Below, piece by piece: positions 1-64,000 of a DNA stretch of 64,000 nt; the first letter of the stretch is position 1, and the number at the start of each line of letters is the position of its first letter. The DNA lies in NCBI RefSeq assembly GCF_037101375.1, contig NZ_AP029019.1:3143001-3207000 (forward strand), given 5' to 3'. A model generated the notes under the pieces. It was not told the origin of the DNA. It searched no databases and was given only the letters and a program-made list of their open reading frames with translations. This DNA comes from Acidovorax sp. DW039. GTDB lineage: Bacteria; Pseudomonadota; Gammaproteobacteria; Burkholderiales; Burkholderiaceae_C. Position numbers and translations under genes: made by a program.

Positions 1-374
1 ATCTTTTTGTATTCCTCAGCCACAGGCAGCAGCGCCAGCGCCACGCCGCTGGAGGTGGGGCCCACGGCAATGTCGGCCTTGTCGTCCGAGTAGGCAGAGG
101 CCAGCAGGCTCTTGCCCAAGTCAGGCTTGCCTTGGTCATCTTTCTCGATCACCACCAGCTTCTTGCCCGCCACCTGCATGGTGCCGCCGGTGGCGTAGTC
201 CAGCCCCATCATCAGGCCGGTCTGGGTCTGCTTGCCATAGGCTTCCAGCGGGCCCGTCTTGCTGTAGATGTGGGCAATGCGGATTTCGCCAGACTGAGCC
301 CAGGCGGGGGCTGCCAGGCTGGCAGCGAGAACGGTAACGGTAGCGGCGGCAGTGACCAGGGTGCGGCGTTGCAT
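1..374 (-). CDS. ABC transporter substrate-binding protein, LivK-like (N-terminal part)
   Basis: Only the first 124 codons lie in the window; the gene runs off the left edge. The ATG at 374 has AGGAGA 8 bases upstream. Residues 1-26 form a signal peptide ending APAWAQ, so the protein should be periplasmic. The mature start (EIRIAHIYSKTGPLEAYGKQ, then a GxxMGLDYA segment) matches type-I periplasmic binding proteins of branched-chain amino acid or amide ABC transporters (known family feature). The ligand cannot be told from this fragment. It lies downstream of a sigma-54 activator gene in the same direction, with a -24/-12 promoter and a dyad between them, so nitrogen- or substrate-controlled expression is inferred. 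Confidence 0.85.
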   Translation of the reverse strand, partial: MQRRTLVTAAATVTVLAASLAAPAWAQSGEIRIAHIYSKTGPLEAYGKQTQTGLMMGLDYATGGTMQVAGKKLVVIEKDDQGKPDLGKSLLASAYSDDKADIAVGPTSSGVALALLPVAEEYKK

Positions 375-407
375 GGCGGTTGTCTCCTGTGGTTATGCAC
401 GCTGTAG

Positions 408-423
408 TGCACATGCCGTGCCA
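408..423 (-). promoter_or_regulatory. sigma-54 (-24/-12) promoter
   Basis: On the minus strand this reads TGGCACGGCATGTGCA. It matches the sigma-54 consensus TGGCACGNNNNTTGCW except for one base, and both the GG and GC invariants are present at the right spacing. Transcription would start near 396, about 20 bases before the binding-protein ATG at 374. Its position beside a sigma-54-dependent activator gene strengthens the call. Confidence 0.75.
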
Positions 424-528
424 GCGGCGTCACAGGTTCACCACGCAGCCTAAGTGTTTGATTTGATTGGAAGTACGGCCCAACAGGTAACGATTGAGCC
501 ACTTCATTGACTATTTTTAAGACAATTG

Positions 529-551
529 ATTTGTCTGAAATTCAGACAAAT
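529..551. promoter_or_regulatory. Perfect dyad, likely upstream activator site
   Basis: ATTTGTCTGAA and TTCAGACAAAT are exact inverted 11-base arms around a single A at 540. The dyad lies just after the stop codon of the sigma-54 activator gene and about 145 bases upstream of the inferred start of the -24/-12 promoter. This is the normal place for an enhancer-binding protein's upstream activating sequence. A further TGTCTGA half-copy follows at 551-557. Confidence 0.6.
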
Positions 552-560
552 GTCTGATTT

Positions 561-2093
561 TTATTCAGGGTTTTCCAGACGTTCGTACAGGGTAGCGCGC
601 GAAATGCCCAGTTGCCGCGCCGTGGCCAGCTTGTTGCCGCCATGGGCCTTGAGGGCTGCCGCGATGGCTTTGCGCTCCAGCTCGGCCACCTGCTGGGCCA
701 GCGGGCGCAGGTAGCGCGCGTCGTCCTCGCCCGCGTCGTCGCCCAGCAAGGCGCCAGAGCCCGCGCCCTCCACGGGTGCAGGGGCTGCAGGCTCCACGCC
801 CGCCTCGCGCAGCACGCGGGCCAGTTGGGCGGCGTCGATGGTGCTGGAGTCGCTGCGCATGGCAGCCTGTTCCAGCACATTGCGCAGCTCGCGGATGTTG
901 CCGCGCCAGGGCTGCCCAGCCAGCAAGGCCATGGCGTCGGGCAACAGCTCGGGGGGCGCAATGCTGTTGCGCAGGGCCAGGTCTTCGCCCAGCGACTCGA
1001 CCAGCGCGGGGATGTCGCTGCGCCGGGCGCGCAGCGGGGGCACGCGCACAGGCAGCACATGCAGGCGGTAAAACAGGTCTTCACGGAATTGGCCCTCGCG
1101 CACCAGCGCGGCCAGGTCGCGTGAGGTGGCGGCAATGATGCGCACATCAAACGGCACCAGCTTGTTGCTGCCCAGCGGCTCGATCTCGCCTTCTTGCAGC
1201 GCCCGCAGCAGCTTGGCCTGCAGGCTTTGGGGCATGTCGCCAATCTCGTCGAGGAAGAGCGTGCCACCATCGGCCAGCTTGAACTTGCCGTCGCGCCCCT
1301 TACGGTCGGCACCGGTGTAGGCGCCGGGGGCCACGCCGAAGAATTCGGCTTCGAGCAGCGTGTCGGGCACGGCTGCGATGTTGACGCTGACAAAGGGGCC
1401 ACTGGCGCGGCTGGACGCGGCGTGGATGGCGTGGGCCAGCAGCTCTTTGCCCGTGCCCGTCTCGCCCAGCAGCAGCACCGGGCTGCTCGACTGCGCTGCG
1501 CGCCGCGCCTGGCGTTTGACCTCGGCAGCCGCCGGGCTGGAGCCGACGAAGCTGGCAAACGTGTATTTGGCCCGGCGCTGCCCATCGCCCAGACCAGCCC
1601 CCACCAGCGTGCGGCTGCGCTGGCTGGCCAGTTCGCGCCGGGCATCGTCCAGGTCGCGCTGCAGCAGCGCAAACTTGCTGATGAGGGGCTGCAGCGTGGT
1701 CTCGGGGTGGTCAAACAGCACGATGCCGATGGCGCCAATCACGCGGTCGGTCTCGTCGCGCAACGGGATGCGGCTGACCACAAAGGTGCCCGCCTTGTTG
1801 GTGAGCAGATCGATCAGCACAGGCTGCCCGGTCTCCAGCACGCGGCGCATCTGGGTGTTGGGAATGACCTCTTCCACCGTGCGGCCCACAAACTGGTCGA
1901 CCGACGAGAAGCCGAGGTCCGGCAAGAAGCGCTGGTAGCCCTCATTCACCCACACGATGCGGCCAGTGCGGTCCACCAGGAACATGCCCTGGCTGACGCT
2001 GGAAAACAGCTGGAACATGGAGCGCGCCGCCAGCTCCAGAATGCCTTGGGCATCGAGCGGCAGTGCGGGGGTGTCGTCAGGAAGCGCGGGCAT
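561..2093 (-). CDS. Sigma-54-dependent transcriptional activator with PAS domain
   Basis: 510 residues. An N-terminal PAS-like sensor domain (about residues 20-135, with GMFLVDRTGRIVWVNEGYQ) is followed by an AAA+ domain. That domain has Walker A GETGTGKE (about 207-214), the sigma-54 contact loop GAYTGA (a normal variant of GAFTGA) and Walker B GGTLFLDEIGD. A Fis-type helix-turn-helix ends the protein (GGNKLATARQLGISRATLYE). It should bind upstream dyads and use ATP to open sigma-54 RNA polymerase complexes; the PAS ligand is unknown. The next gene in the same direction is an ABC binding protein with a sigma-54 promoter, so it is probably the target. Confidence 0.93.
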   Translation of the reverse strand: MPALPDDTPALPLDAQGILELAARSMFQLFSSVSQGMFLVDRTGRIVWVNEGYQRFLPDLGFSSVDQFVGRTVEEVIPNTQMRRVLETGQPVLIDLLTNKAGTFVVSRIPLRDETDRVIGAIGIVLFDHPETTLQPLISKFALLQRDLDDARRELASQRSRTLVGAGLGDGQRRAKYTFASFVGSSPAAAEVKRQARRAAQSSSPVLLLGETGTGKELLAHAIHAASSRASGPFVSVNIAAVPDTLLEAEFFGVAPGAYTGADRKGRDGKFKLADGGTLFLDEIGDMPQSLQAKLLRALQEGEIEPLGSNKLVPFDVRIIAATSRDLAALVREGQFREDLFYRLHVLPVRVPPLRARRSDIPALVESLGEDLALRNSIAPPELLPDAMALLAGQPWRGNIRELRNVLEQAAMRSDSSTIDAAQLARVLREAGVEPAAPAPVEGAGSGALLGDDAGEDDARYLRPLAQQVAELERKAIAAALKAHGGNKLATARQLGISRATLYERLENPE

Positions 2094-2210
2094 GGCTGCG
2101 ATGGTAGCGCCGCTGTCCGGCCTTCCTCCCGCTTTGCGGTCGGGTTGACTGCAGGCGGTGCTCTGCAGCGCCTTACTGCTCGGGCTGGAGCATGGTCCGC
2201 AAATTCACAA

Positions 2211-2270
2211 CGCTATCAAAAACATAGCTGCCTGCGCTTTATTGACAAGCGTCAGCCGCTATTCAGCCTC
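2211..2270 (+). repeat. Dispersed Comamonadaceae-type palindromic repeat, copy A
   Basis: Core GCTATCAAAAACATAGCTGC followed by CTGCGCTTTATTGACAAGCG. It is a member of a family seen about ten times in this window. This copy overlaps the last codons and the stop codon of the DUF2325 gene, so the repeat appears to supply that gene's C-terminus. Confidence 0.6.
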
Positions 2271-3014
2271 TGAATCTTGCAATGCATGGGTGAAAGAAGG
2301 GCCGTGCTGCAAGGTGCTGGGCGCATCGCCAGACAGACCTGCCCGCAACCCACCAGCCATGCGCAACAGCATGACAGGCTGGCTCAACACTGCGCCTGCC
2401 GCAGAGGCACAGGCGTGGTCCACCAGAATGCAGGGTTTGCCGGTGCGGCGGCAGTGATCTTGCACGCGCCAGTACTCGTCGTGGCTGATGCAGCCGGTCT
2501 GGCAGATCACCAGATCGGCAGCGGCCAGGCTTTCATCCAGAGCGTGGGTGGACAGCTGGGCCTGCTCCGCACGGGCTACCGCGCCCTGTGCAGATGCTCC
2601 CTGCGCGGGCAGCCGCCCTTGTGCGGGGCTTTGGCTCGCCGATGCAGCGGCAACCGGTGAAGGCGCCGCAAGGGATGGCACGTCATTTTGCGGCGTGGAG
2701 CTGGTGGCCTGCAGCCGCCAGCGCAGGCTTTCGCGCGACAGGGCTGTGACCCGCTCTGCCAGCATGCGGATGTGGCGAGCCATTTCCTTGCGCCGTGGCA
2801 AACCGGCTGGCTGGGCCTGGCGGGCGTCTTCCAGAGCTTCCTGGGCCAACGCCAAGCGGGTGTCACGCACGATCACTGCGGCCCGCAAGCGCATCACTTC
2901 GCTGCGCAGCACCTCCAGCTCAGCGGCTTGCGCCGCCATGATTTCGCTGCAGCGGCTTTGCGCCTCGCCCAACTGGCGGCACAGGGCCAGAAACTCTTGC
3001 GAAAGTGTGTGCAT
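2259..3014 (-). CDS. DUF2325 domain-containing protein
   Basis: 251 residues from the ATG at 3014, which has AGGA 8 bases upstream; a TTG at 3029 is a poorer alternative. Residues 1-80 are heptad-like and rich in Glu, Ala and Leu (likely coiled coil). A low-complexity Pro/Ala/Ser/Gln linker follows. The C-terminal part (ADLVICQTGCISHDEYWRVQ, then CRRTGKPCILVDHACAS) matches the small DUF2325 domain, whose biochemical role is not established. A Fur-like site directly upstream suggests iron control. The last residues and the stop codon fall in a dispersed repeat, so the C-terminal tail may vary between strains. Confidence 0.75.
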   Translation of the reverse strand: MHTLSQEFLALCRQLGEAQSRCSEIMAAQAAELEVLRSEVMRLRAAVIVRDTRLALAQEALEDARQAQPAGLPRRKEMARHIRMLAERVTALSRESLRWRLQATSSTPQNDVPSLAAPSPVAAASASQSPAQGRLPAQGASAQGAVARAEQAQLSTHALDESLAAADLVICQTGCISHDEYWRVQDHCRRTGKPCILVDHACASAAGAVLSQPVMLLRMAGGLRAGLSGDAPSTLQHGPSFTHALQDSEAE

Positions 3015-3030
3015 GCGCCATCCTTGCAAA

Positions 3031-3045
3031 TAAGAACGATTCGCA
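3031..3045 (-). promoter_or_regulatory. Fur-like box
   Basis: The minus strand reads TGCGAATCGTTCTTA, about 10 of 15 positions of the 7-1-7 Fur consensus (TGATAATNATTATCA). It sits 17 bases before the DUF2325 ATG. On the plus strand it also overlaps a possible divergent promoter with a -10 of TACAAT at 3054-3059. Confidence 0.5.
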
Positions 3046-3065
3046 TTTTAGGATACAATGCAGCC

Positions 3066-3250
3066 CGCGAGAGCAAGTACCTGGTGGGAGGGCATCGGGG
3101 GGCACAACTCCCCCGATGCCTGCTTGCGACGCGATATTGGGTGGCAGGCTTCTGCATTCCTGGCCTGCCTCGGCTCACGCCCCTCTGATTCAAGGTCCGA
3201 TTCACCCACAAAAAAAGGTGTGCAAGCCGGGCCTGCACACCTTTTCTTTT
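3066..3250 (+). ncRNA. Candidate iron-responsive small RNA (unproven)
   Basis: This stretch has no credible gene. On the plus strand it starts after a TACAAT -10 motif that lies beside a Fur-like box. It holds a strong hairpin (GGCATCGGGGG at 3091-3101 pairing with CCCCCGATGCC at 3110-3120, 8-base loop) and ends in a terminator hairpin followed by TTTTCTTTTTG. That is the layout of a roughly 180-base Fur-controlled small RNA. The alternative is that the terminator serves only tctA from the other strand and the hairpin is part of untranslated DNA. Confidence 0.3.
3213..3245. terminator. Bidirectional Rho-independent terminator after tctA
   Basis: AAAAGGTGTGCA (3213-3224) pairs with TGCACACCTTTT (3234-3245) around a 9-base loop. 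On the minus strand a run of seven T follows, ending the tct transcript; on the plus strand TTTTCTTTTTG follows. Confidence 0.8.
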
Positions 3251-3283
3251 TGCGGCAACCGCTGCCGCGCACCGTGGTACGGA

Positions 3284-4801
3284 TCAGGCCGGTGCGGTTC
3301 CAGCCTCTGCAGCCGCCTTGCGGGCCGCCCAGCGGCGCAGCACGCGGGGAATGATCAGCACAGCCACCACGATCACCATCAGGGTGAGCGATCCTGGGCG
3401 CTCGAAGAAGATGCTCCACTTGCCCTCTCCGATCGACACCGCGTTGCGCATCTGCGCTTCGGCAAGGGGGCCCAGGATCATGCCGACCACGACAGGCGCG
3501 GCGGGGAAGTCAAAGCGACGCATGACCACACCCAGCAAGCCGATCGCGTACAGCAGCACCAGATCGAACGCGCTTTGGCGCATGCCGTACACGCCCAGCG
3601 TGGAGAAGACCAGAATGCCCGCGTACAGGTACGACTTGGGAATGTTCAGCAGCTTCACCCACAGGCCCACCAGGGGCAGGTTCAGGATCAGCAGCATCAC
3701 GTTACCGATGTACATGGACGCGATCAGGGCCCACACCAGTGCGCCGTTGGTGTCAAACAGCTGCGGGCCGGGCTGGATGCCGTAGTTCTGGAACGCGCCC
3801 AGCAAAATGGCCGTGGTGTTGGAGGTAGGGATACCCAATGTCAGCAGCGGAATCAACGTGGCCGTGATGGCTGCGTTGTTGGCGGCCTCTGGGCCTGCCA
3901 CGCCTTCGATGGCGCCGGTGGTGCCAAACTCTTCCTTGTGCTTGCTCAGCTTCTTTTCAGCGGCGTAGCTCAGGAAAGTCGGGATCTCGCTGCCCCCCGC
4001 AGGCACGGTGCCAAAGGGAAAACCGATGAACGTGGCGCGAAGCCAGGCGGGCCAGGAGCGCTTCCACTCTTCCTTGGTCATGTGCGTGCTGGTCAGGCGG
4101 TTCTGGGTTTCATCCACCCGGCCTTCGTACATCACGTTGTAGAGCGCCTCGCCCACGGCAAACAGGCCCACGGCGATCAGCACCACTTCGATGCCGTCCA
4201 TCAATTCAGGCACACCAGCGGTGTAGCGGGCCTGACCCGTGATCTGGTCAATGCCGATGAGGCCCATGGCCAGCCCCACAAACAGGGCCACCATGCCACG
4301 CAGGGTGCTCTTACCCAGCACAGCACTCACCGTGGTGAAGGCCAGCACCATGAGCATGAAGTATTCCGGTGGGCCCAGGCGCACGGCGTACTCGGCTACC
4401 AGGGGGGCAAAGAAGGTCACGAGCACCGTGGCAATCGTTCCGGCCACAAAGGAGCCAATCGCCGCGGTGGCCAGTGCCGCACCGGCTCGGCCATTCTTGG
4501 CCATCTTGTTGCCTTCCATGGCGGTCACCATGGAGCCCGCCTCTCCAGGCGTGTTCAGCAGGATGGAGGTGGTGGAGCCACCATACATCGCGCCGTAGTA
4601 GATGCCGCCAAAGAAGATCATGGAGGCAGTGGCTTCGACCTTCACGGTGATCGGCAGCAACATGGCAACGGCCACAGCGGGGCCGATACCGGGCAACACG
4701 CCAACGGCGGTACCAATCATGCAGCCCACAAAGGCCCACAGCAGGTTGATGGGGGTTGCAGCGGTGATGAACCCCTGCAGCAGAAGATTGAGCGTATCCA
4801 T
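3284..4801 (-). CDS. tctA: Tripartite tricarboxylate transporter, large permease TctA
   Basis: 505 residues with about 12 hydrophobic segments, the usual TctA length. The N-terminus ([20 protein letters not shown]) carries the glycine-rich G-V-L-P-G-I-G-P signature of the family, repeated in the second half as [16 protein letters not shown]. TctA forms the inner-membrane channel that works with TctB and the periplasmic TctC to import citrate-like tri- and dicarboxylates using an ion gradient. It is the last gene of tctCBA, 12 bases after tctB, and ends at a strong terminator. The substrate is inferred from the family; Bug/Tct systems differ in ligand. Confidence 0.95.
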
Positions 4802-4813
4802 GGCGTGCAGGCT

Positions 4814-5329
4814 TTACAGCCACCCTGTGTTGGTGAGGCCAGGCAGGTTGATGGCCAGCAGTTGCGTAAACATCCAGTACACCGGCGCAGCCACTGCAAT
4901 GCCGATGGCGGAATCCTTGATCCAGGCATTCAGCCGCAGGTCCAGTTCCCCTTCAGAGCTTTTGAAGCCGCGCACCGACAGCACAAAGCACAGCGCACAG
5001 CTCAGGATGAAACCGAGGGTGGTGATCAGCAGGGCGTTGAGCAGCAGCCCGGCGGAGACCCAGACAAAGCCCTTCCAGTGGGCGCGTTCGTCGCCCGAGC
5101 CTTCTTCGAGGTCACGGAACCCGCCGGTGAGCGCGTGCACCACGCACAGAATGCCGCAGATCAGCAAAACGGCAGAAACCACCCAGGGCAGAAAATTGGG
5201 GCCCACGCCGCCGTAACCGGCTTCGGAGCTGACAGAGCTGGCTCCCCAGGCCAGAAGCCCGGCCAGCACCACGATGCCCACGCCAATCAGCGTTTGCAGT
5301 GGCTTGGAGCGCGATGAGTGTTGTGTCAT
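4814..5329 (-). CDS. tctB: Tripartite tricarboxylate transporter, small permease TctB
   Basis: 171 residues with four predicted membrane segments (near residues 13-32, 42-62, 85-115 and 140-160), typical of TctB. It is the small membrane subunit of the tripartite tricarboxylate transporter. It lies between tctC and tctA. Separation from tctC is 139 bases and includes a strong hairpin, while tctA follows after only 12 bases, so tctB and tctA are tightly coupled and tctC may be expressed at a higher level. Confidence 0.92.
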   Translation of the reverse strand: MTQHSSRSKPLQTLIGVGIVVLAGLLAWGASSVSSEAGYGGVGPNFLPWVVSAVLLICGILCVVHALTGGFRDLEEGSGDERAHWKGFVWVSAGLLLNALLITTLGFILSCALCFVLSVRGFKSSEGELDLRLNAWIKDSAIGIAVAAPVYWMFTQLLAINLPGLTNTGWL

Positions 5330-5388
5330 GTTTTTTCCTTCGCAAACGCCCGCATGAGGGCACTGAAAACCTGCTCAGGGCCACAGCG

Positions 5389-5425
5389 GCGCTGCAACCG
5401 CCCTGTTCACAGGCAGTTGCAGCGC
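5389..5425 (-). promoter_or_regulatory. Strong hairpin between tctC and tctB
   Basis: GCGCTGCAAC (5389-5398) pairs perfectly with GTTGCAGCGC (5416-5425), and the loop contains a second short stem (CCTGT/ACAGG). There is no T-run, so it is not a normal terminator. Stem-loops after binding-protein genes commonly stabilise the upstream mRNA or lower downstream expression (known for other transport operons; inferred here). Confidence 0.6.
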
Positions 5426-5468
5426 TACAGGTGCAGTGCCTGCCTCAGATCTGGTCAGACCCTTCTGG

Positions 5469-6425
5469 TCAGATCATTCCGGACTTGGCCATTGTGGCGC
5501 GCAGGCTGGCGAACTCGGCATCCACAAAGTTGGAGAACTCATCGCCAGCCAACCATGCAGGCGTCCAGCCGTTCTTGTCCATGGCGTCTTGCCAGGACTT
5601 GTGCTTGAAGGTCTTGGCGAGTGCGTCGATCAGCGTCTTGCGCTGCTCGGCGCTGATGCCGGGCGCACCGTAAACGCCACGCCAGTTGCCAATCTCGACA
5701 TTGATGCCCTGCTCCTTGAGCGTAGGCACATTAACGCCCTTGAGGCGGGTGCCCGACGTGACGCCCACGGCGCGCATCTTGCCTGCAGAGATGTATTCAG
5801 AAAACTCGCTGTAGCCGCTGCCGCCGATGGTCACGTTGCCGCCGAGGATGGCGGCAGTGGCCTCGCCACCCCCACGGAAGGCCACGTAGTTGATCTTGGC
5901 GGGGTCCACGCCCACTTCTCGGGCAATCATGGCGGCGGCAATGTGCTCAGTAGAGCCACGCGACCCGCCGCCCCACTTGACGCTGCCGGGGTCTTTCTTG
6001 AGCTGCTCGACCACATCCTTCATGGTCTTGAAGGGCGAATTGGAGGGCAGCACAAACACGTTGTATTCGCTGGTCAGGCGGGCCAGCGGGGTGACCTTGT
6101 CCAGGCCCACGGGAGGCTTGCCGGTGATGATGCCGCCCAGCATCACTGCGCCCATCACCATCAGTGCATTAGGGTCGCCCTTGCTGGCGTTGACGAACTG
6201 CGCCAGGCCAATGGCCCCTGCCGCGCCACCCTTGTTGTCGTAAGCCACCGATGAGGCTGCGCCCGCTTCCTGCATGGCCTTGCCCAGAGCACGGCCCGTG
6301 GTGTCCCATCCGCCGCCGGGGTTGGCAGGAATCATCATCTTCAGCGCTGCCGACTGGGCAGAGACTGGAAGACTGCCCATGGCAGCCAAAGCAGCCAGGG
6401 ACTTGATAAAGGTATCGCGACGCAT
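5469..6425 (-). CDS. tctC: Tripartite tricarboxylate transporter substrate-binding protein TctC (Bug family)
   Basis: 318 residues. The signal peptide spans about residues 1-24 (MRRDTFIKSLAALAAMGSLP..SAQS). The mature protein has Bug family hallmarks: IPANPGGGWDTTGRALGKAM, a YDNKGGAAGAIG segment, and late GAPGISAEQRKTL. It captures the tricarboxylate in the periplasm for TctAB. It is the first gene of tctCBA and diverges from the tctDE two-component genes, whose products are expected to activate it in the presence of the substrate (known for Salmonella and Bordetella Tct systems). Confidence 0.94.
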   Translation of the reverse strand: MRRDTFIKSLAALAAMGSLPVSAQSAALKMMIPANPGGGWDTTGRALGKAMQEAGAASSVAYDNKGGAAGAIGLAQFVNASKGDPNALMVMGAVMLGGIITGKPPVGLDKVTPLARLTSEYNVFVLPSNSPFKTMKDVVEQLKKDPGSVKWGGGSRGSTEHIAAAMIAREVGVDPAKINYVAFRGGGEATAAILGGNVTIGGSGYSEFSEYISAGKMRAVGVTSGTRLKGVNVPTLKEQGINVEIGNWRGVYGAPGISAEQRKTLIDALAKTFKHKSWQDAMDKNGWTPAWLAGDEFSNFVDAEFASLRATMAKSGMI

Positions 6426-6615
6426 CGGTGTCTCCTCTTGATCGAAAAGCGAATCGTCCGATGATGCGCTGCCTGCCTGTCAAAAGGCTGTCGGAGATCT
6501 CAGGGAAAACACCCATATCGAGCCCCAGAGTGGCCGAAGTGATCACCCCTGGCACACGAGCGCCAGCGCCAAAAATCTGTAGCGACCCTATTCACTCAAT
6601 GCTATGGTGCCGCGC

Positions 6616-7302
6616 ATGCAATTGCTCCTCGTAGAAGACGATCCCACCATGCAAACCACCTTGCAACGGGCACTGACGCGCCGCGGCATGGAAGTGGCAG
6701 CCGTGGGTGATGGCAAATCGGCATTGACTCAGTGGGTAGGACGGACCCCGGACGCGGTCATCCTGGACTTGACCCTGCCTGGCCTGGACGGCCTGCAGGT
6801 GCTGCAGCGCGCACGGGCCCTGGGCCTGCGTACACCGGTCCTGATCCTGACCGCACGCGGCACGGTGGGAGACCGGGTGATGGGTCTGAACGCAGGTGCC
6901 GATGATTACCTGCCCAAGCCCTTCGATCTGGATGAGCTGGAGGCACGGCTGCGCGCTCTGGTGCGACGCAGCGCTGACCCCTCAACTGCAACACCGGTGG
7001 GCAGCAACATCACACAAATTGGAGCAATACGCTACGACAAGGACAGCGGGGCGCTCTACCTGAACGGCGAAGTCATGGAGCTGACGCCCCGCGAGCTGGC
7101 GCTGATGCACGCGCTACTGGCGCAGCCCGGTCACGCGGTGACCAAGGAACGGCTGTATGAACTGGTTTTTCCGGGCCAGCTTGATGTGCAGTACGAGGCC
7201 ATTGAAGTGGTGGTCTACCGGCTGCGCAAAAAACTGGTGGGCACAGGCCTGACGCTCATGACGCTGCGTGGGCTGGGTTATCTGCTGCGTACCGACGCAT
7301 GA
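6616..7302 (+). CDS. tctD: Two-component response regulator TctD
   Basis: 228 residues from ATG 6616 (MQLLLVEDD), which fits the family start; an in-frame ATG at 6604 would add four residues, and neither has a clear ribosome-binding site. The receiver domain has the acidic pair at residues 8-9, phosphoacceptor Asp51 (ILDLTLPG) and the conserved Lys in YLPKPFD. The C-terminal OmpR-type winged helix spans about residues 135-225 (ELTPRELALMHALL and VVVYRLRKKL). It overlaps tctE by 4 bases and is divergent from tctCBA, which it probably regulates. Confidence 0.9.
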   Translation: MQLLLVEDDPTMQTTLQRALTRRGMEVAAVGDGKSALTQWVGRTPDAVILDLTLPGLDGLQVLQRARALGLRTPVLILTARGTVGDRVMGLNAGADDYLPKPFDLDELEARLRALVRRSADPSTATPVGSNITQIGAIRYDKDSGALYLNGEVMELTPRELALMHALLAQPGHAVTKERLYELVFPGQLDVQYEAIEVVVYRLRKKLVGTGLTLMTLRGLGYLLRTDA

Positions 7303-8756
7303 AGGGGCCGACACACACCACGCATTCGCTGCGCAGGACCTTGCTGGTGGGCATTCTGCTGCCGGTGATTGCATTCATCAGTTTCAATACCTACAGCCTT
7401 TACCACCAGACGCTGGGGTCCCTCAACACCGCGTATGACAGGACACTGCTGGCCTCGGCCAAAAGCATCAGTGAACAACTGGATGTGCAGGGCTATGACG
7501 ACGAGGCCAAGATACGCGCGATCGTGCCCTACTCTGCCCTGGAGGCGTTTGAAGCCGACAACCAGAGCCACATGTTCTACCGGGTGTCGACGGAAGGGGG
7601 TGAACTGATTTCCGGATTCTCGGAACTCCCCTTCTGGACGGGAACCATCCCGCTCAAGCCCCCCTACGCGGCACTGGTGGATTTCTACGATGACACCTTC
7701 CGTGGTCAGCCCGTGCGTGTGGCCGTGCTGTTGCAGCCCGTGGCCAGCGCGGTCGGTCGCAGCATGGCGGTGATCCAGGTGGCAGAAACACTGGAAGTGA
7801 GGGAAACCCTGGCCCTGCAAATCCTGAAGAACACGCTGTGGCGGCAGGCCCTGCTCATCGCGGTGATTGCGTTTACCGTGCTGTGGGTGGTGCAGCGCGC
7901 AACCCGACCTGTGCGACACCTGAGCCAACAGTTGCAGGCACGGGGCGAAGGAGACCTGAGCCCCATCGCCGCACCCGAAGCCCCCAGAGAGCTTCAACCC
8001 TTGATTGCTGCCACCAACCAGGTGATGAAGCGTTTGCGCCATTTGCTGCGACACCAAAAGCGCTTTGTGCGCGATGCATCCCATCAGCTTCGAACTCCGC
8101 TGGCAGTGTTGAAGACGCAGGTGCAGTCGGCCATGCGTGGTGATATGCCAGCGGAGCAGGCGCTGCATGAAATCAGCGACACCGTGGACCGGGCCACGCA
8201 ATTGGCCAACCAGATGCTGGCCTTGGCCAAGGTAGAGCAACTGCGCCAGCAAAGCGAGCCACCTGTCACCCGGCTGGACGACATCCTGCGAACCGTGGCT
8301 TTGGAAATCTCGCCTCTCATCGCACAGAGAGACCTCGACTTCGGGATTCACACAGAGGCCGCCCCCGTGAGGGCACACGAATGGATGCTGAGGGAACTGA
8401 CCCGCAACCTGCTGCACAACGCTGTCCGCCACGCCCCAGCTGGCAGCGAGCTGAGCGTAGAACTGCGCAGCGACGCACACCACACGGCCCTGACCATCAG
8501 CGACCACGGCCCAGGCATTGATGCGGAGCTGGCGACCAGGCTTTTTCAGCCCTTCTCCGCAGGAGATGTGCGCAGTGGAAGTGGACTGGGCCTGGCCATC
8601 TGCCAGGAAATCGTGCAGGCCCTGGGCGGAAGCATCACGCTGAGTAACCGGGAGCAAGGCGGTCGTGTGCTGGGGCTGGACGCCATTGTGCGGCTGCCGC
8701 TTGCTTCACCACAACAAGCTGTCAACCAAGGGGACCCGGCACAATACGCGCCATGA
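7299..8756 (+). CDS. tctE: Two-component sensor histidine kinase TctE
   Basis: 485 residues. A first membrane helix (LVGILLPVIAFISFNTYSLY) is followed by a periplasmic sensor of about 130 residues, a second helix (ALLIAVIAFTVLWVV) and a HAMP-like stretch. Then come the phosphoacceptor box (RDASHQLRTPLAV) and an ATP-binding domain with the N box (LTRNLLHNAVRHAP), DHGPGI and GSGLGLAI. It senses an external tricarboxylate and phosphorylates TctD. The ATG overlaps the tctD stop by 4 bases, and its own stop overlaps the hslR ATG by 4 bases, so the three genes are translationally coupled. Confidence 0.92.
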   Translation: MKGPTHTTHSLRRTLLVGILLPVIAFISFNTYSLYHQTLGSLNTAYDRTLLASAKSISEQLDVQGYDDEAKIRAIVPYSALEAFEADNQSHMFYRVSTEGGELISGFSELPFWTGTIPLKPPYAALVDFYDDTFRGQPVRVAVLLQPVASAVGRSMAVIQVAETLEVRETLALQILKNTLWRQALLIAVIAFTVLWVVQRATRPVRHLSQQLQARGEGDLSPIAAPEAPRELQPLIAATNQVMKRLRHLLRHQKRFVRDASHQLRTPLAVLKTQVQSAMRGDMPAEQALHEISDTVDRATQLANQMLALAKVEQLRQQSEPPVTRLDDILRTVALEISPLIAQRDLDFGIHTEAAPVRAHEWMLRELTRNLLHNAVRHAPAGSELSVELRSDAHHTALTISDHGPGIDAELATRLFQPFSAGDVRSGSGLGLAICQEIVQALGGSITLSNREQGGRVLGLDAIVRLPLASPQQAVNQGDPAQYAP

Positions 8757-9172
8757 ATCTGACCGAATCGATGCGCTTGGACAAATGGCTCTGGTGCGCC
8801 CGTTTCTACAAGACCCGCAGCCTCGCCACCGAAGAGATCGGCAAGGGTCGGGTGACCGTCAACGGCTCTCCTGCAAAACCCGCTCGCGAATTGCGCTGTG
8901 GCGACACCGTTGCATTGCGCCAGGGCGCCATAGCACGCACAGTGCTTGTCAGGGCGCTGAGCGGTGCTCGCGGGCCAGCGCCCGTCGCCCAACTGCTCTA
9001 CGAGGAAACAGCAGAGAGCATTGCGGCCAGAGAACGCGCGGCCGAGTTACGACGCCTTGCACCAGAGCCGGCAGCGTCCCTGCAGGAAGGACGGCCGACC
9101 AAGCGGGATCGCCGTCACATCGAGCGCGCTCAGGACTGGGGTACGCGCTGGAGCGCATCCATAGATGAATGA
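8753..9172 (+). CDS. hslR: Ribosome-associated heat shock protein Hsp15 (S4 domain)
   Basis: 139 residues. An S4 RNA-binding domain occupies about residues 5-65 (MRLDKWLWCARFYKTRSLAT and GRVTVNGSPAKPARELRCGD), followed by a basic Arg-rich tail, as in Hsp15. In E. coli Hsp15 binds free 50S subunits still holding a nascent chain and helps recycle them (family knowledge). Coupled by ATGA overlap to the tctE kinase gene, an arrangement without an obvious functional link. Confidence 0.88.
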   Translation: MNLTESMRLDKWLWCARFYKTRSLATEEIGKGRVTVNGSPAKPARELRCGDTVALRQGAIARTVLVRALSGARGPAPVAQLLYEETAESIAARERAAELRRLAPEPAASLQEGRPTKRDRRHIERAQDWGTRWSASIDE

Positions 9173-9249
9173 CGAGGGCCGAGTGCCTCTGACTGTCGCC
9201 CCTCGCCTGGATCGCCGAATACACGTATTCCTCTGCGGCTAACGGTTTT

Positions 9250-9268
9250 ATTAAGAATAATTCGCGTT
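9250..9268 (+). promoter_or_regulatory. Fur-like box upstream of the ferric-iron binding protein
   Basis: TTAAGAATAATTCGCGTTT about 45 bases before the binding-protein ATG. It matches the AT-rich half-sites of the Fur consensus, and the downstream function (ferric iron uptake) makes Fur control plausible. Confidence 0.5.
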
Positions 9269-9310
9269 TGTTTTATCATCAGGCGGTTACAACCCCGAAA
9301 GACGCATTCC

Positions 9311-10363
9311 ATGTCGAAGACCGTGAAAGCCCTGCTGACAGCCTGCGCACTGGCCGCCACAGCGGGTGCAGCGCTCGCTCAAGAGCAAGTGGTAAACCTG
9401 TACTCTGCCCGCCACTACTCCACCGATGAAGCCCTGTACACAGGCTTCACCAAAGCCACCGGCATCAAAATCAACCGTGTGGACGCCGACGATGCAGGTA
9501 TTCTGGCCCGCCTGAAAGCCGAAGGCACTGCCTCTCCAGCCGACGTCATCCTGCTGGTGGATGCAGCCCGTCTCTACAAGGGCGAGGTGGATGGCTTGTT
9601 CCAGCCCATCCAGTCCAAGGTGCTGAACGATGCCATCCCTGCAAACCTGCGCAGTAATCCAGCAGCCGACGGAGGCATTTCGTGGTTTGGTCTGTCCACC
9701 CGCGCGCGGATCATCGTGTACAACAAGGTGCGCGTTCAGAAGTCTGACGTAGACACTTATGAGAAGCTGGGCGATCCGAGGAACAAGGGCAAGCTGTGCA
9801 TTCGTTCTGGCTCCCATCCCTACAACCTGAGCCTGTTCGGCGCAGTGACTGAGCACCTGGGCGAGCAGAAGGCAGAAGAGTGGCTCAAGGGCATGGTCGC
9901 CAACCTGGCCCGTCCTCCCAAAGGCGGGGATACCGATCAGATCAAGGCTGTAGCCTCAGGCGAGTGCGAAATCGGCGTGACCAATAGCTACTATCTGGCC
10001 CGCATGATGCGCTCCAACAACCCTGAAGACGTAGCAGTCGTCAACAAGGTCGGTGTGGTGTTCCCTAACCAGGCTTCCTGGGGCACACATCTGAACATTG
10101 CTGGCGGTGCCGTCGCAAAGTATTCCAAGAACAAGGCCAACGCTATCAAGTTCCTGGAATACTTGGCCAGCCCTGAAGCCCAGAACTATTTTGCCAATGG
10201 CAACAACGAATGGCCTGCGGTCAAGGGCGTCACCTTGGAAAACCCTGCACTCAAGGCCATGACAGGTGGGGCGCCTTTCAAGAGCGAAACCATTCCGATC
10301 AGCGCCGTGGGCGCTAATGCCACCAAAGTTCAGCAAATGCTGGACAGGGTAGGCTTCCAGTAA
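9311..10363 (+). CDS. Ferric iron ABC transporter substrate-binding protein (FbpA/AfuA type)
   Basis: 350 residues. Signal peptide about 1-23 (ending GAALAQ). The mature start EQVVNLYSARHYSTDEALYTG is typical of FbpA-like ferric-binding proteins. The late ITNSYY-type motif, here VTNSYYLARM, supplies the paired tyrosines that coordinate Fe(III) in this family. It captures periplasmic Fe3+ for an FbpBC-type ABC importer. No permease or ATPase gene adjoins it: hslR lies upstream and a dehydrogenase downstream, so it is an orphan that must use partners elsewhere. A Fur-like box precedes it and a terminator follows. Confidence 0.9.
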   Translation: MSKTVKALLTACALAATAGAALAQEQVVNLYSARHYSTDEALYTGFTKATGIKINRVDADDAGILARLKAEGTASPADVILLVDAARLYKGEVDGLFQPIQSKVLNDAIPANLRSNPAADGGISWFGLSTRARIIVYNKVRVQKSDVDTYEKLGDPRNKGKLCIRSGSHPYNLSLFGAVTEHLGEQKAEEWLKGMVANLARPPKGGDTDQIKAVASGECEIGVTNSYYLARMMRSNNPEDVAVVNKVGVVFPNQASWGTHLNIAGGAVAKYSKNKANAIKFLEYLASPEAQNYFANGNNEWPAVKGVTLENPALKAMTGGAPFKSETIPISAVGANATKVQQMLDRVGFQ

Positions 10364-10381
10364 GTCCTCCTCTTGCTGCTT

Positions 10382-10407
10382 AAAACCCGGCTCTGCCGGG
10401 TTTTTTT
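10382..10407 (+). terminator. Rho-independent terminator
   Basis: AAAACCCGGC-TCT-GCCGGGTTTT followed by a T-run; ends the binding-protein transcript. Confidence 0.9.
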
Positions 10408-10454
10408 ATGCGCCAACCGTTCGAGCATGCCTGGCCGTACAAGATAATTGACGT

Positions 10455-10468
10455 TTACGTTAACGTAA
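10455..10468. promoter_or_regulatory. LiuR-like palindromic operator
   Basis: TTACGTTAACGTAA is a perfect 14-base palindrome, and an extra GACGTT half-copy precedes it. The ACGT-repeat form resembles sites of LiuR, the MerR-family regulator of branched-chain amino acid and fatty acid catabolism in proteobacteria. It lies 18 bases before the SDR start codon. Confidence 0.5.
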
Positions 10469-10486
10469 CTTCAGAGGAGACTGACC

Positions 10487-11245
10487 ATGGAAATACAAGG
10501 CAAGGTTTTCATCGTGACTGGCGGAGCATCAGGCCTGGGCGAGGGAACTGCGCGCATGCTGGCACTGCGGGGCGGCACGGTAGTGATCGCCGATATGCAA
10601 GCAGAAAAAGGTGAAGCCGTAGCAAAGGATATTGGTGGAGCGTTTGTCCGGTGCGATGTGAGCAATGAAGCCGATGCACAGGCTGCTGTCGACAAAGCAG
10701 TCTCCATGGGCAAGCTGATGGGCTTGGTCAATTGCGCAGGCATTGCGCCTGCGGAGAAAACAGTAGGCAAGAATGGCGCGCACGCTCTGGCCCTGTTCCA
10801 AAAGACCATCAGTGTGAATCTGATCGGCAGCTTCAACATGATCCGCCTGGCTGCAGAGGCTATGTCCAAGAACACTCCAGAAGTGACTGGGGAGCGCGGT
10901 GTCCTGATCTCCACTGCCAGTGTCGCTGCATACGATGGCCAGATCGGACAAGCGGCTTATTCTGCCTCCAAGGGAGGAATCGTGGGGATGACACTCCCGA
11001 TAGCGCGAGACCTCGCGCGCAACGGCATCCGCAACATGACCATTGCCCCCGGCATTTTTGGCACCCCCATGCTGTTTGGAATGCCTAAGGAAGTGCAGGA
11101 CGCTTTGGCTGCCGGGGTGCCCTTCCCTAGCCGACTGGGCACTCCTGAAGACTATGCAAAGCTTGCTCTGCACATTTTTGAAAATGACATGCTGAACGGT
11201 GAAGTCATTCGCCTGGATGGCGCCATCCGCTTGGCTCCACGCTGA
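10487..11245 (+). CDS. SDR-family dehydrogenase, 3-hydroxyacyl-CoA dehydrogenase type 2-like
   Basis: 252 residues, a classical short-chain dehydrogenase. It has the nucleotide-binding TGGASGLG near the N-terminus, NCAG in the middle strand, catalytic Ser in ISTASVAAY and the YSASK active site. The C-terminal pattern ([18 protein letters not shown], then [14 protein letters not shown] and [12 protein letters not shown]) is that of the HSD17B10-like 3-hydroxyacyl-CoA dehydrogenases, which oxidise (2-methyl-)3-hydroxyacyl-CoA with NAD+. AGAGGAG lies 10 bases before the ATG. The LiuR-like palindrome directly upstream agrees with a role in branched-chain amino acid or acyl-CoA breakdown. It appears monocistronic. 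Confidence 0.85.
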
Positions 11246-11481
11246 TACTGGGTCGATCTGGCAGAGGGGTTGTGTCCCCTCTTGCGTACAGCAGCCACCC
11301 AAGTCTGAACTGGTGTTTGACGCAAACAATCTAAGGAAGCTGCGAGCACAAGGCGTGGGCCGTTCACAAAACAGCAGAATTGCCGAGCCATCGCCACCGA
11401 GAGCGCACTTTCGCATCCCTTTACACAGAGAAGGCCAACGGCATTTGTCCACCCATCTGACGATTAAAAAATGCAAAAAGA

Positions 11482-11516
11482 AAAAAGCCGCAGTAGTAAA
11501 ACTACTGCGGCTTTTT
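11482..11516 (-). terminator. Terminator of the tRNA cluster
   Basis: A perfect 16-base stem (AAAAAGCCGCAGTAGT with its complement) closes on a 3-base loop. On the minus strand it is followed by T-rich TTTTCTTTTTGC. The 235 bases between this site and the SDR stop codon hold nothing else I can recognise. Confidence 0.9.
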
Positions 11517-11520
11517 AGTT

Positions 11521-11597
11521 TGGCGGAGTGGACGGGACTCGAACCCGCGACCCCCGGCGTGACAGGCCGGTATTCTAACCAACTGAACTACCACTCC
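11521..11597 (-). tRNA. tRNA-Asp (GTC), copy 1
   Basis: 77 bases including encoded CCA. Seven-pair acceptor stem GGAGTGG/CCACTCC, anticodon loop in CCTGTCACG giving anticodon GTC, and T-arm GGGTTCGAGTCCC. It is the last gene of the cluster, 4 bases before the terminator. Confidence 0.97.
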
Positions 11598-11647
11598 TGG
11601 TAGATAGCTTTCGCTTGCATCTGTGACACAAGCCAAGCGCTACAACT

Positions 11648-11723
11648 TGGCGACCCTACGGGGATTCGAACCCCGGTACTCACCGTGAAAGGGTGATGTC
11701 CTAGGCCTCTAGACGATAGGGTC
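11648..11723 (-). tRNA. tRNA-Glu (TTC), copy 1
   Basis: 76 bases with encoded CCA. It starts GACCCTATCGTCTAGAGGCC and the anticodon loop CCTTTCACG gives TTC. Typical bacterial tRNA-Glu. Confidence 0.97.
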
Positions 11724-11751
11724 AAAACCTAAGAACTTCCGTTCTGCTTAT

Positions 11752-11827
<76 letters not shown>

Positions 11828-11874
11828 ACAGCGTTTCATTCCTGAAACGAGCCTAAAAAATTAGGCCCTGGATT

Positions 11875-11951
11875 TGGCGGAGTGGACGGGACTCGAACCC
11901 GCGACCCCCGGCGTGACAGGCCGGTATTCTAACCAACTGAACTACCACTCC
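11875..11951 (-). tRNA. tRNA-Asp (GTC), copy 2
   Basis: Identical to the copy at 11521-11597; 77 bases with encoded CCA. Confidence 0.97.
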
Positions 11952-12001
11952 TGGTAGATAGCTTTCACTTGCATCTGTGACACAAGCCAAGCGCTACAAC
12001 T

Positions 12002-12077
12002 TGGCGACCCTACGGGGATTCGAACCCCGGTACTCACCGTGAAAGGGTGATGTCCTAGGCCTCTAGACGATAGGGTC
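12002..12077 (-). tRNA. tRNA-Glu (TTC), copy 2
   Basis: Identical to the copy at 11648-11723; 76 bases with encoded CCA. Confidence 0.97.
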
Positions 12078-12105
12078 AAAACCTAAGAACTTCCGTTCTG
12101 CTTAT

Positions 12106-12181
<76 letters not shown>

Positions 12182-12226
12182 AATTGACTTCAACATTTTT
12201 CAGTGTCGTTGTCATCACAGCCTTGA

Positions 12227-12256
12227 ATTATATACAGATTTTTAGCGACTCCGCAA
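12227..12256 (-). promoter_or_regulatory. Likely promoter of the tRNA cluster
   Basis: On the minus strand TTGCGG (12256-12251) and TATAAT (12232-12227) are 18 bases apart. The -35 element lies inside the end of gltX, so the tRNAs may be made both from this promoter and by read-through from gltX. Confidence 0.55.
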
Positions 12257-13654
12257 ACGATTCAGAACTTTTTCACGTCCAACAAGTTCCAGCACGGCAT
12301 CTACAGAAGGTGTATGTGCTGTCCCTACTGTGAGAACACGCACAGGCATCGCCAATTGCGGCATCTTGAGACCGTGTTCTGCAAGTACTGCTTTGAAGGC
12401 AGCACTGATGGATGCTTTGTCCCAGTCGCATGTGGACAGCTTCTCCACCAGGGAGTCGATGGCCGGAAAAATAGCGGGGGTGAGGTGCTGAGCACGCTCC
12501 TCCTCGTGAGGCTGGACATCAGCGTAGAAAACGTTGGCCCAGTTTGCCAAAGCAACCGTCGTATCGCAGCGATCCTTGAAAAGAGCGCAGATTTTCGGCA
12601 ATCGGCTATCGCTGAATTCGGCGCGGTCTACACCACGAAGAACCAGGAGGTCAGCAACCAGCCCCGCAAGCACATCATCCGCCGTTGCCTTGATGTGTTG
12701 AGCGTTCACCCATTTCAGTTTGGCTTCGTCAAACTGTGCAGCGCTGCGCCCTAAGTGGTCCAGATTGAACCATTGCAGAAATTGTTCGCGACTGAAGATT
12801 TCATCGTCGCCATGACTCCAGCCCAAACGGGCCAGATAGTTGATCATGGCTTCCGGCAAATAGCCCTCGTCCCGATATTGAGTCACAGGCTTGGCGCCGT
12901 TGCGCTTGCTCATCTTTTCACCCTGCTCGTTCAACACGGTGGGCAAGTGGGCATAAACAGGGGGTTCGAACCCGAGTGCACGGAAGATGTTGATCTGACG
13001 AGGTGTGTTGTTTACGTGATCGTCCCCACGGATCACATGGGTGATGCGCATGTCGATGTCATCAACCACCACGCAGAAGTTATAGGTGGGTGTCCCATCA
13101 GGACGCGCGATCACCAGATCATCCAGCTCATCGTTACGGATTTCAATCCGCCCCTTGACCTTGTCTTCCCAGACAACAACTCCGTCTTTCGGGTTGCGGA
13201 ACCGCAGCACAGGCTTTACCCCTTCGGGCACCTGCGGCAATACCTTGCCCTCTTCGGGACGCCAGGTTCCGTCATAACGGGGCTTCTCCTTGGCTGCCAT
13301 CTGCCGCTCGCGCAAGGCATCCAGCTCTTCCACGCTCATGTAGCAGGGATACACCAGGCCACGCTCGAGCATTTGCGCAAGCACTTCCTTGTAGCGATCC
13401 ATGCGTTGCATCTGGTAGAAGGGACCCTCGTCCGGATTCATTCCGAGCCAGCGCATTCCCTCGAGGATGACATCCACAGCAGCTTGACTGGAGCGCTCGA
13501 CATCAGTGTCCTCAATGCGAAGGATGAAATCTCCCCCAGTGGCTCTTGCGAACGCCCATGGGTACAGCGCGGAACGGATATTGCCCAGATGAATAAACCC
13601 TGTAGGCGATGGAGCGAAACGCGTGCGAATTCGCGTAGTTGTAGTTTCTGTCAT
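12242..13654 (-). CDS. gltX: Glutamate--tRNA ligase
   Basis: 470 residues from the ATG at 13654 ([19 protein letters not shown]); a TTG at 13675 would add seven residues but is unlikely. It is a class I aminoacyl-tRNA synthetase: the HIGH-type motif appears as HLGN in [14 protein letters not shown], with KMSKRNG further on. It attaches glutamate to tRNA-Glu in the cytoplasm. The next genes downstream in the same direction are two tRNA-Glu genes in the tRNA cluster, about 60 bases away, which links enzyme and substrate physically. purF lies 98 bases upstream. Confidence 0.95.
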
Positions 13655-13752
13655 GAGCACAGCCCCGAGACCCAAGGCCGGGGAAAAAGATCAAAAAACG
13701 GAGGACAGGCGAAACAAATACACCCATCCAGCAAAGGAAAGAAAACGATGAA

Positions 13753-15258
13753 TCAGGCTTCCTGCGCGTTGGGCAGAGCCAGACGAGAAGTGTCCTCCTC
13801 CTGCTCCTCGACTCCCACACGACCTTCGTTCAATCGCACGATATCCTCTGCAGTCACGTCGCCTGTGACATAAACACCGTCAAAACAAGACGCGTCAAAC
13901 CCGGTGATGCCGCCATTCAGGGCACCAACTGCACGCTTCATCGCATCTACATCTTGGTAGATCAACGCATCACAGCCGATGGCTTGCCGCACCTCTTCTA
14001 CAGTCCGGCCGTGCGCAACAAGCTCTTTGCTCGTAGGCATGTCAATGCCATACACGTTGGGGTAACGAACCGGAGGAGCTGCGCTTGCAAGATATACCTT
14101 ACGCGCACCTGCATCGCGCGCCATCTGTACGATCTCCCGAGACGTTGTGCCGCGAACGATAGAGTCGTCTACCAGCAGAACATTACGCCCCTTGAATTCG
14201 CTGCCAATCACATTGAGCTTCTGGCGAACAGATTTCTTGCGCACCCCTTGCCCTGGCATGATGAACGTCCGGCCCACATAACGGTTTTTGACGAAGCCTT
14301 CACGGTAGGGGATACCGAGCAAATGGGCCAGTTGAGTTGCGCTGGGACGGCTGGATTCTGGGATGGGAATGATGACGTCAATCTCGCTTGGCGGTACCGT
14401 AGACACGACCCGCTTGGCAAGGGCTTCACCCAGATTCAGACGTGCTTGATACACCGAGATCCCGTCGAGAACCGAATCGGGGCGCGCAAGGTAAACAAAT
14501 TCGAAGATGCAAGGGTTGAGCTGGGGAGCATCAGCACATTGGCGGGAGTGAACCGTACCGTCCAATGTAATGAACACCGCTTCACCAGGTTCAATATTCC
14601 GCTCAAAAACGTGGGACGTTCCCTCCAATGCCACGGATTCACTGCCCACCATCACCGTTCCGTCCTGGCTTCGCCCCATCGCCAGGGGTCGAATGCCATG
14701 GGGATCGCGGAATGCCAAGAGGCCGTGACCCGCAATCAACGCAATCACGGCATATGAGCCCTTGATGCGCTTGTGGACTGCACGCACAGCGGTAAAAACA
14801 TCCTCTGGCTGCAGCGGTACACCTCTGGTCGCGCGCTCCAACTCGTGAGCGAACACGTTCAGCAGCACCTCAGAATCGCTTTCCGTGTTCGTGTGGCGGT
14901 GATCCATCTGGAACAACTCTGTTCGCAACGCCTGAGCGTTGGTGAGGTTTCCGTTATGGACCAGGACGATCCCGAAGGGAGCATTGACGTAGAAAGGTTG
15001 CGCTTCCTCCTCGCTGTAGGCGTTTCCGGCCGTGGGGTAGCGGACCTGACCGAGTCCCACGTTGCCAGGCAGCGCTCGCATGTTTCGGGTGCGAAACACA
15101 TCACGCACCATGCCCTTTGCCTTGTGCATGAAAAATTTCCGGCCTTGCTGGGTCACGATTCCTGCAGCATCTTGCCCACGGTGCTGCAGCAACAGCAATG
15201 CGTCATAAATTAGCTGATTGACCGGTGCAGTACTGACAACACCCACGATTCCACACAT
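13753..15258 (-). CDS. purF: Amidophosphoribosyltransferase
   Basis: 501 residues. It begins MCGIVGVV, so after Met removal Cys1 is the N-terminal nucleophile of the glutaminase domain, with no propeptide. The phosphoribosyltransferase domain has the PRPP loop NVLLVDDSIVRGTTSRE. It catalyses the first committed step of purine synthesis (PRPP plus glutamine to phosphoribosylamine). Order folC-SPOR-cvpA-purF is the same as in E. coli, where it is one operon; cvpA lies 72 bases upstream. Confidence 0.96.
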   Translation of the reverse strand: MCGIVGVVSTAPVNQLIYDALLLLQHRGQDAAGIVTQQGRKFFMHKAKGMVRDVFRTRNMRALPGNVGLGQVRYPTAGNAYSEEEAQPFYVNAPFGIVLVHNGNLTNAQALRTELFQMDHRHTNTESDSEVLLNVFAHELERATRGVPLQPEDVFTAVRAVHKRIKGSYAVIALIAGHGLLAFRDPHGIRPLAMGRSQDGTVMVGSESVALEGTSHVFERNIEPGEAVFITLDGTVHSRQCADAPQLNPCIFEFVYLARPDSVLDGISVYQARLNLGEALAKRVVSTVPPSEIDVIIPIPESSRPSATQLAHLLGIPYREGFVKNRYVGRTFIMPGQGVRKKSVRQKLNVIGSEFKGRNVLLVDDSIVRGTTSREIVQMARDAGARKVYLASAAPPVRYPNVYGIDMPTSKELVAHGRTVEEVRQAIGCDALIYQDVDAMKRAVGALNGGITGFDASCFDGVYVTGDVTAEDIVRLNEGRVGVEEQEEDTSRLALPNAQEA

Positions 15259-15330
15259 AGTTTCGTCCCGTTCGATAGCGGCTCCGCCGCAATTAGCAAT
15301 TCAGAATGGCGCTGCGTAATACACAGCTGC

Positions 15331-15825
15331 TTATTCCCAAAGAGGAAGAAGGCGCCCAAACTCCTCAGGCAAGATAGGCTTCAACACATCCAGTCCGCGC
15401 ACCAGGAATGGAGCAAGTGCAGAAGATCTCCACCACATCTCTTGGTGCAAAGGCGTCAGCCCTACGAGCACGGCCAGTGCGAGTAGCAATACCACCCCAC
15501 GCAGCAAGCCAAACATTCCCCCTAGCGCTCGATCCGCTGGTCTCAAACCCATAGCTTCCAGCATCTTCTGGCAAATACGGGCCACCAAACCGCACAGAAA
15601 GACCACTGCGATAAATACCACCGCGAAGCCCGCCGCATAGCTCAAGGCAGAGTCGTCTCCCACCCATGGCAGATGCCGACCTGCGTCGCTGGCAAACCAC
15701 TGCGCAGCAAAAAACGCAGCAACCCAGCTAAGCACCGAAATCAGTTCAAAAATCAGGCCTCTCCAGGCCCCAAGCAGCGACGAAAGTCCCAGGACCACCA
15801 GCAGAAACCAGTCAAAAGCTTGCAC
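15331..15825 (-). CDS. cvpA: CvpA family membrane protein
   Basis: 164 residues starting with GTG at 15825; an in-frame TGA lies six bases before it, so no longer start exists. Four hydrophobic helices fit the CvpA family. The N-terminus FDWFLLVVLGLSSLLGAWRG and the R-G-x-x-x-E/L pattern are typical. E. coli CvpA is needed for colicin V production and for envelope tolerance; its molecular function is unclear. It sits between the SPOR protein (24 bases upstream) and purF. Confidence 0.88.
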   Translation of the reverse strand: MQAFDWFLLVVLGLSSLLGAWRGLIFELISVLSWVAAFFAAQWFASDAGRHLPWVGDDSALSYAAGFAVVFIAVVFLCGLVARICQKMLEAMGLRPADRALGGMFGLLRGVVLLLALAVLVGLTPLHQEMWWRSSALAPFLVRGLDVLKPILPEEFGRLLPLWE

Positions 15826-15849
15826 AGCAAATCAAGTTGGGACGCAGTC

Positions 15850-16650
15850 CTAGAGAGTCAAGACAGAAGCGGACAGCTCAAGCGTCTTGATTCTGGCTGC
15901 GGCCTTGTCTGCGTCAGCACGTGTTGGATACGGCCCCACCCGCACCCGGGTTCTCTTCCCGTCCTTGGAATCCACCACCTGCGTATATGTTTTCAGCCCA
16001 GCACGCTCCAACTTGGCTCGCACTTCTTTGGCTTTTTCTGCATCCGCAAATGCCCCCACCTGCACAATGAAGCGCTCTTCGTCCGCACGATCAGCAGTCG
16101 CAGGACGAGGCTCAGAAGCCGGTTTTGTACGCGGAGACTCGTCAGGCTTTGCTGGTTTTGGTTGAGTCGTGCTGCTCGAGGCAGCAGGCTTTGCGTCAGG
16201 CTTGTGCTGAGCGGCTGTGGGCTGGGCCGTCGCTGTCCGCGGGGTCGGACGAGAACTGTTACCCGAGGAAGGCACCAACTCCTCGCCATCGCCTAATGCG
16301 GCATTGGCAGCAACCCGCTCACCCGGAGAACGGCCTCCCCCATTTGTGCTGCTCCCCTGAGGCTTAGGCGATTCCGCCTCAGACTGACGCTCAGGCACGA
16401 CAAGTGGTGCAACCTTGTTGCGGTCAGGAATTTCAATCGGTACGTCGACCGGGATAGGACGAGGCTGGGTGTCAAACAGGATGGGAAAACCCACAACCCC
16501 CAACAGCACAAGCACCGCAGCACCCATCAAGCGGTGGCGGGCGCGACGGCGCATCACCTCAATACTCTCCGCCTGAGGAGCACGCGAGCGCTTGGCCGGG
16601 GCATCAGCTGTATTGGTTTGACCCGGCCACCGAAACTTGAAAAATGCCAT
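15850..16650 (-). CDS. SPOR domain-containing protein (DedD-like)
   Basis: 266 residues. A short cytoplasmic N-terminus with a basic stretch (RRRARHRLMG) is followed by one membrane helix (AAVLVLLGVVGFPILFD, about 44-62). Next is a long Pro/Ala/Lys/Thr-rich periplasmic linker with low complexity, then a C-terminal SPOR domain (about 187-266, from EERFIVQVGAFADAEKAKEV). SPOR domains bind denuded septal peptidoglycan. The position between folC and cvpA matches E. coli dedD, a cell-division protein, so a septal role is inferred. Confidence 0.87.
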   Translation of the reverse strand: MAFFKFRWPGQTNTADAPAKRSRAPQAESIEVMRRRARHRLMGAAVLVLLGVVGFPILFDTQPRPIPVDVPIEIPDRNKVAPLVVPERQSEAESPKPQGSSTNGGGRSPGERVAANAALGDGEELVPSSGNSSRPTPRTATAQPTAAQHKPDAKPAASSSTTQPKPAKPDESPRTKPASEPRPATADRADEERFIVQVGAFADAEKAKEVRAKLERAGLKTYTQVVDSKDGKRTRVRVGPYPTRADADKAAARIKTLELSASVLTL

Positions 16651-16674
16651 GGGGAGAAAGACTCGTGGGAACGT

Positions 16675-18000
16675 TTATGCGCCCAAATGCTTGGCCTTCA
16701 GGCGAGGAATGCCGTTGACCAGCACACCGCCTACTGTGTAGAACGAGCCAAAGACCACGATTCTATCAGCCGGGTCTGCCGCATCAAATGCGGCTTGCAG
16801 CGCCAACAAAGGCTCTGCATGCACCGTGGAGGAAACATCCCTGCGCACTCCGGAAACCATCTGGATCGCATTCCACTTCTGCTGCAATTCCCCGCCACTC
16901 AAAGCTCTGGTTGTGGGCAAACTGGTGAAGTACCAGCGATCAATCAACGGCCCGATCTTGGCCAGCATCGTGCTTAAGTCCTTGTCTCCCATCGCTCCGA
17001 AAACTGCATGGGTGCAGGGGAAATATCCCATCGCATCAAGGTTGGCCGACAGCGCGGCAACGGAATGGGGGTTGTGTGCCACGTCCAGCACAAGCGTTGG
17101 CTGACCAGGAACGATCTGAAAACGACCGGGTAAATCCACCATTGCCATACCGTTGCGCACCGCTTGCGCAGTAACAGGCAAACGATCGCGCAAGGCTTCG
17201 AGAGCTGCAAGCACGCCTGCAGCGTTCACAAGCTGGTTCGCACCGCGCAACGCGGGGTAAGCCAAGCCTGCATACCTGCGACCTCTGCCAGCCCAAGCCC
17301 ACTGCTGCTTATCTCCGGAGACATTAAAGTCATGCCCCACACGCCATAGATCCGCGCCAATTTCTCTGGCATGGTCAACCACACTTTGGGGAACCATCGG
17401 ATCGCTCACGATGGCAGGACGGCCGGTGCGCATGATGCCAGCCTTCTCTCGCCCGATTGACTCACGATCTGGCCCCAAAAATTCCACATGGTCAATGTCG
17501 ATGCTAGTAATGACAGCGCAGTCGGCATCAATAACATTGGTGGCATCCAAACGGCCACCCAAGCCAACTTCCAGAATTGCAACATCGAGCAGTGAGTGGC
17601 TCATCAATCGCAAAATGGCAAGGGTCGTGAATTCAAAATAGGTCAGAGAGACTTCTTCCCCACCTTGTGTTCGCGCTTGCTCCACGGCTTCAAAGTGAGG
17701 AATCAGATCATCGGCAGCGACGATGTCTCCGTGAATTCGGCATCGCTCCTGAAAATGCACCAGATGGGGAGACGTGTAAACGCCTGGACGGTACCCCGCC
17801 TGCAACGCCACTGCTTCAAGCATGGCGCAAGTTGAACCTTTACCGTTCGTGCCCGCCACGGTGATCACAGGACAGGTAAATTTCAATGACATGCGGCGGG
17901 CCACTTCCTGGACACGGTCCAAGCCCATTTCAATACCGACAGGGTGCAACTGCTCGCAGTGACGGAGCCAGCCTTCCAAAGTGTGGGGGGTAGTGTGCAT
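16675..18000 (-). CDS. folC: Bifunctional folylpolyglutamate synthase/dihydrofolate synthase
   Basis: 441 residues. Mur-ligase-like ATP-grasp fold with P-loop VAGTNGKGSTCAMLE (about 47-61), the Tyr-x-S/T-P-H-L segment (GVYTSPHLVHFQERC) and the Mg-binding region near EVGLGGRLDATN. It adds glutamate to dihydropteroate and to folates. First gene of the folC-SPOR-cvpA-purF run; divergent from the ArsC-like gene, with only about 34 bases between start codons, so the two promoters must overlap or lie inside the coding regions. Confidence 0.94.
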   Translation of the reverse strand: MHTTPHTLEGWLRHCEQLHPVGIEMGLDRVQEVARRMSLKFTCPVITVAGTNGKGSTCAMLEAVALQAGYRPGVYTSPHLVHFQERCRIHGDIVAADDLIPHFEAVEQARTQGGEEVSLTYFEFTTLAILRLMSHSLLDVAILEVGLGGRLDATNVIDADCAVITSIDIDHVEFLGPDRESIGREKAGIMRTGRPAIVSDPMVPQSVVDHAREIGADLWRVGHDFNVSGDKQQWAWAGRGRRYAGLAYPALRGANQLVNAAGVLAALEALRDRLPVTAQAVRNGMAMVDLPGRFQIVPGQPTLVLDVAHNPHSVAALSANLDAMGYFPCTHAVFGAMGDKDLSTMLAKIGPLIDRWYFTSLPTTRALSGGELQQKWNAIQMVSGVRRDVSSTVHAEPLLALQAAFDAADPADRIVVFGSFYTVGGVLVNGIPRLKAKHLGA

Positions 18001-18034
18001 AGCCTGTCGATTGTCGCCGAGGAGCAGTCAAGGC

Positions 18035-18418
18035 ATGATCCGGCCCATGCAACAACCTCACATCACACTCTTTGGCATTCCGAATTGCGACACGGTGCGC
18101 AAGGCACGGAATTGGCTGGAAGCACGCGACATCCCATACACATTCCACGACTTCAAAAAGCAAGGAGTTGAAGCGGACCACATTCTTCAGTGGTGTGAGG
18201 CCTGTGGAATCGACAAAGTACTCAACCGCAAAGGCACCACTTGGCGCGGTCTCGCCCCCGTTGAGCAGGAAAAAGCGGCGTCACTCCTGTCCGCAATCGA
18301 ACTCCTGAAAGAGCACCCCAGCCTGATCAAACGTCCGGTAGTGGAATGGAAGACCATCCGAGGCAGTGCAATCACAGTGGGTTTCGATGCTGACGATTGG
18401 GAAAAGCAATTGAAGTGA
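18035..18418 (+). CDS. ArsC/Spx-family reductase-like protein (YffB type)
   Basis: 127 residues from the ATG at 18035, chosen because GAGGAG precedes it by 10 bases; the ATG at 18047 is the alternative and matches the usual family start (ITLFGIPNCDTVRKA). The thioredoxin-like fold of the ArsC family is recognisable from GIPNCDTVRKARNWL, the KRPVVEW motif and a GFDADDWE end. A single active-site Cys (NCDT) is present. The cellular substrate of the YffB/Spx group is not known; glutathione-linked reduction has been proposed. It diverges from folC. Confidence 0.85.
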   Translation: MIRPMQQPHITLFGIPNCDTVRKARNWLEARDIPYTFHDFKKQGVEADHILQWCEACGIDKVLNRKGTTWRGLAPVEQEKAASLLSAIELLKEHPSLIKRPVVEWKTIRGSAITVGFDADDWEKQLK

Positions 18419-18610
18419 ATCGCGAAAGTTCTCTACTGGAAGAGACCGCTGCCCTGAAATTGAAGAAACAGGGCTGCCTCCACCGTTTTTGTGCAAAAGT
18501 GCACTAACTTTTACGAACCTTCACACACGAGATGAATCGAACCAGGGGTCTGAGACTAAACTTTTTCAGACCCTGGCGCGTTAAGTGCCTGTAGAAACAG
18601 GAGTATCTCC

Positions 18611-19243
18611 ATGAAGAAGATCGCAATCACTACGCTGCTGACTTTCTGCGCAGTCACCGCTTTTGCCCAGGAACAGGGGCGGGTTCTGTCGGCAACACCG
18701 ATCGTTCAGCAAGTAGGCATCCCCCAACAGGTCTGCGGAAACGAAACCGTATACAGCGGCTCACGCAACTCAGGAGCAGGCGCTGTGATGGGCGCCATTG
18801 CCGGGGGCGCTGCGGGTAATGCTATCGGCAAAGGTAACGGCAGAGCAGCGGCCACTGCAATTGGCGTGATAGGAGGCGCGCTGCTGGGCAACCAGATCGA
18901 GGGAAGCCAGCCGCAATATCAGAATGTGCAACGCTGCACCACAGAGACCTACTACGAGAACCGCACCGTAGGCTACAACGTGGTTTATGAATACGCCGGG
19001 CGCCAGTACACCACTCGCACGCAGACAGACCCAGGTGCGTGGATTCCCGTCAGCGTACAGCCCCAATCTGGCCAAAGCTACTCCACACAGCCCAATGGGT
19101 TTAGCAGTTACGGCTCTGGCACAACCTATGTGCAACCTGGGGTAGTTACCACCACTTATCCCACTTATGTGACACCACCCGTAACGGTCATTGAATATGG
19201 CCCCCGGCCTTATTACCACCACGGCAACCCCTACTGGCGTTAA
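18611..19243 (+). CDS. Glycine-zipper 2TM domain outer-membrane-type protein
   Basis: 210 residues. Signal peptide 1-20 (MKKIAITTLLTFCAVTAFAQ). Residues about 58-100 form a glycine zipper (GAVMGAIAGGAAGNAIGKG and ATAIGVIGGALLGNQIEG), the Rickettsia 17-kDa-antigen-like membrane-inserting motif. The C-terminal half is rich in Tyr, Thr, Pro and Gly and ends YYHHGNPYWR. Such proteins sit in the envelope, often responding to stress; exact role unknown. The 190 bases upstream contain a long imperfect hairpin (18542-18577, CCAGGGGTCTGA with TCAGACCCTGG) that would lie in the 5' leader. Confidence 0.82.
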   Translation: MKKIAITTLLTFCAVTAFAQEQGRVLSATPIVQQVGIPQQVCGNETVYSGSRNSGAGAVMGAIAGGAAGNAIGKGNGRAAATAIGVIGGALLGNQIEGSQPQYQNVQRCTTETYYENRTVGYNVVYEYAGRQYTTRTQTDPGAWIPVSVQPQSGQSYSTQPNGFSSYGSGTTYVQPGVVTTTYPTYVTPPVTVIEYGPRPYYHHGNPYWR

Positions 19244-19268
19244 CGTTTGGCAGATCACACTCCTCAAC

Positions 19269-19292
19269 AAGAGCCCTTCGGGGCTCTTTTTT
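19269..19292 (+). terminator. Rho-independent terminator with TTCG loop
   Basis: AAGAGCCC-TTCG-GGGCTCTT plus T-run after the glycine-zipper gene. Confidence 0.9.
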
Positions 19293-19395
19293 CGTTCACC
19301 CGCTTCCTCCATGCCAGTGTTTCCGCGGCACCGCGCCCCGGACACTCTCGCAAGCTGCCCTAGAATCGAAATCTGATCTTCTTTTGCAAACGACC

Positions 19396-19713
19396 ATGAC
19401 CACCCAATCCATCGACGGCGTGACCGTCAACACCCAAGCCAATGTGTACTTTGATGGGAAATGCGTCAGCCACGGCATCACGCTGGCTGATGGCACCAAA
19501 AAGTCGGTGGGGGTGGTTTTGCCCGCCACGTTGACTTTCAACACTGGCGCCCCAGAGATCATGGAGTGCGTGGCAGGTTCCTGCGAGTACCGTTTGGAAG
19601 GAACTGACGTGTGGGTGAAGTCAATCGCTGGGGAAAAGTTTTCTGTTCCCGGCAATTCCAAATTTGATATCCGGGTGACCGAGGCCTATCACTACATCTG
19701 CCACTTTGGCTGA
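19396..19713 (+). CDS. ppnP: Pyrimidine/purine nucleoside phosphorylase
   Basis: 105 residues from the ATG at 19396; a TTG 12 bases earlier is unlikely. The whole protein is a small cupin-like barrel of the PpnP (YaiE) family: ANVYFDGKCVSHGITLADGT, GVVLPATLTFNTGAPEIME, and a VPGNSKFDIRV segment before the C-terminal ICHFG. PpnP splits several nucleosides with phosphate into base and ribose-1-phosphate. argG follows after 27 bases on the same strand, so the two are probably co-transcribed. Confidence 0.9.
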   Translation: MTTQSIDGVTVNTQANVYFDGKCVSHGITLADGTKKSVGVVLPATLTFNTGAPEIMECVAGSCEYRLEGTDVWVKSIAGEKFSVPGNSKFDIRVTEAYHYICHFG

Positions 19714-21078
<1,365 letters not shown>

Positions 21079-21090
21079 ACAGCCTCAACA

Positions 21091-21121
21091 AAGCCGCCAT
21101 CCCTCTGGCGGCTTTTTTTTA
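21091..21121 (+). terminator. Rho-independent terminator after argG
   Basis: AAGCCGCCA (21091-21099) pairs with TGGCGGCTT (21106-21114), then a run of T. Confidence 0.92.
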
Positions 21122-21197
21122 CCCAAAATAATCATTTAAATCATTTTTAACATAAAATCCAATAAAAGTTCATCTTCCACACTTCTGGAGCTTGGCC

Positions 21198-21713
21198 ATG
21201 ACTCTTTTCTCCCGTTCCTTGGTACGTCGCATCTGCATTGCAAGTGCCTGTCTGTGTTTCACAGCCTTCGCCTTCGCGCTCCCTCCTGCCAGTGGTGATG
21301 TCATCCTCACCATTTCGGGAAAAATCAAGGAAGTCAACCGGGACGCCACAGCCGTCTTCGACTTGGACATGCTTCAGAAGCTGCCGCAGCAAACATTCAC
21401 GACCAAAACGCCCTGGGACAAGAACCCCACCAAGTTCACAGGTCCTCTGTTGCGTGACGTTTTGAATGCAGTCAAAGCCGAAGGCAAAACCCTGACAGCC
21501 TACGCACTCAACGATTACAAGACCACCATCCCCGCGGAAGATGCACAGTTGTTCGATGTCATCATTGCCCATCGCATTGATGACATGCCCATTTCTGTGC
21601 GAACCAAGGGGCCTCTGTTCATCATCTACCCTTTTGACTCCAAGCCAGAACTGAAGTCTTCCAAGTACTACGGTCGCTCAGCCTGGCAACTCAAGTCTCT
21701 GAAAATCGATTGA
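21198..21713 (+). CDS. Periplasmic protein with molybdopterin-oxidoreductase-like domain
   Basis: 171 residues from the ATG at 21198 (GGAG 9 bases before); a TTG at 21192 is the alternative. Signal peptide about 1-26 (ending FAFALPPA). The rest resembles the sulfite-oxidase-type molybdopterin-binding fold in short form: [49 protein letters not shown]. It is far shorter than catalytic enzymes and has no obvious molybdenum-ligand Cys after the signal, so it may be a binding or sensory module. It is coupled to the hybrid sensor kinase that follows, which suggests it feeds a signal to that kinase (inference). Confidence 0.75.
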
Positions 21714-21721
21714 ACCCGCCC

Positions 21722-24076
21722 ATGCCTGACCGCCGTACGAGCCAGCGATATCTGCTGTGGTTGGCACTGGGAACCATCCTCATGGCCGCTGCCATGGCGG
21801 TTTTGCTGGTGCTTCAGCTCACCCAGCAACAATCCATTCGCAAAAGCGGAGACTTGCGTAGTGACTCGATTACGGCGCTGACCTTCCAGTTAGAGCGGGA
21901 GTTCACCCGGTTAAGGCACGCCCTGGAGTTAACCGCTCACCATCCTGGCTCGGTACCTATGGACGAGCTGAAGCTTCGAAGCGATATCTTCGCAAGCCGC
22001 TTTCAGCTGATGCACGACACGCCCAGCACCACGGCTTTGCAGGAGCGGCCAGAGTACGCTGAAATCATGCCGAAGCTGGAAGTTCTGGTAGCTGAGGTGG
22101 ATCGCGTACTGCAGCGTTCCCCCGCGCCTCAACGCGAGGAGCTTCAGCAATTGTTGAACTCCTTCCGCGCCCTGGGCACCGGTGTGCAGGATCTGACCAT
22201 GGCTGCCAACAGCCATATCGCCGGCCTGCTGGAAGAGCAGGAGTCAACCATGCTCGCCCAAAGCAGGCAGGTGGTGATGCTCATCATCGCTTTGCTCGTC
22301 ATGCTTTTGCTGGCTGCAGGAGCCCTGGCATGGCGCCAACACCGCCAAGAGCAGGAGCGGCTCTCTCTGCAACGACTGACCGAGCGCCTGCAAGCGGCGA
22401 ACGAGGCTGCAGAAGAAGCCAACCGAGGCAAAAGTCAGTTTCTTGCCAACATGAGCCACGAACTGCGCACCCCTTTCAACGGAGTGCTTGGCATGCTGAC
22501 CCTGCTGGACAGAACAGCGCTGGATGCAGGGCAGCGTGAATACGTGCAGACAGCACGCAACTCCGCAGATCACCTGCTTTCTCTACTCAACGACATTCTC
22601 GACGTGTCTGCAATGGAAGCAGGCAAGATGAGCATCCACCCCATTCCTACGCCGCTTCAGCCTCTTGTCGAAAGCATTGAAAAGCTGATGCGACCGCTGG
22701 CCGTGCAAAAAGGGCTGGATTTCTCACTGGTGATGGATAGCGATGTGCCCCCGTGGGTGGAAACCGACGGCACCCGCCTCAAGCAAATTGCACTGAACCT
22801 GATCACGAACGCCATCAAGTTCAGTGACCGCGGGGCCATCACGGTGCATATTGGTAAAGCTGTGGGCATCGATACCCCTGCAGAGTCCGTCTACCCCCTG
22901 CAAATTCAGGTCACAGACCAGGGCATAGGGATGGATGCCACCACGCTCAACCGACTTTTTGAGCGCTTCTCACAAGGAGATGCCAGCACCTCCCGGCGTT
23001 TCGGAGGGACAGGGCTGGGCCTTGAGATCTCGCGCAATCTTGCAAGACGCATGGGCGGCGATATCGAAGCTGAAAGTACCGAAGGGGTGGGCAGCACATT
23101 CACGGTCACCCTGCCACTTCCCATCGCTTCTCCGCCCTCTTCACCTGTGACGACCGAACGGCAAAGCAGCTCTCGCACCGCAGAACCTGCCGGGCTGGAC
23201 ATCTTGGTGGCGGATGACCAAATGGTCAACCGCAAGTACATGGGGGCCCTGCTCAGCAGCATGGGGCACTCACCTCGTTTTGCCGAAACAGGAGAACAAG
23301 CCTGTACCGAGATCCACAAGAAACGCCCCGACCTGGTGCTCATGGATCTGCACATGCCCCTGATGGACGGGTTTGAGGCTACCCGGCAACTTCGCCGCTG
23401 GCCGCAATTCATCGATCTTCCCATCGTGGCACTCACAGCCGACGTTTTTGCAGAGACAAAGGAGCGCGCCACGCAGGCGGGCATGAACGCGTTTGTGAGC
23501 AAACCCGTGAGTGTGGACATCATCCAGTCATTGCTGAGCGACCTGTTCAGCAAACCAGCGCCCAACAAAACCGAAGCGCCACCTACCCCGGCCATCACGC
23601 CCCCACCCACCAGCGCTGCGCCTCCCAGCCAGCCCCCTTCAAAGCGCACGCCCCGCCGGCGTTTCAAGTCGGGAGACGTTGCTGCGCACATCGACATGCC
23701 CATGGTGGGCGAGGTGTGTGTCGGTGTCACCGTGCAGGGCTATCGATCACTGCTGCAAAGTTATTTCACCGATGAATCGGGCAGTCTGGACGCTATGCTG
23801 GCCGCCTTGAAGGGGGCTGACCAGGAGGAGGTGCGAGCCACTGCGCACGGATTCAAAGGCGCATCCGCCAACCTGGGTTTTCACAGGCTCGCAGCCCTCG
23901 CCTTCCAGCTGGAGAAACAGGAATATTCTGAAGGTTCGCGCGACGAGATCAGAGACCGGCTGCTGCAGTCTTGGGAGATGACGCATGCGCTGTGCGTCCG
24001 CATGGGGCTGACCGATGTGGAAGCCATCGCAGAGAGGCACCGGCTCTCAGCAGATGAAACCAGCCGCCCTCAATGA
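21722..24076 (+). CDS. Hybrid sensor histidine kinase with receiver and HPt domains
   Basis: 784 residues from the ATG at 21722; a TTG at 21710 overlapping the previous stop by 4 bases is an alternative start. Membrane helices at about 9-33 and 183-204 flank a periplasmic helical sensor of about 150 residues. Next are HisKA (His about 246 in [12 protein letters not shown]), an ATPase domain ([23 protein letters not shown]), a receiver ([11 protein letters not shown], Asp about 541 in [15 protein letters not shown]), a Pro-rich linker and an HPt domain ([12 protein letters not shown], His about 708). It is a complete phosphorelay in one chain. No DNA-binding partner is adjacent. The small periplasmic protein upstream is the likely sensory partner. 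Confidence 0.9.
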
Positions 24077-24104
24077 TCTGCGCCAGCGAGCGCTTCCGGC
24101 CCGC

Positions 24105-25178
24105 TTAAACCACCACCGGCTCAGGCTCAAGGCGAATACCAAAACGCTCATACACGCTGGTCTGAATTGCCTTTGCCAGCGTCATGACCTCGCCACCGGT
24201 CACGCTGTCAGCGGGCGTGCCGCGGTTGACGAGCACAAGGGCCTGTTTCTCATAGACACCAGCCTTGCCGATGGTCTTCCCTCTCCAGCCACACGCATCA
24301 ATCAACCACCCGGCAGCCAGCTTCACCGAGCCATCGGGCATGGGGTAGTGAACGATACGGGGTTCACGGGCAATGATGTCCCGGCACTGATCTTCGGAAA
24401 CCGTCGGGTTTTTGAAGAAGCTCCCAGCATTCCCCACCACAGCAGGATCAGGGAGCTTGGATCGACGGATGTCACACACCCAATCAAATATCTGCAGGGC
24501 GTCCGGCTCGGCGATACCCGACTCCTCCTGGCGGCGAGCCAAATCCAGATAACCCAACACGGGTTTCCAGGGCCGCGGCAGCCGAAACCGTACGTGGGTA
24601 ATCACCGCACGGCCTGCCAGGCCCATGTTCCGGGAGTCCCCTGCATCCACAGACACCGAGGGCCCGCCGTGCTTGAACACAGAGTCCCGGTATCCAAAGC
24701 CGCACTGCCCGGCGTTCAAAGTAAACGTCTGCCCTGTCTGCATGTCCACGGCATCCAGAGAATCAAACCGGTCCTGCAGCTCAACGCCATACGCGCCGAT
24801 ATTCTGTACGGGGGAGGCACCCACAGTCCCGGGAATCAGCGCCAGATTCTCAAGCCCCGGAAATCCGTGGCGCAAGGTCCAAGCCACGCAGTCATGCCAG
24901 AGCTCTCCAGCCCCCGCCTCCACAATCCAGGCCTTGGGCGTTTCCTCCACCAGCCGAAACCCCTTGATTTCCATCTTGAGCACCAAAGGCTTCACATCTC
25001 CCGTGAGCACAATATTGCTGCCCCCGCCCAGCACAAAAAAAGGCGCACCCGAAACCCCGGGCTGCTCCCGCAGACGCAACAAATCAGACACCGAATGGAT
25101 ACGCACCAGCGACGTCGCCCGGGCGGCGATTCCAAAGGTATTCCAAGGCTGTAAAGGGACGTTTTTCTCGACTACCAT
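24105..25178 (-). CDS. murB: UDP-N-acetylmuramate dehydrogenase
   Basis: 357 residues from the ATG at 25178 ([20 protein letters not shown]). FAD-binding domain with [16 protein letters not shown] and [20 protein letters not shown]-terminal GSFFKNP and the late Ser/Glu catalytic region ([17 protein letters not shown]-type segment replaced by [17 protein letters not shown]). It reduces the enolpyruvyl group to give UDP-MurNAc in cell-wall synthesis. It resembles the longer E. coli-type enzyme. It diverges from yajQ with 68 bases between start codons. Confidence 0.94.
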
Positions 25179-25246
25179 TGCCCAGATTGTCGCACCGGCC
25201 TGTGAAGCGCTGCGTGCCCTCACCGTACAGCCTGAGAAAGTTCGCT

Positions 25247-25732
25247 ATGCCCTCTTTTGATACCGTTTGTGAAGCCAACCTCGTAGAAGTCAAGAACGCC
25301 GTGGAAAACACCGTCAAGGAAATCTCTACCCGTTTCGATTTCAAGGGCACATCGGCCAGCATTGAAATCAAGGACAAGGAAATTACCCTGATTGGCGATG
25401 CCGAGTTCCAACTGACCCAGATTGAAGACGTCCTGAGAAACAAGCTCACAAAACGCAATGTCGATGTGCGTTTTCTGGACAAGGGCGACGTGCAGAAAAT
25501 GGGCGGCGATAAGGTCAAGCAAGTCATCAAGGTGCGCAACGGCATCGAGAGCGAACTGGCCAAGAAGATTCAGAAGCTGGTCAAGGACAGCAAGCTCAAG
25601 GTCCAGGCGGCCATTCAGGGCGAATCTGTGCGCGTCACCGGAGCCAAACGCGACGACCTCCAGGCGACCATGGCCTTGATTCGCAAGGACATTACCGACG
25701 TGCCGCTGTCATTCGACAACTTCCGCGACTGA
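25247..25732 (+). CDS. yajQ: YajQ family nucleotide-binding protein
   Basis: 161 residues from ATG 25247 ([20 protein letters not shown]). Two ferredoxin-like halves typical of Yaj[20 protein letters not shown] and [20 protein letters not shown], then [20 protein letters not shown]. Some homologues bind cyclic di-GMP and act with LysR-type regulators; others bind RNA or nucleotides. Specific role here unknown. The start is preceded by weak GAGAAAG. Confidence 0.9.
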
Positions 25733-25768
25733 TCTGGCAGCTGTCACCAAAATCAGTTGCATCACACG

Positions 25769-26416
25769 ATGAAGACCTTTGTACAAACCGCCTTGGCCGG
25801 CGCCCTGGCGGTGTTTGCCTCGACCGTTCATGCGGCGGGGCCTTCGGTTGCGCTCAGCGGTGTACTCGGCAGCAAGGCACTTCTGGTTGTCAACGGCACG
25901 CCACCCAAAGGGGTGGCTGCAGGTGAATCCCATGCAGGTGTCAAAGTCATCGCAGTCGGCAAAGACGATGCAACGATTGAAATCGATGGCGCACGCCAGA
26001 CCATCCGGCTGGGAGAGTCTCCCGTCAGCGTGGGATCGGGAGGCGGCAGCAGGCGGGTGGTGCTGATGGCCGACCGGCAGGGCCATTTCGTCAACAACGG
26101 GCTCATCAACGGCAAGCGCATGGTGTACATGGTGGACACCGGGGCATCTTTTGTAGCAATTGGCCGGACCGACGCAGAACGCATGGGTCTGGACTACACC
26201 AAGGGCCAGCCCGTTCGCATGAACACTGCCAACGGTGTCGGGCAGGCATGGCGCATCCGGCTCGACTCACTGACCATTGGAGACATTCAGGTCTCTGGCG
26301 TAGAGGCCGTGGTCACGTCCGAACCCATGCCCTTCGTCTTGCTGGGCAACAGTTTTCTGAGTGGGTTTCAGATGACGCGCGCCAACGACCAGATGGTGCT
26401 GGAAAAGCGCAACTGA
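25769..26416 (+). CDS. Retropepsin-like aspartic protease, clan AA
   Basis: 215 residues from ATG 25769; a TTG at 25757 is less likely. Signal peptide about 1-22 (ending STVHAAG). The catalytic motif VDTGASFVAIG and the later FVLLGNSFLSGF form the single-lobe retropepsin pattern of bacterial TIGR02281-type proteases, which act as dimers in the periplasm. The N-terminal half (LVVNGTPPKGVAAGESHAGV) is a small all-beta region. Targets are unknown. The HD-domain gene begins 7 bases after its stop. Confidence 0.85.
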   Translation: MKTFVQTALAGALAVFASTVHAAGPSVALSGVLGSKALLVVNGTPPKGVAAGESHAGVKVIAVGKDDATIEIDGARQTIRLGESPVSVGSGGGSRRVVLMADRQGHFVNNGLINGKRMVYMVDTGASFVAIGRTDAERMGLDYTKGQPVRMNTANGVGQAWRIRLDSLTIGDIQVSGVEAVVTSEPMPFVLLGNSFLSGFQMTRANDQMVLEKRN

Positions 26417-26423
26417 TTCTGCG

Positions 26424-27455
26424 ATGTCTACCCCTTTGCACCTGGGCAGAAACCAGCAAGACAGTGAGTACGAAGACTTGCTGAGCCTGTGGGCCGATCT
26501 GGAATCAGCCCTCTCCTTGCTGCTGTCCAAGCCCCTGCTGGTTCAGGACTTCTCGGCCAAGGTTCGCCAACTGGACAGCTGGCTGCAGGATCTGGTCGCG
26601 CACGACATTGATGCCGCTCTGTACTTGATGTTCCAGCTTGCCGCCACGTCCACCGTGGGTTACAGCGCATCACACGCGCTGGTCTGCGCGACCCTGTGCA
26701 ACATCATGGCCCGCGAATTTCAACTGCCCCGCCATGAGCGCGACAGCCTGGTGCGTGCAGCACTGACCATGAACATTGGCATGACAGCACTGCAGAACGA
26801 ACTGGCCGAGCAGCGCGACAAGCCCAACGCCCAGCAGAAGGAAGCCATCCAGAGCCATCCGCTGGACAGCCAGGCCCTGCTGGAGAGGGTGTTTGTATCT
26901 GATGCACTATGGCTTGATCTGGTGGGTCAGCACCACGACAACGTGTCTGACAAGGTTCCGCTGGCCAGCCAACCGCCGGTTGACCGACTGACCCGCATTC
27001 TCGGCACCATAGATCGCTACGCGGCCATGATCAGTCCGCGCAAATCCCGCGCAGGTCGCAGTGCCACCGACTCCGTGAGGGCCATCGTGGGGCAGGAGGT
27101 GGAACAAACCGACGAGGTGAGTTACACGCTGGTGCGCGCCATTGGTCTGTGCCCACCCGGCACCTTTGTCAAACTCGATAACGGCGAGACGGGCATTGTT
27201 CTGCGCCGCAGCGACAAGCCCAATATGCCGCTGGTGGCCAGCCTGCTGGACCGCACAGGCAACCACAAGCCACAGCCCAGCCTGCACGCTACGGCACTGG
27301 GCAAACCCCGCATCCAGTCGGCGCTTGCGCGCTCTGCCGTGAAGGTGGAGCTGAACCACCAGATCATGGTGCGCATCGGCCTGTATGCGGCGGCCCAGCA
27401 CAACACCGAAATCCACAGCCTGGTGACCACCCCCGCCACACTGGGCCTGCAGTAA
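26424..27455 (+). CDS. HD-GYP-like protein with degenerate active site
   Basis: 343 residues, cytoplasmic. The helical core resembles HD-GYP phosphodiesterases: SASHALVCATLCNIM in place of the first His motif, and DLVGQHHDNVS where HHE/HHER is usual. The metal-binding HD pair appears as TMNIGM instead of LHDIGK, and no GYP is present, so it is unlikely to hydrolyse cyclic di-GMP. The C-terminus has an extra beta-rich region (GTFVKLDNGETGIVLRR), often seen in this family. Probably a non-catalytic signalling or scaffold protein. Co-directional with the protease gene. Confidence 0.75.
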   Translation: MSTPLHLGRNQQDSEYEDLLSLWADLESALSLLLSKPLLVQDFSAKVRQLDSWLQDLVAHDIDAALYLMFQLAATSTVGYSASHALVCATLCNIMAREFQLPRHERDSLVRAALTMNIGMTALQNELAEQRDKPNAQQKEAIQSHPLDSQALLERVFVSDALWLDLVGQHHDNVSDKVPLASQPPVDRLTRILGTIDRYAAMISPRKSRAGRSATDSVRAIVGQEVEQTDEVSYTLVRAIGLCPPGTFVKLDNGETGIVLRRSDKPNMPLVASLLDRTGNHKPQPSLHATALGKPRIQSALARSAVKVELNHQIMVRIGLYAAAQHNTEIHSLVTTPATLGLQ

Positions 27456-27560
27456 GCACGGTTCACGCAAGCGAGCCACGGAGAGCGGCTTCACCACAGC
27501 CATCCAAGCCATCACGGGCAGTACGCCCAGGCAGAGCCAAGTCGTAGTGCCCAAAAGCAC

Positions 27561-27586
27561 GAAGGCCCGGCATTCACCGGGCCTTC
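27561..27586. terminator. Hairpin between convergent genes
   Basis: GAAGGCCCGG pairs exactly with CCGGGCCTTC around a 6-base loop, 6 bases from the plsY stop codon. There is no clear T-run, so it is at best a weak bidirectional terminator for the HD gene and plsY. Confidence 0.5.
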
Positions 27587-27591
27587 AGGCA

Positions 27592-28227
27592 TCACTTCTT
27601 GTTCTTGGATTGGCCTAGCTTGGACTCCTTGCCCTCCAGCAAGCGCTGGATGTTCTCTCGGTGCCGCCACCACAGCAGCAACGCCATCACGGCTATGGAG
27701 ACAGCAATACTCTGCTCGGCATACCACAGGGGGCCATCTGCAAGCAGATAAAAGACCGGGGCGAGCGCGGCAGCCACCAAAGAGGCAAGAGACGAGTAGC
27801 GAAAAAACACAGCCACCAGCAGCCAAGTCACCGCAGTGATCAGCCCCAGCCACCCACTCACACCCAGCAATACACCCAAGGCAGTGGCAACGCCTTTACC
27901 CCCCTGAAAGCGAAAAAACACAGGCCACAGATGCCCCAGAAAAGCGGCCAAGCCCACCAAGGCCACTGTGCCCTCTTCCAGACCATAGGGTTTGCCAAAC
28001 CAGCGCACCAGCACCACCGGCAGCCAGCCCTTGAGGGCGTCGAGCAGCAAGGTGACGATGGCGGCCGCCTTGCTGCCCGAGCGCAGCACATTGGTGGCAC
28101 CGGGGTTCTTGCTGCCGTAGGTGCGTGGGTCACTCAGGCCCATGACGCGCGTGACGATCACGGCAAACGACAAAGAGCCCAGCAGGTAAGCCACCACGGT
28201 GGCGATCAGGGGGTACACGGCAGTCAA
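27592..28227 (-). CDS. plsY: Glycerol-3-phosphate acyltransferase PlsY
   Basis: 211 residues, five or more membrane helices. Conserved PlsY motifs: YLLGSLSFAVIVTRVMGLSD, DPRTYGSKNPGATNVLRSG and FRFQGGKGVATALGVLLG. It transfers acyl groups from acyl-phosphate to glycerol-3-phosphate in the inner membrane, the first step of phospholipid synthesis. The lysine-rich tail (SKLGQSKNKK) is cytoplasmic. Confidence 0.94.
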   Translation of the reverse strand: MTAVYPLIATVVAYLLGSLSFAVIVTRVMGLSDPRTYGSKNPGATNVLRSGSKAAAIVTLLLDALKGWLPVVLVRWFGKPYGLEEGTVALVGLAAFLGHLWPVFFRFQGGKGVATALGVLLGVSGWLGLITAVTWLLVAVFFRYSSLASLVAAALAPVFYLLADGPLWYAEQSIAVSIAVMALLLWWRHRENIQRLLEGKESKLGQSKNKK

Positions 28228-28294
28228 GGCAACTCCTCACTCATTCTTTGGCAGGGCCTGCTGCCAGCGCGATGGCGGGAGCAGGCAAAGCGCT

Positions 28295-28786
28295 CTATTC
28301 TGCCAGCGCACACTGCACAGGTTGGGCACCCAGCAGGGCCACACACACCTGGGGATCGATCTGGACCAGAAAGCCGCGTCGCCCTCCGTTGATGGCAATG
28401 CGGGGCAGTTCAAGAATGGTCTGCTCGATGTAAACCGGCATGCTCCGGCGTGTGGCAAACGGAGAAGTCCCGCCCACGAGGTAGCCGCTGTGGCGATTGG
28501 CGACTTCCGGCGCACAGGGCTCCACCGATTTCGCCCCGATCTGGCGCGCCAGATTCTTGGTAGACACCTTGCGATTGCCGTGCATGAGCACGACCAGCGG
28601 CTTGGCATCCTGATCCTGCATGATCAAGGTCTTGACCACCATAAAAGGTTCCAGGCCCAGCACAGCAGCGCTATGTTGGGCACCGCCGTGTTCAAGGTAT
28701 TCGTAGGGGTGCTCGGTGAAATCTACCTTGTGCTTTCGGAGCATCTGGGTGGCAGGCGTTTCAGAAACGTGATCTTTCTTGGCCAT
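28295..28786 (-). CDS. ybaK: Cys-tRNA(Pro)/aminoacyl-tRNA deacylase YbaK
   Basis: 163 residues. YbaK/EbsC fold: TPATQMLRKHKVDFTEHPYE at the N-terminus, the lysine of VVKTLIMQDQD, the HGNRKVSTKNLARQIGAK segment, and VGGTSPFATRRSMPVYIEQT before the end. The family removes Cys mischarged onto tRNA-Pro. It is 67 bases upstream of plsY on the same strand and may share its transcript. Confidence 0.9.
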   Translation of the reverse strand: MAKKDHVSETPATQMLRKHKVDFTEHPYEYLEHGGAQHSAAVLGLEPFMVVKTLIMQDQDAKPLVVLMHGNRKVSTKNLARQIGAKSVEPCAPEVANRHSGYLVGGTSPFATRRSMPVYIEQTILELPRIAINGGRRGFLVQIDPQVCVALLGAQPVQCALAE

Positions 28787-28884
28787 GGTGATGGAAGTGT
28801 GACTGCGTTAAGGCGACTGGATCGGGGCGCCAATGGTAGCCAGAGACTCAGGCGTCTCCTGAGCCATCAACCTCTGCCATCCCA

Positions 28885-29823
28885 TCAACGCCTGCGGCGC
28901 ACCACCTTGCGTTTGCCGTACTGTTCGATAGCGCTCACCAGCGCCTGGGCAAATTGCTGCACCAAGGCAGAGGGCTGGCGCCCTTCCAACGCCAGCACCT
29001 GGATACGGCGCTGCTGCAGTTGGGCTTCTTCAAAAGGCAACGCTTTCAAACGTCCGCTCTCCACCCCCTCCGCCGCAGTGAGGTAGCTGGCCAGCACCAC
29101 GTCACGCTCTCCCAGCAGGGGCAGCAGCGCAGACGAAAAATTGCTCTCCATGGCGGGCACGTAGCGCAAGCCCTGCACCGCACAACTCAGGTCAAACAGC
29201 TGCCGCCCTGTGGTGCTGGAGCCCCCCAGCAACAGCGGATAGGCCACCACATCCGCCACACGCACCATCTTTTGCACAGCCAGCGGATGCTGGGCCGCCA
29301 CCACGGCATGCACCGGGGCCACCGCCGAATGCAGCACCTGCACCCCTTTCTCGGGTGCCACGCTGTACTTGAGAGCCAGATCCGCATCCCCACGCAACAG
29401 CAATGCAGACACATCCTGGGGTTCTGCCACCTGCAACTGCAATTGCACGCTGGGGTGATCGTGCCGAAAGGCCGACATGACGCGGGGCAGAAAGCTTGCG
29501 GCAAACCCCTCTGTGCAAGCCACCCGCACTTGCTGCGCCTGCTGGGCAGCCAAGTCCTGCAACTGCTGCACCAAACCCAGGGCCTGTGCCTCCTGCGCGC
29601 TCAGGTGCGCCAGCAGGCGGCTGCCTGCGGCCGTCAACGCCATGCCGCGCGGCTGTCGCTCAAACAGCGCAACACCTACCGAGTCCTCCAGCTTGGCAAG
29701 CTGGCGGCTCACTGCAGAGGCCACGACATGCAGACGCATGGCCGCCTGGTTCACAGAGCCGGTGCGAGCCACCTCCAGAAAGTAACGCAGCGGCAAGCTG
29801 AAGAGGGAAAAATGCGTTCCCAT
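28885..29823 (-). CDS. LysR-family transcriptional regulator
   Basis: 312 residues. N-terminal helix-turn-helix (LRYFLEVARTGSVNQAAMRL, AVSRQLAKLEDSVGVALFER) and a C-terminal type-2 periplasmic-binding-like effector domain (about 95-295). The HTH start at LPLRYFLEVA is preceded by an 8-residue extension. It diverges from the Bug binding-protein and M20 hydrolase genes (180 bases between starts), so it is their likely regulator. Effector unknown. Confidence 0.88.
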   Translation of the reverse strand: MGTHFSLFSLPLRYFLEVARTGSVNQAAMRLHVVASAVSRQLAKLEDSVGVALFERQPRGMALTAAGSRLLAHLSAQEAQALGLVQQLQDLAAQQAQQVRVACTEGFAASFLPRVMSAFRHDHPSVQLQLQVAEPQDVSALLLRGDADLALKYSVAPEKGVQVLHSAVAPVHAVVAAQHPLAVQKMVRVADVVAYPLLLGGSSTTGRQLFDLSCAVQGLRYVPAMESNFSSALLPLLGERDVVLASYLTAAEGVESGRLKALPFEEAQLQQRRIQVLALEGRQPSALVQQFAQALVSAIEQYGKRKVVRRRR

Positions 29824-30001
29824 GAAAAGTCATGCCTTTTTAGCAACGGAAGATTGCTTATTCTCTATGAATGAGAACGCATAACGGGCGCTCATCTTGC
29901 GTGTTTTCAGGCTCCAATCGAATCCGAGTTGAACCCCATCCCAGCAAGCACCGGGGCTGCAGCCCCTTTTGCGGCGGGAACACCCCTTGTCAGGAGCCAC
30001 C

Positions 30002-30997
30002 ATGAAACCTATCCGCGCCCTGGCCCTTGTGGCCGCCACGCTCACTGCGCTGCTTGCCTGCGGTGCGCAAGCCCAGCAACACACCAGCGCCGAAGCAGAC
30101 TGGCCCCAGCGCGCGATCAAGCTGGTCGTGCCCTTCCCGCCCGGCGGCGGCACGGATGCCGTGGCCCGCGCCCTGGCGCAGAAGCTGGCCACCCGCCTGG
30201 GCAAACCCGTGCTGGTAGACAACAAACCCGGGGCCTCCACCATCATCGGCACCGACAGCGTGGTCAAGGCCGAGCCTGACGGCTACACGCTGCTGGTCTC
30301 CGGCTCCACCAGCTACACCGTCAATGCAGCCCTGCGGCCCAAGCTGCCTTACGATCCGCTCAAGGACCTGGCCCCCATTGCCATCGTGGCCAAAGCGCCG
30401 CTGGTGCTGGTGGTCAATGCCAGCTCCCCCTACAAAGACCTGGGCGCACTGCTGGCTGCCGCCAAGGCGCAGCCCAAGTCCATCAACTACGCCACCTTCG
30501 GCTCGGGCTCTGCGCCCCATCTGGTGGGTGCCTTGCTGGAGCAGGCCACCGGAGTGCGCCTGCAGGATGTGCCGTACCGCGGCAGCGCACAGGCCATGAT
30601 GGGCTTGATCGGCGGAGAAATCCAGCTGGCGATCGATACCGTGGCCAGCGCCGCGCCCCACGTCAAGGCAGGCAAGCTGCGCGCTTTGGCCATCGCGGGC
30701 AATGACCGGTCCAAAGCCCTGCCCACAGTGCCCACCATGCAGGAGCTCAAGCTCCCCGAAGCGGCGTTTGACGGCTGGTATGCCATTTCCGCCCCCGCGC
30801 GCACACACGCCACCATCCTGGCGAAGCTGCAAAAAGAAGTGGATGCCGTCATGCGCGACAGCGGCATGCAGGAACAGGTGCGCAACCAGGGCATGGAGCC
30901 CGTCTTCATCGGCCCCAAACCCATGGCAGCAGCCATGGAGGACGAAATCGGCCGCTACCGCGCCCTGGCCCACCGCGCACAGATCGTGGTGGAGTGA
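30002..30997 (+). CDS. Bug-family (TctC-like) solute-binding protein
   Basis: 331 residues from ATG 30002, with AGGAGCC just before it. The signal peptide covers about 1-26 and carries a Cys in its core (LTALLACGAQA), which could be read as a lipobox-like site but is followed by AQA|Q cleavage. Mature motifs: WPQRAIKLVVPFPPGGGTDA and DNKPGASTIIGTDSV, the Bug hallmarks. It binds a small carboxylate in the periplasm. No TctAB permease genes adjoin it, which is common for expanded Bug families of Comamonadaceae and Bordetella. The M20 hydrolase 40 bases downstream suggests an amide- or peptide-linked carboxylate. Confidence 0.9.
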   Translation: MKPIRALALVAATLTALLACGAQAQQHTSAEADWPQRAIKLVVPFPPGGGTDAVARALAQKLATRLGKPVLVDNKPGASTIIGTDSVVKAEPDGYTLLVSGSTSYTVNAALRPKLPYDPLKDLAPIAIVAKAPLVLVVNASSPYKDLGALLAAAKAQPKSINYATFGSGSAPHLVGALLEQATGVRLQDVPYRGSAQAMMGLIGGEIQLAIDTVASAAPHVKAGKLRALAIAGNDRSKALPTVPTMQELKLPEAAFDGWYAISAPARTHATILAKLQKEVDAVMRDSGMQEQVRNQGMEPVFIGPKPMAAAMEDEIGRYRALAHRAQIVVE

Positions 30998-31037
30998 GCC
31001 ACCGTTCCTATCAACGTCCAATCCCTCCGAGACCACC

Positions 31038-32456
31038 ATGAGCCGCGACCAACTGATTGCCGCCGTACACCAGCACTTTGACCAGGGCCGCTTCGCCCAG
31101 GACCTGGCCCGCCGCGTGGCCTGGCGCACCGAAAGCGACACCGGCACCGTGCCGCCTGCGCTGCGCGAGTACCTCACCCAGGAAATGGTGCCCACGCTGC
31201 AGCCCCTGGGTTTTGACTGCACCATCATCGACAACCCCTCGCCCCAGGGCGGCCCGCTGCTGCTGGCGCGCCGGGTAGAAGACCCCGCGCTGCCCACCGT
31301 GCTGAGCTACGGCCACGGTGACGTGGTCAACGGTCAGGAAAACGGCTGGCGCGAAGGTCTGTCGCCCTGGGTGCTGACGCAGGAAGGCGACCGCTGGTAT
31401 GGCCGTGGCACAGCCGACAACAAGGGGCAGCACACGGTGGTGTTCACCGCACTGGCCCACGCCATTGCCGCGCGCGGCGGCAAGCTGGGCTACAACGTCA
31501 CGCTGCTGCTGGAGATGGGCGAAGAAGCCGGCTCCCCCGGCCTGGCCCAGGTCTGCGCCGACCATGCAGAAGCCTTGCGGGCCGATCTGTTTGTGGCCAG
31601 CGACGGCCCACGCATCAATGTGGAGCGCCCTACCCTGTTCCTGGGTTCGCGCGGTGCCATCAACTTCTCGCTCACTGTGCGCAGCCGCGACAAGGCCTAC
31701 CACTCAGGCAACTGGGGCGGCGTGCTGGCCAACCCGGCCACGGTGCTCAGCCATGCGCTGGCCAGCATGGTGGATGCGCATGGGCGCGTGCTGGTGCCCG
31801 GCCTGCTGCCCGCCAGCGTGCCTGACAAACTGCGCACCGCACTCAAGGATGTCGCCATCGGCACCGGCGCGGACGACCCCGCCCTCACCCCCGGCTGGGG
31901 CGAGCCGGGCCTCACACCCGCAGAGCAACTGGTGGGCTGGAACACGCTGGAAGTGCTGGCCCTGGGCTCGGGCAATGCACAGCGGCCCATCAATGCCATC
32001 CCCTCGCAAGCGGTGGCGCACTGCCAGCTGCGGTTTGTGGTGGGAACCGACTGGAAGAACGTGCAGGCCACGCTGCGCCAGCACCTGGATGCCCACGGCT
32101 TTGAGCAGGTGGACATCTCCATGGGCATGATGTGTGGCGCCACGCGGCTGGATCTGGGCAACCCCTGGGTGGACTGGACGCTGGCCAGCATGGAACGCAG
32201 CGCAGGCCAAAGCGCCACGCTGCTGCCCAACCTGGCGGGCTCGCTGCCCAACGACATCTTTGCCGACCAGCTGGGCCTGCCCACGCTGTGGATTCCGCAC
32301 TCCTACCCCGCCTGTGCGCAGCATGCGCCCAACGAGCATTTGCTGGGCTCCGTCGCCCGCGAAGGGCTGGCCGTGATGGCCGGGCTGTTCTGGGATTTGG
32401 GCGAGCCCGCAGGCGTGCCGTGGAAAGAAGGCGCACTGAGCACGACCAGCGCCTGA
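31038..32456 (+). CDS. M20-family metallopeptidase/amidohydrolase
   Basis: 472 residues from ATG 31038 (MSRDQLIAAVHQHFDQG). Metal-binding and catalytic motifs of the M20 dipeptidase clan: SYGHGDVVNGQ, GRGTADNKGQHTVVFTAL, LLLEMGEEAGSPG, and a late HAPNEHLL. The dimerisation insert is present (RGAINFSLTVRSRDKAYHSG). It should hydrolyse a peptide or N-acyl bond using two zinc ions. Follows the Bug binding protein by 40 bases, so import and hydrolysis of the same compound are likely, under the divergent LysR regulator. Substrate unknown. Confidence 0.9.
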   Translation: MSRDQLIAAVHQHFDQGRFAQDLARRVAWRTESDTGTVPPALREYLTQEMVPTLQPLGFDCTIIDNPSPQGGPLLLARRVEDPALPTVLSYGHGDVVNGQENGWREGLSPWVLTQEGDRWYGRGTADNKGQHTVVFTALAHAIAARGGKLGYNVTLLLEMGEEAGSPGLAQVCADHAEALRADLFVASDGPRINVERPTLFLGSRGAINFSLTVRSRDKAYHSGNWGGVLANPATVLSHALASMVDAHGRVLVPGLLPASVPDKLRTALKDVAIGTGADDPALTPGWGEPGLTPAEQLVGWNTLEVLALGSGNAQRPINAIPSQAVAHCQLRFVVGTDWKNVQATLRQHLDAHGFEQVDISMGMMCGATRLDLGNPWVDWTLASMERSAGQSATLLPNLAGSLPNDIFADQLGLPTLWIPHSYPACAQHAPNEHLLGSVAREGLAVMAGLFWDLGEPAGVPWKEGALSTTSA

Positions 32457-32465
32457 AAGTGGCGC

Positions 32466-32556
32466 GGCGGCCCAGCCAATGCCCCCGCGCAAGGGCCGCC
32501 CCGCCGCGCTGGGGGCGTCCCCCTGGGGGGATGGCGCGAAGCGACTCAGGGGGGCT
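32466..32556. repeat. GC-rich intergenic repeat-like block
   Basis: A C/G-run-rich block (with GGGGGCGTCCCCCTGGGGGG and GCGAAGCGACTCAGGGGGG) between the stop codons of convergent genes. Blocks of this type recur between genes in Comamonadaceae genomes (recalled, not checked). It can fold strongly and may end transcription of both flanking genes. Only one copy is in this window. Confidence 0.4.
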
Positions 32557-33618
32557 TCACAGTGCAGGGTCGCGCACGTCCCAACGGATCGCGTCGATGG
32601 CTTGCAGCACCTCGGGCGACAGCGTGGTACCCCAGGCGTTCAGGTCTTCGTCCAGCTGCGCCAGCGATGTGACGCCGATGATGGTGCTGGCCACCTGCCA
32701 CTTGGTGTAGCAGAACGCCAGCGCCATCTGCGTGGGCGTCAGACCGTTGTCACGCGCGAGCTGGTTGTAGCGGCGGGCGGCGGCCAGCGCCTCGGGGCGG
32801 CCCCAGCGCTGCTTGCGCACCGATTCGTAGCGGGCAATGCGTGCGCCCTGGGGGGCACCGGCGTCGGTGGGTGCGTGCTCGTCGTACTTGCCCGTGAGCA
32901 GGCCAAAGCCCAGGGGCGAATAGGCCAGCAGTGACACATTCAGGCGATGGCAGGTCTCGTCCATCGCGTTTTCCCAGGTGCGGTTGATGAGGCAGTACGG
33001 GTTCTGCACCGTGGCCACCCGCGGCAGGCCGTGTTGCTCGGCCAGGCGCACAAATTCGTGCACGCCATAAGGTGTCTCGTTCGAGAGGCCGATGTAACGC
33101 ACCTTGCCCGCCTTCACCAGCTTGGCCAGTGTTTCCAGCTGCTCGTGGATGGGCGTTTGCGAGGTTTCCTTGGAAGGGTCGTAGTACAGCGTGCCAAAAG
33201 CGGGCACATGGCGCTCAGGCCAGTGGATCTGGTAGAGGTCGATCACATCGGTCTGCAGGCGGCGCAGGCTGCCTTCGCACGAGGCGATGATGTCCGCCGA
33301 TGTCATGCCCTTGCCTTCGCGCACCCAGGGCATGCCGCGCGAAGGGCCCGCCACCTTGGTGGCCAGCACCAGCTTCTGGCGGGCACCGGGGTTCTTTGCA
33401 AACCAGTTGCCGATGATGGTTTCCGTGGCGCCAAAAGTCTCGGCCCGTGCGGGCACCGAATACATCTCGGCCGTGTCGATGAAGTTGACGCCGCGCGCCA
33501 GCGAGTGGCTGAGGATGGCGTGGGAATCTGCCTCGCTGACCTGCTCGCCAAACGTCATGGTGCCCAGGCAGATGGGGGTCACGCGCAGATCGCTCTGACC
33601 CAGTGTGATGTGTTGCAT
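32557..33618 (-). CDS. Aldo/keto reductase (Tas-like)
   Basis: 353 residues from ATG 33618 (MQHITLGQSDLRVTPICLGT). NADPH-dependent aldo/keto reductase barrel: FIDTAEMY (catalytic Asp and Tyr), KLVLATKVAG (Lys), DLYQIHWPER (His), and the C-terminal ATSIIGV-type cofactor segment as VASTIIGVTSLAQLDE. Length and N-terminus match the Tas group. Physiological substrate unknown. Convergent with the M20 hydrolase gene; the two stops are separated by a GC-rich block. Confidence 0.88.
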   Translation of the reverse strand: MQHITLGQSDLRVTPICLGTMTFGEQVSEADSHAILSHSLARGVNFIDTAEMYSVPARAETFGATETIIGNWFAKNPGARQKLVLATKVAGPSRGMPWVREGKGMTSADIIASCEGSLRRLQTDVIDLYQIHWPERHVPAFGTLYYDPSKETSQTPIHEQLETLAKLVKAGKVRYIGLSNETPYGVHEFVRLAEQHGLPRVATVQNPYCLINRTWENAMDETCHRLNVSLLAYSPLGFGLLTGKYDEHAPTDAGAPQGARIARYESVRKQRWGRPEALAAARRYNQLARDNGLTPTQMALAFCYTKWQVASTIIGVTSLAQLDEDLNAWGTTLSPEVLQAIDAIRWDVRDPAL

Positions 33619-34135
33619 GCGGTACAAACTCCGAAGGCAGGCGCAACTTGTAGTGCAAGCAGTGTGTGCAGTGCAGGCAGCGCCCAGGGGAAAAAGGAAC
33701 ACCGGGGGCAAGAGTCTGCCCACGGAGGCAGACATCGTACAAGCGATTGCGCCCGGCTGCAGGCCGCGGGGCTTGCCAGGCAGGCACGCCCAAAGCCATT
33801 GAGCAAAAAACAGCCCTGGCGCTTATGGATAAAGCGCAAACAGCTATCTTTTCAATAGCAGAAAGATAACCATCAAGCCGCGAACCGCCACCCGAGCGGC
33901 AAAGCTGCGATAGCCTGACAGACACGCCGGTGACAGCTGCCCACCACCATCCCGCCACGGTGCCCCTACCATTCCCTTTTCGGCTGGCGGCTGCGGAATC
34001 TGTGGGATGGTCCTTTCGGGGAATGTGCTGTGGAATCACGGGACAAGCGCTTCCTGCGTCGCCCCGTGCACCCTGCCCCACCATGGGACTACGCCCTGCC
34101 AGCCAGCCCCCGCACTTACCCGCCAGAGCCTTTGC
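33619..34135. other. 517-base intergenic stretch
   Basis: Lies between two divergently oriented starts (aldo/keto reductase and alpha/beta hydrolase). It contains one clear copy of the dispersed palindromic repeat (33799-33859). I see no conserved gene, RNA or terminator in the rest. Confidence 0.6.
33799..33859 (-). repeat. Dispersed palindromic repeat, copy B
   Basis: On the minus strand GCTATTGAAAAGATAGCTG, then TTTGCGCTTTATCC and ATAAGCGCCAGGGCTG. It is the fullest intergenic copy in this window, with both the GCTAT/ATAGC and GCGCTT/AAGCGC stems. Confidence 0.7.
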
Positions 34136-35038
34136 ATGTACCAGCCGCGTTTGCCCGCCCGCACCACCCACCTGCCCATCCGCCACCACCGCTACCACGT
34201 GCGCGAGTGGGGGCCTGAGCACAGCGACCTGCCACTGCTGGTTCTGCTACACGGCTGGATGGACGTGGGCGCCTCGTACCAGTTCACCGTGGATGCACTG
34301 AAGCAGCCGCGCCGCATCATCGCGCCCGATTGGCGGGGCTTTGGCCTGACCACCGGGCCGCAGACCGACCATTACGTGATGGCCGACTACCTGGCCGACC
34401 TGGACCTGCTGCTGGACCACTACGCCCCCGACCAGACCATCGACCTGGTGGGCCACAGCATGGGCGGCAACGTGGCCATGATGTACGCCGGGGTGCGGCC
34501 TGAACGGATACGCCGCCTGGTGAACCTGGAGGGCTTTGGCCTGCCCGCCACCCGCCCCGCCCAGACACCGGAGCGCTACGCGCAGTGGATCGACGAGATC
34601 AAGCAATTGCACCAGGGCGACAAGGACCTCAAGGCCTATGACAGCGCCGATGGCGTGGCCGACCGGCTGATGAAAACCAACCCCCGCCTGGGCCGCGACA
34701 AGGCCACCTGGCTGGCCCAGCATTGGGCGCAGCCCGATGCGCAGGGGCAGTGGCGCATCCTGGGCGACGCTGCGCACAAGGTGGTCAGCGCCCAGATCTA
34801 CCGCGTGGAAGAAGCGGTGGCGCTGTACGCACGCATCACCGCCCCGGTGCTGGCGGTGGAGGCCACCTCCGACAGCCTGGGTCAGTGGTGGGGCGGCCGC
34901 TACACCCTGGCCGAGTACCACGAGCGCCTGAAACAGGTGCCCCAGTACCGGATTGCCAGCGTGGCGGATGCGGGCCACATGCTGCACCACGACCAGCCGG
35001 AAGTGGTGGCTCAACTGATCGAAGATTTTCTGGCTTGA
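34136..35038 (+). CDS. Alpha/beta hydrolase
   Basis: 300 residues from ATG 34136 (MYQPRLPARTTHLPIRHHRY). Alpha/beta hydrolase fold: oxyanion strand VLLHGWMDVGASYQF, PDWRGFGLT, nucleophile elbow GHSMGGNVA (Ser), a helical cap, and a late DAGHMLHHDQPE with the catalytic His. Epoxide hydrolase, esterase or C-C hydrolase activities all use this architecture, so the substrate cannot be named. It has no clear ribosome-binding site; an upstream in-frame ATG at 34007 is less plausible because its extension is low-similarity and Pro/Cys-rich. Confidence 0.82.
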   Translation: MYQPRLPARTTHLPIRHHRYHVREWGPEHSDLPLLVLLHGWMDVGASYQFTVDALKQPRRIIAPDWRGFGLTTGPQTDHYVMADYLADLDLLLDHYAPDQTIDLVGHSMGGNVAMMYAGVRPERIRRLVNLEGFGLPATRPAQTPERYAQWIDEIKQLHQGDKDLKAYDSADGVADRLMKTNPRLGRDKATWLAQHWAQPDAQGQWRILGDAAHKVVSAQIYRVEEAVALYARITAPVLAVEATSDSLGQWWGGRYTLAEYHERLKQVPQYRIASVADAGHMLHHDQPEVVAQLIEDFLA

Positions 35039-35070
35039 TGGGTTTGAGGTCATTTCGCCCGCCAGCGCCC

Positions 35071-35105
35071 GTTCCATAAGCGCAAGCAGCTACGCTTTTG
35101 GGAGC
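35071..35105 (-). repeat. Dispersed palindromic repeat, partial copy C
   Basis: On the minus strand AAAAGCGTAGCTGCTTGCGC, then TTATGGAAC. Truncated on the AAGCGC side. Confidence 0.45.
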
Positions 35106-35227
35106 AAATGATGGCGTGACCCACTTTGGCTGCACAGCCCTTGGCCTGCGCAGTGGTAAACCCGGGTTGCGGCGGCGTCCCGTGAGAAAATCGCGGGTTA
35201 ATTCACAGAACACACAGGACACGCACC

Positions 35228-36332
35228 ATGGACGCAGAACGCATCAACCTCATCGGCACCACTTTGGCGGACCTGAGCACCCGCACCCAAGAGTTACGGA
35301 GGTATCTTTGACTTCGATGCCAAATTCGAACGTCTGAGAACCGTCAACGCATCGCTGGAAGACCCTTCGGTCTGGAACGACCCGAAGAAGGCCCAGGAAC
35401 TGGGCAAGGAACAGAAATCACTCTCCAGCGTGGTCGTCACGCTGGACAAGCTGACCCGCGAGCTGGCCGACAACGCCGAGCTGTACGAGATGAGCAAGGA
35501 AGAAGGCGATGAAGCCGGCCTGCTTACCATCGAAGGCGAAGCCGACAAGCTGCGTCCGCTGATCGAGGAGCTGGAGTTCCGCCGCATGTTCAGCAACGAG
35601 GCCGATCCGCTGAACTGCTTTGTGGACATCCAGGCCGGTGCGGGCGGCACCGAGGCTTGCGACTGGGCCAGCATGCTGCTGCGCCAGTACCTCAAGTACG
35701 CCGAGCGCAAGGGCTTCAAGGCCACCGTGGAAGATGAGACGCCTGGCGACGTGGCTGGCATCAAGAGCGCCACGATCAAGATCGAGGGCGAATACGCCTA
35801 CGGCCTGCTGCGCACCGAAACCGGCGTGCACCGCCTGGTGCGCAAGAGCCCGTTCGACAGCTCGGGCGGCCGCCACACCTCGTTTGCCTCGCTGTTCGTC
35901 TACCCTGAAATCGACGACTCCATCGAGATCAACATCAACCCTGCCGACGTGCGCACCGACACCTTCCGTGCCTCCGGCGCGGGCGGGCAGCACATCAACA
36001 AGACCGACTCGGCCGTGCGCCTGACGCACATCCCCACCGGCATCGTGGTGCAGTGCCAGGATGGCCGCAGCCAGCACAGCAACCGCGACGTGGCCTGGCA
36101 GCGCCTGCGCAGCCGCCTGTATGACTACGAAATGCGCAAGCGCATGGAAGAGCAGCAGAAGCTGGAAGACACCAAGACCGATGTGGGCTGGGGCCACCAG
36201 ATCCGCAGCTACGTGCTGGACAACAGCCGCATCAAGGACCTGCGCACCAACGTCGAAGTCTCGGCCACGCAGAAGGTGCTGGATGGAGACCTGGACGTCT
36301 TCATCGAGGCCTCGCTCAAGCAGGGCGTGTGA
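35228..36332 (+). CDS. prfB: Peptide chain release factor 2, programmed +1 frameshift
   Basis: About 367 residues, read as join(35228..35308, 35310..36332). The first 27 codons end CTT at 35306-35308, directly before an in-frame TGA at 35309-35311. A +1 shift skips T35309 and continues GAC (DFDAKFERL). The main frame carries the UGA-recognition SPF tripeptide ([10 protein letters not shown]) and the GGQ catalytic loop ([18 protein letters not shown]). RF2 releases peptides at UGA and UAA. Low RF2 makes the ribosome pause at the TGA and shift, giving autoregulation. Annotating only the downstream frame would lose about 70 N-terminal residues. Confidence 0.96.
35298..35311 (+). promoter_or_regulatory. 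prfB programmed frameshift site
   Basis: GGAGG (35298-35302) acts as an internal Shine-Dalgarno element three bases before the slippery CTT TGA C. This is the same arrangement as the E. coli site, AGGGGGTATCTTTGAC. Confidence 0.95.
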
Positions 36333-36435
36333 TGCGCCTCGTGCTGCTGCCGTTGTGCCTGTGTTCCATCCCAAGGGCTGCCGTGGCAGAAGTTGCCATG
36401 GCCGGGTGTGCCCTGACAGAGCGTGAGGGCCAGGC

Positions 36436-37125
36436 ATGAGCCCCACCCTTGCGCACACCCAGGCCATCATCTTCGATATGGATGGCACCATGATCGACTC
36501 CATGCCCTGGCACGCCCAGGCGTGGGTGGAGTTTGCGCGCCGCCGCAGCATGGACCTGGACGTTCCCGACCTCATGGCCCGCACCACGGGCCGCAACGGC
36601 ACCGAGTGCATTCGCGAGCTGCTGGGCCGCGACGTGGCGCAGGACGAAGCCGATGCGCTGACCCGCGAGAAGGAAGACATCTACCGCGAGCTGTTCGGCC
36701 CCCGATTTGCCGAAGTGGCGGGCTTTCGCCAGTTTGCACGCGCCGTGGCGGGTCGTGGCCTGAAGGTGGCCGTGGGCACTGCGGGAGACATCCACAACGT
36801 GGAGTTTGCGCTGTCGCGCCTGCAGATGGAGCCGCATCCCCTGGCCATCGTGCGGGGGGACGAAGGCCTGCCCGGCAAGCCCGAACCGGCCATTTTTCTG
36901 GAAGCTGCGCGCAGGCTGGATGTGCTGCCGCAGCACTGCATCGTTTTCGAAGACGCCCCTTTCGGCATTGAAGCCGCGCGCCGCGCTGGCATGCGCGCCG
37001 TGGCGGTGTGCAGCACCCACAGCCCTGCGCAACTGGCGGGGCCCCATGTGCTGGCCGCCGTGCGCGATTACACCGAACTCATGAACACCGATTTTCTGGA
37101 GAGCCTCCATGTTGCAACTGTCTAA
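36436..37125 (+). CDS. HAD-superfamily phosphatase (beta-phosphoglucomutase-like)
   Basis: 229 residues. Motif I is IIFDMDGTMIDSM (nucleophile Asp and acid/base Asp), followed by a helical cap, a mid-protein AVGTAGDIHNVEF in place of motif II, Lys in GLPGKPEPAIFLEAARRL, and motif III FEDAPFGIEAARRAGM. This set fits phosphatases or mutases acting on small sugar phosphates. Its last 17 bases overlap the pepN start. Substrate unknown. Confidence 0.87.
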   Translation: MSPTLAHTQAIIFDMDGTMIDSMPWHAQAWVEFARRRSMDLDVPDLMARTTGRNGTECIRELLGRDVAQDEADALTREKEDIYRELFGPRFAEVAGFRQFARAVAGRGLKVAVGTAGDIHNVEFALSRLQMEPHPLAIVRGDEGLPGKPEPAIFLEAARRLDVLPQHCIVFEDAPFGIEAARRAGMRAVAVCSTHSPAQLAGPHVLAAVRDYTELMNTDFLESLHVATV

Positions 37126-39838
37126 AGAAGACGGACAGGCTGTGCCTGTAGCCATTCGCCGCGAAGACTACGCCGCCCCCGCCTACTGGATCGACAGCGT
37201 TGAACTGACGTTCGACCTGGACCCCGCCAAGACCCGCGTGCTCAACCGCATGGTTCTGCGCCGCAACGCCGATGTGCCCGCCCAGCCCCTGCGCCTGGAC
37301 GGCGAAGACCTGAACCTGGCACGCGTGCTGGTCAACGGCCAAGGCACCTCGTTCAAGATGGACGGCGGCCAGCTGGTGCTGGAGAACCTGCCCGAGGGCA
37401 CCGAGCCTTGCGCCATCGAAATCTTCACCACCTGCGCACCGGCCAAGAACACCAAGCTCATGGGCCTGTATGTGAGCAACGACTCGTTCTTCACCCAGTG
37501 CGAGGCCGAGGGCTTCCGCCGCATCACCTACTTCCTGGACCGTCCGGACGTGATGGCCAGCTACACCGTGACGCTGCGGGCCGACAAGACGCAGTACCCT
37601 GTGCTGCTCAGCAACGGCAATCTGGTGGACAGCGGCGATCTGGAAGACGGCCGCCACTTTGCCAAGTGGGTGGACCCGCACAAGAAGCCCTGCTACCTGT
37701 TCGCCCTGGTGGCGGGCAAGCTGGTGGCGCGCGAGCAAAAGATCCGCACCCGCGCGGGCACCGACCACCTGCTGCAGGTGTATGTGCGCCCCGGCGACCT
37801 GGGCAAGACCGAGCACGCCATGAATTCGCTGATGGCCAGCATCGCCTGGGACGAGGCCCGCTTTGGCCTGCCACTGGACCTGGAGCGCTTCATGATCGTC
37901 GCCACCAGCGACTTCAACATGGGTGCCATGGAAAACAAGGGCCTGAACATCTTCAACACGAAGTACGTTCTGGCCAGCGAGGCCACCGCCACCGACACCG
38001 ACTTTGCCAACATCGAAAGCGTGGTGGGCCACGAGTACTTCCACAACTGGACGGGCAACCGCGTGACCTGCCGCGACTGGTTCCAGCTGAGCCTGAAGGA
38101 AGGCCTCACCGTCTTCCGCGACCAGGAATTCAGCATGGACCTGGCGGGCAGCCCGTCGGCCCGCGCCGTCAAGCGCATTGAAGACGTGCGCGTGCTGCGC
38201 ACCGCCCAGTTCCCCGAAGATGCAGGCCCCATGGCCCACCCCGTACGGCCCGACAGCTACGTCGAAATCAACAACTTCTACACCGTCACCATTTACGAAA
38301 AAGGCTCCGAGGTCGTGCGCATGCAGCACAACCTGGTGGGCCGCGACGGTTTTGCCAAGGGCATGAAGCTGTACTTTGAGCGCCACGACGGCCAGGCCGT
38401 GACCTGCGACGACTTTGTGCAGGCCATTGCCGACGCCAACCCCGCCAGCCCGCTGGCGCAGCACCTGCCTCAGTTCAAGCGCTGGTACAGCCAGGCTGGC
38501 ACCCCCCGCGTGCGCGCCACGGGCGTGTACGACGCCGCCACGCGCTGCTACGCCCTCACACTGTCGCAAAGCTGCCCCGCCACACCCGGCCAGCCCACCA
38601 AAGAACCTTTCGTGATTCCGGTGGAATTGGGTCTGCTCAGCGCCTCCGGCACTCCACTGCCCCTGCAACAGGCAGGCGAGGCCGCCAGTGGCGCAACGTC
38701 TCAGGTGCTGGTACTGACCGAGGCCTCACAAACCTTCACCTTCACCAACCTGGACGCCGCCCCTGTGCCCTCGCTGCTGCGCAACTTCAGCGCGCCGGTG
38801 GTGCTGGACATCGACTACACCGATGCCGAACTGCTGACGCTGCTGGCGCACGACACCGACGCCTTCAACCGCTGGGAAGCAGGCCAGCGCCTGGCCTTGC
38901 GTATTGCTATCAATAGCATAGCTTCCAGCGCTGATCCAGAAAGCGCTACAGCCACTTCTGAGCCTAAGATTCTAGGCACTGCATTTGTCGAAGCCATGCG
39001 CGCTGTGCTGCGCAACCCGGCGCTGGATGCCGCCTTCAAGGAACTGGTGCTCACCCTGCCATCCGAAACCTACATCGCCGAGCAACTGGATGTGGTGGAC
39101 CCCCAGCGCATTCACGCCGTGCGCGAAGCCATGCGCACCGAACTGGCCTTGGCACTGCGAGCCGACTGGGAATGGGCTTGGGAGCAGCACCAGAACACCG
39201 GCGGCTACCAGCCAGACAGCGCTTCTGCTGGCCGCCGTGCACTGAGCGGCCTGGCCCTGCACATGCTGTGCATTGCAGCCCAGGTGACTGGCGACACGGT
39301 CTGGCCCGGCAAGGCCTACCAGCGCTTCAAGGATGCGGGCAACATGACTGACCGCTTCAACGCCCTCACGGCCCTGGTCGCCACCGGCCACGAGTTGGCC
39401 GCCCCTGCCCTGGCCCGCTTCCACGCACTGTTCAAGGACGAACCTCTCGTCATCGACAAGTGGTTTGCCCTGCAGGCAGGTGCCCCCGACCGCGGCGGCA
39501 ACATCCTGCCCGCCGTGCGCCAGCTGATGCAGCACCCGGACTTCAGCCTCAAGAACCCCAACCGCGCGCGCAGCGTCATCTTCAGCTACTGCAACGCCAA
39601 CCCCGGCGCATTCCACCGCCAGGATGCGGGTGGCTACGTGTTCTGGAGCGAGCGCGTCATCGAACTGGACGCCATCAACCCGCAAGTGGCCGCCCGCCTG
39701 GCCCGCGCACTGGACCGCTGGAAGAAGCTGGCAGACCCCTGGCGCACGGCCGCCCGCGAAGCCATCGCCCGCGTCGCCGCCCGCGAAGGCCTGAGCAACG
39801 ACGTGCGCGAAGTTGTCAACCGCGCGTTGGCTGAATAA
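37109..39838 (+). CDS. pepN: Aminopeptidase N (M1 family)
   Basis: 909 residues, slightly longer than the roughly 870 of E. coli PepN. The exopeptidase motif GAMENKG is followed by zinc motif [17 protein letters not shown] with the downstream Glu in [13 protein letters not shown]. It removes N-terminal residues from peptides in the cytoplasm. Start overlaps the HAD gene. Residues 600-623 ([20 protein letters not shown] and on) are encoded by an in-frame copy of the dispersed palindromic repeat, in a linker that is variable between PepN proteins. Confidence 0.96.
38906..38973 (+). repeat. Dispersed palindromic repeat inside pepN, copy D
   Basis: Reads GCTATCAATAGCATAGCTTC, then CAGCGCTGATCCAGAAAGCG and CTACAGCCACTTCTGAGCC. 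It has the family core and second stem, and lies exactly in the pepN reading frame without stops. Confidence 0.75.
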
Positions 39839-39855
39839 ACAAGGAGATCCCCACC

Positions 39856-40863
39856 ATGGCAAAACCCATCAGCCTCACCCGCTACCTCGTCGAACAACAG
39901 CGTGTGGACGGCCACATTCCATCGCAGCTGCGCCTGCTGCTGGAGGTGGTCGCACGCGCATGCAAAGGCATCAGCCAGGCCGTCAACAAGGGCGCGCTGG
40001 GTGGTGTGCTCGGCAGCGCCGAGAGCGAAAACGTGCAGGGCGAAGTCCAGAAGAAACTGGACATCATCGCCAACGAAGTTCTCATCGAAGCCAACGAATG
40101 GGGCGGCCACCTGGCGGCCATGGCGTCCGAAGAGATGGACGGCATCTACCTGGTGCCCAACCGCTACCCCCAGGGCGAATACCTGCTGCTGTTCGATCCT
40201 CTGGACGGCTCCAGCAACATCGACGTGAACGTCAGCATCGGCACCATCTTCAGCGTGCTGAAGAAGCCCGACGGTGACCGCGGCGTGGAAGAAGGCGACT
40301 TCCTCCAGCCCGGCAACCAGCAAGTTGCTGCGGGCTACTGCATCTACGGCCCCCAGACCACCCTGGTGCTCACCGTGGGCGACGGTGTGGCCATGTTCAC
40401 GCTCGACCGCGAGCAAGGCTCCTTCGTGCTGACGCAAGAGAATGTGCGCATCCCCGAGGACACCAAGGAGTTCGCGATCAACATGAGCAACATGCGCCAC
40501 TGGGACACCCCCGTGAAGCGCTACATCGACGAATGCCTGCAGGGCAAGGAAGGCCCCCGCGGCAAGGACTTCAACATGCGCTGGATCGCATCCATGGTGG
40601 CCGACGTGCACCGCATCCTGACGCGCGGCGGCATCTTCATGTACCCCTGGGACAGGCGCGAACCCCACAAGCCCGGCAAACTGCGCCTGATGTATGAAGC
40701 CAACCCCATGGGCTGGCTGGTGGAGCAAGCGGGCGGCGCAGCCACCAACGGCAAGCAACGCATCCTGGATATCCAGCCCCAGCAACTGCACGAACGCGTG
40801 AGCGTGATCCTCGGCTCCAAGAACGAAGTGGAGCGCGTCACCAGCTACCACTCGACGCTATAA
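39856..40863 (+). CDS. fbp: Fructose-1,6-bisphosphatase class I
   Basis: 335 residues. Metal- and substrate-binding motif [20 protein letters not shown], plus GGIFMYPWD and [19 protein letters not shown] near the C-terminus. It dephosphorylates fructose-1,6-bisphosphate in gluconeogenesis or the Calvin cycle. AAGGAG precedes the ATG. 17 bases after pepN, so probably co-transcribed. Its stop codon overlaps the -10 box of the downstream tRNA-Thr. Confidence 0.96.
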
Positions 40864-40864
40864 T
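40859..40864 (+). promoter_or_regulatory. -10 element of tRNA-Thr overlapping the fbp stop
   Basis: TATAAT contains the fbp TAA stop (40861-40863) and lies 11 bases before the tRNA. A good -35 is not obvious; it would fall inside fbp near 40836-40841. Confidence 0.5.
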
Positions 40865-40875
40865 TTAAGGCTATC

Positions 40876-40951
40876 GCCGGTGTAGCTCAGTCGGTAGAGC
40901 AGCTCATTCGTAATGAGAAGGTCGGGTGTTCGATTCATCTCTCCGGCACCA
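40876..40951 (+). tRNA. tRNA-Thr (CGT)
   Basis: 76 bases with encoded CCA. It starts GCCGGTGTAGCTCAGTCGG; the anticodon stem CTCAT/ATGAG holds loop TCGTA, giving CGT. The acceptor stem has a T-T mismatch at the sixth pair, and the T-stem uses G-U pairs. Confidence 0.95.
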
Positions 40952-40955
40952 AATG

Positions 40956-40989
40956 AAAAGCCCTGATTCGTAAGAGTCAGGGCTTTTTT
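40956..40989 (+). terminator. tRNA-Thr terminator
   Basis: AAAAGCCCTGA pairs with TCAGGGCTTTT around a 10-base loop, then more T. Confidence 0.9.
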
Positions 40990-41183
40990 GTTGCCTTGGT
41001 GATACCAGCGCAGTACGTGATCGCAGAGTCTCTGCACCAACAGCTCATCGCGGCGCGCAAACTCTGGTTGCGAATTTGGAAGGATTGTGGAAACTTGCCA
41101 CTTTCAACAACAGGCGAAGCAAGTCGCGTTTGTCATGAGAGCAGCCAGAGCCGCTCATGCCGCCCCAGAGAGAGGTACAAGGA

Positions 41184-41372
41184 ATGCAACCCAAGAAACC
41201 CATTGATCGCAGAACAGGCAATGACCGCAGGCAGGTGAATGGAGAATCTCCGGTGCCTCAAGAGCGGCGCGTCACCATTGAGCCACGCCAGCCTGAGGTG
41301 GTAGAAATCCAGGTAACGCCTGAGGAGTTCGCAGCCCTGGGCTTCCAAACGCAGGCGACCTCAAAGTCCTGA
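41184..41372 (+). CDS. Small hypothetical protein, DRR-repeat N-terminus
   Basis: 62 residues from ATG 41184, with AAGGA immediately upstream. It is highly charged: PIDRRTGNDRRQVNGE, then a region QPEVVEIQVTPEEFAALGFQ. The RRxGxDRR motif is found in several small uncharacterised bacterial proteins. No signal or membrane segment. Starting at 41157 would give 71 residues. I cannot name a function; coding status is supported only by the start context and the absence of an overlapping gene. Confidence 0.5.
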   Translation: MQPKKPIDRRTGNDRRQVNGESPVPQERRVTIEPRQPEVVEIQVTPEEFAALGFQTQATSKS

Positions 41373-41419
41373 ACCAGCCTTGCCTAGGGGCCCCGCTCTG
41401 GATCAAGGCGGCTTAGCCT

Positions 41420-41725
41420 CTAGTTCTGACTTTCTCCGAGATGCAGGACACGGTGCGCCACCATGTCGATGGCCGGTTTGGTATTGCCCTGCTTGTCCGT
41501 CCACACCTTGGGTGTTATCGCGCCGGAAACGGATATGGCGTCGCCCTCCCGCACGAGGAACAAGCTGTCGCATACAGCGGGATCAAAGGCAATCAAATTG
41601 ACCAGAATGCCCTCGGAGTCCGTGCCGGTGACACGAATTTTGGCCACGCAGTAAGGGCGGCCTGCCTTGTCTACACGATGCTCGGCAGAACTCCAGATTC
41701 TGCCGGCTACCAAACCTTCAATCAT
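41420..41725 (-). CDS. Single-stranded DNA-binding (OB-fold) protein
   Basis: 101 residues from ATG 41725 (MIEGLVAGRIWSSAEHRVDK). OB-fold with SSB/PriB-like pattern: PYCVAKIRVTG, ILVNLIAFDPAVCDSLF and SVSGAITPKVWTDKQGN. No acidic SSB tip (DDDIPF) is present, so it is not the main replicative SSB. The start must lie below 41761, since a tRNA-Pro terminator occupies 41761-41791, which excludes the longer 125-residue reading. Confidence 0.7.
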   Translation of the reverse strand: MIEGLVAGRIWSSAEHRVDKAGRPYCVAKIRVTGTDSEGILVNLIAFDPAVCDSLFLVREGDAISVSGAITPKVWTDKQGNTKPAIDMVAHRVLHLGESQN

Positions 41726-41760
41726 TCTCTCCAAAGCCTTTGGCGTGATGCGTTTAAAGC

Positions 41761-41791
41761 AAAAAAGCCCGGCTCTTTTGGAACCGGGCTT
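41761..41791 (-). terminator. tRNA-Pro terminator
   Basis: On the minus strand AAGCCCGG pairs with CCGGGCTT around an 11-base loop and is followed by TTTTTT. Confidence 0.85.
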
Positions 41792-41801
41792 ATGCAATAA
41801 A

Positions 41802-41878
41802 TGGTCGGCGTGGCGGGATTCGAACTCGCGACCCCTTGCACCCCATGCAAGTGCGCTACCAGGCTGCGCTACACGCCG
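41802..41878 (-). tRNA. tRNA-Pro (GGG)
   Basis: 77 bases with encoded CCA. Acceptor CGGCGTG/CACGCCG. Anticodon stem CTTGC/GCAAG with loop ATGGGGT gives GGG. A TATAAT box lies just upstream on the same strand, so it has its own promoter. Confidence 0.96.
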
Positions 41879-41913
41879 ACAAGACTTAAATTATATACAG
41901 AAAATGAGTACTT

Positions 41914-42336
41914 TCAGGAAAGTAGGGCACGAATTTCAAATAATTCCTTGCGCATCGCACTCCAGTCGGGTGCAGAGCCACTCGGCTCCATAGCTTGGAA
42001 CTCAATATGGGTTGACTCCAACAGCACGGTAGAGGCCTCAGGCTGAGCCCCGGCGGCACCACTGCCCTCGCGCTCCAGTTGAGCCAGCTCCTGAAGACGA
42101 TTGCGTGCACCGCTGATCGTGAAGCCCTGGTCGTAGAGCAGATCTCTGATGCGACGAATCATGAGCACTTCATGGTGCTGGTAGTAACGCCGGTTCCCTC
42201 TGCGCTTCATGGGGCGCAATTGGGTGAATTCCTGCTCCCAGTAGCGCAGCACGTGCGGCTTGACGCCGCACAGCTCCGCCACCTCACCAATGGTGAAGTA
42301 ACGTTTGGCGGGGATGGTGGGGAGCGTGGTGCTCAT
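41914..42336 (-). CDS. MerR-family transcriptional regulator
   Basis: 140 residues. N-terminal MerR helix-turn-helix (RYFTIGEVAELCGVKPHVLRY, then RRGNRRYYQHHEVLMIRRIR) and a coiled-coil-like stretch. The C-terminal effector region is short and lacks the Cys pairs of metal-sensing MerR proteins. It follows ihfA in the pheST-ihfA-merR order conserved in betaproteobacteria. Target and effector unknown. Confidence 0.87.
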   Translation of the reverse strand: MSTTLPTIPAKRYFTIGEVAELCGVKPHVLRYWEQEFTQLRPMKRRGNRRYYQHHEVLMIRRIRDLLYDQGFTISGARNRLQELAQLEREGSGAAGAQPEASTVLLESTHIEFQAMEPSGSAPDWSAMRKELFEIRALLS

Positions 42337-42437
42337 GAACAGATGACCGGTGGGCTCAACAGACCGTCAAGAGTACCCGAGACCTTGCGAGACCACCAGC
42401 ACCCTTGCCAGAAATTGCTTTCAAAACGGGAAAACGT

Positions 42438-42773
42438 TCACGCTGGCACGTCGCCCGCACTGCCCTGGATCTGCTCTTTGAGCTTGCTGCTGGCGTGAAA
42501 GGTCACCACACGCCGCGCCTCAATCGGAATCGCCTCGCCTGTGCGAGGGTTGCGACCGGGCCGGGGTGCCTTGGTCCGGATCTGGAAGTTACCAAATCCG
42601 GACAATTTGACATCTTTCCCGTCGATCAGGCTTTGCACGATCAGGTCAAAAAACGCATCCACCATGTCTTTGGACTCGCGCTTGTTGAGTCCAATGTGGT
42701 CGAACAGAAGATCTGCCAGCTGAGCTTTGGTCAGAGCATTCGTTTCAAGACTGTCTACCGCAAACTCAATCAT
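42438..42773 (-). CDS. ihfA: Integration host factor subunit alpha
   Basis: 111 residues from ATG 42773, preceded by GGAAGGG; an ATG at 42791 has no good site. HU/IHF fold: [20 protein letters not shown] at the N-terminus, [20 protein letters not shown] with the DNA-bending RPGRNP arm, and [13 protein letters not shown]. It bends DNA as a dimer with IhfB. Directly downstream of pheT (24 bases), as in most proteobacteria. Confidence 0.95.
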
Positions 42774-42796
42774 CGGAGTCCCTTCCAACATGGCGT

Positions 42797-45244
42797 TCAG
42801 ACACGCAGACGGCCGCCCGTGCGGGCCACGACCTGAGCCACCACAGCCTGCACTGCCGCGTCAATTTCAGCCTCGGTCAGAGAGGCATCATCGCGCCCCA
42901 GCGTGAGGCGCACGGCCAGGCTCTTCTCGCCTGCAGCCACACCACCAGCCACCGCTTCTTCGCCAGCGCGCGCAACCTTAGGTCGGTAAACGTCGAACAG
43001 CACAGCGGAGCGCAAGGTAGAGGCAGGTACCGCAGATTCGACAGCCGACATGACCTCGCTGTGGGTCACGCGCTCTGCCACCACGATGGCCAGGTCACGC
43101 TCCACCGGTTGGTGCTTGGCAACAGGCTTGAATTTCGGGACAGCGCGCTGCAACACAGCATCGAGTTCCAGCTCAAACATGACGGGGGCCTGCGGCAGCT
43201 CCCACCCTTGCCGCCACTGGGGATGCAGTTCTCCCACATGCCCGATGACGCGGCCATTGACCAGCACACGGGCGCAACGACCTGGGTGCATGGCCGGGTG
43301 CGTGGACGGCTCAAAGGTGGCTCGCATGGGGGCCAGCAACGCCTCCACATCGCCCTTGACGTCATAAAAGTCAACGGGCTGCTCCTTGCGCCCCCACTGC
43401 AGCACATCTGCCGGGCCATAAGCCACGCCAGCGACCCGCATGGGCTGGTGGAACCCTTCCACGGTCGTATCGGTGTTGGTCACCGAAGCATCGCGCAGAA
43501 AAACACGGCCCAGTTCGAACACGCGCACACGCTGTGCCTTGCGGTCCAGATTGAACTTCAGCACCTGCAACAGCGATCCCAACAGGGTGGACCGCATGAC
43601 GCTCATCTGGCTGGCAATCGGGTTGAGCAGCTTGATGGGGTTGGTGTTACCCGCCAGCTGGTGCTCCCAGCGCTCTTCTACAAAGCTGAAGTTGATGGTT
43701 TCCTGGTATCCCAGGCCTGCCAGCGAGCGGCGCACGGCAAACGGGCTGCGCGTGGCCTCGGCAGGCAGCTTGGGAGTGATGGGTGCCAGCGGTGGCGTGG
43801 TGGGCAGGTTGTTGTACCCCACCATACGCGCCACTTCCTCAATCAGGTCTTCCTCGATGGCGATATCGAAGCGATAGCTGGGAGGGGTGACTGTGATGAC
43901 ACCGTCGGCCTCGGACACGGCCAGACCCAGGCGCTGCAGCGCATCCACACACTGGGCGGCCGTCACGGGCATGCCAATGACCTTGGCCGCACGGGACACC
44001 CGCAGCTTGACGGGCTGGGCAGCAGGCACATTCACCACATGGTCGTCCATGGGGCCGCAAGCCGTATCGGGCGTACCGCAGATATCGATGACCAACTGGG
44101 TAATGCGCTCGATATGCTCCACCGTGAGGCTGGGGTCCACGCCACGTTCGAACCGATGGCCCGCATCGGTCGAGAAGTTGTAGCGGCGCGAGCGGCCAGC
44201 CACGGCCTTGGGCCACCAGAAGGCGGCTTCGATGTAAATGTGCTTGGTATTGTCCGACACAGCTGTGGCGTCGCCGCCCATGATGCCGGCAAGCGATTCG
44301 ACCTGACTGTCGTCTGCAATCACGCCCACCTTGTCATCCACGGTGATGGTGTTGCCATTGAGCAGCTTGAGCTGTTCGCCCGGCTTGCCCCAGCGCACAT
44401 CCAGCCCCCCTTGAATCTTTTCCAGATCAAAGATGTGGGAAGGGCGACCCAACTCGAACATCACGTAGTTCGAAATGTCCACCAGCGGCGACACGCCACG
44501 CTGACCGCAACGGGCCAAGCGGTCCAGCATCCACTGGGGCGTGGCAGCACGGGTGTTGACGTTGCGGACGATGCGACCCGTGAAACGGCCACACAGGTCA
44601 GGCGAAGACACCTTGACGGGCAGCTTGTCACCCAAAGTCGCCTGTACCGCAGCGAACTCAGGCTGCTTGAGAGGCGCACCCGTCAATGCAGACAGCTCGC
44701 GGGCTATACCGTACACGCTCAGGCAGTGCGCCAGATTGGGCGTGAGTTTGAGCGTGAATAGCGTGTCGTCCAGGTTCAGGTGGCTGCGAATGTCCTGCCC
44801 CACGGGGGCCGCAGCGTCCAGCTCCAGCAGCCCGCCATGGTCTTCGGACAGCTTGAGTTCGCGCGCTGAGCACAGCATGCCCTGGCTTTCCACGCCACGA
44901 AGCTTGCCCACCTTGATGAGGAACGGCTTGCCATCATCGCCTGGGGGCAACTCCGCCCCCACCAAGGCGCAAGGCACTTTGATACCCACGCGGGCATTGG
45001 GTGCGCCGCACACGATGTTGAGCAAAGCCCCCTGCCCCACATCCACCTGGCAAACCCGCAGACGGTCAGCGTCAGGATGCTGCACTGCCTCCTTGATTTC
45101 ACCCACGACGATCTTGGTGAAAGGCGGTGCGACAGGGCGCAGCTCTTCCACTTCGAGACCCGCCATGGTCAACGTATCAGCCAGCTCTTGGGTGCTTAGC
45201 GGGGGGTTGCAGAACTCGCGCAACCAGGACTCAGGAAATTGCAT
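42797..45244 (-). CDS. pheT: Phenylalanine--tRNA ligase beta subunit
   Basis: 815 residues. Domains in order: B1/tRNA-binding OB domain (about 40-150, [20 protein letters not shown]), B3/B4 editing domain (about 210-400), B5 (about 405-475), catalytic-like B6/B7 (about 480-690) and a C-terminal anticodon-binding FDX-ACB domain (about 715-815, [16 protein letters not shown]). With PheS it forms the alpha2-beta2 enzyme. Separated from pheS by 132 bases that carry a repeat copy. Confidence 0.96.
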
Positions 45245-45267
45245 GGTGAAAATTCTTTTGTGCGTTT

Positions 45268-45330
45268 GCTATGAAAAAGAGAGCTGCCTGCGCTTATTTG
45301 GCGTCTGCTAGCAGTGATTTCTTATCGATT
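45268..45330 (+). repeat. Dispersed palindromic repeat, copy E, between pheS and pheT
   Basis: Core GCTATGAAAAAGAGAGCTGC, then CTGCGCTTATTT; the second half is degraded. It would be present in the pheS-pheT intergenic mRNA. Confidence 0.5.
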
Positions 45331-45376
45331 TTTCGATCACTGCGCCCTTGGCTGGCAGCCCGACTTATCGAGGCTG

Positions 45377-46429
45377 TTACTGGAACTGCGACAGAAAACG
45401 GATGTCGCCATCAAAGAACAGGCGCAAGTCATTCACGCCATAACGCAGCATAGTGAGTCGGTCAGGGCCCATGCCAAACGCAAAGCCGATGTACTTTTCA
45501 GGATCTAGGCCCATATTGCGCACGACATTCGGGTGCACCTGGCCCGAGCCCGCCACTTCCAGCCAGCGGCCCGCCAAAGGCCCGGTCTGGAACTGGATAT
45601 CAATCTCCGCACTCGGTTCGGTAAACGGAAAGAAGCTGGGACGGAACCGAAGCACCAGATCATCGCTTTCGAAGAAGGTGCGGCAGAAGTCGGTGAACAC
45701 GACCTTCAGGTCCTTGAAGCTCACGTTTTCGCCAACCCACAGCCCTTCGCACTGATGGAACATGGGGGAATGCGTGGCATCGCTGTCTACCCGATAGGTG
45801 CGGCCTGGGGCAATCACGCGGATCTCGGGCATGGTCTTGCCTGCATCGAGCAGCGCCTTGTGCTTTTTGACGTGCTGCACAGCGTGCCGGATCTGCATGG
45901 GGCTGGTGTGCGTGCGCAGCAGGTTGGGGGCGGTGGCGGTGCCGCCCTCAACGTAAAACGTATCGTGCATGGAACGCGCGGGATGATCCTCAGGCGTGTT
46001 CAATGCAGTGAAGTTGAACCAGTCGGTTTCGATCTCAGGCCCTTGCGCCACATCGAAGCCCATGGATCCAAAAATGCCCTCAATGCGCTCCAGGGTGAGG
46101 GAGACCGGATGAAGACCGCCTTGCCCGCGCTGACGGCCGGGCAAACTCACATCCAGCGCTTCGGCCTTGAGCTGGGCTTGAAGCTCGGCATCTGCCAAGG
46201 CTTGGCGACGCGCAGTCAGCGCGGCCTCAATCGCCTGTTTGGCGATATTGATCGCTGCGCCGCGAGATTTCTTCTCCTCGACAGACAGCTGCGCCATGCC
46301 CTTCATCAGCTCGGTAATGCGCCCTGACTTGCCCAGAAACTGAGCCTTGGCGTTTTCCAGATCGGCAGGGGTGGCACTTTGCTCAAACAGTTGTTTGGCG
46401 CTTTCGACCAGAGAATCCAACTCGTTCAT
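45377..46429 (-). CDS. pheS: Phenylalanine--tRNA ligase alpha subunit
   Basis: 350 residues. N-terminal coiled-coil arm (about 1-85) and class II catalytic core with [14 protein letters not shown], an [11 protein letters not shown] motif (motif 2 region) and the late [13 protein letters not shown] (motif 3). It charges phenylalanine on tRNA-Phe together with PheT. A hairpin-rich 100-base gap upstream contains a candidate leader ORF. Confidence 0.96.
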
Positions 46430-46440
46430 ATCGACTCTTG

Positions 46441-46523
46441 AAAATAAACAAGGGCTAGTGCCTTTTCAAGCCCTAGCCCTTGCTGTTATTGCGCAAGAAG
46501 CTATCAAAACGATAGCTTCTCAT
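46441..46523 (-). promoter_or_regulatory. Candidate pheST leader/attenuator
   Basis: On the minus strand, 8 bases after the rplT stop, a short ORF (46473-46523) encodes MRSYRFDSFLRNNSKG, with two Phe and one Tyr. Stem GAAGCTATC/GATAGCTTC (46497-46519) is followed by a stem AAGGGCTAG/CTAGCCCTT (46450-46481) and a T-rich TGTTTATTTTC. The order leader-hairpin-terminator matches E. coli pheM control, but the U-tract is weak and the first stem derives from the dispersed repeat family (copy F). Confidence 0.4.
46500..46520 (+). repeat. Dispersed palindromic repeat, partial copy F
   Basis: GCTATCAAAACGATAGCTTC, the first stem only. Confidence 0.45.
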
Positions 46524-46530
46524 CGTGATC

Positions 46531-46890
46531 TCAAGCAGCCAGCTTGGCCTTGACTTGGTTCACGATGCTGCCGAAGGCAGCCTTGTCGTGCACTGCGAGA
46601 TCGGCCAGCATCTTGCGGTCGATTTCGATGGAAGCCTTCTTCAGGCCGTTGGCGAACTGGCTGTATGTCAGACCCAGTTCACGAGCAGCGGCGTTGATAC
46701 GGGCGATCCACAGCTGGCGGAACACGCGCTTCTTGGTGCGGCGGTCACGGTAGGCATATTGCCCAGCCTTCATTACCGCCTGTTTGGCGATACGGAAGAC
46801 ATTACCGCGGCGACCACGGAAACCCTTGGCAAGGGCGAGAACTTTCTTGTGACGGGCACGGGCCGTTACACCACGTTTGACGCGAGGCAT
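46531..46890 (-). CDS. rplT: 50S ribosomal protein L20
   Basis: 119 residues, standard length. Begins [20 protein letters not shown] and is strongly basic ([20 protein letters not shown]). It is needed for early 50S assembly and in other bacteria represses its own operon by binding the leader RNA. It follows rpmI by 26 bases. Confidence 0.98.
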
Positions 46891-46916
46891 GTATGTACTC
46901 CTAGTTCGTCAGTTGA

Positions 46917-47120
46917 TTACAGGCCCGCGCTGGGCAGCATTTGTGCGATAGAGCCCATGTTGGTCTCATGCACATTCACCGCACCACGCAGATGGCGCTT
47001 GTTCTTGGTGGTCTTCTTGGTCAAGATGTGACGCTTGAAGGCCTGACCGCGCTTGACGGTACCACCTGGACGAACGCGGAAACGCTTTTTCGCGCTGCTC
47101 TTGGTCTTCATTTTGGGCAT
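46917..47120 (-). CDS. rpmI: 50S ribosomal protein L35
   Basis: 67 residues from ATG 47120 ([20 protein letters not shown]), with AAAGGAG 7 bases upstream. Typical [20 protein letters not shown] core. The 160-base gap to infC is unusually long and holds three stable hairpins. Confidence 0.97.
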
Positions 47121-47198
47121 TTGAATGCTCCTTTTCGTTGTGCTCGTGAGGCGTTCGCAAACCGATTTGCAAACTTGTTGGCCCCGAGCCACTTTTTT

Positions 47199-47259
47199 CC
47201 CCGGAGGGTGAGTCCGGGGGCGACAGTGTAAACACTGTCTTTGCCGGCAAGCCGGCAAA
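47199..47259 (-). promoter_or_regulatory. Three consecutive hairpins between infC and rpmI
   Basis: CCCCGGA/TCCGGGG (47199-47219), GACAGTGT/ACACTGTC (47222-47239) and TTTGCCGG/CCGGCAAA (47240-47259). On the minus strand the first is followed by AAAAAA rather than T, so it is not a terminator. In other bacteria L20 binds structured RNA in this gap to repress rpmI-rplT; a similar leader is inferred here. Confidence 0.5.
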
Positions 47260-47280
47260 TCTTTCACAAAATACCTGCGA

Positions 47281-47883
47281 TCACGCTGCCGGGCTGCCGC
47301 CTGTAGGAGCGTCTGCCGCTGGCTTGGCCGTACCGGGCTTTTTGCGTCCCGGCGCGATCATCATGATCATCTGACGGCCTTCCAGCTTGGGAAACTGCTC
47401 AACGATGATGGTGTCTGCCAGATCATCGCGAATACGGTTCAGCAAGGCCAGACCGAGTTCCTGATGGGTGATTTCACGACCACGGAAACGCAGCGTGATC
47501 TTGCACTTGTCCCCATCAGCCAAAAACCGGCGGATGTTCCGCAGCTTGATGTTGTAGTCGCCATCGTCCGTACCAGGACGGAACTTGACTTCCTTGATCT
47601 CAATGACCGTCTGCTTGGCTTTGGCCTCAGCAGCACGTTTTTGCTCCTGGTACTTGAACTTTCCGTAGTCCATCAGGCGGCACACCGGCGGGTTTGCTGT
47701 AGCAGCAATCTCCACCAGATCAACGTCCAGTTCACCCGCCATGCGCAAGGCTTCCATCAAGCTCACCACACCGAGCGGCTCATTGTCAGGACCCGAAAGG
47801 CGAATCTCAGGGGCCATGATTTCACGGTTCAGGCGGTGTTTGCGCTCTTCACGTTGGCGACGATCACGAAATTCAGTAGCGAT
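47281..47883 (-). CDS. infC: Translation initiation factor IF-3, AUC start codon
   Basis: 200 residues if translation begins at ATC 47883. AAGGAAG lies 6 bases before it, and the encoded [20 protein letters not shown] matches the conserved IF-3 N-terminus. The first in-frame ATG (47817) would delete 22 conserved residues. IF-3 rejects non-AUG starts, so a rare start on its own mRNA gives feedback control (known for E. coli AUU). N-terminal domain [20 protein letters not shown] and C-terminal [20 protein letters not shown] are standard. Ends in a Pro/Ala-rich tail. Confidence 0.92.
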
Positions 47884-47969
47884 GGCTATCTTCCTTGAAT
47901 CAAAATGCTACGGAAACTGTAGCTACACCCGCGCAACTGGCGTGCCCCAGAGCTCGATTTGGTAGTAAA

Positions 47970-49889
47970 TCAGGCTTTGTCAGCAATGTCTTTGGCGATG
48001 AGTTCAATGAACGCATCTACAGACATCACACCGAGGTCTTGATTGCCTCGGGCTCGCACTGCGACGGCTCCTGCTGCTTTTTCCTTGTCGCCAGCGACGA
48101 GGATGTAGGGCAGCTTTTGCAACGAATGCTCCCGTATTTTATACGTAATCTTTTCGTTACGCAGATCCAGTGCCACCCTAAGGCCTTGATTGGGCAGCGC
48201 TTTTTGCAGTTTTGCGGCAATTTCACGACAGTAATCCGCCTGGGAATCGGTAATGTTGAGCACCGAAACCTGCACAGGGGCAAGCCAGGTAGGCAACGCA
48301 CCCGAGTGCTGCTCGATCAGAATACCGATGAAACGCTCCAGACTGCCCACGATCGCGCGGTGCAGCATGATGGGGCGATGACGGGCTCCATCTTCACCTA
48401 CAAACTCTGCGTCCAGGCGCTCAGGCAGGTTCGGGTCAACCTGGATCGTGCCGCACTGCCACTGACGGCCCAGCGCGTCCTTGAGTGTGTATTCAATCTT
48501 CGGACCATAGAAGGCGCCCTCGCCCGGCAGGTATTCGAAGTCACATCCCGAAGCACGCAAGCCTTCGGCCAGCGCATTCTCCGCACGATCCCAGCTTTCT
48601 TCTGTGCCGATCCGTTTTTCAGGACGGGTAGACAGCTTGTAGATGATGTCGGTGAAACCAAAGTCCTTGTAGACCTTTTGCAGCAATTGGGTGAAGGCCA
48701 CCACCTCGGACTGGATCTGATCTTCGGTACAGAAAATGTGGCCATCGTCCTGCGTAAAAGCACGCACGCGCATGATGCCGTGCAGGCCGCCTGTGGGCTC
48801 GTTGCGATGGCACTGACCGAATTCACCGAACCGCAGGGGCAAATCGCGATAGCTCTTGATACCCTGCTTGAAGATGATGATGTGCCCAGGGCAATTCATC
48901 GGCTTGAGCGCGTAGTCGCGCTTTTCCGACTCGGTGACAAACATGTTCTCGCGGTATTTGTCCCAGTGTCCAGTCTTCTCCCACAGACTCTGGTCGAGGA
49001 TCTGGGGGCCTTTGACCTCCAGGTAACCATTCTCACGGTACACGCGGCGCATGTATTGCTCGACCTCTTGCCACACCGTCCAGCCCTTGGGGTGCCAAAA
49101 CACAGTGCCGGGCGAATGCTCATCAATGTGGAAGAGATCCAGTTCGCGTCCCAGTTTGCGGTGATCGCGCTTCTCTGCCTCTTCCAACAAAGTCAGATAT
49201 TGCTGCAATTCATCTTTGGTGGCCCATGCAGTTCCATAGACACGCTGCAGCATCTCATTGCGATGGTCGCCACGCCAATAAGCGCCTGCCACCTTCATCA
49301 GCTTGAAAAATTTCAGCTTGCCAGTGCTGGGCACATGAGGGCCACGGCACAGATCCTCAAACTCACCCTCGCGGTAGAGGCTCACATCCTCATTGCTGGG
49401 GATGCTGGCAATGATCTCCGCCTTGTAATGCTCACCCAAGCTCTTGAAATATGCGACAGCCTCATCGCGAGGCAGCACGCGGCGCACCACGGGCTCGTCT
49501 TTCGCGGCCAACTCGGTCATGCGCTTTTCGATGGCAGCCAGGTCTTCGGGCGTGAAAGGACGCTTGTAGGCAAAGTCGTAATAGAAGCCGTTTTCAATGA
49601 CCGGGCCGATCGTGACCTGGGCTTCAGGAAACAGCTGCTTGACCGCATACGCCAGCAAGTGAGCTGTGGAGTGCCGGATGACCTCCAGTCCATCGGCATC
49701 CTTGGCAGTGACGATGGACAAGGGCGAATCCGATGTGATCTGGTAGCTGGTGTCCACCACCTTATCACCAATCTTGCCAGCCAAAGCAGCCTTGGCCAGG
49801 CCAGCACCAATCGAAGCGGCCACTTCGGCCACCGTGACCGGGCCTGGGAATTCGCGCTGGGAACCGTCGGGGAGCGTAATGTGAATCAT
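47970..49889 (-). CDS. thrS: Threonine--tRNA ligase
   Basis: 639 residues from ATG 49889 ([20 protein letters not shown]); a longer reading to 49922 is unlikely. Domains: N-terminal TGS, editing domain ([20 protein letters not shown] and [15 protein letters not shown]), class II catalytic core ([20 protein letters not shown], and the zinc ligands in [11 protein letters not shown] plus downstream His), and an anticodon-binding C-terminus. It charges threonine. First gene of the thrS-infC-rpmI-rplT-pheST-ihfA run. A threonine-rich leader peptide and attenuator precede it. Confidence 0.96.
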
Positions 49890-49932
49890 GGGGAAGTCCA
49901 GGTGGTGGCGCAACACATGCACCGAATAGAAA

Positions 49933-49967
49933 GAAAAAACAAAAAAGCGCGGAACCGGCCGCGCTTT
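49933..49967 (-). terminator. thrS: Attenuator terminator in the thrS leader
   Basis: On the minus strand AAAGCGCGG (49967-49959) pairs with CCGCGCTTT (49952-49944) around CCGGTT and is followed by TTTTTTGTTTTTTC. It lies 44 bases before the thrS ATG, so thrS can only be expressed by read-through, or from a promoter in the small remaining gap, of which I see no sign. Confidence 0.88.
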
Positions 49968-50010
49968 GATGAGGGAGAAAAGGTCTCGTGCAGGCGCGAA
50001 CGGCCAGCCA

Positions 50011-50097
50011 CTAGTGGCCGGTACAGATCTCCGTCGTAGTTCGCGGTGTCATAACCAGAATGCCTTTCTCGCTCTTGTAGATCAAACTTGTGCGCAT
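50011..50097 (-). CDS. thrS leader peptide, threonine-rich
   Basis: 28 codons from ATG 50097 with GGGGG upstream, or 13 codons from ATG 50052 with AAAGG 10 bases before it. The shorter form reads [13 protein letters not shown], five Thr in 13 residues, with three adjacent Thr codons ACT ACG ACG. The stop codon TAG lies in a palindrome (50007-50018). CGCGAAC, covering the codons just before the Thr run, pairs with GTTCGCG (49995-50001). That arm can alternatively pair, as GGCCGTTCGCGC (50005-49994), with GCGCGGCC (49964-49957) in the terminator. A ribosome stalled on Thr codons would open the first stem and block the terminator. Confidence 0.72.
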
Positions 50098-50133
50098 TTT
50101 AACCCCCAAGGTCCCGCGCACCTCGATGGGACG

Positions 50134-50159
50134 CAAAAAAGCCCGGGCACGCCCGGGCT
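50134..50159 (-). terminator. aceA terminator
   Basis: AGCCCGGG pairs with CCCGGGCT around four bases; the minus strand continues into TTTTTTGCG. It separates aceA from the thrS leader. Confidence 0.88.
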
Positions 50160-50181
50160 CCTGAACTCACTTTTGAGTGAA

Positions 50182-51513
50182 TCAGTGGAACTGCTCTTCC
50201 TCGGTAGAACCCGTCAGGGCCTTCACGGAAGACGAACCGCCCTGGATCACGGTGGTCACGTCGTCGAAGTAGCCTGCACCCACTTCCTGCTGGTGCGACA
50301 CGAAGGTGTAGCCCTTGTCGCGTGCTGCGAATTCAGGCTCTTGCACCATTTCAACGTAGTGCTTCATGCCTTCGCCGCGAGCGTATGCATGGGCGAACTG
50401 GAAGGTGTTGTACCAGTTGATATGGATACCGGCCAGCGTAATGAACTGGTACTTGTAGCCCAATGCAGACAGCTCTTCCTGGAACGAAGCAATTTGCTTG
50501 TCGTCGAGGTTCTTCTTCCAGTTGAAAGAGGGCGAGCAGTTGTACGACAGCAGCTTGCCGGGGCAGGCAGCATGCACGGCCTGGGCAAATTCGCGAGCGA
50601 AGCCGATGTCTGGCACGCCGGTTTCGCACCACACCAGATCTGCGTAGGGAGCGTAGGCCACGCCGCGGCTGATGGCCTGCTCCAGACCATTCTTCACGCG
50701 GTAGAAGCCTTCTTGGGTGCGCTCGCCAGTCAGGAAGGGCTTGTCGTTGGCGTCGTGGTCGGAGGTGATCAGGTTGGCAGCTTCGGCATCGGTGCGGGCC
50801 AGCACGATGGTGGGTACGCCCATCACGTCAGCAGCGAAACGGGCAGCGATCAGCTTTTCGCAGGCTTCTTGCGTGGGCACCAGCACCTTGCCACCCATGT
50901 GACCGCACTTCTTCACGGCAGCCAGCTGGTCTTCGAAGTGCACGCCGGCTGCGCCTGCTGCGATCATGTTCTTCATCAGTTCGAAGGCGTTCAGCACACC
51001 GCCGAAGCCCGCTTCCGCATCAGCCACGATGGGCAGGAAGTAGTCGATGAATTCCTTGTCGCCGGGGTTGATGCCACGGCCCCACTGGATCTCGTCAGCA
51101 CGCTTGAAGGTGTTGTTGATGCGACGAACCATGGTGGGCACCGAGTCGTAGGCGTAGAGCGACTGGTCGGGGTACATGGTTTCGGAAGTGTTGCCGTCCG
51201 CAGCAACTTGCCAGCCCGACAGGTACACCGCTTCGAGGCCCGCCTTGGCTTGCTGCATGGCCTGGCCCGCAGAGATGGCGCCGAAAGCATTGACGTAGCC
51301 CTTCTTGGCACCACCGTTGATCTTGTCCCACAGCTTTTCAGCGCCACGCTTGGCCAGGGTGTGCTCGATGGGCAGCGAACCACGCAGACGCACCACGTCA
51401 GCGGCGGAGTAACCGCGCTTCACACCCTTCCAGCGGGGGTTTTGCGCCCAGTCTTTTTCCAGGGCTGCAATTTGCTGTTCGCGGCTCAGTTGTTCGTTGA
51501 GGGATTGAGGCAT
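50182..51513 (-). CDS. aceA: Isocitrate lyase
   Basis: 443 residues from ATG 51513 ([20 protein letters not shown]). The catalytic signature is [14 protein letters not shown], with [20 protein letters not shown] and the late [14 protein letters not shown] and [13 protein letters not shown] typical of the family. It splits isocitrate to glyoxylate and succinate, opening the glyoxylate shunt for growth on acetate or fatty acids. It is monocistronic with its own terminator. The AT-rich upstream region has three palindromes, so it is probably under strong carbon-source control. Confidence 0.96.
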
Positions 51514-51580
51514 GTGGACACTCCTGAGGTTGGTTGAAAACACCGGGCTGCTTTGCGGCTGCCCATGGAGACAACTTTAA

Positions 51581-51594
51581 GTCTTATATAAGAC
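51581..51594. promoter_or_regulatory. Perfect palindrome GTCTTATATAAGAC upstream of aceA
   Basis: A 14-base exact palindrome 68 bases before the aceA start. A related imperfect copy, GTCTTATAGAAGAT, lies 30 bases away at 51611-51624. The form resembles operators of GntR-type metabolic regulators, but I cannot name the protein. Confidence 0.55.
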
Positions 51595-51666
51595 CAACAC
51601 AAGCTCTTATGTCTTATAGAAGATATAAATTTTCTTATTTAAAAACAATAACTTAGCCTCCACATA

Positions 51667-51699
51667 TCTCAATATGAAATTATTTTTCTCATATTGAGA
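51667..51699. promoter_or_regulatory. Inverted repeat upstream of aceA
   Basis: TCTCAATATGA (51667-51677) and TCATATTGAGA (51689-51699) are exact inverted arms 11 bases apart. It is a second candidate operator, or an upstream activating site. Confidence 0.45.
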
Positions 51700-51729
51700 A
51701 AATCCATCTACCCTGTTAACGATAAACTT

Positions 51730-51758
51730 ATCGCAATGCAAAATGCAGTTTTTGCGAT
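51730..51758. promoter_or_regulatory. ATCGCAA/TTGCGAT inverted repeat upstream of aceA
   Basis: Seven-base exact arms at 51730-51736 and 51752-51758 flank a TGCAAAATGCA core. It lies near the end of the gene downstream of rraA-side neighbours, about 220 bases from the aceA start; it could also be the 3' hairpin of the AIG2-like gene. Confidence 0.3.
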
Positions 51759-51769
51759 ATGAAATACCG

Positions 51770-52177
51770 TCAGGATTTCATCCAATCTCCATGCACAATG
51801 CGTGCCGCCTTTGCAACGTAGCGCCTGTTGATTTCATACACAAGACAGAGCATTTGCCTGCCCTCGCATTGCACTGAAACGAAACGTTTGGCGTATTCAT
51901 CCGATGGCTGAGGGCCAAGCAGGCCTTCAATGGCATCCAGACGGCGCTCCAGAGCGGGTTCGATGGCATACACCTCCCCCGTCACCCACGCGCCCTCATC
52001 GTTCAGCACTAGCCCGGGATAACCGCCCAGATGGAACAGATCGCCCCGAACGGATGCACGACCGATCCATCGCGGTGCTGGCTCCAGTTTGGTGATGTCG
52101 TTGGCACCGCCTTGGCGCAATGTGCCGTAGACAAAAACGTAACGCTCTTCAGTCTTGAGGGCTGACGTGTCAGGCAT
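51770..52177 (-). CDS. Gamma-glutamylcyclotransferase-like (AIG2) protein
   Basis: 135 residues. N-terminal VFVYGTLRQGGAN is the YGSL-type substrate loop of the gamma-glutamylcyclotransferase fold. VTGEVYAIEPALERRLDAIEG carries the expected catalytic-region acid (Glu/Asp before IEG). The family makes 5-oxoproline from gamma-glutamyl compounds, but bacterial members are mostly uncharacterised. Diverges from the EamA transporter gene with 30 bases between starts. Confidence 0.82.
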   Translation of the reverse strand: MPDTSALKTEERYVFVYGTLRQGGANDITKLEPAPRWIGRASVRGDLFHLGGYPGLVLNDEGAWVTGEVYAIEPALERRLDAIEGLLGPQPSDEYAKRFVSVQCEGRQMLCLVYEINRRYVAKAARIVHGDWMKS

Positions 52178-52207
52178 GATGCGGGCTCCTGTTGAGATGG
52201 TGATGTG

Positions 52208-53143
52208 ATGAGCCTAGTTTCCCACCCAAGCCGCCCTGTGGCCTACGGGTGCCTTGCATTGAGCATGGCACTGGTGGGCAGCTACGTTGCTTTGTCCAAG
52301 CCCTTGGCCTTGGCAATCCCCGTGTTTTTGCTGGCCTGGCTGCGCTTTGGCATCGGCGGCTTGGCGATGTTGGGATGGCTGCGCAAACCTGCGCAAGAGC
52401 CACCGCTGAGCCCCCAGACCCGACGCCTGCTGTTTCTGGAGTCTTTTCTCGGTAACTTTCTTTTCACGCTGTGCATGTTGTATGGCGTCAGCATGACCAG
52501 CGCTTTGACCGCTGGGGTGACCATGGCGGCGATTCCCGCTGCGGTTGCTGTCATGAGCTGGATGTTTTTGCGCGAGCGCATCTCGCGCCGCACTTGGGCC
52601 GCGGTGGCGTTGGCAGTTCTTGGAATTGCACTGCTTTCGCTATCAAAAACAGAGCACTCTGCGCACGGCGCGCCTGCCGCAGCAACACAATCCCCTGGTC
52701 AGTATTTATGGCTTGGGCAGCTGTTGCTGATAGGCGCTGTGCTGTGTGAGGCTGCATATTCCGTGATCGGCAAGAAACTGACTGGCACCTTGGGCCCCAA
52801 ACGGATCACATCGCTCATCAATGTGTGGGGGTTCGTGCTGGCCACCCCCCTAGGCATCTACACCGCGTGGAGCTTTGACTTTGCTGCGGTAGCAACGGGA
52901 ACATGGGTCTTGCTGGTCTTCTATGCACTGGCAGCCAGCGTCTGGACCGTGTGGCTGTGGATGACGGGCCTGAAGTCTGTCCCCGCAGCGCAGGGCGGCA
53001 TTTTCACCGTGATGCTGCCCGTGAGCGCAGCACTCGTAGGCGTGTTGGTATTGGGCGAGCAGCTCACGGCCTTGCAGATAACCGCGCTGGGTATTGCCCT
53101 GGCCAGCGTGCTGTTGGCTACCGTGCCTACTCGCGCGCGATAA
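52208..53143 (+). CDS. EamA/DMT-family transporter
   Basis: 311 residues from ATG 52208 (GTG at 52205 is an alternative). Ten hydrophobic helices in two EamA repeats, the pattern of drug/metabolite transporters. The loop between the halves (KTEHSAHGAPAAATQSPGQY) is partly encoded by a short in-frame sequence like the dispersed repeat. Likely an exporter of amino acids or small metabolites; substrate cannot be inferred. Confidence 0.87.
   Translation: MSLVSHPSRPVAYGCLALSMALVGSYVALSKPLALAIPVFLLAWLRFGIGGLAMLGWLRKPAQEPPLSPQTRRLLFLESFLGNFLFTLCMLYGVSMTSALTAGVTMAAIPAAVAVMSWMFLRERISRRTWAAVALAVLGIALLSLSKTEHSAHGAPAAATQSPGQYLWLGQLLLIGAVLCEAAYSVIGKKLTGTLGPKRITSLINVWGFVLATPLGIYTAWSFDFAAVATGTWVLLVFYALAASVWTVWLWMTGLKSVPAAQGGIFTVMLPVSAALVGVLVLGEQLTALQITALGIALASVLLATVPTRAR
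52634..52665 (+). repeat. Repeat-like core inside the EamA gene, copy G
   Basis: GCTATCAAAAACAGAGCACT, then CTGCGCACGG; about 22 of 28 positions match copy A. It lies in frame in the loop between the two EamA domains. Weaker than the pepN and rlmD cases. Confidence 0.35.
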
Positions 53144-53201
53144 CTTGATAACTTGTCGCTGAACGACCCTGCCCTCAGACCAAGCTTCAGGGCGGCAATG
53201 C

Positions 53202-53708
53202 TCAAGGCAGCAATGACGATGCTCCGATGACGACACCGTCCTCATCGGCGTATAGCCAATCGCCCGGGCGAACCCATACGCCCTGGATCTGGACCGCCAC
53301 ATCACGCTGACCTTCGTTGCGCTTTTCTGTCGGCAGCGGCATGAGGCCCAACGCACAGATACCCACCTCGGCGGCCCGCAACTCGGCAGCGTCGCGCACG
53401 CAACCGTTGACCACAAGCCCCGCCCAGCCATTGCGCACGGCTGCTGCGGCCAGATTGCCACCTACCAGTGCACGGCGCAGAGAAGCCCCTCCGTCCACCA
53501 CCAGCACCCTTCCCTGGCCGTCCGATTCGACAGCTGCTTTCACCAGGGTGTTGTCTTCCCAGCACTTCACGGTGACTACCGGTCCACAGAAAGTGCTTCT
53601 ACCGCCGTAGTGATGAAAACCGGGAGGCAATACCCGGAAAGCGCCGCTGTCATCGGCTTTATGCACATCACACAGATCACAGGTACTGAACGAGACCGGG
53701 GTAACCAT
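53202..53708 (-). CDS. rraA: Ribonuclease E activity regulator RraA
   Basis: 168 residues from ATG 53708 (MVTPVSFSTCDLCDVHKADD). RraA fold: GPVVTVKCWEDNTLVKAAVE, GGNLAAAAVRNGWAGLVVNG, VRDAAELRAAEVGICALG and GDWLYADEDGVVI. RraA trimers inhibit RNase E in E. coli; related proteins in this family are 4-hydroxy-4-methyl-2-oxoglutarate aldolases, and the R-D pair of that motif is present, so either activity is possible. Confidence 0.85.
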   Translation of the reverse strand: MVTPVSFSTCDLCDVHKADDSGAFRVLPPGFHHYGGRSTFCGPVVTVKCWEDNTLVKAAVESDGQGRVLVVDGGASLRRALVGGNLAAAAVRNGWAGLVVNGCVRDAAELRAAEVGICALGLMPLPTEKRNEGQRDVAVQIQGVWVRPGDWLYADEDGVVIGASSLLP

Positions 53709-54043
53709 GGCAACCAACCTTTCTGTTGAGGAGTAGGAACAAGCGTGTCCGGCCCGCAAAGCAGGGCCCCATGCCATTCTTACCCATCGAATTCGCTCAA
53801 AACCTCAGCCCAGCGTCTGTTCAAAGGAAAAAGGACGATGCAAAAGGCGGACCGTAAATATGTCAAACAAAAGTCAACCACAACACCGAGGTTGTGCCGA
53901 GGAAAGAAGCTTTGCTACAAATCGAGGCAAAAAAAGCCTTTTCTCGCTTGGAAACGGGTTTTTTTCCCAGTAGCATCGGCTGGCCAGTGGGAAAGCAGCT
54001 TTTCTCTGGTGAAGATTTGATGTCCAAAAAGGAAAAACCCAAC

Positions 54044-54358
54044 ATGGCAACTGCAAAGAAAGCTCCGGCAAAGACAGCCGCCGCCAAGGATGCGGCCCCA
54101 GCAAAAAAGCGCACCCCTAACGCCGCCTTCATGAAGGCCCTGACCCCCAGCCCCGCCCTGGCTGCCGTCGTGGGTTCTGCGCCGCTGCCTCGCACGGAGA
54201 TCATCAGCAAGCTGTGGGTCTACATCAAGGCCAACAACTTGCAAGACGCAGCCAACAAGCGCAACATCAACGCAGACGCCAAGCTCAAGGAACTGTTTGG
54301 CAAGCCCCAAGTTTCCATGTTTGAACTGGCTGGCCTGATCGGCAAGCACGTCAGCTAA
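54044..54358 (+). CDS. SWIB/MDM2 domain-containing protein
   Basis: 104 residues from ATG 54044 (AAGGA 10 bases before); the ATG at 54020 lacks a site. A Lys/Ala-rich histone-like N-terminus (ATAKKAPAKTAAAKDAAPAK) precedes a SWIB domain (about 38-104: AVVGSAPLPRTEIISKLWVY, IKANNLQDAANKRNINADAK, ELFGKPQVSMFELAG). Small SWIB proteins occur in many betaproteobacteria and in Chlamydia, where they may bind DNA and affect supercoiling; function here is unproven. Its terminator follows. Confidence 0.85.
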   Translation: MATAKKAPAKTAAAKDAAPAKKRTPNAAFMKALTPSPALAAVVGSAPLPRTEIISKLWVYIKANNLQDAANKRNINADAKLKELFGKPQVSMFELAGLIGKHVS

Positions 54359-54376
54359 GAAACTGCGCACTGCGTC

Positions 54377-54403
54377 AAAAAAGCCGGCATCGCCGGCTTT
54401 TTT
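54377..54403 (+). terminator. Terminator after SWIB gene
   Basis: AAAAAAGCCGGC-ATC-GCCGGCTTTTTT. Confidence 0.95.
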
Positions 54404-54522
54404 GTTTCTGGGGGTTTGATCTTTCGGCAAGGCCGCAATCGCCTGCCCCCCTCCCGCACTTTCACACGGCCTTCCTGAAGTAACCGTTTTGTAAAGATGT
54501 TGCTGGAAAACATCAATACAAA

Positions 54523-54537
54523 TGAGAATGACCCTCA
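54523..54537 (+). promoter_or_regulatory. Fur box upstream of siderophore receptor
   Basis: TGAGAATGACCCTCA matches about 13 of 15 positions of the Fur 7-1-7 form TGAGAATNATTCTCA. It sits about 180 bases before the receptor start, in a long leader. Confidence 0.75.
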
Positions 54538-54717
54538 TTCGTTACAATAGTAACCCAGCCGATCCTGCACAGCCACGCCCTCAGCACGCCTGCCAAAGGG
54601 GCCAGCCAATGCAACGGGTTCGCTTCTGGTTCAGTCTCTGATTGCCCAGCGCCCCTCCTGCTGGCGCTGACGCGGCGTCAGGGTTACGCCATCTGCATCA
54701 CCATCACGGAGGCCAAC

Positions 54718-56949
54718 TTGGCAAAGACAAGCGCTATGCGCGGCAGCAGCACGCTGCAAAACACCCCTTCTTCTGCACCTCAATCTGACAAGGTCCTGTT
54801 GCCCCTGGGCGCCATGATGCTGGCTGCCTCCATGGGCAGCTGGGCCCAGACGGCCACCACACCTGAAGCCACACTGTCCACCGTGACTGTGAAGGAACAG
54901 GCCACACCTCAAGGCAAGGACACGCTGCTGATCAAGCAGACCACCGTCGGCAAGGGCAAGCAGGACATCAAGGACATTCCCCAGTCCGTCACGGTGTTCA
55001 CCGAAAAGCTGATGAATGACCGCAACCAGGACGACTTCCGTGAAGTGCTGCGCACCACCGCGGGCGTCACCTTCCTGGCAGGCGAAACCGGCGAGGAAGA
55101 CGTGCGTCTGCGCGGCTTCTCGCTGGGCCAGGCTGGCGACATCTACAACGACGGCATGAAGGACGCCCCCCTGCTGGAGCGCGACACCTTCAACAACGAC
55201 CGTGTTGAAGTGCTCAAGGGCTCGGCGTCCATGCTGTTTGGCAAGGGCTCGACCGGTGGTGTCGTGAACCAGGTGAGCAAGGCCCCCCTGCTGATCAACC
55301 AGCACGAAGCCTCTTACACCTTTGGCACGGGCAAATACAACCGCGTGACCGGCGACTTCAACTTCGTCACCGGCGAAGATGCAGCCTTCCGCCTGAACGC
55401 CATGGTTCAGGACTACGCCAACTTCGGTGCCAAGCAAAACAAGAGCGGCATCGCGCCCACTTTTGCCTGGGGCATCGGCACACGCGACGAGTTCTCGATC
55501 GGGCTGTACTACCTTCAAACCGAGGGCCGCCCCATCTACAACCACCCATGGCGCCTGTCGGCAGACGGCAAGATCAACACCACGCTGCCAGCACACAATT
55601 TCTACGGTCTCAACAGCGACTACAACAACACCGAGTCGAAGTACGTCACCCTGGGGCATATTCACCGCTTCAACGATGGTGGCGAACTCAACACGCGTCT
55701 GCGCTGGGGCAACTACAAGCGCGACATGCTGGCCAGCACGATCGGCTTCCAGAACAGCTCCATCACGCTGGACCAGATCAACGACAGCACAGTGCTGACC
55801 CGTGGCTCCAAGGGCCGCATTGGTGAAAGCGATGTGCTGCAGGCGCAAAGCGACTACAGCAACACCTTCAACTGGGGTGGCAAGAAGCACGCGCTGCTCG
55901 CGGGCGTCGACTACTACGACGACGATGCCAAGCGCAACCAGAACTACGCGAACACGACACCCCGCCCCAACACCATTGTTGGCGCGCCCAACAACGGCGC
56001 ATCGGTGGTGGATGGCCGTGCACCAGTGCAGTGGAATACCTTCACCTCGCGCAACCTCGGCCTGTATGCACAGGACACGATGTCCCTCACCGACACCCTC
56101 AAGCTGGTGGGCGGCCTGCGTTATGACGACTTCAAGGCGTCCTACCGTAACCCCACAGGCAGCATCAGCAACGAAGTGTCGGACAGCCTGGTCAGCCCAC
56201 GCGTCGGCCTGATCTTCCAGCCCGATGAACTGTCTTCGTACTACGTGTCTTACGGCACTTCGTACAACACGTCTGGCGATACGTACCAGTACGGCATCTC
56301 CCTGAGCAACAGCACCAATCGCGCGGCCAACACACCGCCCGAGAAGAGCCGCAACTTCGAAATCGGCACCAAGCTGGAACTGTTTGAACGCCGCGCACTG
56401 CTGGGTATCGCAGCCTTCTACAGCGAGAAGTACAACGAGCGCAACACCGACCCTGACACCGCGGCTACGCAAGAGCTGTTGTCCGGCAAGCGCCACGCCA
56501 CCGGCATGGAATTCAACTTTGCAGGCCGCATCTCGCCCAAGTGGGAAGTGTTCTGGAACCACACCTGGATTCCTGAAGCCAAGATCGATCGCAGCAACCA
56601 AGTGCTCGCAGCCAACGGCGGCGGCGCTCAGGTGCAGGGCGACCGTCCAGGCCTCACGCCCAAGCACAGCGGCAGCGTGTGGAGCACTTATGCCATCACC
56701 CCCAAGATCCGTGCGGGCGCTGGCATTACCTACCGTGGCAAGCAAAACCCCGAAGGTTCACGCGCTGTGTACGCAAGTGGCTTCAGCGTGGTCGATGCCA
56801 TGGTCGAGTACGCCATTGACGACAAGACCTCCGTCAAGCTGAACGTGAGCAACCTGTTTGACAAGGTCTATGCAGAATCCCTGTACCGCGGCTTCTACAT
56901 CCCCGGTGCAGCGCGTTCTGTCCAGCTGACGCTGAAGACCCGCTTCTGA
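54718..56949 (+). CDS. TonB-dependent siderophore receptor (Fiu/PiuA-like)
   Basis: 743 residues starting with TTG at 54718, which has GGAGG 5 bases upstream; the ATG at 54736 is 23 bases from that site, so TTG is preferred. Signal peptide to about residue 45 (ending MGSWAQ). Plug domain has IKDIPQSVTVFTEKLMNDRN, VEVLKGSASMLFGKGSTGGV and related motifs; the barrel ends in Phe (LTLKTRF), the outer-membrane sorting signal. It imports a ferric siderophore, probably catecholate type, using TonB-ExbBD. Strong Fur box upstream, and piuC follows 25 bases after its stop, as in the fiu-ybiX pair. Confidence 0.93.
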   Translation: MAKTSAMRGSSTLQNTPSSAPQSDKVLLPLGAMMLAASMGSWAQTATTPEATLSTVTVKEQATPQGKDTLLIKQTTVGKGKQDIKDIPQSVTVFTEKLMNDRNQDDFREVLRTTAGVTFLAGETGEEDVRLRGFSLGQAGDIYNDGMKDAPLLERDTFNNDRVEVLKGSASMLFGKGSTGGVVNQVSKAPLLINQHEASYTFGTGKYNRVTGDFNFVTGEDAAFRLNAMVQDYANFGAKQNKSGIAPTFAWGIGTRDEFSIGLYYLQTEGRPIYNHPWRLSADGKINTTLPAHNFYGLNSDYNNTESKYVTLGHIHRFNDGGELNTRLRWGNYKRDMLASTIGFQNSSITLDQINDSTVLTRGSKGRIGESDVLQAQSDYSNTFNWGGKKHALLAGVDYYDDDAKRNQNYANTTPRPNTIVGAPNNGASVVDGRAPVQWNTFTSRNLGLYAQDTMSLTDTLKLVGGLRYDDFKASYRNPTGSISNEVSDSLVSPRVGLIFQPDELSSYYVSYGTSYNTSGDTYQYGISLSNSTNRAANTPPEKSRNFEIGTKLELFERRALLGIAAFYSEKYNERNTDPDTAATQELLSGKRHATGMEFNFAGRISPKWEVFWNHTWIPEAKIDRSNQVLAANGGGAQVQGDRPGLTPKHSGSVWSTYAITPKIRAGAGITYRGKQNPEGSRAVYASGFSVVDAMVEYAIDDKTSVKLNVSNLFDKVYAESLYRGFYIPGAARSVQLTLKTRF

Positions 56950-56974
56950 TCCATTGCCCAGCCACTTGCACACC

Positions 56975-57664
56975 ATGTTCCTGCACATCCAGAACGTTCT
57001 GACCCCGGAAGAACTTGCATTCTTCAGGCAATCACTGGGGGCAGACGCACCCTGGGTAGACGGAGCACGCAGTGCGGGTGGCCAGGCCCTGCATCAGAAA
57101 AACAACCTGCAGCTGTCCCAAAGCAGCGAACTGTCCGCACAGCTGCAGGCCAAGGTCAAAGCAGCGGTGCACCGCAGCGCCCTCTTCTTTTCTGCGGCAC
57201 TGCCAAGGCGCATCTTCAACCCGCTGTTCAACAACTACGGTGACGATGCCAACTACTACGGCAACCATGTGGACAGCGCCGTCATGCATTCCAAGGCAGA
57301 CGGTTGCTGGGTGCGCAGCGATCTTTCGTGCACCTTGTTCCTGACGCCTCCTGAGGAATACGACGGCGGCGAACTGGTGATTGCCCAAGCCCTGGGCGAA
57401 AAACGCATCAAGCTGCCCGCAGGGGATTTGATTCTGTACCCCAGCAGCACGGTGCACCAGGTGTCACCCGTCACCCGCGGACATCGCATCTGCAGCTTTT
57501 TCTGGGTGGAAAGCATGGTGCGGAGCCTGGAGCAGCGCCAGTTGCTGTTCGACATGGACATGGCATTGCTCAAGCTGCGCCAGAGCGCCGGAGAGACTGA
57601 CCCGGCCGTGATTGCCCTCTCGGGCACGTACCACAACCTGCTGCGCATGTGGGCCGACGTGTAG
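56975..57664 (+). CDS. piuC: Fe(II)/2-oxoglutarate PKHD-type hydroxylase
   Basis: 229 residues from ATG 56975 (MFLHIQNVLTPEELAFF). PKHD hydroxylase family (PiuC/YbiX): double-stranded beta helix with iron ligands HxD in NHVDSAVMH and the distal His in HQVSPVTRGHR, where Arg binds 2-oxoglutarate. It usually accompanies an iron receptor and may modify a siderophore or the receptor system; substrate unknown. A TTG start at 56954 is less likely. Confidence 0.9.
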   Translation: MFLHIQNVLTPEELAFFRQSLGADAPWVDGARSAGGQALHQKNNLQLSQSSELSAQLQAKVKAAVHRSALFFSAALPRRIFNPLFNNYGDDANYYGNHVDSAVMHSKADGCWVRSDLSCTLFLTPPEEYDGGELVIAQALGEKRIKLPAGDLILYPSSTVHQVSPVTRGHRICSFFWVESMVRSLEQRQLLFDMDMALLKLRQSAGETDPAVIALSGTYHNLLRMWADV

Positions 57665-57732
57665 GGCAGAGGAGCCCGTACCGAGGCCATGGCAACATCG
57701 GTCTGTGCGTGGGTCTGGCTCATCACTCCTTT

Positions 57733-57780
57733 TTTGATAGCACCTTGCGCTTGTTCGATAAGCGCCAGGTGCTTTTTTAT
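57733..57780 (+). repeat. Dispersed palindromic repeat, partial copy H
   Basis: TTTTTGATAGCACCTTGCGC, then TTGTTCGATAAGCGCCAGGT. Lies just before the hydroxy-acid oxidase start. Confidence 0.5.
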
Positions 57781-57785
57781 TGCAT

Positions 57786-58901
57786 ATGAACTCAACCCCC
57801 ACATTGCAAAAGTTGCCCGCTGAAGTAGTCAGCCTGACAGACCACGAGCAATACGCCCGACAGCATCTGGATGACAACGCCTGGGCCTACTTCAGCGGTG
57901 GCGCGGCGGATGAGATCACATTGCAGGCCAACCGCAGCGCGTGGGATGCACTGACCCTGTGGCCCAGGGTGCTGCGCCCGCTGGCAGGCGGGCACACGCG
58001 GGTCAGCCTGCTGGGCCGGACACTGGCGCACCCGATCCTGCTGGCACCTGTCGCATTTCAGCGCATGGCCCACAAGGACGGGGAGCTGGCCACTGCCTAC
58101 GCTGCGGCCGCCCTGGGCGCGGGACTGGTACTCAGCACGCAGGCCAGCATGCCCATGGAGCACATCGCGCAGGCAGTGCTCAGCGATGCAGGGCGCGGCC
58201 CCCTGTGGTTCCAGCTCTATCTGCAGCATGACCGGGGCTTTACCCAGGCGCTGGTGCAGCGCGCAGAGGCCGCAGGTTTCGAGGCGCTGGTGCTGACCGT
58301 GGACGCCCCCACCAGCGGCATCCGCGACCGCGAGCGCCGTGCCCACTTTCGCCTGCCCCCAGGCATGGGTCCCGTCAACCTGGCCGGGTTGGCACCCGCC
58401 CCCGCCACGCCGCTGCAGCCTGGGCAAAGTGCCCTGTTTGACGGCCTGCTGCACCAGGCCCCCACCTGGGATGACATTGCCTGGCTCAAGTCCATCACCC
58501 GCCTCCCTGTGCTTCTCAAAGGGGTGCTGCACCCGGCCGATGCCACGCAGGCCGTCGCCTGCGGAGCCGACGGGCTGATTGTCTCCAACCACGGCGGGCG
58601 CACGCTGGATACGGCTCCAGCGACCGCAGTGGCTTTGCCCAAGGTGATTCAAGCGGCAGCAGGTGCCGTACCTGTGCTGGTAGACGGAGGCATCCGCCGG
58701 GGCACTGACGTGCTAAAGGCCATGGCGCTGGGCGCCAGCGCCGTGCTGGTGGGCCGCCCTGCGGTCTACGGCCTTGCCAATGCTGGGGCAGCCGGAGTCG
58801 CCCATGTATTGCGCCTGCTGCGCGACGAGCTGGAGGTAGCCATGGCACTGACGGGCTGCAAGACTCTGGAAGAGGCCCCACAGGTACTGCAGCCAGATTG
58901 A
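57786..58901 (+). CDS. FMN-dependent alpha-hydroxy-acid oxidase/dehydrogenase
   Basis: 371 residues from ATG 57786. TIM-barrel flavoprotein: ARQHLDDNAWAYFSGGAADE at the N-terminus, an LSTQASMPMEHI segment, ITRLPVLLKGVLHPADA with the active-site Lys, and SNHGGRTLD with the catalytic His and Arg. The family oxidises L-lactate, glycolate or mandelate. Specificity and electron acceptor (oxygen or quinone) cannot be fixed. Isolated gene within the iron cluster, not an obvious member of the Fur set. Confidence 0.88.
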   Translation: MNSTPTLQKLPAEVVSLTDHEQYARQHLDDNAWAYFSGGAADEITLQANRSAWDALTLWPRVLRPLAGGHTRVSLLGRTLAHPILLAPVAFQRMAHKDGELATAYAAAALGAGLVLSTQASMPMEHIAQAVLSDAGRGPLWFQLYLQHDRGFTQALVQRAEAAGFEALVLTVDAPTSGIRDRERRAHFRLPPGMGPVNLAGLAPAPATPLQPGQSALFDGLLHQAPTWDDIAWLKSITRLPVLLKGVLHPADATQAVACGADGLIVSNHGGRTLDTAPATAVALPKVIQAAAGAVPVLVDGGIRRGTDVLKAMALGASAVLVGRPAVYGLANAGAAGVAHVLRLLRDELEVAMALTGCKTLEEAPQVLQPD

Positions 58902-59013
58902 TCCCAACGCGTTGAGCACGGTGCCGGTGCCCATCAAAGTCACCCTGCCATCCTCAACCTGCAAGCCCGCGCAGCACTGTCAACCCCTACAACGCAAGGG
59001 GATGCATTGCAAA

Positions 59014-59028
59014 TGCGAGAGATTCGTA
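59014..59028 (+). promoter_or_regulatory. Fur-like box upstream of bfd
   Basis: TGCGAGAGATTCGTA, about 10 of 15 consensus positions, 47 bases before the bfd ATG. The following TATAAT (59030-59035) gives a promoter that this site would cover. Confidence 0.55.
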
Positions 59029-59074
59029 TTTATAATGCGATCATCCACAACAGCCAGCCAATGTGCTTGCCGCC

Positions 59075-59347
59075 ATGATCGTCTGCGTATGCCGCCGAGT
59101 TTCGGACCGAGAGATTGCCCGCCACGCCCGGGCGGGTCTGAGCTTTGACGAAATCCAGTTCGAACTGGGCGTCGCCACCCAGTGCGGCCGCTGCGAAAGC
59201 TGCGCCCGCGATGTCGTGGCGCAATGCAGCAGCACCCATCCGATTGCTGCGGTGCACAATGCCGCTGTGCCGCAGACGATCCAGCTTGCCAGCTCCATCA
59301 CGGAAAGCAAGGCATGGACCTCCTCTCTACACTCGCAGGCAGCCTGA
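59075..59347 (+). CDS. bfd: Bacterioferritin-associated ferredoxin-like (2Fe-2S) protein
   Basis: 90 residues from ATG 59075 (MIVCVCRRVSDREI). Two Cys pairs, CVC near the N-terminus and CGRCESC at about residue 37-43, form the [2Fe-2S] site of the Bfd family. Bfd reduces and releases iron from bacterioferritin. It has an extended C-terminus (about 40 residues beyond the usual 60) with no recognisable domain. First gene of an apparent bfd-tonB-exbB-exbD unit behind a Fur-like box. Confidence 0.88.
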   Translation: MIVCVCRRVSDREIARHARAGLSFDEIQFELGVATQCGRCESCARDVVAQCSSTHPIAAVHNAAVPQTIQLASSITESKAWTSSLHSQAA

Positions 59348-59388
59348 TCCTGGTGGCGGGTTCCGCCTGGTGGATCTTTCGCAAATAA
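59314..59388 (+). CDS. Candidate 24-residue membrane peptide overlapping bfd
   Basis: An ATG at 59314 with GGAAAG about 7 bases upstream opens a short frame that is one hydrophobic helix (LLSTLAGSLILVAGSAWWIF) ending RK. It overlaps the bfd C-terminus by 34 bases in another frame and ends 57 bases before tonB. It fits a single-pass membrane microprotein but rests only on hydrophobicity and the start context. Confidence 0.35.
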   Translation: MDLLSTLAGSLILVAGSAWWIFRK

Positions 59389-59401
59389 CAAGGGTCTAAT
59401 T

Positions 59402-59446
59402 GGCCTCCAGCGCTTGCTACACAAGCGCTGGCAGCTATCATTTTTA
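59402..59446 (-). repeat. Dispersed palindromic repeat, copy I
   Basis: On the minus strand AAAAATGATAGCTGCCAGCG, then CTTGTGTAGCAAGCGCTGGA. It ends at the A of the tonB start codon, so its hairpin covers the region where a ribosome-binding site would be expected. Confidence 0.6.
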
Positions 59447-60147
59447 TGTCGCAGCCAGATCGTTTTGCCCCTTCCGGGGGTGTGAGCCGCAATACTGTCA
59501 TCGTCGGCAGCGTCGTGCTTTTCCACATTGCCGCCATCTGGGCACTGCAGTCGGGTCTGGTGCGCAAGGCCGCCGAGGTGATCGTGCCGGCAGAGCTTCT
59601 CAGCGAATTCATTGCGCCGCCCGCGCCCAAGGTTGCGCCGCCGCCTCCCAAGCCTCCAGCGCCAACCCCACCCAAACCCACGCCCAAGACGCAGGCTCCC
59701 AAGCCTGCCCCGGCTCCCATGCCCTTGGCCATCAACGACCCCACGCCCGCGCCCAACGCACCCACCGGCGTGACGACACCGCAGCCGCCCGCGCCTCCCA
59801 TCACCGAGCCCGTGGCGGCAGCCCCTGCGCCTGCAGCGCCCCCGGCCCCACCCGCGCCGCCCAAGATCGAGCTGCCGTCCAGCGACGCGGCTTACCTCAA
59901 CAACCCCAAGCCCGGCTACCCCGCCATCAGCAAGCGCATGGGCGAGCAAGGCAAGGTGGTGCTGCGCGTCCTCATCGGCACCGATGGCTTGCCGCAGAAG
60001 GTGGAAATCAACAAGTCCAGCGGCTATGAGCGCTTGGACCGCCAAGCCCAGGAGGCTGTGATGCGCTGGCGCTTCGTGCCCGGCAAGCGCAACGGTGTTC
60101 CCGAAACCATGTGGAACCTGGTCCCCATCAATTTTGTTCTCGAATAA
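59446..60147 (+). CDS. tonB: Energy transducer TonB
   Basis: 233 residues. One N-terminal membrane helix (VIVGSVVLFHIAAIWALQSG), a Pro/Ala/Lys-rich periplasmic spacer (about 65-145; PPPKPPAPTPPKPTPKTQ) and the C-terminal TonB domain (GYPAISKRMGEQGKVVLRVL, and WRFVPGKRNG). It passes proton-motive energy from ExbBD to outer-membrane receptors such as the siderophore receptor in this window. The start codon has no usual ribosome-binding site because a repeat copy lies directly upstream. Confidence 0.93.
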   Translation: MSQPDRFAPSGGVSRNTVIVGSVVLFHIAAIWALQSGLVRKAAEVIVPAELLSEFIAPPAPKVAPPPPKPPAPTPPKPTPKTQAPKPAPAPMPLAINDPTPAPNAPTGVTTPQPPAPPITEPVAAAPAPAAPPAPPAPPKIELPSSDAAYLNNPKPGYPAISKRMGEQGKVVLRVLIGTDGLPQKVEINKSSGYERLDRQAQEAVMRWRFVPGKRNGVPETMWNLVPINFVLE

Positions 60148-60162
60148 TCATCAGGAGTTTTC

Positions 60163-60882
60163 ATGGAATCGCAATTCGGTATCGCCAACGTCTGGATCCA
60201 GGGCGACTTTGTTACCCGCGCAGTGGCTGTGTTGCTGCTGGGTATGTCCCTCGCCTCCTGGATCGTCATCCTGATCAAGGCGCTGGACATCATCAAGTTC
60301 AAAAAGCACGCCCGCTCCGCCCAGGACTTCTGGCACAGCGAGGACTTTGCTGCAGGCATGAGCAAGCTGGGCACTGACCCCTCCAACCCCTTCCGCCACC
60401 TGGCACTGGAAGGCCGCGAAGCCACCGCCCACCACCGCAACACCAAGGCCCACCTGCACGATGCACTGGACGTGAGCGATTGGGTGACACGCTGCCTGCG
60501 CAACTGCATTGACGAATTCACCGCCCGCCTGCAATCGGGCCTGGCCATCCTGGCTTCTGTGGGCTCTACAGCTCCATTCATTGGCCTGTTCGGCACCGTG
60601 TGGGGCATCTACCATGCGCTGGTGGCGATTGGCACTTCAGGCCAGTCCACCATCGACAAGGTGGCAGGCCCTATCGGTGAGGCGCTGATCATGACCGCTC
60701 TGGGTCTGGCCGTGGCGATCCCTGCCGTGCTGGGCTACAACGCACTGGTGCGCGGCAACAAGTCCATCCTCAACAGCCTCAACAGCTTTGCCCATGACCT
60801 GCATGCCTACTTTGTGACTGGCGCACGGGTGCACACCACAGGCGAACAAGGCAAAGTGCTGCCCATGAAGAAAGGCGGCTAA
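60163..60882 (+). CDS. exbB: ExbB/TolQ/MotA-family proton channel protein
   Basis: 239 residues, three membrane helices (about 15-38, 125-150 and 165-190). Family motif GSTAPFIGLFGTVWGIYHAL and AGPIGEALIMTALGLAVAIP. It forms the pentameric motor with ExbD that energises TonB. 15 bases after tonB; exbD follows after 3 bases. Confidence 0.94.
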   Translation: MESQFGIANVWIQGDFVTRAVAVLLLGMSLASWIVILIKALDIIKFKKHARSAQDFWHSEDFAAGMSKLGTDPSNPFRHLALEGREATAHHRNTKAHLHDALDVSDWVTRCLRNCIDEFTARLQSGLAILASVGSTAPFIGLFGTVWGIYHALVAIGTSGQSTIDKVAGPIGEALIMTALGLAVAIPAVLGYNALVRGNKSILNSLNSFAHDLHAYFVTGARVHTTGEQGKVLPMKKGG

Positions 60883-60885
60883 GCC

Positions 60886-61296
60886 ATGGCTTTTGGAACC
60901 CAGGACAGCTCCGATGAGGTGATGAACGAAATCAACATGACGCCCCTGGTGGACGTGATGTTGGTGCTGCTCATCATCTTCATCATCACCGTGCCGGTGA
61001 TGAAGCACTCGGTCAATGTGGACCTGCCCAGAGCCACAAACCAGCCCGAGGACGTCAAGCCCGAGACCGTGCGCCTGAGCGTGTCGGCTGAAGGCAAGTA
61101 TTACTGGAACGAGTCGGAAGTGACGGAGGAAGAACTCTTCCCGCGCCTTCAGGCAGAAGCCGCGAAAGAGCCTCAGCCCGACCTGCACATCCGCGGCGAC
61201 AAGGCGGTGCGCTATGAGAAGGTAGCCACCGCCATGGCTGCAGCACAGCGCGCAGGCGTGCGCAAGATCGGATTTGTGACGGACCCCCAGCAGTAA
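60886..61296 (+). CDS. exbD: Biopolymer transport protein ExbD
   Basis: 136 residues. One N-terminal helix (VDVMLVLLIIFIITVPVM, about 22-40) carrying the proton-relay Asp in TPLVDVMLVLL, then a periplasmic domain (about 45-136). It completes the ExbB-ExbD-TonB motor. Ends just before a terminator-like hairpin. Confidence 0.94.
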   Translation: MAFGTQDSSDEVMNEINMTPLVDVMLVLLIIFIITVPVMKHSVNVDLPRATNQPEDVKPETVRLSVSAEGKYYWNESEVTEEELFPRLQAEAAKEPQPDLHIRGDKAVRYEKVATAMAAAQRAGVRKIGFVTDPQQ

Positions 61297-61351
61297 CTGG
61301 CTAATGCTGTGGATCACCCTCCACCACCCTGGCACCACGCGGTGCCCCTTC

Positions 61352-61382
61352 AAAGCCCCGGGCCTGGCGCACGGGGCTTTTT
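61352..61382 (+). terminator. Terminator after exbD
   Basis: AAAGCCCC pairs with GGGGCTTT around a 13-base loop, then TT. Confidence 0.75.
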
Positions 61383-61485
61383 GCATTGAAGCCCCAAAGA
61401 CTCAGATGCACAGCGGGGCCATCCACATCATCGGCTTGCTACAGTGGGCCAGCCGAGCGCTCACGTTCACATTCAGGAGATGCTG

Positions 61486-61656
61486 ATGAAGCCGACATTT
61501 CACCCCGCCATTCACTGCGTCTGCGCTCTCATCTTCATCGGCCTGCTGTTCGCCGGACAAGGCAGGCTGGCAGGCGTTCTCTACCTGATGTGGATTGCGG
61601 TCGAGATTTTTGTCTCCGCCGTCCGAGGCAAGCACGGTAACGACACAGAACGGTGA
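61486..61656 (+). CDS. Small membrane protein, two helices
   Basis: 56 residues from ATG 61486, 6 bases after AGGAG; the ATG at 61480 overlaps that site and is unlikely. Hydrophobic helices at about 10-24 (CVCALIFIGLLFAG) and 29-42 (GVLYLMWIAVEIFVS), with a charged tail ending GNDTER. I do not recognise the family. It lies between the exbD terminator and hemP. Confidence 0.55.
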   Translation: MKPTFHPAIHCVCALIFIGLLFAGQGRLAGVLYLMWIAVEIFVSAVRGKHGNDTER

Positions 61657-61793
61657 CTGGGGCAGGCTTGCGACGCATGTCCCACTGGAGTGACACGCTC
61701 CACGCCCGTTGAGTCACACCCCATCAAAACCTGCTGTCACACCTGGGCACACAAATCTTCAAAATATTTTGCAGAAACCGCTTGTCAAGTAAT

Positions 61794-61808
61794 TGCGAAT
61801 CGTTATCA
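61794..61808 (+). promoter_or_regulatory. Fur box upstream of hemP
   Basis: TGCGAATCGTTATCA, about 12 of 15 Fur consensus positions, 43 bases before the hemP start. Confidence 0.7.
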
Positions 61809-61850
61809 TTAGCACATCGATCAGCATCACACAGCTTCAGGAACACAGAC

Positions 61851-62066
61851 ATGCAAGCCACCTTGACCTCCGCCTCGTTCTTGCGTTCTTCCATGGCCCC
61901 CGCAGGCAATGCTGCTGCGCTGCAGCCTTCCACGGCAGAAGGCACCGTGCATGCCGTGGACAGCAGCACCCTGCTGCAAGGTCAAAAAGCCGTGGCCATC
62001 AGCCATAACGGCTCGCTGTACCGCCTGCAGGCCACCAAGCTGGGCAAATTGATTCTGACCAAATGA
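61851..62066 (+). CDS. hemP: Hemin uptake protein HemP
   Basis: 71 residues from ATG 61851. The C-terminal SSTLLQGQKAVAISHNGSLY and RLQATKLGKLILTK match HemP/HmuP, which in Bradyrhizobium and Burkholderia acts as an activator of haem-uptake genes under iron limitation. Alone here, without hmu receptor genes, but behind a good Fur box. A strong terminator follows. Confidence 0.85.
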   Translation: MQATLTSASFLRSSMAPAGNAAALQPSTAEGTVHAVDSSTLLQGQKAVAISHNGSLYRLQATKLGKLILTK

Positions 62067-62193
62067 GTTTCATCGTGGGGCGACTCCCGGACTCCTAAGC
62101 AGTCCGCAAGGGTCGTTTTTGCCAGCCAACGGTTTATCCCGCGTAGCCAGGCCTCTTTTTTCCCCTGCGATACCCCTTCCTTCTCACCTGCAT

Positions 62194-62222
62194 AAAAAAA
62201 CCGGCTCCAGGCCGGTTTTTTT
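62194..62222 (+). terminator. Terminator after hemP
   Basis: A 12-base stem, AAAAAAACCGGC with its complement, around TCCAG; bidirectional in form. Confidence 0.95.
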
Positions 62223-62260
62223 CGTTTAACCGGCGCACTTTCTGGCACCGGAGGCCCTCA

Positions 62261-62668
62261 TCACAGCCCGATGGCAGCAATGCCTGCACGGGCGATCTGG
62301 GCGTCTTCCGTAGACTTCACGCCGCTGACGCCGACGGCGCCCAGGCACTGGCCGTCCTTCATGATCGGCACGCCACCTTCCAGCATGCCTTCCAGCGTTG
62401 GAGCGCTCAGGAACGAGGTGCGGCCGCCGTTGATCACATCCTCATAGCCCTTGCTCTCGCGGCGGCCCAGGGCCGCTGTGCGGGCCTTGGCGGGCGCGAT
62501 GTGGGACGACACTGCCGCCGCACCGTCCAAGCGCTGCAACCACAGCAGATGCCCACCGTCATCAACGATGGCAATGGTCACGGCCCATTGGTTCTTCAGG
62601 GCCTCGGCTTCAGCGGCCGCTGCAATCAGCTTGATATCGGCCAATTCCAGCTCGTGTTTGGTCTTCAT
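62261..62668 (-). CDS. GlcG/HbpS-family haem-degrading-like protein
   Basis: 135 residues from ATG 62668. DUF336 family: AAAAEAEALKNQWAVTIAIV, DDGGHLLWLQRLDGAA, SAPTLEGMLEGGVPI and GAVGVSGVKSTEDAQIAR. Homologues include GlcG of glycolate operons and the haem-binding HbpS; exact role is open. Proximity to hemP suggests haem, the nearby hydroxy-acid oxidase suggests glycolate; neither is proven. Confidence 0.82.
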   Translation of the reverse strand: MKTKHELELADIKLIAAAAEAEALKNQWAVTIAIVDDGGHLLWLQRLDGAAAVSSHIAPAKARTAALGRRESKGYEDVINGGRTSFLSAPTLEGMLEGGVPIMKDGQCLGAVGVSGVKSTEDAQIARAGIAAIGL

Positions 62669-62889
62669 GGATATGCACCTTCTGTGTGTAAAAAATGAGG
62701 TTCCCCGCCTGGCTGAATGCGCAGCGGGCAGACTCCTTGAGCATAGCGGCACGGCGGGCACTGCGCGGCGCACGGGGCTGAAAACGCACTGCAGTCACAA
62801 GCCCAACCCCCACTGCAGCGCAGGCTTTGTTGACAGGCTGCGTCAGCCAAGCCTCAATATCTGCTCTGCGGTGCCGATAATCAGAACAC

Positions 62890-63249
62890 ATGCCAGTCCA
62901 ACGCCTCCACCCTGCCCTGTTCAAAGCCGTTGCCCTCTCGGCGGTCATGCTGTTGGCTGGCTGCGAGATCCCCGGTATCTGGCCCGACCCTCGCATTGCG
63001 CAACGGGAAGAAGAATCCAAAGCCATCGGCGGTGCATGCCGCCACGCTCTGCGCGGGCTGGAAGACTGCTACACGCTCAACCCCAAGGCTTCCAAGGCCG
63101 CCGTGTTTGCAGGCTGGAAGGAAATGGACGCGTACATGCGCGAAAACAAGATTGAAGGCGCGCCCTCGGTGATCGAGAAGGCAGAGGCAAAGCCCGAGAA
63201 GAAAAGCGCCTCGGCTGAAGGCAAGGGCTCAAGCAAACAGGGCGGCTGA
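62890..63249 (+). CDS. Predicted lipoprotein of unknown function
   Basis: 119 residues. Signal peptide with lipobox LLAGC (Cys about residue 25), so it should be an anchored lipoprotein. The mature part has GACRHALRGLEDCYTLNPKA with two Cys that could form a disulfide, and AAVFAGWKEMDAYMRENKIE, then a Lys/Glu/Ala/Ser-rich tail. I do not recognise a named family. Confidence 0.75.
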   Translation: MPVQRLHPALFKAVALSAVMLLAGCEIPGIWPDPRIAQREEESKAIGGACRHALRGLEDCYTLNPKASKAAVFAGWKEMDAYMRENKIEGAPSVIEKAEAKPEKKSASAEGKGSSKQGG

Positions 63250-63382
63250 GGGAGCTGGGCGGCCAGCCCTGGAGGCATGCCGTCACGGCTCGTCGTACCG
63301 CTGGGGTCACGTTTCAAGAATCGCTCGCTCGCCCCATCCGTTTGAAGAGCCCCGGCTGTTGCCGCAGGCTCCAAAACCGGCA

Positions 63383-64000
63383 TCAGTCGCGCTCGAACAC
63401 CGCAATGCTTTCCACATGCGCGGTGTGCGGAAACATATTGACCATGCCTGCCGCCACGCAGCGGTACCCCGCCAGATGCACCAGCAGCCCGGCATCCCGC
63501 GCCAGGGTTGCAGGGTTGCAACTGACGTACACGATGCGTTTGGGCGCTTGCCAGGTGTGGGCCCCTTCGGGCAGAGGGGGGGCATCTTCCGCACCACGGC
63601 GAGCCTGTTCAATGTCTGCCAGAGCCTTGGCCAATGCAAATGCGCCTTCGCGCGGAGGGTCTACCAGCCACTTGTCGGCCTGCCCATCGGCCACCAGCAT
63701 GGCGGGGGTCATCTCAAAGAGGTTTCGCGCTACAAATTCAGTAGCTGCCAGCGCTTTACCACCGGCCCTTTGAGACTGATTTTGCTTGTAATTCTCGCGC
63801 GAGCGAGCCACCAGGGCCTCGCTGCCCTCAATGCCCAGCACCTCACGGGCCTGGGTGGCCAGCGGCAGGGTGAAGTTGCCCAGGCCGCAGAACCAGTCGA
63901 TGACGCGCTCGTGCTTTTGCACATCCAGCAACCGCAAGGCACGTGACACCAGCACACGGTTGATGTGCGGATTGACCTGCGTGAAGTCTGTGGGCTTGAA
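63383..64000 (-). CDS. rlmD: 23S rRNA (uracil-1939 C5)-methyltransferase RlmD (3' part)
   Basis: The last 205 codons; the 5' end lies beyond 64000. SAM-binding [20 protein letters not shown], substrate loop [15 protein letters not shown] and catalytic [12 protein letters not shown] with the nucleophilic Cys, then [14 protein letters not shown]. It methylates U1939 of 23S rRNA; the [4Fe-4S] Cys cluster would be in the missing N-terminal part. The stretch [17 protein letters not shown] is encoded in frame by a dispersed-repeat copy, in a loop shorter in E. coli RlmD. Confidence 0.92.
63729..63775 (+). repeat. Dispersed palindromic repeat inside rlmD, copy J
   Basis: GCTACAAATTCAGTAGCTGC, then CAGCGCTTTACC. 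It is read through in the rlmD frame on the minus strand without a stop codon. Confidence 0.6.

Follow-up and report, generated by a model that had tools for sequence, protein, structure and literature searches.

The window analysed here, a stretch of 64,000 nucleotides from Acidovorax sp. DW039, carries on its minus strand the gene for threonine--tRNA ligase, thrS (47970..49889), which starts with an ATG at 49889 and matches TIGR00418 with a score of 725 bits, the only full-length match to this family in its own genome. Between thrS and an isocitrate lyase gene (NF011645) that ends at 50182 lies, on the same strand, a leader region that appears to contain all the parts of a transcription attenuator specific for threonine. 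On the 3' side of thrS, infC, rpmI, rplT, pheS and pheT (42797..47883, minus strand) come next in this order and in the same direction. Co-transcription of the entire thrS-infC-rpmI-rplT-pheST cluster is plausible from this arrangement; terminator-like sites in 42500-50200 number 7, compared with 7.6 in shuffled sequences.

The leader ORF consists of 13 codons on the minus strand (50011..50052), with its ATG at 50052-50050 and its end at 50013-50011. Five of the 13 residues are threonines, encoded by ACA at codon 2, ACC at codon 11 and, at codons 5-7, the adjacent ACT ACG ACG to which the earlier note had drawn attention and which are indeed found there. Upstream of the ORF, GAGAAAGG (50063..50070, minus strand) is a putative ribosome-binding site, in which the AAAGG columns are 69-97% conserved in 115 relatives. 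Thus, as expected of a leader-peptide attenuator, a short ORF that is rich in cognate codons and preceded by a Shine-Dalgarno-like site is present, comparable leaders are found in relatives, and the ORF is presumably translated. A longer in-frame ORF, starting with the ATG at 50097, was dropped because it overlaps a −10-like box, TAAAAT (50096..50101, minus strand). With transcription expected to start near 50089, the ATG at 50097 is probably not transcribed, so that the 13-codon ORF alone is likely to be translated.

The candidate promoter rests on this box because a stricter, two-hexamer sigma-70 scan of 49700-50500 found no promoter. Of the 115 relatives, 91 have a TANAAT or TATANT box 5' of the leader, usually at a distance of 45-60 nt from the ATG, compared with 74 of 1150 shuffled regions; no such box was detected in any of the 115 between the hairpin and thrS, a gap with a median of 28 nt. 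The earlier note had conceded that its model would fall if thrS transcription started downstream of the hairpin; the position of the candidate boxes speaks against such a start.

A predicted intrinsic terminator separates the leader ORF from thrS, and the same type of hairpin is found in relatives. The terminator hairpin, AAAGCGCGG-CCGGTT-CCGCGCTTT (49967-49944), has 9 pairs and is immediately followed by a T tract. The thrS ATG at 49889 is 54 nt from the hairpin and 44 nt from where the T tract ends, in line with the distance of 44 bases given previously. Four segments, all on the minus strand, can be delineated. Segment 1, CGCGAAC (50039..50045), spans codons 3-5 of the leader and forms the protector arm; its complement, GTTCGCG, is located at 50001-49995, within segment 2, GGCCGTTCGCGC (49994..50005), which, according to the pairing and folding tests described below, alternates between segments 1 and 3. 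Segment 3 (49953..49967) comprises the terminator 5' arm AAAGCGCGG, with GCGCGGCC at 49964-49957, and the loop CCGGTT, which also pairs with segment 2. Segment 4, the terminator 3' arm CCGCGCTTT (49944..49952), was delimited by the terminator scan and leads into the T tract. An apical hairpin, CCGGCCACTAGTGGCTGG (50004..50021), is located within the protector loop. The leader elements and the terminator are confirmed as first described, and the three mutually exclusive arms all lie exactly where they had been placed. Another hairpin with a T run, AGCCCGGGCGTGCCCGGGCTTTTTT, is located 3' of the isocitrate lyase gene and is absent from the list of the terminator scan.

We explored the spread of this arrangement in 277 Burkholderiales thrS upstream regions, each extending up to 600 nt before the gene and coming from 80 named loci, 109 of 119 other genomes of the family, 87 of 149 other genomes of the order, and the window; the set overlaps slightly, one genome (G018) being represented by both L180 and L194, and some named species seem to recur. 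A leader was called when an ORF of 6-27 codons contained either Arg-Thr with 2 Thr in 4 codons or 3 Thr in 4, and was followed by a terminator. This rule was passed by 144 of the 277 upstreams (41 of 80 named, 78 of 109 family and 24 of 87 order loci, plus the window) compared with 0 of 831 dinucleotide shuffles. Because shuffled sequences rarely form a terminator, a comparison between residues provides a fairer control: among ATG-started ORFs with 3 identical residues in 4 codons before a terminator, the repeated residue was Thr in 88, Val in 17 and Ala in 13 of the 277 upstreams. The 133 upstreams that fail the rule include 63 of the 87 order-level loci. Of these 133, some have a leader poorer in Thr codons, others retain the hairpin alone, and still others have neither. 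The leaders identified in relatives include MTPRTTTKVSK in Massilia, MIFRTTTEAGN in Azoarcus, MTPRTTTAGKRQ in Cupriavidus, MIQAPRTTTASERQ in Ralstonia and MFKRTTTTRISR in Vogesella.

The 18-mer GGTTATGACACCGCGRAC, which covers the leader start, is present in exactly one copy in each of 95 of the 120 family genomes, compared with none of the 120 for the reversed control, and 93 of the 95 copies directly precede thrS, with the other two on split contigs. Of 110 extracted family upstreams, 88 have the start codon within the 18-mer at 113-204 nt before thrS, and five more copies are adjacent to thrS by coordinates. The degenerate MTPRTT pattern has a single match in the window's own genome, at the thrS leader. 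The expectation that both the Thr codons and the alternative pairings would be conserved in close relatives is therefore borne out in many of them and fails in others. Directly 5' of the thrS leader, a tRNA gene was observed in five of the eight relatives checked (L031, L052, L062, L075 and L226), where the leader may be cotranscribed with the tRNA.

The leader appears to evolve under two distinct kinds of constraint. The 115 MTPR-type leaders were chosen by ATGACACCGCG, which makes the fixed codons 2-4 in this set uninformative. Codon 6 encodes Thr in 91 of the 115, through ACG in 43, ACC in 23, ACA in 19 and ACT in 6, and codon 7 encodes Thr in 64. Because Thr at codon 6 is retained through all four ACN codons, codons 6-7 appear to be held at the amino acid level. 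A protein-level search found Met-Thr-Pro-Arg-Thr in 132 of the 277 upstreams, and the silent sites of these 132 leaders are nearly fixed, with ACA at codon 2 in 131, CCG at codon 3 in all 132, CGA at codon 4 in 127 and ACT at codon 5 in 116. Moreover, GGTT, the four bases before the leader ATG, which played no part in the selection, is present in 98-100% of the 115. The near-fixation of silent sites, combined with that of GGTT, suggests that constraint on the first codons acts on the nucleotide sequence itself, codons 2-5 doubling as the protector arm. The 18-mer and the codon counts together define a near-invariant block, GGTTATGACACCGCGAACT (50038..50056, minus strand), that encompasses the start of the leader ORF and the protector arm. 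Such a pattern should be expected if the leader is a translated sensor and the first half of it also serves as an RNA arm; the constraint at the nucleotide level may also hint at a further function.

The pairings themselves were compared with controls in the same 115 sequences. Codons 2-8 paired better with the native than with the shuffled middle region in 98, and the middle region paired better with the terminator arm and loop than did its shuffled counterpart in 107; the control pairing, between segment 1 and the terminator arm and loop, also exceeded the shuffled value in 104. Native partners were superior to the mean of the partners from other species in 70 sequences for segment 1 with the middle region and in 64 for the middle region with the arm and loop. 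Partner permutations, carried out on 140 distinct leader/hairpin combinations from the 144 leaders, gave a native mean of −11.75 vs a permuted mean of −11.08 kcal/mol for the middle region with the arm end and loop, a native value reached by none of 20000 permutations; the corresponding numbers were 2 of 20000 for segment 1 with the middle region and 166 of 20000 for the control pairing of segment 1 with the loop. Because the control pairing also rises above the shuffled and permuted values, part of the pairing signal is attributable to shared ancestry or to shared GC-rich words. A switch based on segments 1 and 3 was rejected given its mean energy of −10.2 kcal/mol, compared with −15.4 for segment 1 with the middle region and −16.2 for the middle region with the arm and loop.

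Compensatory changes in the stems, which the earlier note had proposed to look for, are confined to one loop pair and the apical hairpin, so that the mutually exclusive protector and antiterminator pairings come with limited covariation. Among 98 anchored sequences of the 115, G-C (38) and U-A (23) interchange at the first loop pair, which is paired in 70% of the sequences vs 46% after permutation, a value that none of 10000 permutations reached. The second loop pair did not covary in these sequences (53% vs 53%), and the third showed little signal (32% vs 26%, reached by 628 of 10000 permutations). When the covarying pair was mapped on a tree of ThrRS from 46 taxa, 6 changes were counted on the segment 2 side and 16 on the loop side; the changes are thus few, and those on one side do not correspond singly to those on the other. 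In the window, this pair is a U-C mismatch, and GGCC pairs with GGCC across a bulge instead. In 16 aligned close sequences of the Acidovorax-type clade, the three arms, including CGCGAAC of segment 1, are invariant, so that no covariation could be obtained for them, and in the apical hairpin 2 of the 6 pairs have changed on both sides.

The logic of the switch was examined by folding the RNA as far as the terminator loop under a 28-nt ribosome mask and recording the probability of the 2:3 pairing, that is, of the antiterminator. For the window, this probability was 0.02 without a ribosome, 0.96 with a ribosome stalled at Thr and 0.002 with a ribosome at the stop codon. Averaged over the 144 leader-bearing sequences, it was 0.29 without a ribosome, 0.61, 0.58 and 0.57 when the ribosome was placed on the first Thr codon of the cluster and on each of the next two codons, and 0.23 at the stop codon. 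Relative to the RNA without a ribosome, stalling at the first cluster Thr raised the probability by more than 0.02 in 110 of the 144 sequences and lowered it by more than 0.02 in 9; 34 gained no more than 0.02, and the gain is small or absent in several relatives (e.g. L007, L028, L052 and L062). Shuffling the middle region reduced the gain from 0.32 to 0.13, and the native gain exceeded the shuffled one in 99 of the 144. The proposal that a stalled ribosome breaks the first stem and allows the antiterminator to form is accordingly reproduced in silico, both in the window and on average: in the folding model, a stall favours the antiterminator, and arrival at the stop codon favours the terminator.

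When the ribosome was moved along the window leader codon by codon, stalls at codons 2-11 gave probabilities of 0.75-0.98, followed by 0.17, 0.03 and 0.002 at codons 12 and 13 and at the stop codon, so that all five Thr codons lie inside the permissive zone. In 101 MTPR-type sequences, the mean fell gradually, from 0.80 at codon 2 to 0.25 at the stop codon, with 0.34 in the absence of a ribosome; the sharp switch predicted for the window is not general among its relatives. Once the whole leader has been transcribed, the lowest-energy structure is that with the terminator, even when a stalled ribosome is modelled. The switch must therefore be kinetic, with the decision falling during transcription.

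Taken together, the sequence elements, their conservation, the constraints on codons and pairings, and the folding logic in silico make it very probable, in our judgement, that the region upstream of thrS acts as a ribosome-mediated transcription attenuator, gauging the level of charged tRNA-Thr and adjusting thrS expression accordingly. The course of events that we infer, from the transcription start through translation of the ORF and termination to the response to threonine, is as follows. RNA polymerase would start approximately 37 nt before the leader ATG. When Thr-tRNA is plentiful, the ribosome would reach the stop codon and cover or release segment 2, segment 1, which lies within the Pro-Arg-Thr codons, would pair with segment 2, and the 3:4 terminator would form, ending the transcript after about 150 nt. 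When Thr-tRNA is short, the ribosome would stall on a Thr codon and cover segment 1, and the free segment 2 would pair with the 5' arm and the loop of the terminator ahead of synthesis of the 3' arm; with the antiterminator formed, transcription would continue into thrS.

The findings on constraint and folding bear also on a variant of this scheme, one that we regard as unlikely, in which the attenuator is real and its trigger is not Thr charging specifically, being instead any slow or absent translation of the leader or the binding of a protein, such as ThrRS, or of a ligand to GGTTATGACACCGCGAACT. The near-fixation of this block, at silent sites as well as in the 4 nt that precede the ATG, goes beyond the needs of the peptide, a stall at any of codons 2-11 suffices in the window, and 8 of the 115 MTPR-type leaders keep MTPRT without any Thr beyond codons 2 and 5, all of which would suit a trigger of that kind. 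The same is true of the 27 of 141 family-type upstreams that lack both the 18-mer and a called leader, of which 18 keep a hairpin of the AAGCGCGG..CCGCGCTT type. However, Thr at codons 6-7 is preserved through synonymous change, Thr is by far the commonest repeated residue, no hairpin mimicking the anticodon was detected in the window, and there is no match to an Rfam family. It is still less credible, and we consider it very improbable, that an ordinary terminator lowers thrS transcription by a constant fraction, the small ORF being incidental: lineages with a promoter-like box and a hairpin and without a leader do exist, but the enrichment in Thr, the partner specificity of the pairings and the dependence on ribosome position would all remain unexplained. 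Finally, that the leader acts mainly through thrS translation, Rho-dependent termination or mRNA stability, with the hairpin serving as a stability element, we practically discount, although in the 115 relatives the hairpin ends close to the thrS ribosome-binding site, at a median distance of 28 nt from thrS, given the terminator-type T tract and the complementarity of segment 2 to the terminator-breaking arm.

Within the preferred reading, attenuation by charged tRNA-Thr, a two-part conjecture can be entertained, which we put forward as doubtful. The near-invariance of the 19-nt GGTTATGACACCGCGAACT might reflect a second recognition event, namely, binding of ThrRS, ribosome arrest on Met-Thr-Pro-Arg-Thr, or an action in trans of the leader RNA of about 150 nt or of the peptide, and, jointly, the leaderless lineages might switch through pairing of a 5'-terminal GCGTTT with AAGCGC of the terminator arm. 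Six leaderless upstreams (L015, L024, L095, L121, L137 and L140) have the hairpin only 22-37 nt after the start of a −10-like box. By eye, GCGTTT near the expected RNA start is common to L015, L137 and a further leaderless relative, L003, and could pair with the terminator-arm AAGCGC.

In E. coli, the hairpins of the thrS operator mimic the anticodon arm. ThrRS of E. coli binds hairpins in its own mRNA and blocks ribosome binding, as described in PMC3858243. That operator resembles the leader in controlling the same gene from the same place, but it acts through ThrRS-bound hairpins that obstruct the ribosome, and such a hairpin was not detected in the window. We searched for this type of operator with a detector that required a stem and a 7-9-nt loop with U and CGU, GGU or UGU close to the thrS start. 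The detector identified an E. coli-type hairpin near thrS in 20 of 40 sampled other-order genomes (e.g. L286, L291, L303 and L311), the 40 being drawn from 93 genomes of the class with a match, compared with 3 of 200 shuffles. It matched 6 of the 277 Burkholderiales upstreams, most of them apparently by chance and two (L027 and L244) bearing leaders; the match in L077 looks real. The window is not among the six, and an E. coli-type operator was rejected for it. The leader rule, when applied to the 40 other-order genomes, was passed once, by a doubtful case (MSTTTAQR). A search of window positions 44000-53000 with the Rfam 15 covariance models gave no match up to E=1, and in the upstreams of 8 relatives the same models detected only tRNAs up to E=0.1; we therefore rejected a T-box, a riboswitch, the enterobacterial Thr leader or another known leader family.

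The attenuators of the enterobacterial thrABC, trp, his, ilv and leu operons combine a short ORF rich in cognate codons with mutually exclusive protector, antiterminator and terminator hairpins, the choice among which depends on ribosome position. The mechanism of leader-peptide attenuation is described in PMC1183508. The thrS leader shares with these attenuators the cognate-rich ORF, the exclusive hairpins and the predicted control by ribosome position; however, they control biosynthesis, whereas here the target is a synthetase gene, the leader is very short, and its first codons form the protector arm. In the pheM-pheST case of E. coli, a synthetase gene is under the control of a leader peptide with cognate codons. 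Both the amino acid and the gene are different there, and the thrS leader precedes the whole thrS-infC-rpmI-rplT-pheST cluster. For bacilli, PMC2965389 predicted that hisS paralogues carry a His leader peptide, which takes the place of another regulator. The parallel, drawn from the description and not from sequence, lies in a leader peptide on a synthetase gene in place of another regulator, likewise as a prediction; the amino acid differs, and the organisms are Firmicutes. The T-box riboswitch on thrS of Firmicutes responds to uncharged tRNA-Thr by binding the tRNA directly, with no leader peptide involved. The response to tRNA-Thr would be common to the two, but a leader peptide is present here, and no Rfam match was obtained.

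The mechanism proposed for thrS is thus classical leader-peptide attenuation, with pheST and the bacilli hisS as precedents among synthetase genes. None of the matches listed in the open-licence literature, judged by titles and the starts of abstracts, concerned a Thr leader on thrS. A comparative study by Lopatovskaya et al. (2010, Mol Biol 44:128) reportedly addressed how amino acid and aminoacyl-tRNA operons are attenuated; it may already have predicted such a leader. A hairpin resembling the tRNA mimic bound by ThrRS occurs in half of the sampled other-order genomes, the Thr leader in about half of the examined Burkholderiales upstreams, and a good part of the Burkholderiales upstreams show neither. 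Judging by these distributions, one feedback device appears to stand in for another, unrelated one on the essential gene thrS within a single class. The two would differ in the signal, free synthetase vs charged tRNA-Thr, and in the level of control, translation vs transcription elongation, and the Thr leader could also reach infC, rplT and pheST if these are co-transcribed. Under this interpretation, thrS would represent a clean case of one regulator replaced by another.

Several additional features of the window deserve mention. The gap between rplT and pheS (46440-46530, minus strand), in which inspection by eye revealed no Phe-rich leader, contains a hairpin, GAAGCTATCGTTTTGATAGCTTC, and a long-looped one, AAGGGCTAG..CTAGCCCTT, followed by GTTTATTTT. 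The infC gene is known to have a non-AUG start in other organisms. Here, its apparent start codon is ATC (window 47881-47883, minus strand), also non-AUG; in the ORF that begins with the ATG at 47817, the match to the family profile does not begin until position 13. Triplets of tRNA-Asp, tRNA-Glu and tRNA-Ala genes form two tandem copies at window positions 11521-12181. ACG, a codon that occurs twice in the leader, is read by tRNA-Thr(CGT), the gene for which is located at window positions 40876-40951 on the plus strand, approximately 9 kb from thrS.
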